Source: Clostridia bacterium | Lineage (GTDB): Bacteria; Bacillota; Clostridia; Oscillospirales; Acutalibacteraceae | DNA length: 34,293 bases | Assembly: GCA_017621885.1 (NCBI GenBank) | Contig: JAGASD010000051.1 | Coordinates: 1-34,293, forward strand | Reading direction: 5' to 3' | In this document: piece by piece, positions 1 through 34,293 of the stretch | Position numbering within the stretch: the first letter of the stretch is position 1 | Layout: each line of letters starts with the position of its first letter | The notes under the pieces: model-generated | Databases searched by the model: none | Seen by the model: only the letters and a program-made list of their open reading frames with translations | Told to the model about the DNA's origin: nothing | Made by a program: the position numbers and the translations under genes

Positions 1-43
1 AAGGCAGTTTTAATTTGAATAGTTTTCGTTCAGACGAAATGAT

Positions 44-79
44 AAATGCACCGCAAGGCTGACGCCTTACGGTGCATTT
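44..79 (+). terminator. Strong hairpin, probable terminator of a gene left of the window
   Basis: Two 16-base arms (44-59 and 64-79) pair with a single mismatch around a TGAC loop. A short run of T follows on the plus strand (77-82), which suits a plus-strand gene ending before the window. It also lies downstream of the minus-strand PHP gene, 75 bases past its stop, so it could serve both. A smaller hairpin (TTTCGT, loop TCAG, ACGAAA) lies just to its left. Confidence 0.6.
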
Positions 80-154
80 TCATAAAGTATTAACGGAAAA
101 TATTAAATTAAAACCTAATAAATCCCTAATTTACGCTCCCCCTATGGTAGTTTT

Positions 155-1078
155 TTATTTTATAAATATGGGATTAGTCCAGGCTTTTCTGCCCTCTTTG
201 TCAACAACGGTTACGCGGATGTAATCGTAATCATCCTTTAAATCTAACTGTGCACCTGTAAGAAGCTCGTCTTGTGCGGTGAACTTTCTTGATGGCTTTT
301 TATCACATTGGAAAATGATTTTTTCGCACCCGCTTGTTTCAACATGGGCAACACCCTCATCATCCACATAAAAATCCTTAATAACCGGACCGCAGGATGA
401 ATAAAAAGCACCGTTTTCTAAAGCAGAAAGAATATCCTTCACATTATTTTCCGCGTTTACCATTACCCAACCGTTACAATGCTGATGCATTGCGTGGCCG
501 TCGTCCGTTGCAACAGCAAAAAGCTTAACGCCCTCGCCCAAAAGCTCATCCCAATATGCGCCGTTGTCCGTATCCATATCATTTTCAATGGCACAACCGC
601 TGTTCCAGATTTCAAAAGCAAAATTACCTTTTAATTTATCAAAATACCTTGTGGGAGTTGAGCTCCATTGAGGGTGACAATATATTGTAAGGTTGTTCTT
701 TTCGTGGGCTTCATCAAGATATTTTTGAAACTCTTCTTGATTTTTTGCCGTTCCGCTTGGAAGCTCCTCATTCTGAGCATAGCCGTTTGTATCATCATCG
801 GGTCCGATAAACACCGTATGATATGTTCTGAAGCCGTTACCTCTTACAAAAGTATTATCAAACTCCATACCGGGGATTATGGTTATCTCAACATCCTCAG
901 CATAGTTTTTATAGTTATAAATTCTGTGGTCGGTAAGTGCAAGAAAATCATAACCGTTCTTTTTATGAAGTCTTATAACCTCATCGGGGTAGCCTTTACC
1001 GTCGGAACGGGTTGTGTGGCAATGAAGTCCGCCCTTAAGCATTCTTTTCTGATTCATAAAAGCCTGTTGCCTTTTCAT
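155..1078 (-). CDS. PHP-domain metal-dependent phosphoesterase
   Basis: This 307-residue protein has the metal-binding motifs of the PHP (polymerase and histidinol phosphatase) family. They are HCH at residues 19-21 followed by D26, TDH at 49-51, Glu72 in the GMEF segment, H135 in CHPQW, and D192/H195 in TDDGH. PHP proteins of this size are cytoplasmic phosphoesterases that bind two or three metal ions. The substrate cannot be read from the sequence; nucleotide or sugar phosphates are typical. There is no signal peptide. AAGGTG lies 7 bases before the chosen ATG, although Met8 or Met13 could also serve. The gene begins 11 bases after the stop of the upstream phosphodiester glycosidase, so the two are almost certainly co-transcribed. 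That pairs two enzymes acting on phosphate esters. The family call is firm, the substrate is not. Confidence 0.88.
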   Translation of the reverse strand: MKRQQAFMNQKRMLKGGLHCHTTRSDGKGYPDEVIRLHKKNGYDFLALTDHRIYNYKNYAEDVEITIIPGMEFDNTFVRGNGFRTYHTVFIGPDDDTNGYAQNEELPSGTAKNQEEFQKYLDEAHEKNNLTIYCHPQWSSTPTRYFDKLKGNFAFEIWNSGCAIENDMDTDNGAYWDELLGEGVKLFAVATDDGHAMHQHCNGWVMVNAENNVKDILSALENGAFYSSCGPVIKDFYVDDEGVAHVETSGCEKIIFQCDKKPSRKFTAQDELLTGAQLDLKDDYDYIRVTVVDKEGRKAWTNPIFIK

Positions 1079-1089
1079 TTCATATCACC

Positions 1090-2277
1090 TTATTCATTAT
1101 CTGCAGGAGTTTTTCTTTCAACTATCCAGGCATTGGGAAGATAACGTCCCGTTGGCATATCAGTTGAAGGTTTATTTATAATTTCACCGTCATAAGCCAT
1201 AACCGAGGAAGAGCCGCCGTCACAAGCCGCGGCAGAAATTGCACCGTACTGCAAAAGAACATCGGCACAATCCTCCATTGTTGCACCGAGGGAATAACCG
1301 GGCTGCCTGCCGTCAACAACAAAAAACAGTACAACACCGTTTCTGCATTGACCCACAACGGTACGGGGCTGCAAACCCCAACCGGCAGAATCTTTTACTA
1401 CCTTTTCACCGTCAACAATAAGTGTGGGGTGAAATTGGATTCCGTCACGAATGTTATAATCCTTCCAATTTTCCGTTCCGCCCACAACGAGACGGTCATT
1501 TTCATCAAAGCCGAGTAAAGTAAATTCCGGAGAATACGAGCCCCAGTATTCTCCGCCCGAAACACATTGACCTGTAATGAGTCCTCCGAGACTTGTACCG
1601 CCTTTGTCAATAAAGCCCGAAGCATTTATCCCCACTATACCATTATCCCGTTCAAGATAATCACAAACAAATTCACCTCGGGAATTTTTGTAATCGGTAA
1701 CGCTCAACGTGACCCTTGACGGGTCGTCAACAAGCACTAATTTTCCTTCAAAGGTTGATTTTTTCACCTTTAATATAACAATGCTCTCACTTTGGTTATT
1801 AACAAGAACCTCGTTGCCGAATTTATCCTTTTCCCCCTCTTTAAGATGGGATTGACCCAAAACGTCCGTGCTTTTAACTCCGTAAACATCGGTAACGTAT
1901 ATTTCGCCGCTTTTCATCTGCCCTGACATAACCTCATCAATCAATCTGTCCGGGAAAAATGCCGTTGCGAGCCATTTATGCTGGTCAGTTGTCATAGCGG
2001 TTTCGATCCATATATTACGCCATTTCACAACAAAAGGAATATTGCCGTAAACAATTGTTACATAACCTGCCACGCTGAGAAAAACGGCAAGGGAAAAGAT
2101 GAATATTGCCACAACTCCGCCCTTCAGCTTTCCCTTATCGGAAGGGTTTTCTTTTTGCAGTGATTCACTTTTTTTATTTTTCCCTTTTTCGGGCTTTGAT
2201 TTGTATTTTCGCACCTCGCTTAACCCGTCTGCAAGATTATCAAGGTTAACAAGCTCTTCTTCCGTGATTTCTACCAC
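1090..2277 (-). CDS. Membrane-anchored phosphodiester glycosidase (NAGPA/DUF2233 family)
   Basis: About 395 residues. A Lys/Glu-rich cytoplasmic tail (residues 1-52) is followed by one membrane helix (about 53-77), and the rest should lie outside the cell. The C-terminal half matches the phosphodiester glycosidase fold related to the N-acetylglucosamine-1-phosphodiester 'uncovering' enzyme. Visible motifs are NASGF, a Gly/Arg segment QPRTVVGQ, and the signature CDGGSSSVM near residue 350. The family cleaves sugar-1-phosphodiesters, and in bacteria the targets are thought to be cell-wall or exopolysaccharide phosphodiesters. An earlier in-frame GTG at 2286 overlaps the AAAGGAGG ribosome site, so the GTG at 2277 (8 bases after it) is chosen. 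It is the first gene of a two-gene operon with the PHP phosphoesterase. The exact substrate is unknown. Confidence 0.85.
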   Translation of the reverse strand: MVEITEEELVNLDNLADGLSEVRKYKSKPEKGKNKKSESLQKENPSDKGKLKGGVVAIFIFSLAVFLSVAGYVTIVYGNIPFVVKWRNIWIETAMTTDQHKWLATAFFPDRLIDEVMSGQMKSGEIYVTDVYGVKSTDVLGQSHLKEGEKDKFGNEVLVNNQSESIVILKVKKSTFEGKLVLVDDPSRVTLSVTDYKNSRGEFVCDYLERDNGIVGINASGFIDKGGTSLGGLITGQCVSGGEYWGSYSPEFTLLGFDENDRLVVGGTENWKDYNIRDGIQFHPTLIVDGEKVVKDSAGWGLQPRTVVGQCRNGVVLFFVVDGRQPGYSLGATMEDCADVLLQYGAISAAACDGGSSSVMAYDGEIINKPSTDMPTGRYLPNAWIVERKTPADNE

Positions 2278-2309
2278 AAAAAGCACCTCCTTTTATTTTT
2301 TCGACTACA

Positions 2310-2324
2310 TTACAAGTATTGTAA
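2310..2324. promoter_or_regulatory. Inverted repeat, possible operator upstream of the glycosidase/PHP operon
   Basis: A perfect inverted repeat TTACAA-GTA-TTGTAA lies 33 bases before the chosen start of the phosphodiester glycosidase. On the minus strand it overlaps an extended -10-like TGT-TACAAT, where a repressor would block transcription. I do not recognise the regulator. A chance palindrome in A/T-rich DNA is possible. Confidence 0.3.
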
Positions 2325-2327
2325 CAT

Positions 2328-2363
2328 AAAATGACGACGAATACCATAATTCGTCGTCATTTT
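2328..2363 (-). terminator. Terminator of the thioredoxin reductase-like gene
   Basis: Perfect 15-base arms (2328-2342 and 2349-2363) surround a 6-base loop. The hairpin starts 15 bases after the minus-strand stop codon at 2379 and its distal arm ends in TTTT. It separates this gene from the glycosidase/PHP operon. Confidence 0.8.
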
Positions 2364-2378
2364 ACAAAAATTTCATTT

Positions 2379-3281
2379 TTATTTATTGTCAATGTATCTG
2401 CAGGCTGCAAGAGCCGCAACAGCACCGTCTGCAGAAGCGGTTGTTATCTGACGGATGCTCTTCTGACGGCAGTCCCCTGCAACAAAAACACCCTCTGTTT
2501 TTGTAACACAGCTTTCACCCGAATCAAAATATCCGTTTTCGTCAAGGCCTGCAATTTCTGCAAAAGCGGAGTTTTTAGGTTCAAGACCTATAGCAACAAA
2601 TAATCCGTCAAGCTTAACCTCTTTTTCACCTGAGGTTGTGTTTAGCACAACACCCGAAAGCTCAGCCTCACCTTTAAGCTCTTTAACAGTTGCTTCAAGA
2701 ACAAATTCAACATTATCTTTATTTGAAAGAATATCAATAAGCTTTTTTTCACCCGTAAGGAAAGCAAGATTTTGGAAAACATAAACCTTTTCACACAAAT
2801 CCGAAAGCAACACGGCTTCCTGCAAAGCAGAGTTTCCTCCGCCCACAACACCGACTACCTTATCCTTAAAAAATGCGCCGTCACAAACCGCACAATAAGA
2901 AACACCGTTGCCCACAAGTGCATTTTCATTAGGAAGGCCCAACTGACGGTGATGAACACCAACAGCAATAATAACTGCCGATGCCTCATATTTTTTATTA
3001 TCTGCAAAAACGAGCTTACGGGAGCCCTCATCCATTATACCCGTAACCTTTTCCATTTCAACGTCTGCCCCCATACTGAGCACCTGATCAAGAAGCTTGT
3101 CCGCGAACTCGTTACCGCTCATTTCAGGGATGCCGGGATAATTTTCAATTTTAGGTGAAAACGTTACCTGACCGCCAAAGGTTGACTGTTCTATAACAAG
3201 AACACTTTTTGAAGCACGCAATGCGTAAAGCGCCGCGGTAAGACCCGCAGGACCCGCACCGATTACAATGATGTCATACAT
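2379..3281 (-). CDS. trxB: Thioredoxin reductase-like flavoprotein lacking the NADPH arginines
   Basis: A 300-residue FAD-dependent disulfide reductase of the low-molecular-weight thioredoxin reductase family. It has the FAD-binding GAGPAG near the N-terminus, the redox pair CAVC (C130 and C133), a second nucleotide-binding GGGNSA at about 148-153, and the C-terminal FAD segment VFVAGDC. The usual motif for the 2'-phosphate of NADPH (HRRxxxR, after the second Rossmann glycines) is missing: the strand ends VYVFQNLAFLTGEKK. Electron donor preference may therefore differ from the classical enzyme. The ATG at 3281 is chosen because a GTG at 3290 directly abuts AGGAGA. The gene lies downstream of nrdD on the same strand but beyond a terminator. 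The family is sure; the true substrate (thioredoxin, glutaredoxin or other) is not. Confidence 0.85.
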   Translation of the reverse strand: MYDIIVIGAGPAGLTAALYALRASKSVLVIEQSTFGGQVTFSPKIENYPGIPEMSGNEFADKLLDQVLSMGADVEMEKVTGIMDEGSRKLVFADNKKYEASAVIIAVGVHHRQLGLPNENALVGNGVSYCAVCDGAFFKDKVVGVVGGGNSALQEAVLLSDLCEKVYVFQNLAFLTGEKKLIDILSNKDNVEFVLEATVKELKGEAELSGVVLNTTSGEKEVKLDGLFVAIGLEPKNSAFAEIAGLDENGYFDSGESCVTKTEGVFVAGDCRQKSIRQITTASADGAVAALAACRYIDNK

Positions 3282-3320
3282 AAAATTCACTCTCCTGTAG
3301 TGAGTAATTTTGGTTTTGAA

Positions 3321-3415
3321 TGCGTAATTCGTAATGCGTAATGCGTAATTATCGGGGCGCTTTGCGCCAATTATAATGCTGACGCAGTCCCGAAATTTTG
3401 CATTTTGAATTTTTT
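3321..3415. repeat. Dispersed intergenic repeat with a GCGTAAT tandem and a GGCGC hairpin
   Basis: The stretch between trxB and the nrdD terminator begins with imperfect tandem copies of GCGTAAT (3321-3350). A hairpin GGCGC-TTT-GCGCC follows (about 3356-3368), then a tail containing CCCGAAATTTTGC and GCATTTTGAATTTT. The same hairpin frame recurs at 16938-16950, and the same tail recurs at 15537-15570. It has no coding potential and looks like one copy of a dispersed element that has collected in gene-end spacers. Confidence 0.6.
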
Positions 3416-3425
3416 ATTTTGCATT

Positions 3426-3460
3426 TGAAAAATTACCGCCCGAGAGGACGGTAATTTTCA
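3426..3460 (-). terminator. Terminator of nrdD
   Basis: Arms TGAAAAATTACCG (3426-3438) and CGGTAATTTTCA (3449-3460) pair with one bulge and extend inward through CC/GG pairs. The hairpin begins 6 bases after the nrdD stop at 3466 on the minus strand. It would limit read-through from nrdD into the trxB-like gene. Confidence 0.75.
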
Positions 3461-3465
3461 GTTTA

Positions 3466-5847
3466 TTAAAGACTTTCAATAAATGCTTTTACTGCAGGAA
3501 GGTCTGCAACCTTTTCGAATGTGTCACCCTTCTGGATTACAAGAGTGGGAGCCTGCTTGAGCTCAAGCTGTGTTGCAAATTCTCTGTTTTCTTCAACAAA
3601 GAGCTTTTCATAAGCAATGCCTTTTTTATCAAGAAGCTGAGCAGCTATCTTGCATTTGGGGCAGGTCTTTGTTGCAAAAAGAAGGAATTTTGTATCTTCA
3701 TCAACAGTTGCTGTTGCCTCTTTTTTGCAGCAATCGCAATGTGCGTGGTCAACCGTTCTTTCTTCTTTTTTAAGGTTAGAATTAGCAATATCGTAAACTC
3801 GTCTGTCCTTGAATTCCTGAGCTTTACCGTCATTGAAGTTCTGAACGGGACGGTAGTAACCCGTAATACGGCTGTAAACCTCTGTATCATTACCGCAATC
3901 GGGACAAGTATATTCTTCACCTGCAATGTAACCGTGATTGCAGCAGATTGAATATGTGGGAGAAATTGAGTAATAAGGAAGCTTGTAGTTTGCAGCAATC
4001 TTTCTTACGATATCTGCAGCAGCCTTCCAGTCAGGAAGCTTTTCTCCGAGGAATGCATGGAAAACAGTACCTGATGTGTAAAGGGTATGAAGCTCGTCCT
4101 GTGCGTCAAGCGCTTCAAAAATATCTGCTGTGTAACCAACGGGAAGATGTGAAGAGTTGGTGTAGTAAGGTGTACCGTTTTCGTTAGCCTGGATAATTGC
4201 AGGATAATGCTTTTTATCGTGCTTTGCAAAACGGTAGGTTGTTGACTCGGCAGGTGTTGCTTCAAGGTTATAAAGGTCACCGTAAAGCTCCTGATAGTCA
4301 GAGAGTCTTTCTCTCATATGGTTAAGAACATCTTTTGCAAATTCCTGAGTTTCTTTGTGTGTCATATCCTTACGGAGCCATTTTGCATTAAGACCAACCT
4401 CGTTCATACCGATAAGACCGATAGTTGAGAAGTGGTTGTTGAATGTTCCGAGGTATCTCTTTGTGTAGGGATAAAGACCTTCATCAAGAAGCTTTGTGAT
4501 AATATCTCTCTTAACTTTAAGTGAACGTGCGGCAATATCCATAAGCTTGTCGAGTCTTCTGTAGAAATCCTCAACATCCTCTGCAAGATATGCTATTCTG
4601 GGAAGGTTGATTGTAACAACACCGATTGAACCTGTGCTTTCACCGCTACCGAAGAAGCCGCCGCTCTTTTTACGGAGCTCACGAAGGTCAAGACGGAGTC
4701 TGCAGCACATTGAACGAACGTCGCTGGGCTCCATATCGGAGTTAACGTAGTTTGAGAAATAGGGGGTACCGTATTTTGCTGTCATTTCAAAAAGAAGCTT
4801 ATTGTTCTCTGTTTCAGACCAGTCAAAATCACTTGTGATTGAGTATGTGGGAATGGGATACTGGAAGCCTCTGCCGTGAGCATCGCCTTCAATCATTATC
4901 TCAATAAATGCCTTGTTGACCATATCCATTTCTTTCTTACAATCGCCGTAAGTGAAATCCATTTCCTTGCCGCCGACAATTGCAGGCATATCTTTAAGGT
5001 CAGCAGGAACAGTCCAGTCAAGAGTGATGTTTGAGAAGGGTGCCTGAGTACCCCAACGAGAAGGAGTATTTACACCGAAAATGAAGCTTTCAAGACATTT
5101 TTTAACCTGCTTATAATCAAGGTTGTCTACTCTTACGAAGGGTGCAAGATATGTGTCAAAGGATGAGAAAGCCTGAGCACCTGCCCATTCATTCTGCATA
5201 ATACCGAGGAAATTAACCATCTGGTTGCAAAGAGTTGCAAGGTGGCTTGCAGGTGCGGATGTGATTTTACCGGGAACACCGCCGAGGCCCTCCTGAATAA
5301 GCTGCTTTAAAGACCAGCCTGCACAGTAACCTGTGAGCATAGAAAGGTCGTGAATATGAATATCTGCGTTACGGTGAGCGTTCGCAACCTCTTCATCATA
5401 AACCTCAGAAAGCCAATAGTTAGCTGTAATTGCACCTGAGTTTGAAAGAATAAGACCGCCGACCGAATAAGTAACCGTTGAGTTTTCCTTTACTCGCCAG
5501 TCAGTTACCTTTACATAACTGTCAACAAGCTCCTTATAGTCAAGGATTGTTGATTTCATATTACGGATTTTTTCGCGCTGTTTTCTGTAAAGAATGTATG
5601 ACTTTGCAACATCTGCATAGCCTGCCTGAACAAGCACTGACTCAACACTGTCCTGAACATCTTCAACAGCAACAAGATTATTGCTGATTTTAGGTTCAAA
5701 GTTTGCAGTTACTTTAAGTGCAAGAAAATCAATGATATTATCGTTATACTGTTTGTTACAAGCCTCAAAAGCCTGTTTGATGGCAATAGCAATTTTTTCA
5801 ATGTTAAAATCTGCAATTTTGCCGTCACGTTTAATTACCTGATACAT
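3466..5847 (-). CDS. nrdD: Anaerobic (class III) ribonucleoside-triphosphate reductase with fused glutaredoxin-like domain
   Basis: A 793-residue enzyme that makes dNTPs from NTPs by glycyl-radical chemistry. An ATP-cone fills roughly residues 1-90 (start MYQVIKRDGK), where ATP/dATP set overall activity. The barrel follows, with a conserved Cys in GYCAGWS. Near the C-terminus are the zinc-site cysteines (CCN and CPDC) and the glycyl-radical segment RITGYY. The protein does not stop there. A Cys-rich linker (CDCC, about 704-707) leads to a glutaredoxin/NrdH-like domain of about 75 residues with a CPKC active site (C729, C732) and a later APTLV segment. This suggests a thiol reductant rather than formate. 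The start at 5847 has AAGGAG 5 bases upstream; an earlier in-frame Met overlaps that site. Four NrdR-like boxes lie upstream. Confidence 0.96.
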   Translation of the reverse strand: MYQVIKRDGKIADFNIEKIAIAIKQAFEACNKQYNDNIIDFLALKVTANFEPKISNNLVAVEDVQDSVESVLVQAGYADVAKSYILYRKQREKIRNMKSTILDYKELVDSYVKVTDWRVKENSTVTYSVGGLILSNSGAITANYWLSEVYDEEVANAHRNADIHIHDLSMLTGYCAGWSLKQLIQEGLGGVPGKITSAPASHLATLCNQMVNFLGIMQNEWAGAQAFSSFDTYLAPFVRVDNLDYKQVKKCLESFIFGVNTPSRWGTQAPFSNITLDWTVPADLKDMPAIVGGKEMDFTYGDCKKEMDMVNKAFIEIMIEGDAHGRGFQYPIPTYSITSDFDWSETENNKLLFEMTAKYGTPYFSNYVNSDMEPSDVRSMCCRLRLDLRELRKKSGGFFGSGESTGSIGVVTINLPRIAYLAEDVEDFYRRLDKLMDIAARSLKVKRDIITKLLDEGLYPYTKRYLGTFNNHFSTIGLIGMNEVGLNAKWLRKDMTHKETQEFAKDVLNHMRERLSDYQELYGDLYNLEATPAESTTYRFAKHDKKHYPAIIQANENGTPYYTNSSHLPVGYTADIFEALDAQDELHTLYTSGTVFHAFLGEKLPDWKAAADIVRKIAANYKLPYYSISPTYSICCNHGYIAGEEYTCPDCGNDTEVYSRITGYYRPVQNFNDGKAQEFKDRRVYDIANSNLKKEERTVDHAHCDCCKKEATATVDEDTKFLLFATKTCPKCKIAAQLLDKKGIAYEKLFVEENREFATQLELKQAPTLVIQKGDTFEKVADLPAVKAFIESL

Positions 5848-5938
5848 AACTTCTCCTTCTTTCATTATTATTTATTCTTTGTGTTTTTACCGGATTGACC
5901 TTCGGAAATCGCACTTTCTCCGAGGGTGACTGGTATTG

Positions 5939-5967
5939 ATAATAACAGATGGACAATACTTTGTCAA
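5939..5967 (-). promoter_or_regulatory. nrdD promoter
   Basis: On the minus strand TTGACA (5967-5962), a 17-base spacer and TATTAT (5944-5939) form a near-consensus sigma-A promoter. Transcription would start near 5932, giving a leader of about 85 bases. That leader contains a small bulged hairpin (5899-5925) of unknown importance. The first NrdR-like box begins 9 bases upstream of the -35. Confidence 0.75.
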
Positions 5968-5975
5968 TAGATAAA

Positions 5976-6032
5976 ACACAATATCTTGTGTTTTGTAAAA
6001 ATTTTTTTCACACTCAACACAAGATATTGATT
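5976..6032. promoter_or_regulatory. Proximal pair of NrdR-like boxes
   Basis: Two 16-base near-palindromes, ACACAATATCTTGTGT (5976-5991) and ACACAAGATATTGATT (6017-6032), match the known NrdR box pattern (acaCwAtATaTwGtgt). They start 41 bases apart, close to four helical turns. They sit immediately upstream of the nrdD -35, the usual place for control by NrdR, the ATP/dATP-sensing repressor of ribonucleotide reductase genes. NrdR itself is not in the window. Confidence 0.8.
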
Positions 6033-6123
6033 GGTTTTTGTTAAAATATAGCAAATATACACAGTTATTCAGGCTTTGTTTTGTACATATTTGCTTTTGA
6101 GATTGTGTTTTTGTTTTTACACG

Positions 6124-6160
6124 GCACAATATATTGTGTTCCAACCACTATATATTGTGT
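6124..6160. promoter_or_regulatory. Distal pair of NrdR-like boxes
   Basis: GCACAATATATTGTGT (6124-6139) and CCACTATATATTGTGT (6145-6160) are the two best matches to the NrdR palindrome here. They are spaced 21 bases start to start, two helical turns. They lie 22 bases past the end of nrdG. A weak promoter-like pair on the minus strand (TTGGAA, 17 bases, TGTAAA) brackets the first of them, so a second nrdD promoter is possible. Otherwise the pair may loop to the proximal one. Confidence 0.78.
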
Positions 6161-6181
6161 CTGTTTTCTCAGGCATACTAA

Positions 6182-6871
6182 TTATACTCCTCTTAACTGT
6201 GCATCGGGAATATATTTTTTTGCAACCTCGAGCATTTTCCTCATTTCTTCACGAGTAACCCCGTAACAGGAGGCATCAATAAGATTGCCCGAATCAACGA
6301 AGTTCTGCAAAAAGTATTTCGGTGTGCCCTCAATCCACTTTGCCAGCTTTTCAATATCATCGATTGTATGAAAATTGCCCGTAACAGTTGTTCTGAATTC
6401 ATACTCGACACCGCTGTTTCTGAGAAGCGCCATGCTTTCCTCTACGGGCTTTATATCAAAATTCTTCACACCTACGGTTTCACCGTATTTTTCGGGGCAG
6501 TTTTTAATATCCATTGCCACGTAGTCTGCAAGTCCCAGCTGAAGAATACCGTCAAGCTTCTCGGGAAAGCTGCCGTTTGTATCAAGCTTTACAGCAAAGC
6601 CTTTTTCCTTTATTTCATATAAAAATCTTTCAATATCCTTTTGCAAAAGCGGTTCACCGCCCGTTACAGCCACGCCGTCAATAACGTTTTTTCGTCTTTC
6701 AAGATGCTCGAAGATTTCACTTTCATCATAAAAAGCGTTATCCTGCATATTAACGAGCAAATCATTGTGGCAAAAGGGACATCTGAAATTACAGCCGCCC
6801 GTAAAAACCGTGCATGCAGTTTTACCCGGGAAATCAAGCAAAGTCAATTTTTGGAAGCCTTTTATCATCAT
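6182..6871 (-). CDS. nrdG: Anaerobic ribonucleotide reductase activating protein (radical SAM, NrdG2-like)
   Basis: A 229-residue radical SAM enzyme. It uses a [4Fe-4S] cluster and S-adenosylmethionine to generate the glycyl radical on NrdD. The cluster ligands are C27, C31 and C34 in GCNFRCPFCHN, followed by the SAM-binding GGEPLL. The opening GFQKLTLLDFPGK is typical of the longer NrdG2-type activases rather than the shorter E. coli type. The ATG at 6871 has GGTGAT 5 bases upstream, and a second Met follows directly. The gene lies upstream of nrdD on the same strand but is separated from it by 316 bases with a separate nrdD promoter. Its own promoter leaves only about a dozen untranslated bases. 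No NrdR-like box was seen before nrdG itself. Confidence 0.93.
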   Translation of the reverse strand: MMIKGFQKLTLLDFPGKTACTVFTGGCNFRCPFCHNDLLVNMQDNAFYDESEIFEHLERRKNVIDGVAVTGGEPLLQKDIERFLYEIKEKGFAVKLDTNGSFPEKLDGILQLGLADYVAMDIKNCPEKYGETVGVKNFDIKPVEESMALLRNSGVEYEFRTTVTGNFHTIDDIEKLAKWIEGTPKYFLQNFVDSGNLIDASCYGVTREEMRKMLEVAKKYIPDAQLRGV

Positions 6872-6889
6872 TTTTTATCACCGTAAAAA

Positions 6890-6918
6890 TTATATAACCC
6901 ATTTTTGCGCAAGTCAAC
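6890..6918 (-). promoter_or_regulatory. nrdG promoter
   Basis: On the minus strand TTGACT (6918-6913), a 17-base spacer and a perfect TATAAT (6895-6890) lie just before the nrdG ribosome site. The leader is predicted to be about 12 bases. It diverges from the promoter of the secreted-protein pair, whose -35 starts 66 bases to the right. Confidence 0.75.
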
Positions 6919-6984
6919 CCGATTTGACAAAAGTTTTGTTATTCACATATTTATACAATTAATAATAAATATGCGCATTTTGTA

Positions 6985-7013
6985 TTTACATTTTGAATTT
7001 TCTGTGATATAAT
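6985..7013 (+). promoter_or_regulatory. Promoter of the secreted-protein pair
   Basis: TTTACA (6985-6990), a 17-base spacer and TATAAT (7008-7013) preceded by an extended-10 TG (7005-7006). This is one of the best promoters in the window and suggests high expression of the two downstream secreted proteins. Confidence 0.78.
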
Positions 7014-7057
7014 ACGGTCACTAGTAGTATACATTAACAGATTTGGAGGAATCTAAC

Positions 7058-7705
7058 ATGAGAACAAAAAAAGCTATTGCTGTTTTGCTCGCAGTTGTTA
7101 TGCTTGCAATTCCTTTTGCTGTTGTTTCATACGCAGCACCTGAAATTGTTGCACAGCCCATCAAAACAGCATACACCGACTGTGAAAAATTCATCCCTCA
7201 GGGTCTTGTTATTTCATTTGACGGTGAAGAAATTCCCTACACACCCATTGACGAAGATTTTGCATTTATGCCCGGTCTTGACGAATATCTTACCGTAGGT
7301 GTAAACGCTGACGGTGAAGACGTGCCTTACAACACTGTTGAAGTTTATTACAAAAACCAGTATGCAGGCACAATCCAGGTTGAGGTTTCACACGTTCTTG
7401 GTGAAATCACAAACCTTGGTGAAGCAGGTCACGGTCAGTATTGTCTCGGTTGCGGCAAGGTTCATAACTATGAAGCACATTCAATCCCCGAATTCATCCC
7501 CAACGATGACGGCGGCTTGTTTGTTCCCCAGACACAGACAGGTACTTGTGAAATCTGCCATGGCAAGGTTACTGAAACAATCCCCGGCTCCGAAGGCTTC
7601 CGGTTCATCTTCGGCGGTGAAATGACCGAATTCGAGTCAGAAATCATCGGTTATTTCTATATGATCGTAGTTTCACTTATCCAGGCCCTTATCGGTATTC
7701 GCTAA
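7058..7705 (+). CDS. Secreted protein of unknown function with CxxC/His module (first of a pair)
   Basis: A 215-residue protein I do not recognise. Residues 1-26 are a clear Sec signal peptide, probably cut after SYA. The mature part is acidic with beta-rich segments. A possible metal-binding module has CLGC (C129, C132), then H136 and H141, then CEIC (C164, C167). The last 20 residues form a hydrophobic helix (YMIVVSLIQALIGIR) ending in Arg, with no LPxTG or dockerin. The start is the ATG at 7058, 8 bases after GGAGG; an in-frame TTG at 7043 overlaps that site. The gene is 16 bases before a second gene with the same order of parts, so the two form an operon and are probably diverged duplicates. 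Zinc or haem binding, or a disulfide-bonded module, are all possible. Confidence 0.8.
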   Translation: MRTKKAIAVLLAVVMLAIPFAVVSYAAPEIVAQPIKTAYTDCEKFIPQGLVISFDGEEIPYTPIDEDFAFMPGLDEYLTVGVNADGEDVPYNTVEVYYKNQYAGTIQVEVSHVLGEITNLGEAGHGQYCLGCGKVHNYEAHSIPEFIPNDDGGLFVPQTQTGTCEICHGKVTETIPGSEGFRFIFGGEMTEFESEIIGYFYMIVVSLIQALIGIR

Positions 7706-7721
7706 TCGGAGGTATATACTA

Positions 7722-8903
7722 ATGAAAAAATTACTTTCAATTTTACTTGTAGCGGTTTTGCTTATTTCAAGCTTCAGTATCGCTTCTGTTGCTGCTCCCG
7801 CTCCCGGCCTTTCATACACAGTTACAGGCACCTATGCACTTGGTAAAAGTACAGATGCTCAGAAAGAGCTTTTCAATCTTGACCTTATTATTGACGACTC
7901 TAAAATTGCTGCTCTTGACGGTGAATCAAAAGCTTATACATACGAGGTTGATTCTATCGTTGCAAACGGTATCGACTACCTTACAGACCCGGATGCATTC
8001 TTTGCAGCATTTGATTCAGAGGATTATTCAGGTACTCTTCTTGAGGTTACATTCACAATCAACTTTGAAAGCGACAAGGTTTTCGGTACTCTCGATTACC
8101 AGGTTAACGTAACAGGCTTTATGGCTCCTCTTACAGTTGGTCTTGGCCCCGTTGACGACGCTTTATCAAACGTCGCACTTCCCATCAACGTTTCATTTGA
8201 CGGTAACGTTTGGCAGTTCCCCTCTCTTGACGAGATGGAAATTCTCCAGAGACCCACAAAGCAGGATTATAAAGATACCGAAAAGTTCGACTTTGAAGGC
8301 ACAAAGGTTGCTGTTAAAACAAAGGTCGCTACATCTTACGATTCTCTTTCAGGCAATTATACCTTTGAAGAAGGCTATTCAGGTCTTGTTGAATACGGTC
8401 CCGAAACAGCTAACATGTTCACAGCTAACCCCTCAAAGGATGAAAAGCTTAACGTTAACGTAAATGAAGTTATTGCTTACTTTGACGGTGTTGAGCTTGC
8501 AAAGTTACCCGTAAAGGTTGAACACGCATGGTCAAGCAGCTACGTAAGCATTACAACAAACAAAGTAACAGAAGGCAACCCCGGTTACCACGCTATTCTT
8601 TGTGACGGTTGCGGTGAAGCACACGATGCACAGCCCCATAATCCCTCACCCGTACTTGACGAAAACGGTGATCCCGTGCTTGACGAAAACGGTGATATCG
8701 TATGCTGGACATTCAACAATGACCAGACATTCCTTAACAACGGTACAGAATCTTCAATCTGTTCAGATTGCGGTGCAGTTCTTACAAGAGACACATTCGG
8801 TACTGCTGATTACAACGACAGCCTTGCTAACTATCACTTTATACGTGTAATTCTTGACTATATTAATGCTCTTCTCAGAATTATCAACGGTTCAATTGGT
8901 TAA
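7722..8903 (+). CDS. Secreted protein of unknown function with CxxC/His module (second of a pair)
   Basis: A 393-residue protein with a signal peptide (residues 1-24, cut near SVA-AP) and a long mature region without a recognised domain. The C-terminal 100 residues repeat the plan of the upstream gene: CDGC (C294, C297), H301 and H306, a second pair CSDC (C347, C350), then a hydrophobic helix (VILDYINALLRII) at the very end. The match starts earlier, with a shared YFDG/YYKN..V.V.H segment before the first CxxC. A seven-residue tandem repeat VLDENGD (about 312-325) lies between the two Cys pairs. GGAGGT sits 8 bases before the ATG. The strong terminator at 8959-8994 ends the operon. Export is likely; the function is unknown. 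Confidence 0.8.
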   Translation: MKKLLSILLVAVLLISSFSIASVAAPAPGLSYTVTGTYALGKSTDAQKELFNLDLIIDDSKIAALDGESKAYTYEVDSIVANGIDYLTDPDAFFAAFDSEDYSGTLLEVTFTINFESDKVFGTLDYQVNVTGFMAPLTVGLGPVDDALSNVALPINVSFDGNVWQFPSLDEMEILQRPTKQDYKDTEKFDFEGTKVAVKTKVATSYDSLSGNYTFEEGYSGLVEYGPETANMFTANPSKDEKLNVNVNEVIAYFDGVELAKLPVKVEHAWSSSYVSITTNKVTEGNPGYHAILCDGCGEAHDAQPHNPSPVLDENGDPVLDENGDIVCWTFNNDQTFLNNGTESSICSDCGAVLTRDTFGTADYNDSLANYHFIRVILDYINALLRIINGSIG

Positions 8904-8958
8904 TGTTACTACTTCAAGCAAGCAATAATTTGTGTTAAACAAATACATAATTATGATT

Positions 8959-8994
8959 ATATCCGACACGTTTTTTCCGTGTCGGATATTTTTT
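8959..8994 (+). terminator. Terminator of the secreted-protein operon
   Basis: Perfect 12-base arms (8959-8970 and 8978-8989) around a 7-base loop, followed by a run of T. The -35 of the next promoter begins 2 bases later, so the two transcription units are tightly packed. Confidence 0.9.
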
Positions 8995-8995
8995 G

Positions 8996-9024
8996 TTGAC
9001 AAAATTAATTTAATATGCTATTTT
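8996..9024 (+). promoter_or_regulatory. Promoter of the GntR/ABC operon
   Basis: A perfect TTGACA (8996-9001), a 17-base spacer and TATTTT (9019-9024) with an extended-10 TG (9016-9017). The operator palindrome at 9037-9061 lies just downstream, over the expected first transcribed bases. Confidence 0.7.
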
Positions 9025-9036
9025 ATAACTGTAGCA

Positions 9037-9061
9037 ACTGTGATATTACTGATATCACAGT
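9037..9061. promoter_or_regulatory. Palindromic operator, probably bound by the GntR/YtrA-type regulator
   Basis: Ten-base arms ACTGTGATAT and ATATCACAGT are perfect inverse complements around a 5-base centre. The site lies between the promoter and the ribosome-binding site (AGAGGTG, about 9068-9074) of the regulator gene. YtrA-family regulators commonly repress their own ABC operon from such sites, so autoregulation is the natural reading. Confidence 0.7.
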
Positions 9062-9080
9062 CTGAAAAAGAGGTGATTGT

Positions 9081-9458
9081 TTGATAATTATAGACCAAAG
9101 AAGCAGAACACCCATCTTTGAGCAAATCAAAGAACAGATTCTGGGGCTGATTACCTCGGGCGAATTAAAGCCCGATGATAAGCTCCCGTCCATCCGACAG
9201 CTGGCTTCGGAGCTTAATCTTAACGTGAACACAGTAAAACGCGCTTTTCAAGAGCTTGAAATTGAAAAGGTAGTTTACTCAATTCCCGCAAAAGGTTGTT
9301 TCGTAAGCCACAGCGCAATTGAAAATACTATTGTTATTGACAACGCCACTGCCGAAATCAAACGCATTGTTGCATCTGCGAAGGCAAAGGGCGTCCCCTA
9401 TGAAAACGTTATTTCATTAATTAACGAAATATATAAAGCAGGTGAGATAAATGATTGA
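9081..9458 (+). CDS. GntR-family transcriptional regulator, YtrA subfamily
   Basis: A 125-residue DNA-binding protein. The N-terminal 75 residues form the GntR winged helix-turn-helix (RTPIFEQIKEQI, LPSIRQLASELNLN, VNTVKRAFQELE). The remaining 50 residues are a short helical tail. That is the layout of the YtrA subgroup, which lacks a large effector domain and usually controls adjacent ABC transporters induced by cell-envelope stress. Translation starts at TTG 9081, 6 bases after AGAGGTG. The last 8 bases overlap the ABC ATPase gene, implying translational coupling. The palindrome just upstream is its probable operator. The inducing signal is not visible. Confidence 0.9.
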   Translation: MIIIDQRSRTPIFEQIKEQILGLITSGELKPDDKLPSIRQLASELNLNVNTVKRAFQELEIEKVVYSIPAKGCFVSHSAIENTIVIDNATAEIKRIVASAKAKGVPYENVISLINEIYKAGEIND

Positions 9459-10356
9459 AATTAATTCGGTAACAAAAAAATACGGTAAGTTTACTGCAAT
9501 TGACAATATAAGCCTTTCTGTTGAAGACTCCTCGGTGCTTGGTATTGTCGGCTTTAACGGAAGCGGTAAAACAACGCTTTTAAACGTTTGCGCAGGCATT
9601 TTTAAAGCGGACGACGGTGCTGTTTATATAGACGGTGAGGATGTTTTTGACAATAATCAAAAAAGAGCATTTATGTTTTATCTTGCAGACAATATTTGGT
9701 TTCCGCCAACATCAACCATAAGAAATGCCGCTAAATATTATGCTGACTATTTCCCCTTCTTTGATTTCAAGGTTTTCACTTCAATTTGTGAGCTTTTCGG
9801 ATTAAGCGAAAAAGCAAGCATCAGAAGCCTTTCAAAAGGTATGAAAAAGCAGGCGGCTATCGCCATTGCATTTGGTGCAAAGCCGAAATATTTACTCATC
9901 GACGAAACCTTTGACGGTCTTGACCCCCACAAAAAAGAAATTCTAAAAAAACTTTTACTTGAATACATCAACGACACAAACGCATCCGTTATTATTGCAT
10001 CACACGACCTGGGTGAAATATCAGGCGTATGTGACCACGTTGCAATCATAAACGGCAAGAACGTTATTCTTAACTGCGCAATGGACGATATAAGCAACCA
10101 TTACAGACGGGTTGTATTAACCTTTGAAAATCCCGTTGAAGAAAGCATTTTCGACGGTATTAACCACCGCAACATTAAAATTTCAGGTAAAACAGTTTCT
10201 CTCACAATCTGCGGTGATATTGAAAAAGAAATGGAAAAGCTCAAAAATTTAAACGCCCTTGAAACCGAATGTTCAAAGCTTACCTTAGAAGAAGTTTTTG
10301 TTGCAGAAACGGAGGCTGAAAGCGACAATGAAAAAATCAGAAACGTGTTTAAATAA
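9451..10356 (+). CDS. ABC transporter ATP-binding protein
   Basis: A 301-residue ATPase with Walker A GFNGSGKTT (residues 34-42), the signature LSKGM, Walker B LLIDETFDGLD and the H-loop SHDL. Walker B carries Thr where most ABC proteins have Pro after the catalytic Glu. The Q-loop region (around LADNIWFPP) has no obvious Gln. The C-terminal 80 residues resemble the accessory tail of YtrB/BcrA-like exporter ATPases. Its likely partners are the two permeases that follow. It overlaps the GntR gene by 8 bases and the first permease by 29, so the operon is tightly coupled. The transported substrate is unknown; peptide antibiotics or envelope components are typical for this arrangement. Confidence 0.92.
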   Translation: MIEINSVTKKYGKFTAIDNISLSVEDSSVLGIVGFNGSGKTTLLNVCAGIFKADDGAVYIDGEDVFDNNQKRAFMFYLADNIWFPPTSTIRNAAKYYADYFPFFDFKVFTSICELFGLSEKASIRSLSKGMKKQAAIAIAFGAKPKYLLIDETFDGLDPHKKEILKKLLLEYINDTNASVIIASHDLGEISGVCDHVAIINGKNVILNCAMDDISNHYRRVVLTFENPVEESIFDGINHRNIKISGKTVSLTICGDIEKEMEKLKNLNALETECSKLTLEEVFVAETEAESDNEKIRNVFK

Positions 10357-12814
10357 AAAATCTGTAAAAAACAATATAAATCTGCCTCTGCTGATTCTTG
10401 TTGCCGGGTTTGCCATATTGTACTTTTTTGCCACATTCTTTGACTTTTATGATTTTGAATATAATGATTTTTATGGTAATTACAGTCTGTTTCAGGAATT
10501 GAGATATTCCGCAAGCAATGCAACGTTGGAAGAGTTCGGCTTTCATTACTATACCTTCGCTTACAGCCAGACAGCCCCTTGCGAGGTTATGTTCGGCATA
10601 CTGTTTGCTTTGATAAGCTTTAATTTCCTGCTTAATAAAAACAAGCTGTACACTCATCTGAGCTTTGCAAAAAGCAGAAAATCATTTTATATCGGCAAAA
10701 CAGCCATACCTCTTATTTGCGGCGGAATAGTCATAAGCGCTGTGAAGCTTATATCCGCAATTGCAAACGGAATATATTTAGGTGTTACCTCTAACCTTAT
10801 ACGGGGTATTATTGCAAGCACATTGACATCTTTTATGCTGTTTACAATGGGTTATGCAGTTACCGTAATTGCTCACCTCTTCACAGGCAGACGCGTTGAA
10901 GCGTATATGTTTATAGCTTCTGCATTCACGCTTCCCAATGCAATTGAATGCACTGTAATAAACACTTTTTCGGCAAACCTCAGCGGCTTCGCTCGCCAGG
11001 ACTATTATAGCTATGCACCACTAAGCAATGAGGTAAGCCATTTCTTTGAATACGCCAACCCCACATATTGTATAACAGACTATTCTGCAAGCGGTGAATA
11101 TATATCTGTAAAAGATTTTGTATCTTTCAAATACGAGTACATTATTTCTACATTATGGTTATGCATATTTATAGGTGCACTTATTCTTTGCGGAAAATAT
11201 TTTTCAGGTAAATTCAAACCGGAAAACGTAGGAAAAAAAGCAAAATCAAAGCTCGTTACAATAATTTCAAGTGTTTCAATACCTTTATTTGTAACTCAGC
11301 AGATAAACCGCACTTCATATTTTGCTATAGATAATCCTCAAAATATGTACGTTATATTGATGAGCACCGGCATTGCGTTTGTGATGTTTACGGCTGTCAT
11401 AATTATTATACTTATAACCCGTTCTGCAAAAGCCTCCTTATGGGGTGCTATCGGCGGCGGTACAATCGCTGTAATGCAGGTTATCTGTCTTGTTATTGCC
11501 TTAACAGGTTGCTTCGGCTTCACAACAAGAATACCCGATAAAAATGATATCGAATCTATTAAGGTTTCCCTTCCCTTTGATGATATGATTAGTAACACTA
11601 CCGAAAAATTCTTCTTTTCCGATAGTGTTGAATACTATGATGATTTTTGGGTATCAGAGAGTATTTTAACAACAGATGATAGTATTTTAATTACAGATGA
11701 ATCGGATTTTGACATTGTTAGAAACATTCACAACTCTGTTTTAGAAAAAAGCGATGATAAAACATCAATTACATTTAATGTAACTTATACCCTTAAAAAC
11801 GGACGCTCGATTAACCGTCGATTCCCCTATATCAGCGACAGTGCCGCAAAGGAATTTATAAATGTTTGGAAAACCAAGCCCATACAAGACGGACTTAAGG
11901 TTCTTTTGAATCAGGATGAAAACGCCGATTACAAGGCTTATCCACAGGATCAGTCCTCTTACTCTACCTCTTCTTCAACTGTTAATCCCTATTTATACGA
12001 TGAACACGAGGATGTATGGGGTTCAAGCTCTGATGTAGTTTTTGCCATTAAGCCTGAAAATGTTTTTATTGCCTCAAAGGATATGCAGGTAACCTCACTT
12101 TCCGCAGTCACAAAGGATGCTGAAAGCCTTCCCGATTTCAGCGAGGAAAGAACCCTTGAGCTTATGGGAGCAATTTACAAGGATGCACAGCTTCTTAGTG
12201 CTGAAGAATGGTTCGCTCCCGAAAAGGAATTGGGTGCAATTGCCTTTTGTGAATATGATGATACTGCTGACAACATCGCTACTTATGAGTTTTTTAAACT
12301 TGCTGACGCGATATTCTACATTAACAGCAATATGAAAAACACCCTTGCCGTTCTTGATAAGTACGACTACACAAAATATTTCGAGTGCAAAAAAGAAGTT
12401 ATAGCCGCGCACCTTGTTGATGTAAATGATGTAGTAAAATGGAAGCGTTCACTAAACGAATCCTATTTATCGGATTACCATTATAATCAGAAAGGTCTTC
12501 ACGGCACATATTTCACACAGGATTATTATGAAATTTCAGGCTATATCGTAAACGGATGTAATTACAGGAATATAAACATATTTTCAGAAAACGGTGAGGT
12601 AAAAGAAGTTTTTTATCCCGACGAGCTTTTCCCCGTTTATGAAGACGGTTATAATATGACCACACAAGAAGCTATAACCAACCTTACCTATGCAAAGGGT
12701 TTGGTAAAGGATGCATATTTAGCTTACAATGTGGGTAACCACGGAAAATTCCTTGTGGTTAAATTTGCAGACGGAACACAAGCAATGCTTGTTGTTCCCG
12801 AAAAGAACAATTAA
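10328..12814 (+). CDS. Large ABC transporter permease with C-terminal soluble domain (copy 1)
   Basis: An 828-residue protein in two halves. The first 390 or so residues hold about eight hydrophobic helices with ABC-2 type features, including a pair around a Lys/Arg-rich FAKSRKSFYIGK loop. The second half (about 400-828) is acidic, soluble-looking and not recognised. The junction is the conserved segment LTGCFGF, then T-x-R/K-IPD. The ATG at 10328 follows GGAGG by 12 bases and lies inside the end of the ATPase gene; an upstream in-frame TTG at 10298 lacks a ribosome site. The next gene encodes a paralogue of similar length and the same order of parts, so the transporter is probably a heterodimer. 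Which side of the membrane the soluble half faces depends on the exact helix count. Confidence 0.82.
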   Translation: MKKSETCLNKKSVKNNINLPLLILVAGFAILYFFATFFDFYDFEYNDFYGNYSLFQELRYSASNATLEEFGFHYYTFAYSQTAPCEVMFGILFALISFNFLLNKNKLYTHLSFAKSRKSFYIGKTAIPLICGGIVISAVKLISAIANGIYLGVTSNLIRGIIASTLTSFMLFTMGYAVTVIAHLFTGRRVEAYMFIASAFTLPNAIECTVINTFSANLSGFARQDYYSYAPLSNEVSHFFEYANPTYCITDYSASGEYISVKDFVSFKYEYIISTLWLCIFIGALILCGKYFSGKFKPENVGKKAKSKLVTIISSVSIPLFVTQQINRTSYFAIDNPQNMYVILMSTGIAFVMFTAVIIIILITRSAKASLWGAIGGGTIAVMQVICLVIALTGCFGFTTRIPDKNDIESIKVSLPFDDMISNTTEKFFFSDSVEYYDDFWVSESILTTDDSILITDESDFDIVRNIHNSVLEKSDDKTSITFNVTYTLKNGRSINRRFPYISDSAAKEFINVWKTKPIQDGLKVLLNQDENADYKAYPQDQSSYSTSSSTVNPYLYDEHEDVWGSSSDVVFAIKPENVFIASKDMQVTSLSAVTKDAESLPDFSEERTLELMGAIYKDAQLLSAEEWFAPEKELGAIAFCEYDDTADNIATYEFFKLADAIFYINSNMKNTLAVLDKYDYTKYFECKKEVIAAHLVDVNDVVKWKRSLNESYLSDYHYNQKGLHGTYFTQDYYEISGYIVNGCNYRNINIFSENGEVKEVFYPDELFPVYEDGYNMTTQEAITNLTYAKGLVKDAYLAYNVGNHGKFLVVKFADGTQAMLVVPEKNN

Positions 12815-12839
12815 AAACCTCTAAAAAGGAGGAATAAAA

Positions 12840-15194
12840 ATGATTAAATCTTCAGATAAAACAAAGTCTGCCTCTGTCAGCGTCAGTTTGCGACAGATTT
12901 TTACAACACCGATTGTTGTGTGTCTTGCAATTTTTGCGGTTGTAGCATTGTTTTCAACATTTATCAGCTTTTCATATTATGAAGAAACCGGCACTTTGTT
13001 CAGTGATTTGAACAATGAATTAAAATCTCAGGACCCCTTTTACATTATTTACACATATTATTCAGATGTGTACGTAGGCGCGCTTGTTGGATTTTTACTT
13101 GCATTATTCCAATTCCGCTTTTTATCTGAAAAGGATGCTTGCTACACAAGACTTTCTTTTGGTATAAAAAGAAAAGCGTTATTCTTAAACAACGCCTTTT
13201 ATCCCTTGATTTGTGCAGTTTTCATTGTATTTATTTCAAGGCTTTCATCGGTAATTGTAAATATCATATACCTTGGTTTTCACGTTAACATTTTAAAAAT
13301 GTTTGTTCTGAGCACACTTGCCACAGTTATACCGATTATATTTTCCTTTACCGTAACGGTAATTGCCAATGTTATTACCACGCGAAAGCTTGAAACAATA
13401 TTGCTGACAGCTTCGGTAATAGCTTTACCGTATGCAATTTCCGGTTTAATCCGCAATATTTTTTCAATTACACTTTTCGGATACGGTGAAAATCTATACT
13501 CTGAAAACGAAATAAATAATCTGCTTTATAATCTCAATTCTATAACAATGCTCTTTGATTATGGTGAATTTGATTATTTCAGCTATGGTATAACCGAAAA
13601 AACTGCCTTTGGCGGAGAAATACTCTGGTGCATTATTTGCATTGGTGCCTGCATTGGCGCACTACTTTTAACGGCAAGCTTCTTTGAAAAACGCTTCAAG
13701 CCTGAAAACTGCGGTAAAAAAGGTGTTTCAAAGCTTTCACTTACGCTTATTTCTTTTACACCTTCAGTTCTTCTGTCATCAGTAATTATTGAACAAACAA
13801 ACCCTGATTACACATACACAGCTATAAAACCCGTAACTCGTATTCTTTTAGGCCTGGCCGTGGGAAGTGTGGCAGCAATTATCATAAATCTTCTTGTGAT
13901 GTTGGGAAAGAAAAAGATTAAACAAGGTCTTTTAGGTATAGGTATTTCTGCAGGAGTTATGGGGCTTCTGATTATAATCGGTTTAACCGGTTGCTTCGGC
14001 TTTTCAACGAAAATTCCGGATATTGAAGATATCAGCAGTATATATGTTTACGTTCCCTTTGACGACATGTACGAAAATACACCTAATTCTTATTTTGAAG
14101 AAAGCTATGCATACACTTCCCTTGATATAACCGATAAGGATGATTTTGAAATAATAAAGAACATTCACCAAAGCGCAATAAAAACAAAAGGCATAAGTGA
14201 AACCTCGGTTGCGTGTGATATTGAATACACTCTTAAAAACGGTGACGTAATAAGACGTTATTATTACGATGTAAGCGAAACAACCGCAATGGAAAGCATT
14301 AAATTATGGAACACCAAAGCGGTGAAAGAATATTACAAGGTGAAGTTAAACCAAGGCAAGCCCGAAGAAGCAACTGAAGACGCTGAACTTCTTGAATCAA
14401 GAGATGATTATTATTACGACAATCAGCCATTATCCACAGTTAATCCCCTTGTTATTGCAAGTAAGGATCTTACGTTAACCGTTTTATCACGTTCTTCGGA
14501 TGAGAATCCCGATAAAACCATCACGTACGAAATTATGCTTGAAATTATGGGGGCGCTTTATAAGGATATTTGCACTCTTTCAGCAGAAGAGTGGTTTATG
14601 CCCGAAGAACAGTATGGCGCTTTGATTTTTGACAGCGCTTCAACCATACATCAGGATGGTGTAGAATTTAACGATGTTTTCTCTGAACTGAATTATACAT
14701 TTTACGTTAATTCCAATATGACAAACACCGTTAATACTCTGAAAAAACACGGATATTTCCAATATTTTGAGTGTACAAAGGAAGTTGAAAAGGCGCATAT
14801 TGTTACGGCTGATAACCTTACAAGATTCATACAAGCAATATATTCTTTTGAAACTCCAGCAACCTCAGAAAGCATTTATAACGAAGCTGTAAAGCACGGC
14901 ATTTATTACACTGTGAATAATTCTTACAGAGAAGATTATCTCGTTCTCGGCTGCGGTTATCTCTCGGATTACTCCGGCAATGTAATGCTCGACTATTATT
15001 TAGACCCGGATTACAAATATGACACTATGGTATCCGGCGGAATTGAAGAGCCACCTCAAAAGGAAATAACTCCCACAGAGGCAAAAAACCTCATTAAAAA
15101 ATCCTTTATGGCTTATAATCTGGGTAACAGCGGTGAATTTTTGGTAGTGAAGTATACAGACAGCAGTTGTACAATTCTTGCTCTACCCGAATAA
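12840..15194 (+). CDS. Large ABC transporter permease with C-terminal soluble domain (copy 2)
   Basis: A 784-residue paralogue of the preceding permease: about eight membrane helices in the first 390 residues, then an unrecognised soluble half. Segments shared with copy 1 include FFEKRFKPEN/YFSGKFKPEN before the seventh helix, LTGCFGF with (T/S)T(R/K)IPD at the junction, VPFDDM/LPFDDM, the CTLSAEEWFMPE-type stretch, and AYN(L/V)GN.G.FLVVK near the end. AAAGGAGG lies 8 bases before the ATG, and 25 bases separate it from copy 1. It ends the operon before the terminator at 15206. The two copies have diverged well beyond a recent duplication, which suits distinct roles in a heterodimer. The substrate is unknown. 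Confidence 0.82.
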   Translation: MIKSSDKTKSASVSVSLRQIFTTPIVVCLAIFAVVALFSTFISFSYYEETGTLFSDLNNELKSQDPFYIIYTYYSDVYVGALVGFLLALFQFRFLSEKDACYTRLSFGIKRKALFLNNAFYPLICAVFIVFISRLSSVIVNIIYLGFHVNILKMFVLSTLATVIPIIFSFTVTVIANVITTRKLETILLTASVIALPYAISGLIRNIFSITLFGYGENLYSENEINNLLYNLNSITMLFDYGEFDYFSYGITEKTAFGGEILWCIICIGACIGALLLTASFFEKRFKPENCGKKGVSKLSLTLISFTPSVLLSSVIIEQTNPDYTYTAIKPVTRILLGLAVGSVAAIIINLLVMLGKKKIKQGLLGIGISAGVMGLLIIIGLTGCFGFSTKIPDIEDISSIYVYVPFDDMYENTPNSYFEESYAYTSLDITDKDDFEIIKNIHQSAIKTKGISETSVACDIEYTLKNGDVIRRYYYDVSETTAMESIKLWNTKAVKEYYKVKLNQGKPEEATEDAELLESRDDYYYDNQPLSTVNPLVIASKDLTLTVLSRSSDENPDKTITYEIMLEIMGALYKDICTLSAEEWFMPEEQYGALIFDSASTIHQDGVEFNDVFSELNYTFYVNSNMTNTVNTLKKHGYFQYFECTKEVEKAHIVTADNLTRFIQAIYSFETPATSESIYNEAVKHGIYYTVNNSYREDYLVLGCGYLSDYSGNVMLDYYLDPDYKYDTMVSGGIEEPPQKEITPTEAKNLIKKSFMAYNLGNSGEFLVVKYTDSSCTILALPE

Positions 15195-15205
15195 TAAATA
15201 AACGT

Positions 15206-15236
15206 AACCACCGGTTCATTGAATGAACCGGTGGTT
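15206..15236 (+). terminator. Terminator of the GntR/ABC operon
   Basis: Fifteen-base perfect arms (15206-15220 and 15222-15236) form an almost uninterrupted palindrome centred on one base, 12 bases after the stop of the second permease. A T-rich stretch follows. The symmetry would let it act in both directions. Confidence 0.8.
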
Positions 15237-15284
15237 GTGTTTTCATTGTATAGGGGAAAAGGTAAATAAAGTGAGGAATGAGGA

Positions 15285-15590
15285 GTTTCGGAACTGCGAA
15301 GCTATTTATAATTGAAATTTGCCATTTGCAACTTGCCATTTACAATTTAAAAGCACCTTCCACCATTCCGCCCGAGCTTTGCTTTACAAAACAGTTTATC
15401 GCTCAAGGTAAACACATTATGACAACAGTTGCACCCGAGAATGGTCCCCCTCCCTCCGAGCTAAAGCTCGCAAGGAGGATAGGCTTCGCAACACACAGTT
15501 TATTCAAAATCCGAAGCATTATAATCGCGTCGCAGACCCGAAATTTTGCTTTTTGCATTTTGAATTTTGAATTTCCACAGCACATAGCCT
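15285..15590. repeat. Gene-free spacer made of degenerate dispersed repeats
   Basis: Between the ABC terminator and rmuC there is no credible gene. The DNA contains inverted arms ACCATTC (15362-15368) and GAATGGT (15439-15445), a hairpin CGAGCT-AA-AGCTCG (15457-15470), and a tail (about 15531-15575) with CCCGAAATTTTGC and GCATTTTGAATTTT. The tail is shared with 3387-3412. An open frame on the plus strand crosses it into rmuC but has no ribosome site or protein-like composition. This is best read as a decayed member of an intergenic repeat family. No rmuC terminator was recognised. Confidence 0.55.
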
Positions 15591-15604
15591 TTGTCTATTT
15601 ACTG

Positions 15605-16888
15605 TTATTCTTCGATATCTGTAGATTCAGTTATAAAAAACTGTTCTGCAGATGTTGTGTCAATAGCCTCAACGCCCTTGAGCTTTTTCTGAATAATGTT
15701 GTTTCGTTTTTGTGCCTCGTCAAGAGATTTGCCTGCTTCGTCGATTTTCTTTCTTGCTTTTTCAAGAACTGTTCCGAAGGTTTCGTACTGTGATTTGGCA
15801 ACGGAAAGAAGCTTTCTTACCTCGTCGGCTTTTTCGTTAATTGCCATTGCCTTGAAGCCCATTGCAAAGGAGTTAAGGAGTGCAGTTATTGTAGAAGGAC
15901 CTGCAACCATAACGTTCTGTGCCTGTAATTTTTCTGCTATACCCGTTTTTGAAGAAGCAACTTCAGCATAAAGACCCTCTGTTGCAAGGTAAAGCACCGC
16001 AAAGGGGGTGGTCTGAGGAACACAAATGTATTTTTTAATATCCTTTGCCTCTGCAAGAACTCTGTCCTCAAGGGCTTTTCGTGCAACACGCAGAGCCTCG
16101 GGGTCAGCGTTGTCTGTCGCTTCACACACCCTTACGTAGTCTTCAAGGGGGAATTTTGAGTCAATGGGAAGATAAATATCTTCGCCTTTATTATCACTAT
16201 TGGGGAAACGGATTGCAAATTCAACTCGCTCCGCATTGTTTTTGGGTGAATAGTTTTTAACGTAAAGACCGGGGATTGTCTGGTCAAGAATCGCTTCAAG
16301 CTGAACCTCTGCCCAGGTGCCGCGTGCCTTAACATTTGTAAGGATACGGTTAAGAGAGGTTACGTTTGTTGTAACACCCTGCGAAAGTTCTTTCATTTCG
16401 CCCAAGGATTTATAAACGTTTTCAAGCTGCTCAGAAACTGTTTTAAAGGATGAATTGAGCCTTGTGGTAAGGGTTGACGTAAGCTTTTCATCAACTGTTA
16501 CACGCATTTCTTCAAGCTTCTTTTCGTTGCTTTCCTGCATACGTGCAATTGACTCTGAAAACACTCTTGTCTGCTTTTCGGAGCTTTGTGCGTTCTGCTC
16601 CTGAATTGCTTTAAGAGAGGCTTCCACCTTTTCAGAAAGGTCAATTCTGCTCTGATAGTTTTCCTTGAGCATATTATTTAATTTTTCTTCAATTTTGCCT
16701 AAAGCGGCAGTGGTCTCCTGACGGGAGTCTCTCGAAGAACGCGCCATTTCCTCTCGGTTACGGCGGAATTCCTCATAAATCGCATCGTCATTTTTACTTT
16801 TCTTTAAAGAAGTAATAAGCACAATACACACGATTGCAAGTGCAACGGTTAATGCACCGAATAATACAACTAATGTTTCTGTGTTCAT
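15605..16888 (-). CDS. rmuC: DNA recombination protein RmuC
   Basis: A 427-residue RmuC-family protein. A membrane helix (about residues 5-27) is followed by a long coiled coil rich in Glu/Lys/Gln (about 35-170). The conserved RmuC domain comes next, with FAIRFPN, LPIDSKFPLEDY and a hydrophobic FAVLYLATEGLYAEV stretch, then a second coiled segment near the end. RmuC limits recombination between inverted repeats in E. coli and has a predicted restriction-nuclease-like core; the enzymatic activity is not well established. It stands alone, convergent with the ABC operon, and is flanked on both sides by repeat-rich DNA. The ATG at 16888 is preceded by GGTGAT. The spacing is short (3 bases) but the family length fits. 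Confidence 0.93.
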   Translation of the reverse strand: MNTETLVVLFGALTVALAIVCIVLITSLKKSKNDDAIYEEFRRNREEMARSSRDSRQETTAALGKIEEKLNNMLKENYQSRIDLSEKVEASLKAIQEQNAQSSEKQTRVFSESIARMQESNEKKLEEMRVTVDEKLTSTLTTRLNSSFKTVSEQLENVYKSLGEMKELSQGVTTNVTSLNRILTNVKARGTWAEVQLEAILDQTIPGLYVKNYSPKNNAERVEFAIRFPNSDNKGEDIYLPIDSKFPLEDYVRVCEATDNADPEALRVARKALEDRVLAEAKDIKKYICVPQTTPFAVLYLATEGLYAEVASSKTGIAEKLQAQNVMVAGPSTITALLNSFAMGFKAMAINEKADEVRKLLSVAKSQYETFGTVLEKARKKIDEAGKSLDEAQKRNNIIQKKLKGVEAIDTTSAEQFFITESTDIEE

Positions 16889-16901
16889 AGTATCACCAAG
16901 T

Positions 16902-16933
16902 AATTAGGAATTAGGAGTTAGGAATTAGGAATT
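16902..16933. repeat. Short tandem repeat of AATTAGG
   Basis: Four to five imperfect copies of a 7-8 base unit (AATTAGGA, with one AGTTAGGA variant) lie 14 bases upstream of the rmuC start. Similar short tandems (GCGTAAT) precede the GGCGC hairpin at 3356, and here too a GGCGC-AAA-GCGCC hairpin follows (16938-16950). The tandem therefore looks like the edge of the dispersed element. It occupies the place where an rmuC promoter is expected, and no convincing promoter was found. Confidence 0.6.
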
Positions 16934-16937
16934 TCGG

Positions 16938-17107
16938 GGCGCAAAGCGCCGATTGTAATCTAATGCCGCAAGGCAATTCATGATGAAATCAAATCATACT
17001 GATAAGCAATTCATGTGAAGCAACAAAATGAATTGGCAAATGCCATAAATTGACCTGACGGTCATGATTTCTCGCTACGCTCCATGAATTGATTTGCTTC
17101 ACAAATC
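16938..17107. repeat. Array of unlike short hairpins separated by a constant heptamer AATTCAT/ATGAATT
   Basis: Hairpins with different stems alternate with one heptamer. Units seen: GGCGC-AAA-GCGCC (16938-16950), GCC-GCAA-GGC (16965-16974), AATTCAT (16975-16981), GAT-GAA-ATC, variant AAATCAT (16991-16997), AATTCAT (17008-17014). After a turn near 17020 the heptamer appears as its reverse complement: ATGAATT (17028-17034), GGC-AAAT-GCC, ATAAATT, GACC-TGAC-GGTC, ATGATTT, ATGAATT (17084-17090), and a final GATTTG-CTTCA-CAAATC (17091-17107). The plan matches the array at the end of the window. Three of the heptamers are decayed. Not coding. Confidence 0.6.
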
Positions 17108-17120
17108 ATTTTTAATTTGT

Positions 17121-17188
17121 GATTTTGCGAACTGATGGCGTATACAGATACGCCAAGGTGAATAAAACGTAAAGACACCGTGATATAA
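17121..17188. repeat. 68-bp direct repeat, copy 1
   Basis: Identical to copy 2 over the last 52 bases (17137-17188) and differing at four positions over the full 68. It contains the hairpin GGCGTAT-ACAG-ATACGCC (17137-17154) and a second weak stem, CAAGGTG paired with CACCGTG. It lies in the gene-free stretch downstream of glpK and upstream of rmuC. I do not recognise it as an insertion-sequence end. Confidence 0.75.
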
Positions 17189-17231
17189 TACCTTACTTAT
17201 GATAATTTTGCTTAGATTGCGGTGGATTTAC

Positions 17232-17299
17232 GATTTTATGAACCGACGGCGTATACAGATACGCCAAGGTGAATAAAACGTAAAGACACCGTGATATAA
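17232..17299. repeat. 68-bp direct repeat, copy 2
   Basis: Second copy, 111 bases after the first, with the identical 52-base core at 17248-17299 and the same two potential hairpins. It ends 10 bases before the glpK stop codon, so on the minus strand it is the first thing transcribed past glpK. It could act as a terminator or stabilise the 3' end, but no T run follows the hairpin. Confidence 0.75.
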
Positions 17300-17308
17300 G
17301 TAAAATTA

Positions 17309-18814
17309 TTATTTTTCTTCCCAATCTTTTGCTCTGTCTACCGCCTTATGCCAGCCTTTAAGTGCGGCTTCGCGTGTATCGTTATCCATTGTGGGAACAA
17401 AGATTCTGTCAACCTCACGAACACGCTCAATTTCATCAAAATCCTTCCAGAAGCCAACTGCAAGACCTGCCATATATGCGGCACCGAGGGCTGTTGTTTC
17501 AACAAGCTTGGGACGGTTAACCTTTGATGAGGTAAGGTTTGCCTGAATCTGCATCATAACGTTACTTACGGATGCACCGCCGTCAACACGCATTTCACTC
17601 ATAATAATATTGCTGTCCTTTGACATTGCATCAACAAGGTCTGTTACCTGATACGCAATGCTTTCAAGAACTGCTCTTGCGAAATGGGCACGGTTTACGC
17701 CACGGGTAAGACCAACAATACAGCCTCTTGCGTACATATCCCAATATGGTGCACCAAGACCCGTAAAGGCAGGAACAAGATAAATTCCGTTTGCATCCCT
17801 CACGCTTTCAGCAAGGAAATCGCACTCGCTGGGCTCAGAAATAAGTCTGAGCTCATCCCTTAACCATTTAATAACCGAGCCTGCGTTGAATGCGCTACCC
17901 TCAAGGTCATAAGTAATCTTGCCGTTGATACCCCAGGCAATACCTTCAATAAGATTGTTCTTTGAGTGAATACGCTTTTCACCCGTGTTCATAAGAAGGA
18001 AACAGCCTGTTCCGTATGTATTCTTTGCCTGACCTGCGTTAAAGCAAGCCTGACCGAAAAGTGCCGCCTGCTGGTCACCGATTGCACCTGAAATAGGTAT
18101 ACCTGCCAGGGCTTTAAGTCCGGGAACATCCTCGGAAACGCAGCCGTAAACCTGGCTGCACTCGCGAACCTCGGGCAGAATACTCATAGGTATGCCTAAC
18201 TCTGTGCAAAGATGCTCATCCCAGCAAAGCTTTTCAATATCAAAAAGCATTGTTCTTGCGGCATTGGAGTAGTCTGTAATATGCACCTGTTTATTGGTAA
18301 GGTTCCAGATAAGCCACGTTTCAACCGTACCGAAAATGAGCTTTCCTTCTGCGGCAAGAGTACGTGCTTCGGGAACGTTATCAAGAATCCATTTTATTTT
18401 TGTTGCGCTGAAATATGCGTCAATAAGAAGACCCGTATGCTCTTTAACATAAGGCTCAAGTCCGTCTGCCTTTAATTTTTCACAAATTGAGGCTGTTCTT
18501 CTGCACTGCCACACAATAGCGTTATACACGGGCTTACCCGTATCTTTATTCCAGAGAATTGTTGTTTCACGCTGGTTTGTAATACCTATTGCGGCGATTT
18601 CTTTAGCATCAATTTTTCCGTTCATAAGGGCAGCCGAAAGTGAACGGAGCTGTGAATCAAGAATTTCATAAGGATTATGCTCAACCCAGCCTGATTTGGG
18701 ATAAATCTGTTCAAATTCATACTGCGCCTTGGATACAATTTCACCTTTTTTGTTGAAAACAATTGTACGTGATGAGGTTGTTCCCTGGTCAAGAGCAAGA
18801 ACATATTTTTTCAT
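17309..18814 (-). CDS. glpK: Glycerol kinase
   Basis: A 501-residue FGGY-family kinase that phosphorylates glycerol to glycerol-3-phosphate with ATP. The length is standard. Motifs include the phosphate-binding DQGTTSSR (residues 9-16), [15 protein letters not shown], the [13 protein letters not shown] signature, and TYGTGCF. AAGGAG lies 8 bases before the ATG. It is probably the last gene of the malQ operon: 46 bases separate it from the dockerin-like gene and no terminator or promoter is visible between them. No glycerol channel or glycerol-3-phosphate dehydrogenase is in the window. The glycerol-3-phosphate could feed lipid or teichoic-acid synthesis, or energy metabolism. Confidence 0.97.
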
Positions 18815-18860
18815 ATTTATGCACTCCTTAGTGAATATTAATCTTAATAATATTTAAATT

Positions 18861-19895
18861 TTACCACTGGAAATTATCGTAAGTAACGGTATTTTTGGTG
18901 CCGTACTGAATACCCTTGAGCTCTGCAGAAAGAATTGAGCTGACACCCATAGTTGACTGAAGAATATACATATCGGTTTCATAAGTGGTTGTATAGGATA
19001 TTACGTTACCCGTTGCTGTATCAAAGGACATTGTGAGCACCGCATTTTTTGCATCCTTACGCGCTGCATCGCTTAATTCATTAGAGGTAAACACGCTTTC
19101 AAGAACGTTTTTAGAATCCTTTACCAAAAGCTCTGTGTTAAAAACGTCTGCATAAGCACTCTGGCTTATATTGTCAATCTCACAGTCTGCAAGGGCAACG
19201 GTTATTGTCATTGTGCCTTCACCGTCATACTCTACAGTCACACCGTAAATATCATTTGCACTGAGCTTTGAAACATAGGTTTCTTTTTCAACAGACATTG
19301 CATTATCGCAGTTTGTTCCCTTGATAATTGTCTGAGCCTCTTCCGGCTCTGTTTCAGAAACAAGCAAATCCTCAATCATATCTGTTACACTTTCAGCAGA
19401 ATTACCGAAATCGATACCAACAAGTGTAACTTCCTCAATATTGAAATTAACAACATCTGCCGCTTCGCTTCTTACAAAACCGGGCTTTTCGGTTTTAATT
19501 TTATTAAGACAGGTATTGAATACCGCAATAGCTGCCTCGGGAGAGCTTATGTTAATTGTATCGTCCTTATAACCCGTAAAGCCGTAAAAAGCGCCTGAGG
19601 GCTGAAGACGTACGATACCTGCCGCACCGCGGAGAATCTGACGGGCATCATAAAGACTTACCGCGCCGTCACTGTTAACGTCGGCACGTTCAAAGGCAGC
19701 TTCATCGGTAATGGTTTTAATACCCGCCGCAGACAAAAGAGCAAGTCTTGCATCCTCCGTATTTACTGCATTATTGCCGTCAACATCACCGTAAGTAACG
19801 TCCTTCTGAATAATTGCAAAAGCGTTTATGGCTGTTGCCATAGCTGAAACAACAAGCGCGACAGCCATCATAAGAGAAATAATTTTTTTACTCAT
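18861..19895 (-). CDS. Secreted protein with N-terminal dockerin-like calcium-binding repeats
   Basis: About 344 residues. A signal peptide (1-27, ending AINAFA) is followed at once by two EF-hand-like dockerin type I repeats: GDVDGNNAVNTEDARLAL (36-53) and ADVNSDGAVSLYDARQIL (71-88), each ending in an AAGI motif. The rest is an acidic region of about 245 residues that I do not recognise. In cellulosome builders, dockerins bind cohesins. Here no scaffoldin or catalytic domain is seen, and the repeats sit at the N-terminus, so a non-cellulosomal calcium module is as likely. Two ATGs overlap; the second (19895) is 5 bases from AAGGAGG and the first only 2. The gene overlaps the stop of the HAD gene, so translation is coupled. 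Confidence 0.83.
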   Translation of the reverse strand: MSKKIISLMMAVALVVSAMATAINAFAIIQKDVTYGDVDGNNAVNTEDARLALLSAAGIKTITDEAAFERADVNSDGAVSLYDARQILRGAAGIVRLQPSGAFYGFTGYKDDTINISSPEAAIAVFNTCLNKIKTEKPGFVRSEAADVVNFNIEEVTLVGIDFGNSAESVTDMIEDLLVSETEPEEAQTIIKGTNCDNAMSVEKETYVSKLSANDIYGVTVEYDGEGTMTITVALADCEIDNISQSAYADVFNTELLVKDSKNVLESVFTSNELSDAARKDAKNAVLTMSFDTATGNVISYTTTYETDMYILQSTMGVSSILSAELKGIQYGTKNTVTYDNFQW

Positions 19896-20692
19896 CATAT
19901 CCTCCTTATTTCTTCAAGAATATCCTTAACTGAGTCAAGAATATAATCGGGTTTAACGTCTGACTTTTTATAATCCTCAAGGGTGGTTTCACCCGAAAGT
20001 ACAAGCACCGATGTGACACCTGCATTTATACCGGTTTTTACGTCGGTATAAATTCTGTCGCCTACCATTGCGATATGCTCATAAGGTACACCCTCGGCTT
20101 TCGCAATAATATCAATCATTGTTCTGTCAGGCTTACCTAAAAAACGGGGACGTCTTTTCACTGCCTGTTCAAACATATCTGCAAAGCTGCCGCAATCAGG
20201 CAAATATCTGCCGCCCTCAATGGGGCAAACCATATCAATATTCGTTGCGTAATAATCTGCTCCCGCATCAAGTAAATCGCACACAATGCGTATTTTTTTG
20301 TAGTCAAGCTCTGTATCATAGCCCAAAAGCACGGTGTCTGCTCCGACGCCGTCTTCGCTGATATCAACGTCATAATTTTTAAGCTCGTTTTTCAGCGATT
20401 GCGTACCGCAGACAAAAATCTTACTGTCCTTTTTATTTTCCTTCAAAAACATTCCTGCTGCCATACCCGAGGTGAAAACGTTTTCACTTTCACAAGGGAA
20501 GCCTAAAGACCTCATTTTTTCAACGTAATCATTTTTGCTTTTTGAAGAATTATTTGTAAGGAAAATAAAGTTTTTTCCCTGCTCTTTGAGTGTTTCAAGA
20601 AATTCTTTAGCACCGTCAATGGGGTCATACCCCAAATTTACCGTTCCGTCCATATCAAGAAGATACAGAGTAATATCTTTTAAATCTGCCAT
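19895..20692 (-). CDS. HAD-superfamily phosphatase, NagD/HAD-IIA subfamily
   Basis: A 265-residue cytoplasmic phosphatase. All four HAD motifs are present: DMDGT (nucleophile D13, acid D15), LTNNSS (45-50), Lys187 in LGKPDRTM, and GDRIYTD (211-217). The large cap between motifs II and III puts it in the HAD-IIA group (NagD, AraL, phosphoglycolate/pNPP phosphatases). Such enzymes remove phosphate from small metabolites and often act in metabolite repair. Its GGAAGG ribosome site overlaps the malQ stop, which is 5 bases away, and its own stop overlaps the dockerin-like gene. A role in clearing sugar or glycerol phosphates fits the neighbours but is inference. Confidence 0.92.
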   Translation of the reverse strand: MADLKDITLYLLDMDGTVNLGYDPIDGAKEFLETLKEQGKNFIFLTNNSSKSKNDYVEKMRSLGFPCESENVFTSGMAAGMFLKENKKDSKIFVCGTQSLKNELKNYDVDISEDGVGADTVLLGYDTELDYKKIRIVCDLLDAGADYYATNIDMVCPIEGGRYLPDCGSFADMFEQAVKRRPRFLGKPDRTMIDIIAKAEGVPYEHIAMVGDRIYTDVKTGINAGVTSVLVLSGETTLEDYKKSDVKPDYILDSVKDILEEIRRI

Positions 20693-20697
20693 AAGGT

Positions 20698-22134
20698 TTA
20701 CCTTCCGTAAAGTCTGTTTAATTCTTTGTATTTGTTTGTGTCAATATAGCCTATCTGCTCACGGGCAAGTCTGTAAAGCCAGTTACCCTCTGCCCTGCCG
20801 GGCACGTTAAGACGGGTATCACTGCCGTAGCCCAGCAAATCCTGAATGGGGAAAACCGTAAGACCTGCGTTACTTGCCATAATCGTACGTATAATTGCTT
20901 CGCAGCCCTTTTCGTTCCATTCGTCCGGATTACACACGCAATATTTCATTACATCACGTTTTATATCTGCCGGGGTTTCCCACAAATAACCGAGAAGAGT
21001 ATTATTATCGTGAGTACCCGAATAAGCAACACAATTATTTATGTAATTATGAGGTTTATGGGGTGTTTCACCACCAAGGAAGCCGAACTGGAAAACTCTC
21101 ATTCCGGGGAAACCGCTTTCCTCTACAAGCTCAATAACCTCTTTGGTTATATCGCCCAAGTCCTCCGCAATAATAAGCTTATCGCCCGAAACCTCCTTCA
21201 AGGCATTTATGAGCTTCATTCCGGGACCCTTAACCCATTTGCCGTCACGGGCGGTTTTCGCATCACCCTTAACTGCCCAAAAGCTTTCAAAGGCTCTGAA
21301 ATGGTCAATACGCACGCCGTCAAAAAGAGTTAAGGCAGCAGAAATTCTGTCTTTCCACCATCTGAATCCCTCTTTTTCCATCTCTGCCCAATCGTAAAGG
21401 GGATTGCCCCATAGCTGGCCGTCCTCTGCAAAATAATCGGGCGGCACACCTGCAACATCCGTAAGCTTATTTTCGTCATTCATCAAAAACAGATGTTTGT
21501 TAAAATAAACGTCAGAAGAGTCAAAGGAAACATAAATGGGAATATCACCGATAATTCCTATGCCCTTACTGTTAGCATATTCTTTTATCTCCTGCCACTG
21601 GGTAAAGAATTCGTATTGAATAAACCTCCATCCGAAAAGAACTTCTTCGTTATAATCGGATTTATCCCACTCTGTCCACTCTTTTTCACAGTTAGCATTT
21701 TTCAATGCCATAAACACACAGAAATCTTTAAGATGTCGGTTTTCTTCAATAAACTCATTTATTTTTCTGCGGTTTTCATCATCAACTCTTTTTGATGCCT
21801 TTATTAAAAGCGAAACTCTATCAGCAGTAAGCTTATCAAATTCGCAATAATACGGAGTACTTTGCTTTGCACCCTTTAATTCATCAGCAGTCAAAAGACC
21901 TTTTTCAAAAAGTATTTCTAAGTCCACGAAATACGGATTACCGCCAAAGGTTGAGTATGATTTATAGGGTGAATTGCATTCATCCACAAGACCGAAAGGT
22001 AAAACCTGCCAATATGAAAATCCTCCCGCTGAAAGGAAATCTACAAACTCCTTTGCCGCTTTGCCGAAGCTGCCGCAGGAATATTCACCCCAAAGGGTTG
22101 AAACGTGCATAAGCACACCGCTTTTACGCTCCAT
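20698..22134 (-). CDS. malQ: 4-alpha-glucanotransferase (amylomaltase, GH77)
   Basis: A 478-residue GH77 enzyme that moves alpha-1,4-glucan segments between maltodextrins and releases glucose. The catalytic residues are readable: nucleophile D277 in VRIDHFR, acid/base E324 in IIAEDLGD, and D376 in GTHDNNT. Other family landmarks include SPYKSYSTFGGNP and PPDYFAEDGQLWGNPLY. An upstream extension of 38 codons is open, but GAGAGGTG sits 7 bases before the ATG at 22134, so the shorter form is chosen. It begins an operon with the HAD phosphatase, the dockerin-like protein and probably glpK. The promoter at 22171-22199 lies just upstream. No amylase or glycogen gene is adjacent. Confidence 0.96.
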   Translation of the reverse strand: MERKSGVLMHVSTLWGEYSCGSFGKAAKEFVDFLSAGGFSYWQVLPFGLVDECNSPYKSYSTFGGNPYFVDLEILFEKGLLTADELKGAKQSTPYYCEFDKLTADRVSLLIKASKRVDDENRRKINEFIEENRHLKDFCVFMALKNANCEKEWTEWDKSDYNEEVLFGWRFIQYEFFTQWQEIKEYANSKGIGIIGDIPIYVSFDSSDVYFNKHLFLMNDENKLTDVAGVPPDYFAEDGQLWGNPLYDWAEMEKEGFRWWKDRISAALTLFDGVRIDHFRAFESFWAVKGDAKTARDGKWVKGPGMKLINALKEVSGDKLIIAEDLGDITKEVIELVEESGFPGMRVFQFGFLGGETPHKPHNYINNCVAYSGTHDNNTLLGYLWETPADIKRDVMKYCVCNPDEWNEKGCEAIIRTIMASNAGLTVFPIQDLLGYGSDTRLNVPGRAEGNWLYRLAREQIGYIDTNKYKELNRLYGR

Positions 22135-22170
22135 AAAGTTACACCTCTCGAATATACTGATACATATTAT

Positions 22171-22199
22171 AGTATAACAAAACCACCGCTTTTTGTAAA
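22171..22199 (-). promoter_or_regulatory. malQ operon promoter
   Basis: On the minus strand TTTACA (22199-22194), 17 bases, TATACT (22176-22171). A perfect TATAAT overlaps a few bases further on. The untranslated leader would be about 30 bases, with no riboswitch visible. Confidence 0.72.
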
Positions 22200-22248
22200 T
22201 AGACAAAGAGCCGAAACGGAACAAACTTTTATGTAAAAATTGACACAA

Positions 22249-22282
22249 AAAAGCCGTTGAAAATCACATTCTCAACGGCTTT
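22249..22282 (-). terminator. Terminator of the radical SAM gene
   Basis: Eleven-base perfect arms (22249-22259 and 22272-22282) start 5 bases after the stop codon, and a T run follows on the minus strand. It insulates the malQ operon that begins downstream. Confidence 0.88.
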
Positions 22283-22287
22283 GGAAA

Positions 22288-23694
22288 TCATTTCTGTTTT
22301 TTTCCTTCTTCGGTATCACGATAATACTGAGTGAAGGTTTTGGGGTGTGTGGTTGTTTCCCATATTTCTTTTGCAACGGGTGCCCAGGCTTTGCTGAAAT
22401 CATCACATTTTGAGCAAAGCTCGTCAACAGTTTCCTGAGAAACAAAATCCGTGCTTTTTGCGCCCGTTTCTTCAATCATCCTTCTTAATATATGCGGATT
22501 TTCAAGCATCGGACAAGGCATAAGGTGATTATCGTTAAAGGGCTGACCCTTTCTGTATGCCATAAACAAAGGATTGTTAAGCGCTTCAAAAAGTGTATGT
22601 GTTTTGATATTTGAGTCGGAGTAGTGTATAAACACACAAGGCTCAATATCACCCTTTGAGTTAATGTGGAAATAGTTTCTTCCGCCTGCAATGCAACCGC
22701 CCACATATTCACCGTCATCCTGAAAATCCATAACGAACAAGGGCTTACCCGTTTTGCTGTTACGCATCTTTTTCATCCAGAAATACATATACTTTCTTTG
22801 TGACGGTGTGGGGATAAGCTCTTTATCTGCCCCCTTGCCAACGGGCATAAAGTTGAAATAGAATGCATATTTCACACCGTATTCAACCATTTCATCAAGG
22901 AACTCGTCAGAGGTAACCTCCGCAATATTCTGACTTGTGTAGCACACGGAAATGCCGAAAAGAATCCCCTCTTTTTTCAGAAGCTTCATAGCGTCGGTGG
23001 TTGTTTTGCGAGCGCCGTCACCCCTGCGGGAATCATTGCTTTTTTCATCGCCCTCAATGGAAAGAGCCAGAGTAATATTACCGCATTTTTTAATGTTGCG
23101 GCAAAGCTCCTCATCAATAAGTGTGGCGTTTGTATAAATAAGGAACGTACACTCGGGATTTTCTGATGCGAGAGTGATAATCTCTTTTTTCTTAATAAGA
23201 GGCTCACCGCCCGTAAGCATATAAAAATGGGTGCCTAATTTTTTACCCTGAGTAACAATACTGCGCATTTCATCAAGGGAAAGCTCAAAGCTGTGGCCGT
23301 ACTCTGCCGCCCAACAGCCCTTACATTTAAGGTTACAGGCGCTTGTGGGATCAAAAAGAATTGTGAAAGGGATATTGCAATTGTATTTATCGCGGTTTTT
23401 ACGGACTGTTTTTGTTCCGAAATAGCCTGCATGAACACCCATTGAAAGCAACAACGACTTAACCAGATCGCGGTCAATATCATTTAAAATGCCTTTTGCC
23501 ATCTGCATATAGACGTTATCCTTATCCCTGACGGCAGCCTTCATACTCTCAAAATTCTTCTGTGGGAACATCTTAAAGTATTTTTCGGCAACGTTAAGAA
23601 TTTTAAGTAAGTTCTCTTCAGGGGCTTTATCTATATATCTGAGAATTCTTGAAAGCATTTTTTCAGCAACAAAATGAACAAATGCGTGTTCCAT
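22288..23694 (-). CDS. Radical SAM protein with SPASM-like C-terminal region
   Basis: A 468-residue radical SAM enzyme. The N-terminal 100 residues are helical and unassigned. The SAM cluster motif C120-C124-C127 is in SACNLKCKGCW, followed by TGGEPLIKK. The C-terminal part carries further cysteines typical of SPASM or twitch domains that hold auxiliary iron-sulfur clusters: C in GGCIAGG, C in IEPCVFIH, CPM, and CSKC near residue 450. SPASM enzymes modify peptides or proteins, or activate other enzymes. No small precursor-peptide gene is seen nearby, so the substrate is open. GGGAGG lies 7 bases before the ATG at 23694; an in-frame extension upstream covers that site. It is a single-gene unit with its own promoter and terminator. 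An iron-sulfur enzyme of this kind fits an anaerobe. Confidence 0.9.
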   Translation of the reverse strand: MEHAFVHFVAEKMLSRILRYIDKAPEENLLKILNVAEKYFKMFPQKNFESMKAAVRDKDNVYMQMAKGILNDIDRDLVKSLLLSMGVHAGYFGTKTVRKNRDKYNCNIPFTILFDPTSACNLKCKGCWAAEYGHSFELSLDEMRSIVTQGKKLGTHFYMLTGGEPLIKKKEIITLASENPECTFLIYTNATLIDEELCRNIKKCGNITLALSIEGDEKSNDSRRGDGARKTTTDAMKLLKKEGILFGISVCYTSQNIAEVTSDEFLDEMVEYGVKYAFYFNFMPVGKGADKELIPTPSQRKYMYFWMKKMRNSKTGKPLFVMDFQDDGEYVGGCIAGGRNYFHINSKGDIEPCVFIHYSDSNIKTHTLFEALNNPLFMAYRKGQPFNDNHLMPCPMLENPHILRRMIEETGAKSTDFVSQETVDELCSKCDDFSKAWAPVAKEIWETTTHPKTFTQYYRDTEEGKKQK

Positions 23695-23728
23695 TGCAAA
23701 ACCTCCCTTCAAACAAATTAACTGAATT

Positions 23729-23757
23729 ATATTAGCACAAAACAAGAGATTTGTAAA
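23729..23757 (-). promoter_or_regulatory. Promoter of the radical SAM gene
   Basis: On the minus strand TTTACA (23757-23752), 17 bases, TAATAT (23734-23729) preceded by an extended-10 TG. A TATAAT sits 3 bases further but gives a 20-base spacer. Confidence 0.6.
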
Positions 23758-23825
23758 CCGCTAAGCATCTTTTTATTGTAAAATTATTGTCAGAAAAACC
23801 GTTGCTTATTCACTTCACCCTGTTC

Positions 23826-23854
23826 TTGACACACTTTATTTTTACATCTATAAT
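23826..23854 (+). promoter_or_regulatory. Promoter of the MFS/DUF4091 operon
   Basis: A full consensus sigma-A promoter: TTGACA (23826-23831), 17 bases, TATAAT (23849-23854). It is perfect in both hexamers, which suggests strong expression unless repressed. No clear operator palindrome is seen next to it. Confidence 0.85.
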
Positions 23855-23886
23855 AGTAATATCAATTATTAGTGAGGAGTACTTTT

Positions 23887-25320
23887 ATGAGCAAGAAAAA
23901 AATCAGTCCGCTCAGCACAGACAAGCTTTCGCCCCTTAATTGGTTTAACGTGTGCTTGTTCTGTCTTATCGGCGGTATCGCATGGAATCTGGAGAATATG
24001 TATTTCAATACGTTCCTATACAATGAAGTTTATGCAACCGCCACCAAAGAAGCTGTTTTAGGCACAATGGAGCCCTCAACCGCCGTAAGCCGAATGGTTG
24101 CCCTCTCGGCTGTTACCGCTGTTGTTACCACATTCATTATGGGTACCTTCAGCGACAGAATGAAAAACCGCAAGGTATTCATCTCTATAGGCTATATCCT
24201 TTGGGGTGGCATTACCGCTACCTTTGGCTTTATTACCAAGGAGAATATCTCAGCCATCTTCGGTTTATCAGAAGCCGCACAAATCCTTACCTGCACAGTA
24301 TGGGCAGTTATCATAATGGATATGGTTATGACCTTTATGGGCTCTACCAGCAACGACTCTGCATTCAATGCCTGGGTTACCGACATTACCACTCCCACCA
24401 CAAGACCTAAGGTTGAAACTGCATTTACAATCGTTGGCTTTGTTGCTACGGGTATTGTTATGGGTGCAGGTACAGTTACCCAGTCAGGTCGTATTTCCTA
24501 CAAGCTTTTCTTCGGTCTTCTCGGTCTACTGGTTATTGTTGCCGGCGTTATCGGTCTTTTCACCCTCAAGGAGCCCGAGCACATAGTAAAGGAAGAAAAG
24601 AAAACAAGCTATTGGGCAGACCTTTTCTATGGCTTTAAGCCCTCTGTTATCAAAGAAAACTCCACACTTTATCTTATACTTGTGGCTATGAGTCTTTTCA
24701 ACTGTGCATTCCAGGTTTTCTTCCCCTACCTTATCGTATATCTTCAGTATGTTATACTTGAAAACCCGGCAAACAAAGAGCTTCTCAGCTCATCCCTTCC
24801 CTCAATTATCGTTGTAGGTGTAATTGCCGTTGCGGTTCTTTTAGCAGGTGTTATATGCCTTATGAAGCTTGCTGCAAAGAAAAAGCTTCTTGCCTTCTTC
24901 CATGCTGTGACAGCACTTATTCTGGGGCTTATCATCCTTTCAACCTCCAACAGTATGTATGTGCTGCTTGCAGGTATTGCCCCCACCTTTATCGGTTACC
25001 TTGTTCTTACAATTCAGTTTGGTGCATCAATCCGTGACTTCACTCCCCCCGAGAAAACAGGTCTTTTCCAGGGTATACGTATGATTTTCTTCGTGCTTAT
25101 TCCTATGGTTGTGGGTCCCGCTATCGGTGACTATGCTTGCAGAAGCGCAGGTGCAACCTATACACAGGAAAATATTGTTGCAGGTGAAAAGGTTATAACT
25201 GAATTAGCAGTGCCCGATGCAAAGATGTTCCTTTACAGCGCAATTGTTGCCGCGCTGGTGTTTATTCCGCTTATTATTCTCAAGAAACAAGGAACTATGG
25301 ATAAAAAAGAGGAAAAATAA
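23887..25320 (+). CDS. MFS transporter, GPH-like (glycoside/cation symporter)
   Basis: A 477-residue membrane protein with about twelve hydrophobic helices. The cytoplasmic loop after helix 2 reads GTFSDRMKNRK, the MFS A-loop signature, and a central hydrophilic loop (KEPEHIVKEEKK) divides the two halves. The opening GGIAWNLENMYFNTF is characteristic of a clostridial sugar-transporter subgroup near the glycoside-pentoside-hexuronide symporters. The GAGGAG ribosome site (23875 on) is 7 bases before the ATG at 23887; an in-frame GTG at 23872 would include that site. The downstream DUF4091 gene starts 2 bases after the stop, so the pair should import and process the same glycoside. The exact sugar is not readable. 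Confidence 0.88.
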   Translation: MSKKKISPLSTDKLSPLNWFNVCLFCLIGGIAWNLENMYFNTFLYNEVYATATKEAVLGTMEPSTAVSRMVALSAVTAVVTTFIMGTFSDRMKNRKVFISIGYILWGGITATFGFITKENISAIFGLSEAAQILTCTVWAVIIMDMVMTFMGSTSNDSAFNAWVTDITTPTTRPKVETAFTIVGFVATGIVMGAGTVTQSGRISYKLFFGLLGLLVIVAGVIGLFTLKEPEHIVKEEKKTSYWADLFYGFKPSVIKENSTLYLILVAMSLFNCAFQVFFPYLIVYLQYVILENPANKELLSSSLPSIIVVGVIAVAVLLAGVICLMKLAAKKKLLAFFHAVTALILGLIILSTSNSMYVLLAGIAPTFIGYLVLTIQFGASIRDFTPPEKTGLFQGIRMIFFVLIPMVVGPAIGDYACRSAGATYTQENIVAGEKVITELAVPDAKMFLYSAIVAALVFIPLIILKKQGTMDKKEEK

Positions 25321-25322
25321 TT

Positions 25323-26948
25323 ATGAAAACACTCTTACTATCATCACTTTCAAAAGTCTTTAAGGATGTTGAACCTAACGAAAGGGAGTTCACTTGCTTT
25401 TCGTCCCTTTCAAATGAGAAATTCTCTTTTCAGGTAGCAGTTTTGCCGGAAAAAGAAAGTGAAGTCTCTTTATCTGTTAAGGTTTCTTCACCCATAGCAA
25501 ACAGCATAAAGGTTTATGAGGTAAAAAATATTCCTGCGGGTACAACACAGTATGAGGATTCCGACAATTTCCACTACTCCGCAGAAAGAAAAGAATTCCC
25601 CGACTTACTTATGCCCGTTGACGGTAATGTTTCTCTTACAAAAGGCGAATGGTCTTCGCTGTGGTTTGAATATATACCCGAAAGCAACGTTACGGGCAAG
25701 CAGGATATTACAATCACCCTCACAGCAGATGACGTAACAGAAGAAAAAAGCTTTGAGCTTGATATAATCAACTCAGAATTACCCGAGCAGGACATTTTAT
25801 TCACTAACTGGTTTCACAATGATTGCATCTGCACATATTACGGCATTGAGCCCTTTTCTGACGAATATTGGGAAATTGTTGAACGGTTTATAAAAAACGC
25901 GAGAGAACACGGCGTTAATATGCTTTTGACACCCGTATTCACTCCCCCTCTTGATACAGAAGTTGGCGGTGAGCGCCCGACCTTCCAGCTTGTTGGTGTA
26001 AAAATGCAAGGCTCAACATATTCCTTTGATTTTACAAACTTCAGAAAATATGTTGATATATGCCTTAAAAACGGCATTGAAGCATTTGAAATATCCCACT
26101 TTTTCACTCAATGGGGTGCAGAGCACGCACCGAAAATTGTTGCTGATGTTGACGGTGAAATCACCCGTATTTTCGGATGGGAAACAGACGGCAGCGGTGC
26201 GGAATACACAGATTTTCTTGCGCAGTTTTCAACAGCCTTCCGTAAAGAAACAGAAACCCTCGGTATTAAAGAACGATGCTGGGTTCACGTTTCAGACGAG
26301 CCTAACGAAAGTCAGATCGAGCAATACACCAAAGCCGCTGATATTGTAAAAAAATATTTTTCGGATTTTAACTCACTTGATGCGCTTTCAGATATCCGTT
26401 ATTTCAAAAACGGTCTTATAAAAACGCCCGTATGCGCAGAAGAAGAGGCGGATGTTTTCAGAGCTGAGGTCAAAGATTTCTGGACATATTACTGTTGCGC
26501 ACAGACTAAAAAATATCTTCCCAACAGAATGTTTGCACAACCCTCTGTACGCAGCAGAGTTTTAGGCGTTTTGCTTTACAAGTATGACGCAAAGGGATTT
26601 TTGCAATGGGGTCACAATTTCTGGTACACACAGTATTCAAAAAATCCCATTGACCCCTTTAAGGTAACAGATGCAGGCGGCAGCTTCCCCTCAGGAGACT
26701 CTTTTGTGGTTTATCCCGGTGAAGGCGGTGTGCCTCTTAACTCCTTGAGACATCTTGTTTTTGCCGAGGCTTTTCAGGATTTAAGAGCTCTCAAGCTTCT
26801 GGAAACACTCACAAGCCGTGAATATGTTTTAAAGCTTATTGAAAAAGGACTTGATATTCCTCTCAGCTTTACTTCATATCCTCACGAAAAAGGCTGGCTT
26901 CTTGATTTAAGAGCAACAATCAACGAAGAAATAAACAAACGTAAATAA
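25323..26948 (+). CDS. DUF4091-domain protein, GH123-like predicted glycoside hydrolase
   Basis: A 541-residue protein without a signal peptide, so it acts inside the cell. The first 150 residues look like a beta-sandwich. A TIM-barrel-like part follows (about 160-430), with the segment WVHVSDEPNE placing an adjacent Asp-Glu pair at D325-E326. That is the arrangement used for substrate-assisted hydrolysis of N-acetylhexosamines in GH123. The C-terminal region (about 430-515: YKYDAKGFLQWGHNFWY, YPG, RHLVFAEAFQDLRAL) matches the DUF4091 family. It directly follows the MFS transporter. Hydrolysis of imported GalNAc- or other hexosamine-glycosides is a reasonable guess. DUF4091 proteins are largely uncharacterised, so the substrate remains open. 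Confidence 0.85.
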   Translation: MKTLLLSSLSKVFKDVEPNEREFTCFSSLSNEKFSFQVAVLPEKESEVSLSVKVSSPIANSIKVYEVKNIPAGTTQYEDSDNFHYSAERKEFPDLLMPVDGNVSLTKGEWSSLWFEYIPESNVTGKQDITITLTADDVTEEKSFELDIINSELPEQDILFTNWFHNDCICTYYGIEPFSDEYWEIVERFIKNAREHGVNMLLTPVFTPPLDTEVGGERPTFQLVGVKMQGSTYSFDFTNFRKYVDICLKNGIEAFEISHFFTQWGAEHAPKIVADVDGEITRIFGWETDGSGAEYTDFLAQFSTAFRKETETLGIKERCWVHVSDEPNESQIEQYTKAADIVKKYFSDFNSLDALSDIRYFKNGLIKTPVCAEEEADVFRAEVKDFWTYYCCAQTKKYLPNRMFAQPSVRSRVLGVLLYKYDAKGFLQWGHNFWYTQYSKNPIDPFKVTDAGGSFPSGDSFVVYPGEGGVPLNSLRHLVFAEAFQDLRALKLLETLTSREYVLKLIEKGLDIPLSFTSYPHEKGWLLDLRATINEEINKRK

Positions 26949-26989
26949 AAGAATTTCGTTGCACTTTTTACAGGTGCAACGAATTCTTT
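26948..26989. terminator. Shared bidirectional terminator between convergent genes
   Basis: Arms 26948-26964 and 26974-26989 pair over 16 bases with one bulge. They start with the last base of the DUF4091 stop codon and end with the last base of the helD stop codon on the other strand. T runs flank both sides (TTTTATTTT rightward, CTTTTATTTAC leftward). Confidence 0.88.
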
Positions 26990-29094
26990 TATTTTAAATC
27001 AAAAATACTTAGCTTGTGCAATGCTCTTGTGGATGCAAGATACAAGAACCGTTTATTATTCTCATCGGTAAACGAGCCCTTTTCATCCACTACAATAACC
27101 CTGTCAAATTCAAGACCCTTTGTAAGTGCCAACGGCATAACAACCGGTGCATTACCCATTTCGCAGGATTTGTTATCGCAAAGGCGCAAGCTGTCAATTG
27201 ACCGTTTAAGCTCCTTATAAATACCACGGGCATCATCGGCGGTTTTTGTGATAATTGCCGTGGTCCTGCCTTTTTCACTTTCATTGTGAACTAAAAAAGC
27301 CAAAGCTTTTGCATCCCCCGAAAGGAAATCAACCTCTTCACCCTCACGCTCGAAAACAGCGTATTCTTCTGCTTCGTCAAGAAGCCCAACGGCAAAGGAA
27401 TTTATCTGTTTTGTTGAACGGTAGCTTTTATTAAGAGAAAGGGCTTTTGCATCATACATATCCCTGAGCGCAGCCTTATCCACCGTATTAAGTCCGGGAA
27501 GGATTGCCTGATTTGTGTCCGCAAGCAAAGTAACCTTTGCGCGCGGAAACATTCTTCTGATTATTGTGTGCTGAATAAAGGATAAATCCTGCGCTTCGTC
27601 AATAAGTATATGCTTTACACCCGTAAGCACTGCCAGCGTACCCAAAATGCTTTTAACGTATAAAACACCTAAAGCGTCCTCAAACTCCACAACACCCTTT
27701 GAAAGACTGTTGGTGCTGTCAAGAAGGCAGGGCATATTATTTTTTTCAGCGTACTCCTTCAGTAATCTGAAATATATTACAACAGGATCAACAATTGTGG
27801 CGCGTCTTATCATTTCCACTGCCTCGCCCTTAACCTGTCTGCGGAGCTTTTTAAGGAGCTTTGCTGTGTCCTCATCAATGGATGTATCTTCATCCACAAC
27901 CGCATAAAGCTCTTTATGATTGTTTATAAAATACTCATCAATAACACCCTGAACATACGATGCAAGTCTTTCCCCTCGTGATTTCAAGCTGTTTTCGGTA
28001 TCCTCTGCAAAGCGTTGCTTCAGAGCTTCTCCTGAAATTATAACTCTGTCGTAAACCTTTATATCTTCATATTCCGGCTCTATATCCTCAACCGCATCCT
28101 CAAGATAAGAGAGAAACACCTCTCCCATTTTAAAGCTTGCGCTTTTGTGCCTTTCCTCGTTGCCTTTGATTACGTCATCTGCAAGAGAATAATAATCCCC
28201 AACCGTTGCAGTTGCAATTTCAGCCGCAAAAATACTGTAGAAGGATGCATAATTTATCGGCATTTCACCAAGCTCGGGAATAATATCCGCAACGTAGCTT
28301 GAAAAAATGTCGTTGTTTGAAAACACTATAACCTCACCTGAGGTTAGCTCTGTTCTGTTTCTGTATAAAAGATAAGCTATTCTGTGGAAGCCCACTGACG
28401 TTTTACCGCTGCCTGCAGGACCGGTCACAAGAAGATTTGCCTCATCTGAATAGCGTATTACTTTATTCTGCTCACGCTGAATACTGTTTACAATAACTTT
28501 AAGATGCTCACCCGATGAAGAGGAAAGAATATCCCTTAAAATATCATCGTCAATTTTAAGGTCGCTGTCAACGTAATATATCAACTCACCGTCACGGAAT
28601 TTAAACTGGCGTTTCTGTAAAAGCTCACCCGTTATTCTGCCACGGGGTGCTTCAAAATACGCTTCACCGTCAAAATCATCATAAAAAAGCGCAGCAACGG
28701 GTGCGCGCCAATCGCAAACAAACATTTCAAAGCTATACGGATCCTGAAGTGTTCTTAAACCGATATATACTGTTTTTTCATTATTGGAGTTACGGGGTCT
28801 GAAAACAATCTTACCAAAATAGGGTGCAAGGCGCAGTTTTTTATAAAACGCAATATCCATTGCCGCCTCTTCGGAATAAATCATTTTCTTTTCCATATCG
28901 TAATGAATCTCGGTAAGCTCCATTTTCGAATACATACCGCCGTTAGGATTATCTCTGTTAAAATCCTCACCCTGCTCTTTGATGTCGTCGCGGTATTCTC
29001 TTATAAGGGCATCGAGCCTTACAATTTCAGAGTCGAGAAAATCGCGAACCTGAAAAAACTTTTGCTCTTCAAGCTTCATATCCTTTTCGAACAA
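26989..29094 (-). CDS. helD: HelD-like UvrD/Rep-family ATPase (RNA polymerase recycling factor)
   Basis: A 701-residue superfamily 1 helicase-type ATPase. The N-terminal coiled coil (EEQKFFQVRDFLDSEI to about residue 45) and the segments VCDWRAPVAALFY and IQREQNKVIRY are characteristic of HelD. That protein removes RNA polymerase from stalled complexes in Gram-positive bacteria and is not a DNA helicase. Walker A is GPAGSGKTS (225-233) and motif II is LIDEAQDLS. C-terminal motifs include LNKSYRST and a final STRALHKL. The length fits the shorter clostridial HelD type. The in-frame GTG at 29100 abuts the GGGGGAG site, so the TTG at 29094 is preferred. It has its own promoter and shares a terminator with the convergent DUF4091 gene. 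Confidence 0.88.
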   Translation of the reverse strand: MFEKDMKLEEQKFFQVRDFLDSEIVRLDALIREYRDDIKEQGEDFNRDNPNGGMYSKMELTEIHYDMEKKMIYSEEAAMDIAFYKKLRLAPYFGKIVFRPRNSNNEKTVYIGLRTLQDPYSFEMFVCDWRAPVAALFYDDFDGEAYFEAPRGRITGELLQKRQFKFRDGELIYYVDSDLKIDDDILRDILSSSSGEHLKVIVNSIQREQNKVIRYSDEANLLVTGPAGSGKTSVGFHRIAYLLYRNRTELTSGEVIVFSNNDIFSSYVADIIPELGEMPINYASFYSIFAAEIATATVGDYYSLADDVIKGNEERHKSASFKMGEVFLSYLEDAVEDIEPEYEDIKVYDRVIISGEALKQRFAEDTENSLKSRGERLASYVQGVIDEYFINNHKELYAVVDEDTSIDEDTAKLLKKLRRQVKGEAVEMIRRATIVDPVVIYFRLLKEYAEKNNMPCLLDSTNSLSKGVVEFEDALGVLYVKSILGTLAVLTGVKHILIDEAQDLSFIQHTIIRRMFPRAKVTLLADTNQAILPGLNTVDKAALRDMYDAKALSLNKSYRSTKQINSFAVGLLDEAEEYAVFEREGEEVDFLSGDAKALAFLVHNESEKGRTTAIITKTADDARGIYKELKRSIDSLRLCDNKSCEMGNAPVVMPLALTKGLEFDRVIVVDEKGSFTDENNKRFLYLASTRALHKLSIFDLK

Positions 29095-29140
29095 GTGCAC
29101 TCCCCCTGACTGAAAATTTAAAAATAACCGTACGCCCTAA

Positions 29141-29169
29141 ATTCTACTATATTATAATGCTGTAATCAA
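29141..29169 (-). promoter_or_regulatory. helD promoter
   Basis: On the minus strand TTGATT (29169-29164), a 17-base spacer and TAGAAT (29146-29141), about 45 bases before the chosen helD start. Confidence 0.6.
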
Positions 29170-29230
29170 GACTTGTTTTATTTTTTAATATATGCTATAA
29201 TTAGTACATAAGATAAGGGTATGTAAAAAG

Positions 29231-29265
29231 GATGCCGTAAAAAACTTTACGTTTTTTACGGCATC
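29231..29265 (-). terminator. Terminator of the acyltransferase-3 gene
   Basis: Perfect 15-base arms (29231-29245 and 29251-29265) around a 5-base loop start 7 bases after the stop codon at 29273, and CTTTTTAC follows on the minus strand. Confidence 0.9.
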
Positions 29266-29272
29266 TTTTACT

Positions 29273-30340
29273 TTATGCTTTTATTTCTTTTTTCTTTCTT
29301 GGTTTAAAGATAATTGAATCGAGCTTATCCATTGCTGCATCGAACAACACCGAAAGAAGGATGGTTCCGAAGAAGCTTGTTATTATAAAGAAATAACCTC
29401 TGTCAGCAAAACCAAGATGCCTTATAATAAGCATAGGTATTCTTTGAAGAATAAAGAAGCTGAAAATATGCTGACCAAACCAGTCAAGAACAGAATGTCG
29501 GATGTTTGCCTTCATCATAAACATTACAACAACAGCCAACGCCGTAAGGGTAAACAAAGTGTAATAAACAAGACCTTCATTTCTGTTTAATGAGAAATAT
29601 GCAAACACGGCTATACCAACCGAAAATGCCGTAAACCAGATAATGTCATTCTTCATAAGGACTTTATCGATATATGGTTTAACAAGTGAGAAAATCATAC
29701 CTGCAGGGAAGCAACACACGGTGTTATAATACTGAGAAGGTAACTCAAGAACATTCTTTTCAACAATAACAAACGCAACCGAAATCACGCCGGCAAGAAC
29801 AACTGCAAGTATCTTGTTTTTTCTGAAAATAAGGAAGGAAACAATAACTGTTATATACATTGCAAAGATAACAAACAAATACCAGTTGCTGTTACCCACG
29901 GTTGCATAACCCGTAAAGGCAAGAATTATATCCTTAATAGGGTAGCCCTTTTTAAGAATACCGTTTGAAACGATAACATACATTACCACAACTATGGCAA
30001 AGTGATACCACAGCTTAAAAAGTCTGTTAACCGGCATCTTTTTAACATAATCCGTACCCTTCTTTTTAATAGACTCCATAATACCGTAGCCTGAAAAGAA
30101 AAGATACGTTACAACCACAAGCTGCCCGAGAAATTTTCTTATATCAAGATAGGGCTGATCAAAAACACCTTCCATTTTTATATAAGTAAGACAGTGGCTT
30201 AAAAATATAAGTATTGAAAAAATTGCATTTATTGTGCTTGTGTTTTTCGGTGAGCAATAATCGGTATAAAACTCGTTCTTTTTTGCAACAGTAAGACCCG
30301 AACAGATTATTGCAAAAAGAATTAAAACAAAAATAATCAT
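29273..30340 (-). CDS. Acyltransferase-3 family membrane protein
   Basis: A 355-residue integral membrane protein with about ten hydrophobic helices. It carries the early histidine segment ILIFLSHC (H near residue 49) and FFSGYGIMES, as expected for the acyltransferase-3 family (OafA/OatA-like and related). These enzymes carry acetyl or other acyl groups across the membrane onto cell-wall, capsule or lipid sugars. There is no extra SGNH domain, so it would transfer the group itself or with a partner. AGGAGG lies 6 bases before the ATG. It is a single-gene unit with its own promoter and terminator. Neighbouring surface genes (NodB deacetylase, HxxxDG acyltransferase) suit a role in envelope modification. 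Confidence 0.83.
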   Translation of the reverse strand: MIIFVLILFAIICSGLTVAKKNEFYTDYCSPKNTSTINAIFSILIFLSHCLTYIKMEGVFDQPYLDIRKFLGQLVVVTYLFFSGYGIMESIKKKGTDYVKKMPVNRLFKLWYHFAIVVVMYVIVSNGILKKGYPIKDIILAFTGYATVGNSNWYLFVIFAMYITVIVSFLIFRKNKILAVVLAGVISVAFVIVEKNVLELPSQYYNTVCCFPAGMIFSLVKPYIDKVLMKNDIIWFTAFSVGIAVFAYFSLNRNEGLVYYTLFTLTALAVVVMFMMKANIRHSVLDWFGQHIFSFFILQRIPMLIIRHLGFADRGYFFIITSFFGTILLSVLFDAAMDKLDSIIFKPRKKKEIKA

Positions 30341-30361
30341 GTGCTACCTCCTATTTTTATG

Positions 30362-30390
30362 ATTATACCAAATATTGTCACCATTATCAA
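30362..30390 (-). promoter_or_regulatory. Promoter of the acyltransferase-3 gene
   Basis: On the minus strand TTGATA (30390-30385), 17 bases, TATAAT (30367-30362), placed 22 bases before the ATG. Confidence 0.75.
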
Positions 30391-30401
30391 GGCAGATAGA
30401 G

Positions 30402-30437
30402 AAAAATAGTCTGCAACTAACATTGCAGACTATTTTT
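30402..30437 (-). terminator. lexA terminator
   Basis: Perfect 15-base arms (30402-30416 and 30423-30437) around a 6-base loop. The proximal arm shares one base with the lexA stop codon, and the distal arm ends in TTTTT on the minus strand. Confidence 0.9.
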
Positions 30438-31027
30438 TAATAGTACCTTATAAGGGCAACCACCTTACCGAGAATAACAACCTCGTTTGTAATAATGGGT
30501 TCAAATTCATCATTTTCAGGCTGCAGACGGAAATGACCGTTTTCTTTATAAAAGCGCTTAACCGTTGCCTCATCCTCAATCATAGCAACAACAATTTCAC
30601 CGTTTGCCGCATAGGGCGTTTTTTCAGCAATAACAATATCGCCGTTGAGAATACCCGCCCACAGCATGCTTTCGCCGCGCACCTTTAAAGCAAAAAGCGG
30701 TTTATCTCTTGAAACTCTGCCTGTATAAGGGATATAGCCTTCAATCTGCTCAACGGCAAGAATCGGCATACCTGCAGTAACTGTACCGAGCAACGGAACG
30801 TGCGTGATATTCTCCGCCTGACCGAGAATTCTTATAGACCTTTTAAGCAGCGGATCACGCATTATATAACCGGCTTTTTCAAGAGAGTCAAGATTTGCCT
30901 GAACTGATGAGGTAGATTTAAGCCCCACAGCTGCCCCGATTTCCCTTACTGAAGGGGGCACTCCGTCCTGAGAGCGTTCCACAAGAAATTCATATATTCT
31001 TTTCTGGGTTTCGTTAATAGGCTCCAT
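30437..31027 (-). CDS. lexA: LexA repressor of the SOS response
   Basis: A 196-residue LexA of normal length. The N-terminal winged helix (residues 1-68) reads TQKRIYEFLVERSQD, then VREIGAAVGLKSTSSVQANL. The C-terminal self-cleavage domain has the Ala85-Gly86 scissile bond in TAGMP, the catalytic Ser120 in GESM and Lys157 in ATVKRF. RecA-stimulated self-cleavage derepresses DNA-repair genes. AAGGTG lies 5 bases before the ATG. A LexA-box-like palindrome overlaps the -35 of its own promoter, which fits autoregulation. The divergent neighbour is a polysaccharide deacetylase. Confidence 0.97.
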   Translation of the reverse strand: MEPINETQKRIYEFLVERSQDGVPPSVREIGAAVGLKSTSSVQANLDSLEKAGYIMRDPLLKRSIRILGQAENITHVPLLGTVTAGMPILAVEQIEGYIPYTGRVSRDKPLFALKVRGESMLWAGILNGDIVIAEKTPYAANGEIVVAMIEDEATVKRFYKENGHFRLQPENDEFEPIITNEVVILGKVVALIRYY

Positions 31028-31066
31028 TCAATCACCTTCCCGAACAAATTTTCTGTTACACAACAT

Positions 31067-31095
31067 ATAATATCATACTTTTTTCAAAAAAGCAA
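31067..31095 (-). promoter_or_regulatory. lexA promoter
   Basis: On the minus strand TTGCTT (31095-31090), 17 bases, TATTAT (31072-31067) with an extended-10 TG (31075-31074). The weak -35 overlaps the candidate SOS box by four bases. Confidence 0.62.
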
Positions 31096-31107
31096 ACATT
31101 TGTTTGC
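31092..31107. promoter_or_regulatory. Candidate LexA (SOS) box
   Basis: GCAAACATTTGTTTGC has perfect 7-base arms. It matches the Gram-positive LexA consensus CGAAC-N4-GTTCG except for a symmetric G-to-A/C-to-T change in each half-site. Its position over the lexA -35, between divergent genes, is right for autoregulation. It may also affect the deacetylase. Confidence 0.6.
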
Positions 31108-31150
31108 AAAAACACGAAAATTTTTTCATAAACTGTTTTCGGGTGATATT

Positions 31151-32005
31151 ATGTTCAGAATTTTTACTTTCAGACAACTTTCAATTATTTCTTTTATTAT
31201 TTGTTTAATTATGCTTTTGCTATCCGTCACAAACATTGTAACCCCTTCTATCGGCGCCTTTTCTCAAAGCAGTAAAACAGTACCGATTATAATGTACCAT
31301 CACATAACCTCTTCGCAACGGGGCAACGATTACATTTTACCTCTGAAAATCCTTGAAAGTGATTTTGAGTATATGAAAAAGAATGGTTATACACCCGTTT
31401 CGCTCAACGCTCTTTTTCAATATGTCAAAGGCGGTAAGCCGCTGCCCGAAAAGCCTGTTGTAATTACCTTTGACGACGGGCAAAAAAGCTTTATTACAAA
31501 GGTTTTACCCCTGCTTGAAAAATACTCTTACCCTGCAAACGTAAATATTATAGGCTCCCTGGTTGAGCTTTACACAAAAAATCACGACAACAATGACAGC
31601 TATGCATATCTTAACAGCGACGACATAAAAGCTCTTTCTTCTCATCCCCTTGTGGAAATCGGATGTCATTCTTATAATCTTCACAGCCTGTCAGGGCGCA
31701 AAGGAATGGGGAAAATCAAGGGGGAATCAGAAACGGAATACACACAAATAATAAAAGAAGATATTGATACGTTTCAAAAGCTTTTCGTTTCCCTTACGGG
31801 TGAAAAAGCAATCTGCATTGCATATCCTTACGGAATAAAGAATAATACTCTCTCCTCCATTGTGAAAAATGAGGGCTTCAGCATTATTTTAACCTGCAGA
31901 GAAAGCACTAACAACCTGACAATTGGCGGAGATTTGTGTGATTTAGGTCGTTTCAACAGACCTTACGGAAAAAACAGTAAAACTTTTTTTGAAAGCTTTT
32001 CCTGA
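31151..32005 (+). CDS. Polysaccharide deacetylase (NodB homology domain), membrane-anchored
   Basis: A 284-residue CE4-type deacetylase. An N-terminal hydrophobic helix (about 11-30) acts as a membrane anchor or uncleaved signal. The NodB motifs are PIIMYHHI (residues 45-52), TFDDGQ with D108/D109 (metal and base), and the metal-binding H173/H178 in HSYNLH. Later family segments IAYPYG and ILTCRE are also present. It should remove acetyl groups from N-acetylated surface polymers (peptidoglycan or polysaccharide) outside the cell, with a divalent metal. The chosen ATG at 31151 is preceded by GGGTGAT. An in-frame TTG 51 bases upstream has no ribosome site and overlaps the SOS-like box. It is divergent from lexA. 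Confidence 0.9.
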   Translation: MFRIFTFRQLSIISFIICLIMLLLSVTNIVTPSIGAFSQSSKTVPIIMYHHITSSQRGNDYILPLKILESDFEYMKKNGYTPVSLNALFQYVKGGKPLPEKPVVITFDDGQKSFITKVLPLLEKYSYPANVNIIGSLVELYTKNHDNNDSYAYLNSDDIKALSSHPLVEIGCHSYNLHSLSGRKGMGKIKGESETEYTQIIKEDIDTFQKLFVSLTGEKAICIAYPYGIKNNTLSSIVKNEGFSIILTCRESTNNLTIGGDLCDLGRFNRPYGKNSKTFFESFS

Positions 32006-32013
32006 TTTTTCGG

Positions 32014-32042
32014 TTGCAAAATAAAAATTATTTTAGTATACT
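32014..32042 (+). promoter_or_regulatory. Promoter of the acyltransferase/zinc-ribbon operon
   Basis: TTGCAA (32014-32019), 17 bases, TATACT (32037-32042), 44 bases before the ATG. It lies directly after the deacetylase stop codon, with no terminator visible between, so read-through from the deacetylase may add to expression. Confidence 0.6.
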
Positions 32043-32085
32043 TACTGTGTGTGAGTTAAAAACTTGTTTTCGGAGGTGTTCTGAT

Positions 32086-33369
32086 ATGGCGGAAAAAAGA
32101 ATTTTTCATCAGCCTGACTGGTTTCGTTTAGACAATGCCGGTATACTTTTCCCGGGTCAGAATACAAGCAAATGGTCGAATATTTTCAGAGTTACCTTTG
32201 AGCTTAAAGAGGAAGTTGACCCCGAAACATTAAAACAAGCGCTTATAAATATAATGCCTCGTTTTCCCGCAATCGGTGTGCGTATGAGAAAAGGTCTTTT
32301 CTGGTATTATCTTGAAAAAAACCCTTGCACGCCAACTGTAAAGCCCGATATACAGAACCCTTGTTACAGAGTTAATTTCAAGGAATCTGACAGATACCTT
32401 TTCCGTGTTTATTACCACGGCAAAACCATTTCTGTTGACTTGTTCCACGCAATTTCAGACGGTTACGGCAGCACTCATTTCACCGCAACCCTTGTTGCGG
32501 AATATTTACGCTTAAAGGGTCACAGTATTCCTGCCGGCGGTTTTGTAAAGGATATCACCGAAGAGTCTCCTCCCGAAGAGCTTGCGGATGATTTCCCTAA
32601 ATTTTCAACAAGCAAGGCTCCCTCCCCCATTACCGACAAGCACGTTTATCACGCAAAAGGCACTAAGCTCCCAAATCATATGGTAAATATGACCTGCGGT
32701 ATAATGTCCTTTAAAGCAGTTCACAAAATTGCAAAAGAAAAGGGTGTAACCGTGACGGAGTTTTTCGCGGCACTGCTCATGGATATTCATTGCCGAAAAC
32801 AACTCATAGAAAGCCGACGTCTTAAAGAGGTATCGGTGCAGATACCCATAAACCTCAGGAATATCTACCAGTCACAGACGATGCGCAATTTTTCCATCTG
32901 CCTTATGGTAAAGGTTGACCCCCGATACGGAGAATATTCCTTTGATGAGCTTTTACAGCAGGTCGCTCTCCAGCTGAGACTCCAGCGTGATGAAAAGAAA
33001 ATAAACGCACAAATTTCAAAGCACGTGCGTATTGAGAAAAACCCTGTCTTGCGTTTTTTGCCGTTGCCCGTTAAAAATTTTGCACTGAGTGTGGCCACAA
33101 TCACATCCGCCGAGCAGACAACCTCTGCATATCTTACAAACCTCGGCCCTGTTGTGTTGCCGGAAGAAATGAAGGAATTTGTTGACAAGGTCATTCTTAT
33201 TCCCGGTCCCGGCATGAGAACTGCCGCAAGGTGCGGTATATCTTCATTTAACGACAACCTTGTTTTCAGCTTTGCAAACTGCTTCAAGGAAAACGACATT
33301 GAACGCGAATTTTTTACAACCCTCGTAAAAATGGGCATACACGTAAAAATTCAAAGTAACAGACAGTAA
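32086..33369 (+). CDS. Alcohol acetyltransferase/condensation-type acyltransferase
   Basis: A 427-residue protein of the CoA-dependent acyltransferase superfamily (chloramphenicol acetyltransferase, condensation domain, alcohol acetyltransferase). The catalytic motif HxxxDG is at H121-G126 in HAISDGYG, and the second half has the expected PINLRNIY and NLGPVVLP segments. It carries no carrier-protein or adenylation domain, so it is a free-standing enzyme. GGAGGTG lies 7 bases before the ATG at 32086; a 24-codon in-frame extension upstream has no site and overlaps the promoter. It is co-transcribed with the zinc-ribbon membrane protein 16 bases downstream. The acyl acceptor is unknown; a lipid or surface glycan is plausible from the neighbours. 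Confidence 0.85.
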   Translation: MAEKRIFHQPDWFRLDNAGILFPGQNTSKWSNIFRVTFELKEEVDPETLKQALINIMPRFPAIGVRMRKGLFWYYLEKNPCTPTVKPDIQNPCYRVNFKESDRYLFRVYYHGKTISVDLFHAISDGYGSTHFTATLVAEYLRLKGHSIPAGGFVKDITEESPPEELADDFPKFSTSKAPSPITDKHVYHAKGTKLPNHMVNMTCGIMSFKAVHKIAKEKGVTVTEFFAALLMDIHCRKQLIESRRLKEVSVQIPINLRNIYQSQTMRNFSICLMVKVDPRYGEYSFDELLQQVALQLRLQRDEKKINAQISKHVRIEKNPVLRFLPLPVKNFALSVATITSAEQTTSAYLTNLGPVVLPEEMKEFVDKVILIPGPGMRTAARCGISSFNDNLVFSFANCFKENDIEREFFTTLVKMGIHVKIQSNRQ

Positions 33370-33385
33370 AAACAGGAGAAAAAAT

Positions 33386-34090
33386 ATGTCATATTGTGTA
33401 AATTGCGGCGTTGAGCTTGATGCCTCCGCAAAAAAATGCGCCTTGTGTGATACACCTGTGTATAACCCTGCACAAAAGCCCTTTAAAGATGCAACAACAC
33501 CATTTTCACAGACACCCGTTATCCCCACAAGTATGAAACAAAAATTTGTAGCTCTTATTGTTTCTTACATTTTTCTGATACCGAACCTTGTGTGTATATT
33601 CATAAACCTTTTTGTCTCACCCGAAAAGCTGTGGTTTGTTTACGTGCTTTCATCAAGCCTTTTGTGTTGGATAGTTTTTGTGTTTCCTTTCTTCACGAAA
33701 AAAATACATCCGTATATAATGTGGATTTTTGATACCATAGCCATTGCGGCTTATGTTTTTGTTTTCCATGCAAACGATATGGGCGACAGAAAATGGTATT
33801 TCGGAATAGCTTTACCCACAATTATTATTACTTCCATTTGCACGGTTTATTTTATTTACTGGATCCGCAAAAGAAAGCACCATTGGACTTCAACGGTATT
33901 ACACGTTTTTGTTGACCTTATAATCATTCTTACGGTGCTTTGCGTGTGTCTTTTTATAGCGCAGCAAATTCTTTTGTTTAATATTTTTATTGTTATTAAC
34001 GTTTGCTGTCTTGCACTTTTCTTCTTCTGGCTTTATGCAAACAAAAGCAAAAAGCTCCGCGCCTGGATGGGAAGAAAAATGTTCTTCTGA
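33386..34090 (+). CDS. Zinc-ribbon multi-pass membrane protein (DUF6320-like)
   Basis: A 234-residue protein. The first 25 residues form a zinc ribbon with C4, C7, C18 and C21 (CVNC and CALC). A short linker is followed by about six hydrophobic helices (residues 50-228), and the C-terminus is Lys/Arg-rich (KSKKLRAWMGRK). This order matches the DUF6320 family as I remember it, which is often found next to HxxxDG acyltransferases; I have not checked this. AGGAG lies 7 bases before the ATG and the preceding acyltransferase ends 16 bases upstream, so the two are one operon. It may anchor or supply substrate to the acyltransferase at the membrane. No enzymatic motif is visible. Confidence 0.8.
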   Translation: MSYCVNCGVELDASAKKCALCDTPVYNPAQKPFKDATTPFSQTPVIPTSMKQKFVALIVSYIFLIPNLVCIFINLFVSPEKLWFVYVLSSSLLCWIVFVFPFFTKKIHPYIMWIFDTIAIAAYVFVFHANDMGDRKWYFGIALPTIIITSICTVYFIYWIRKRKHHWTSTVLHVFVDLIIILTVLCVCLFIAQQILLFNIFIVINVCCLALFFFWLYANKSKKLRAWMGRKMFF

Positions 34091-34106
34091 TAGCTACTTG
34101 AACTTT

Positions 34107-34146
34107 AAAAACTACCGAGTGTTCTTATGAATGCCCGGTAGTTTTT
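34107..34146 (+). terminator. Terminator of the acyltransferase operon
   Basis: Arms AAAACTACCG (34107-34116) and CGGTAGTTTT (34136-34145) form the base of a longer imperfect stem with a TTAT loop, followed by a T run. It lies 17 bases after the zinc-ribbon gene. Confidence 0.85.
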
Positions 34147-34150
34147 TACT

Positions 34151-34293
34151 TATTTTGCTTCAGCAAAATATATCGAATAAATCATTAGATTTATATATCG
34201 AATTACGAAGTAATATATCGAGTTTATCGTAAGATAAACATATCGACAGTCGATATATGCTAACGCATTCGATATGTGCGTCGCACTCGATAT
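34151..34293. repeat. Array of unlike short hairpins separated by the heptamer ATATCGA, with a central switch of orientation
   Basis: The constant heptamer ATATCGA appears at 34170, 34195, 34215 and 34240. Its reverse complement TCGATAT appears at 34250, 34269 and 34287, the last ending exactly at the window edge. Between them are different perfect hairpins: ATTTTGC-TTCA-GCAAAAT (34152-34169, then A), ATAAATC-ATTA-GATTTAT (34177-34194), ATTAC-GAA-GTAAT (34202-34214), GTTTATC-GTAA-GATAAAC (34222-34239), ATGC-TAAC-GCAT (34257-34268) and GTGC-GTC-GCAC (34276-34286). The switch is at CAG (34247-34249), where the two heptamer orientations themselves form a hairpin. No ORF. The array probably continues beyond the window. 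Confidence 0.85.

Follow-up and report, generated by a model that had tools for sequence, protein, structure and literature searches.

Co-variation of hairpin-array linkers with the IVP gene suggests an overlooked class of mobile elements with a putative binding protein of its own

REP sequences and their RAYT proteins are the textbook example of palindromic repeats paired with a protein, and the intervening sequences (IVS) of 23S rRNA genes are a long-standing puzzle. We know of no function for the bacterial protein family PF05635 (IVP or S23p). In Coxiella, the IVS has direct tandem heptamers upstream of the S23p open reading frame, and its mobility has been proposed earlier (PMC4990558). 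The same source describes an IVP relative as a homopentamer of four-helix bundles, and PF05635 is described as resembling Avd of diversity-generating retroelements (DGRs; PMC10053308). Gut-1 (Rfam RF01706) was described as a noncoding RNA known from environmental sequences alone (PMC2864571). In a literature search that left out most subscription papers and bioRxiv, no link of PF05635 genes to hairpin arrays or Gut-1 was recognised; a figure legend on CRISPR-associated genes names a "23S rRNA IVP" (PMC10910872), PMC2672173 contributed nothing further on arrays and IVP, nor did PMC11270868, where a term search gave no hits. Like the IVS of Leptospira and Coxiella, relatives of the element described here have a PF05635-type gene with inverted repeats on either side that can pair as a stem; unlike the IVS, many copies lie outside rRNA, many lack the protein gene, and in many arms a hairpin separates the heptamers. 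The array reported here is probably such a solo, protein-less copy, belonging to a mobile element family whose PF05635 protein would recognise its own heptamer arrays.

The window, the whole stretch of 34,293 nucleotides that was analysed, corresponds to positions 1-34293 of contig C41 in genome G000 (2.63 Mb, 64 contigs, 94% complete). Its last 142 positions, 34152-34293, hold six perfect hairpins with loops of 3-4 nt, as read from the sequence, which alternate with seven heptamer linkers, four ATATCGA followed by three TCGATAT, the orientation reversing at a CAG centre (Table 1). Both the hairpins and the heptamers had been reported in a preliminary description of this DNA and agree with the coordinates. 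Heptamers split by hairpins and reversed in orientation at the centre are the trait that we propose for IVP-associated arrays. The array is the incomplete start of a larger element, being cut by the contig end; a full ATATCGA copy comprises eight hairpins and four linkers of either orientation around CAG. In the window as well as in full copies the ATATCGA and TCGATAT arms can form a closing stem, in agreement with the earlier proposal that the two heptamer orientations pair. The copy is intergenic, following a terminator-like hairpin, and does not lie inside a 23S rRNA gene; no Rfam family matched the window. Unlike the unique, non-palindromic spacers of CRISPR-like arrays, the spacers here are palindromes that recur between copies. 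The left end of the element at 34152 was set by eye from the divergence of flanks among copies.

Table 1. Features of the array at the end of the window and of its left flank.
Feature	Position	Strand	Basis
Terminator-like hairpin and T run, directly before the element, outside it	34109..34147	+	sequence reading
Hairpin h1 (ATTTTGC-TTCA-GCAAAAT), left end of the element	34152..34169	.	sequence; copies' flanks diverge beyond
Linker ATATCGA, copy 1	34170..34176	+	sequence, genome pattern search
Hairpin h2 (ATAAATC-ATTA-GATTTAT)	34177..34194	.	sequence
Linker ATATCGA, copy 2	34195..34201	+	sequence
Hairpin h3 (ATTAC-GAA-GTAAT)	34202..34214	.	sequence
Linker ATATCGA, copy 3	34215..34221	+	sequence
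Hairpin h4 (GTTTATC-GTAA-GATAAAC)	34222..34239	.	sequence
Linker ATATCGA, copy 4	34240..34246	+	sequence
Centre CAG, flip of linker orientation	34247..34249	.	sequence
Linker TCGATAT (reverse complement of ATATCGA), copy 5	34250..34256	-	sequence
Hairpin h5 (ATGC-TAAC-GCAT)	34257..34268	.	sequence
Linker TCGATAT, copy 6	34269..34275	-	sequence
Hairpin h6 (GTGC-GTC-GCAC)	34276..34286	.	sequence
Linker TCGATAT, copy 7, at the contig end; full copies add h7, an eighth linker and h8	34287..34293	-	sequence

The preliminary description had named a unique chance stretch as the finding that would contradict it. This explanation is ruled out by a search of G000 for ATATCGA-N(6-20)-ATATCGA, which gave 30 forward and 31 reverse matches, the reversed pattern used as a control giving 0 and 1; the element is multi-copy, with arrays at 14 places on 13 contigs, and also occurs in other genera. 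Complete copies are present on contigs C7, C15, C58, and C61. Four contig ends of G000 lie inside arrays: C41 and C48, the latter at one of its ends, break off within an array, and C12 and C18 start in one. These end arrays are identical where they overlap and differ in their outer flanks, and such repeats explain the contig breaks at these points. Insertion into a hairpin loop was considered as a general rule and rejected, because just one of nine full ATATCGA copies has a long outer inverted repeat; the outer inverted repeat of the C48a copy contains a run of 16, mismatched pairs having a mean of 5.9 and a maximum of 14. In locus L016, around 2000-2280, an array splits an inverted repeat, and short interspersed repeats of the GGTGGAAGGTAC and AACGCGTxxGCGTT types flank several arrays (L009, L016, L020, L021).

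The exact core pattern was found in 4 of 99 genomes searched, namely G000 and three of the 21 others of its genus. A scan of species genomes yielded at least 114 stretches with the pattern, and among the matches listed runs with palindromic spacers were found in seven: L034 and L117 from Ruminococcus RUG14256, L085 and L095 from Oscillospiraceae RGIG7427, L133 from Oscillospiraceae RGIG7458, L084 from a Clostridiales MAG, and L109 from RGIG7203. For 106 of these at least 114 stretches a script detected no palindromic run, three of them (L024, L089, L097) being also read by eye. A search of related genomes for palindromic spacers, as suggested at the outset, thus found the array in other genera, also among other Oscillospirales, with the heptamer kept exact and the hairpins different. 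One of 12 stretches from a scan of viral contigs contains a palindromic run (L140:1427-1560, IMGVR_UViG_3300032167_007465), where the ATATCGA array lies between genes that by eye are terminase-like and portal-like; this contig is a possible vehicle for the array. In L095 two similar arrays (560-830 and 3210-3450) flank a gene that by eye is RelA/SpoT-like, and a contig filed as Gemmatimonadetes (L069:1824-1905) resembles the tandem-type arms described below in that its five tandem ATATCGA and inverted TCGATAT copies have no hairpins between them.

Within one array the stems share no sequence, as had been noted; between copies this does not hold, hairpins at homologous positions being clearly related. 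The view that constant linkers with varying but pairing stems do not arise by slippage is upheld. As the cause of the pairing, selection or a palindrome-making mechanism had been offered, and here the ATATCGA copies give a mixed picture: two-sided changes were found at 5 of 39 stem positions and one-sided changes only at 3, and 8 cells were unpaired. Among 149 distinct hairpin units, which were selected for at least 70% Watson-Crick pairing, there are 762 Watson-Crick pairs and 28 others. The excess of Watson-Crick pairs and the small number of two-sided changes would also be expected if the palindromes were kept perfect by quasipalindrome correction, that is, by template switching instead of selection on the fold. 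We consider this very improbable, as it leaves unexplained the exact heptamers, the central inversion, the pattern of 3+3 internal hairpins that recurs in L085, L109, and L117, and the link to the IVP gene. Folding, which the preliminary description had proposed for the array as one branched structure, was carried out on a full copy (L021), where the RNA fold was far better than that of shuffled sequences (z = -7.46) and corresponded only in part to the ladder that the heptamers allow. Such a fold would suit structured, Gut-1-like small RNAs with a cellular role, for example in processing or regulation together with IVP, in which the number of repeats is secondary; Gut-1 itself is filed as a small RNA, and IVS RNA in 23S rRNA is described as being cut out by RNase III (PMC4990558). 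The wobble pairs on the IVP-sense strand of the 149 units (6 G-T, 0 A-C) point the same way, although as a strand bias they were rejected for being too few and from partly related copies. A cellular RNA of this kind nevertheless appears unlikely in view of its patchy presence at an orthologous site (see below), the large turnover of hairpin sequence, and the position of the promoter-like sequence of IVP, which in several hairpin families is by eye downstream of the array.

The reading as a mobile element family rests in part on the gene that neighbours such arrays. In G017 a PF05635 gene (E 1.5e-19) is located between one full and one truncated ATATCGA array, and an IVP gene also lies beside the ATATCGA array of Ruminococcus RUG14256 (L034); these relatives thus carry the gene typical of the IVS. 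A search of the 22 genus genomes for PF05635 gave 111 matches, spread over 20 of them, while 14 control genomes gave none, and 57 of 299 phylum genomes had matches; the protein also matches the solved, uncharacterised structure 2rld. We read 90 genus IVP loci and the G017 locus, and later 15 more stretches (L344-L358). At least two hairpin units with one common heptamer occurred in 31 of the 90 genus loci, 0 of 90 shuffled loci, and 1 of 30 HTH_3 controls, according to a linker-agnostic detector that counts arrays anywhere in the locus (the array of L174 is about 1 kb away). The one control locus (L267:1850-2020) looks like another solo array, since its hairpin array, with the heptamer ATGAAGT, is not accompanied by any IVP frame found in the locus. 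The heptamers beside IVPs are ATATCGC, ATATCAC, ATATCAT, ATTTCAC, ATTTCAT, ACATCAC, ACATCAT, ACTTCAT, and the like. Of the 28 hairpin-labelled loci that have an array upstream, 27 have their last linker at a distance of 14-72 nt from the IVP start. Most hairpin-type units with IVP are composed of an R arm, an F arm, a promoter or ribosome-binding site, and IVP, where the F arm holds heptamers in one orientation and the R arm their reverse complement; some families have a second R arm after IVP, like a long terminal repeat. In the ATATCGA and ACTTCAT families the arms stand in the opposite order with respect to the gene. Upstream of IVP in L226, L228, and L239, which are unlabelled in the tree described below, several related heptamers are mixed in one array.

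No IVP was found within about 2 kb of the 14 ATATCGA places in G000, four of which run into a contig end, and the 10 IVP matches in this genome all lack an ATATCGA linker. With no cognate IVP among these 10, the solo arrays may be relics, or may depend on an IVP that the assembly lacks and be mobilised in trans. Elsewhere in this genome, L345 (G000:C17:70380-72643) contains broken IVP pieces and a duplicated upstream tandem array.

PF05635 would be the single recurrent gene of the family, each sub-family having its own heptamer. In a tree of 91 IVPs with 12 array groups, one of them of the tandem type and 33 unlabelled rows being uncounted, linker changes number 11, which is the minimum, whereas shuffled labels gave a mean of 29.9 and were as low in 0 of 200 cases. 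Addition of 22 proteins gave 13 changes (minimum 11, shuffled 44.4, 0 of 200 as low) in a tree of 113 proteins with 39 rows uncounted. The trees are based on just 104 columns, have many open forks, and contain near-copies that favour clustering; L255 was labelled ACTTCAC from an array located 173 nt downstream. The IVP of L034, from another genus, has as its nearest relative the ATATCGA IVP of G017 (L171), with which it forms one group (support 88), and the ATATCGC IVPs come next. One exception is L387, whose linker is ATTTCAC and whose nearest relatives are ATTTCAT. Five viral contigs (L398-L402) encode IVP relatives, all flanked by heptamer or hairpin arrays by eye: L399 (ATTTCAC-type) is nearest to ATTTCAC IVPs (79%), the tandem-type L401 and, weakly, L402 match a tandem-type IVP best, two unlabelled IVPs are the nearest to L400, and L398, a partial IVP with ATATCGA linkers, is nearest to the sister ATATCGC IVPs at 61% and not to ATATCGA ones. 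This co-variation of hairpin linker and gene suggests an overlooked class of mobile elements with its own binding protein, in which IVP may recognise its own heptamer in the folded array; it could also follow from joint inheritance without binding. As the sequence between neighbouring heptamers is a palindrome in the hairpin-array clade, the two arms can, according to sequence and fold prediction, pair with one another there while hairpins protrude at the junctions.

At one orthologous site compared between species, the intergenic region between a phosphatase and a NUDIX gene in 16 genomes, G017 has an array, IVP, and an array remnant, G000 a solo array, and G020 other repeats; 10 genomes have no array there, and three have another neighbour. 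The site therefore differs by presence and absence of the array, with or without IVP, and partly by repeats of other kinds. At one tRNA-Lys site, G006 and G014 carry IVPs of different families, both outer flanks being alike (L234, L258). The homology between related IVP loci ends exactly at the IVP stop codon (0/0) in the pairs L183-L198, L228-L239, L197-L206, and L225-L234, where it has to be considered that coding sequence is kept better than spacers in any case; in other related pairs it ends inside the gene or continues past it. In the ATATCGC family, the R arms before and after the F arm and IVP are 97.6% alike within a locus (n=9) and 73.7% between loci (n=108), four of the loci looking like orthologous sites and L346 having no second R arm; outside this family the likeness is 97.8% in L231 and 75% in L260. 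An overlap of four nucleotides between adjacent start and stop codons is common in operons and alone proves little. Of 50 listed downstream frames of non-tandem loci, 11 start 4 nt inside the IVP stop (L187, L223, L227, L228, L232, L239, L240, L242, L248, L249, L262), as against 0 of 19 such frames of tandem loci, and these frames, mutually different except for L223 and L239, look as if genes had been joined or swapped at the IVP stop. tRNA or tmRNA genes are present in 30 of 50 IVP loci, chosen as hairpin-type and unlabelled from 106, as against 1 of 30 controls; some of these loci are orthologous and thus not independent. The copies might be spreading to positions behind tRNA genes, tmRNA genes, and terminator structures, as well as into genes for structured RNAs. 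The IVP units of L189, L231, and L242 have ATTTCAC arrays and share downstream genes, those of L189 and L242 following a tmRNA gene; in G017 (L242) about 2.8 kb extra lie between IVP and the next shared gene. Near-identical IVP copies of G154 were considered as recent transposition and rejected, these being rRNA operons. Neither a transposition event nor a target-site duplication came to light in the analysis.

If the arrays move, the enzyme might be an ordinary transposase (RAYT/Y1 or DDE) acting in trans on a REP- or MITE-like repeat, with the IVP genes as hitch-hikers. REP/BIME sequences likewise have many solo palindromic intergenic copies and rarer copies with a partner protein, and this precedent, the excess of solo copies over IVP copies, and the presence of Y1_Tnp (PF01797) in 9 of 22 genus genomes lend the idea some appeal. 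It is weakened by G000, which has arrays at 14 places and no Y1_Tnp match in its 94% complete assembly, so that a RAYT was rejected as the mover in this genome; moreover, linker type tracks the IVP tree, IVP lies beside ATATCGA arrays in two genera, and the system differs from REP/RAYT in its heptamer-hairpin grammar and in a partner that is a four-helix bundle without known catalysis. Movement by an ordinary transposase, searched for in the form of Y1_Tnp, is improbable. Copying by a DGR-like reverse transcriptase, to which the resemblance of PF05635 to Avd might point, is also unlikely: RVT_1 was matched in just 4 of 22 genus genomes (G000, with one match, G002, G016, and G019), though G000 is among them, and not in the other 18, including G001, G006, G011, and G020, which have 9-11 IVPs each and are 82-98% complete. 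Because IVP-rich genomes can lack a reverse transcriptase and G000 has no Y1 match, IVP is most likely a binding or annealing protein. In the preferred reading as a mobile element family, it would steer DNA processes of the host at the folded arms, for example strand annealing or template switching, which is the least certain step; action at the DNA level is favoured, with the RNA level second. More broadly, we see even chances that PF05635 and its heptamer arrays constitute widespread transposable elements without a transposase, recombinase, or reverse transcriptase of their own (as far as RVT_1 and Y1_Tnp were searched), which would read a family-specific heptamer in the folded array, in some cases have LTR-like R arms, end at the IVP stop with swappable downstream genes, and target the 3' sides of tRNA and tmRNA genes and structured RNAs. 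If true, IVP/S23p would gain a function, the 23S rRNA intervening sequences would represent one niche, and the orphan RNA Gut-1 would be explained.

In many of the other IVP loci, and by eye in the majority of 29 loci from across the phylum, the gene is bracketed by tandem heptamers without hairpins, which are inverted across it. The 150-bp flanks shared 11.0 inverted 6-mers as against 4.1 in mismatched flanks for the 29 phylum loci and 14.5 versus 5.4 for 90 genus loci, compared with 5.6 versus 5.4 for 30 HTH controls. By a stricter count, 9 of 29 phylum loci, 31 of 90 genus loci, and 0 of 30 controls lay above the 99th percentile, and with 300-bp flanks 5 of 29 phylum and 16 of 86 genus loci did so; the reading of bracketing heptamers by eye is therefore more generous than the statistic. 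Four loci chosen by eye from the 29 were scanned with Rfam, of which three lie in 23S rRNA (L332, L338, L343, in RF02541) and one in RNase P RNA. By tying PF05635 and the IVS to such arrays, the questions of IVS mobility and of the protein as mover become directly testable.

The orphan Rfam motif Gut-1 likewise gains a gene partner. It resembles the arrays in having hairpins joined by GUGAAAU-type linkers and differs in that its model spans one arm only and does not match the ATATCGA element. Arms of the IVP loci L187, L219, and L231 match it above the gathering score (50 bits) and L183, L235, and L248 below it, whereas no match was obtained for the window, the full ATATCGA copies L012, L019, and L021, or L260 and L262, with nothing for L021 even at E 0.1. 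The statement that the array belongs to no named family consequently stands for the window and the full ATATCGA copies with respect to Gut-1 and has to be qualified for the sister grammar, which is partly known under this name. Gut-1 was matched in 37 of 80 family genomes, in 30 of them over the cut-off, with one weak match in the control set. An IVP frame lies within 1.5 kb of 6 of 30 Gut-1 loci and of 0 of 30 HTH controls; by eye, four of these six IVPs have their own array directly upstream (L369, L371, L387, L389), and those neighbouring Gut-1 in L368 and L374 are of other types.
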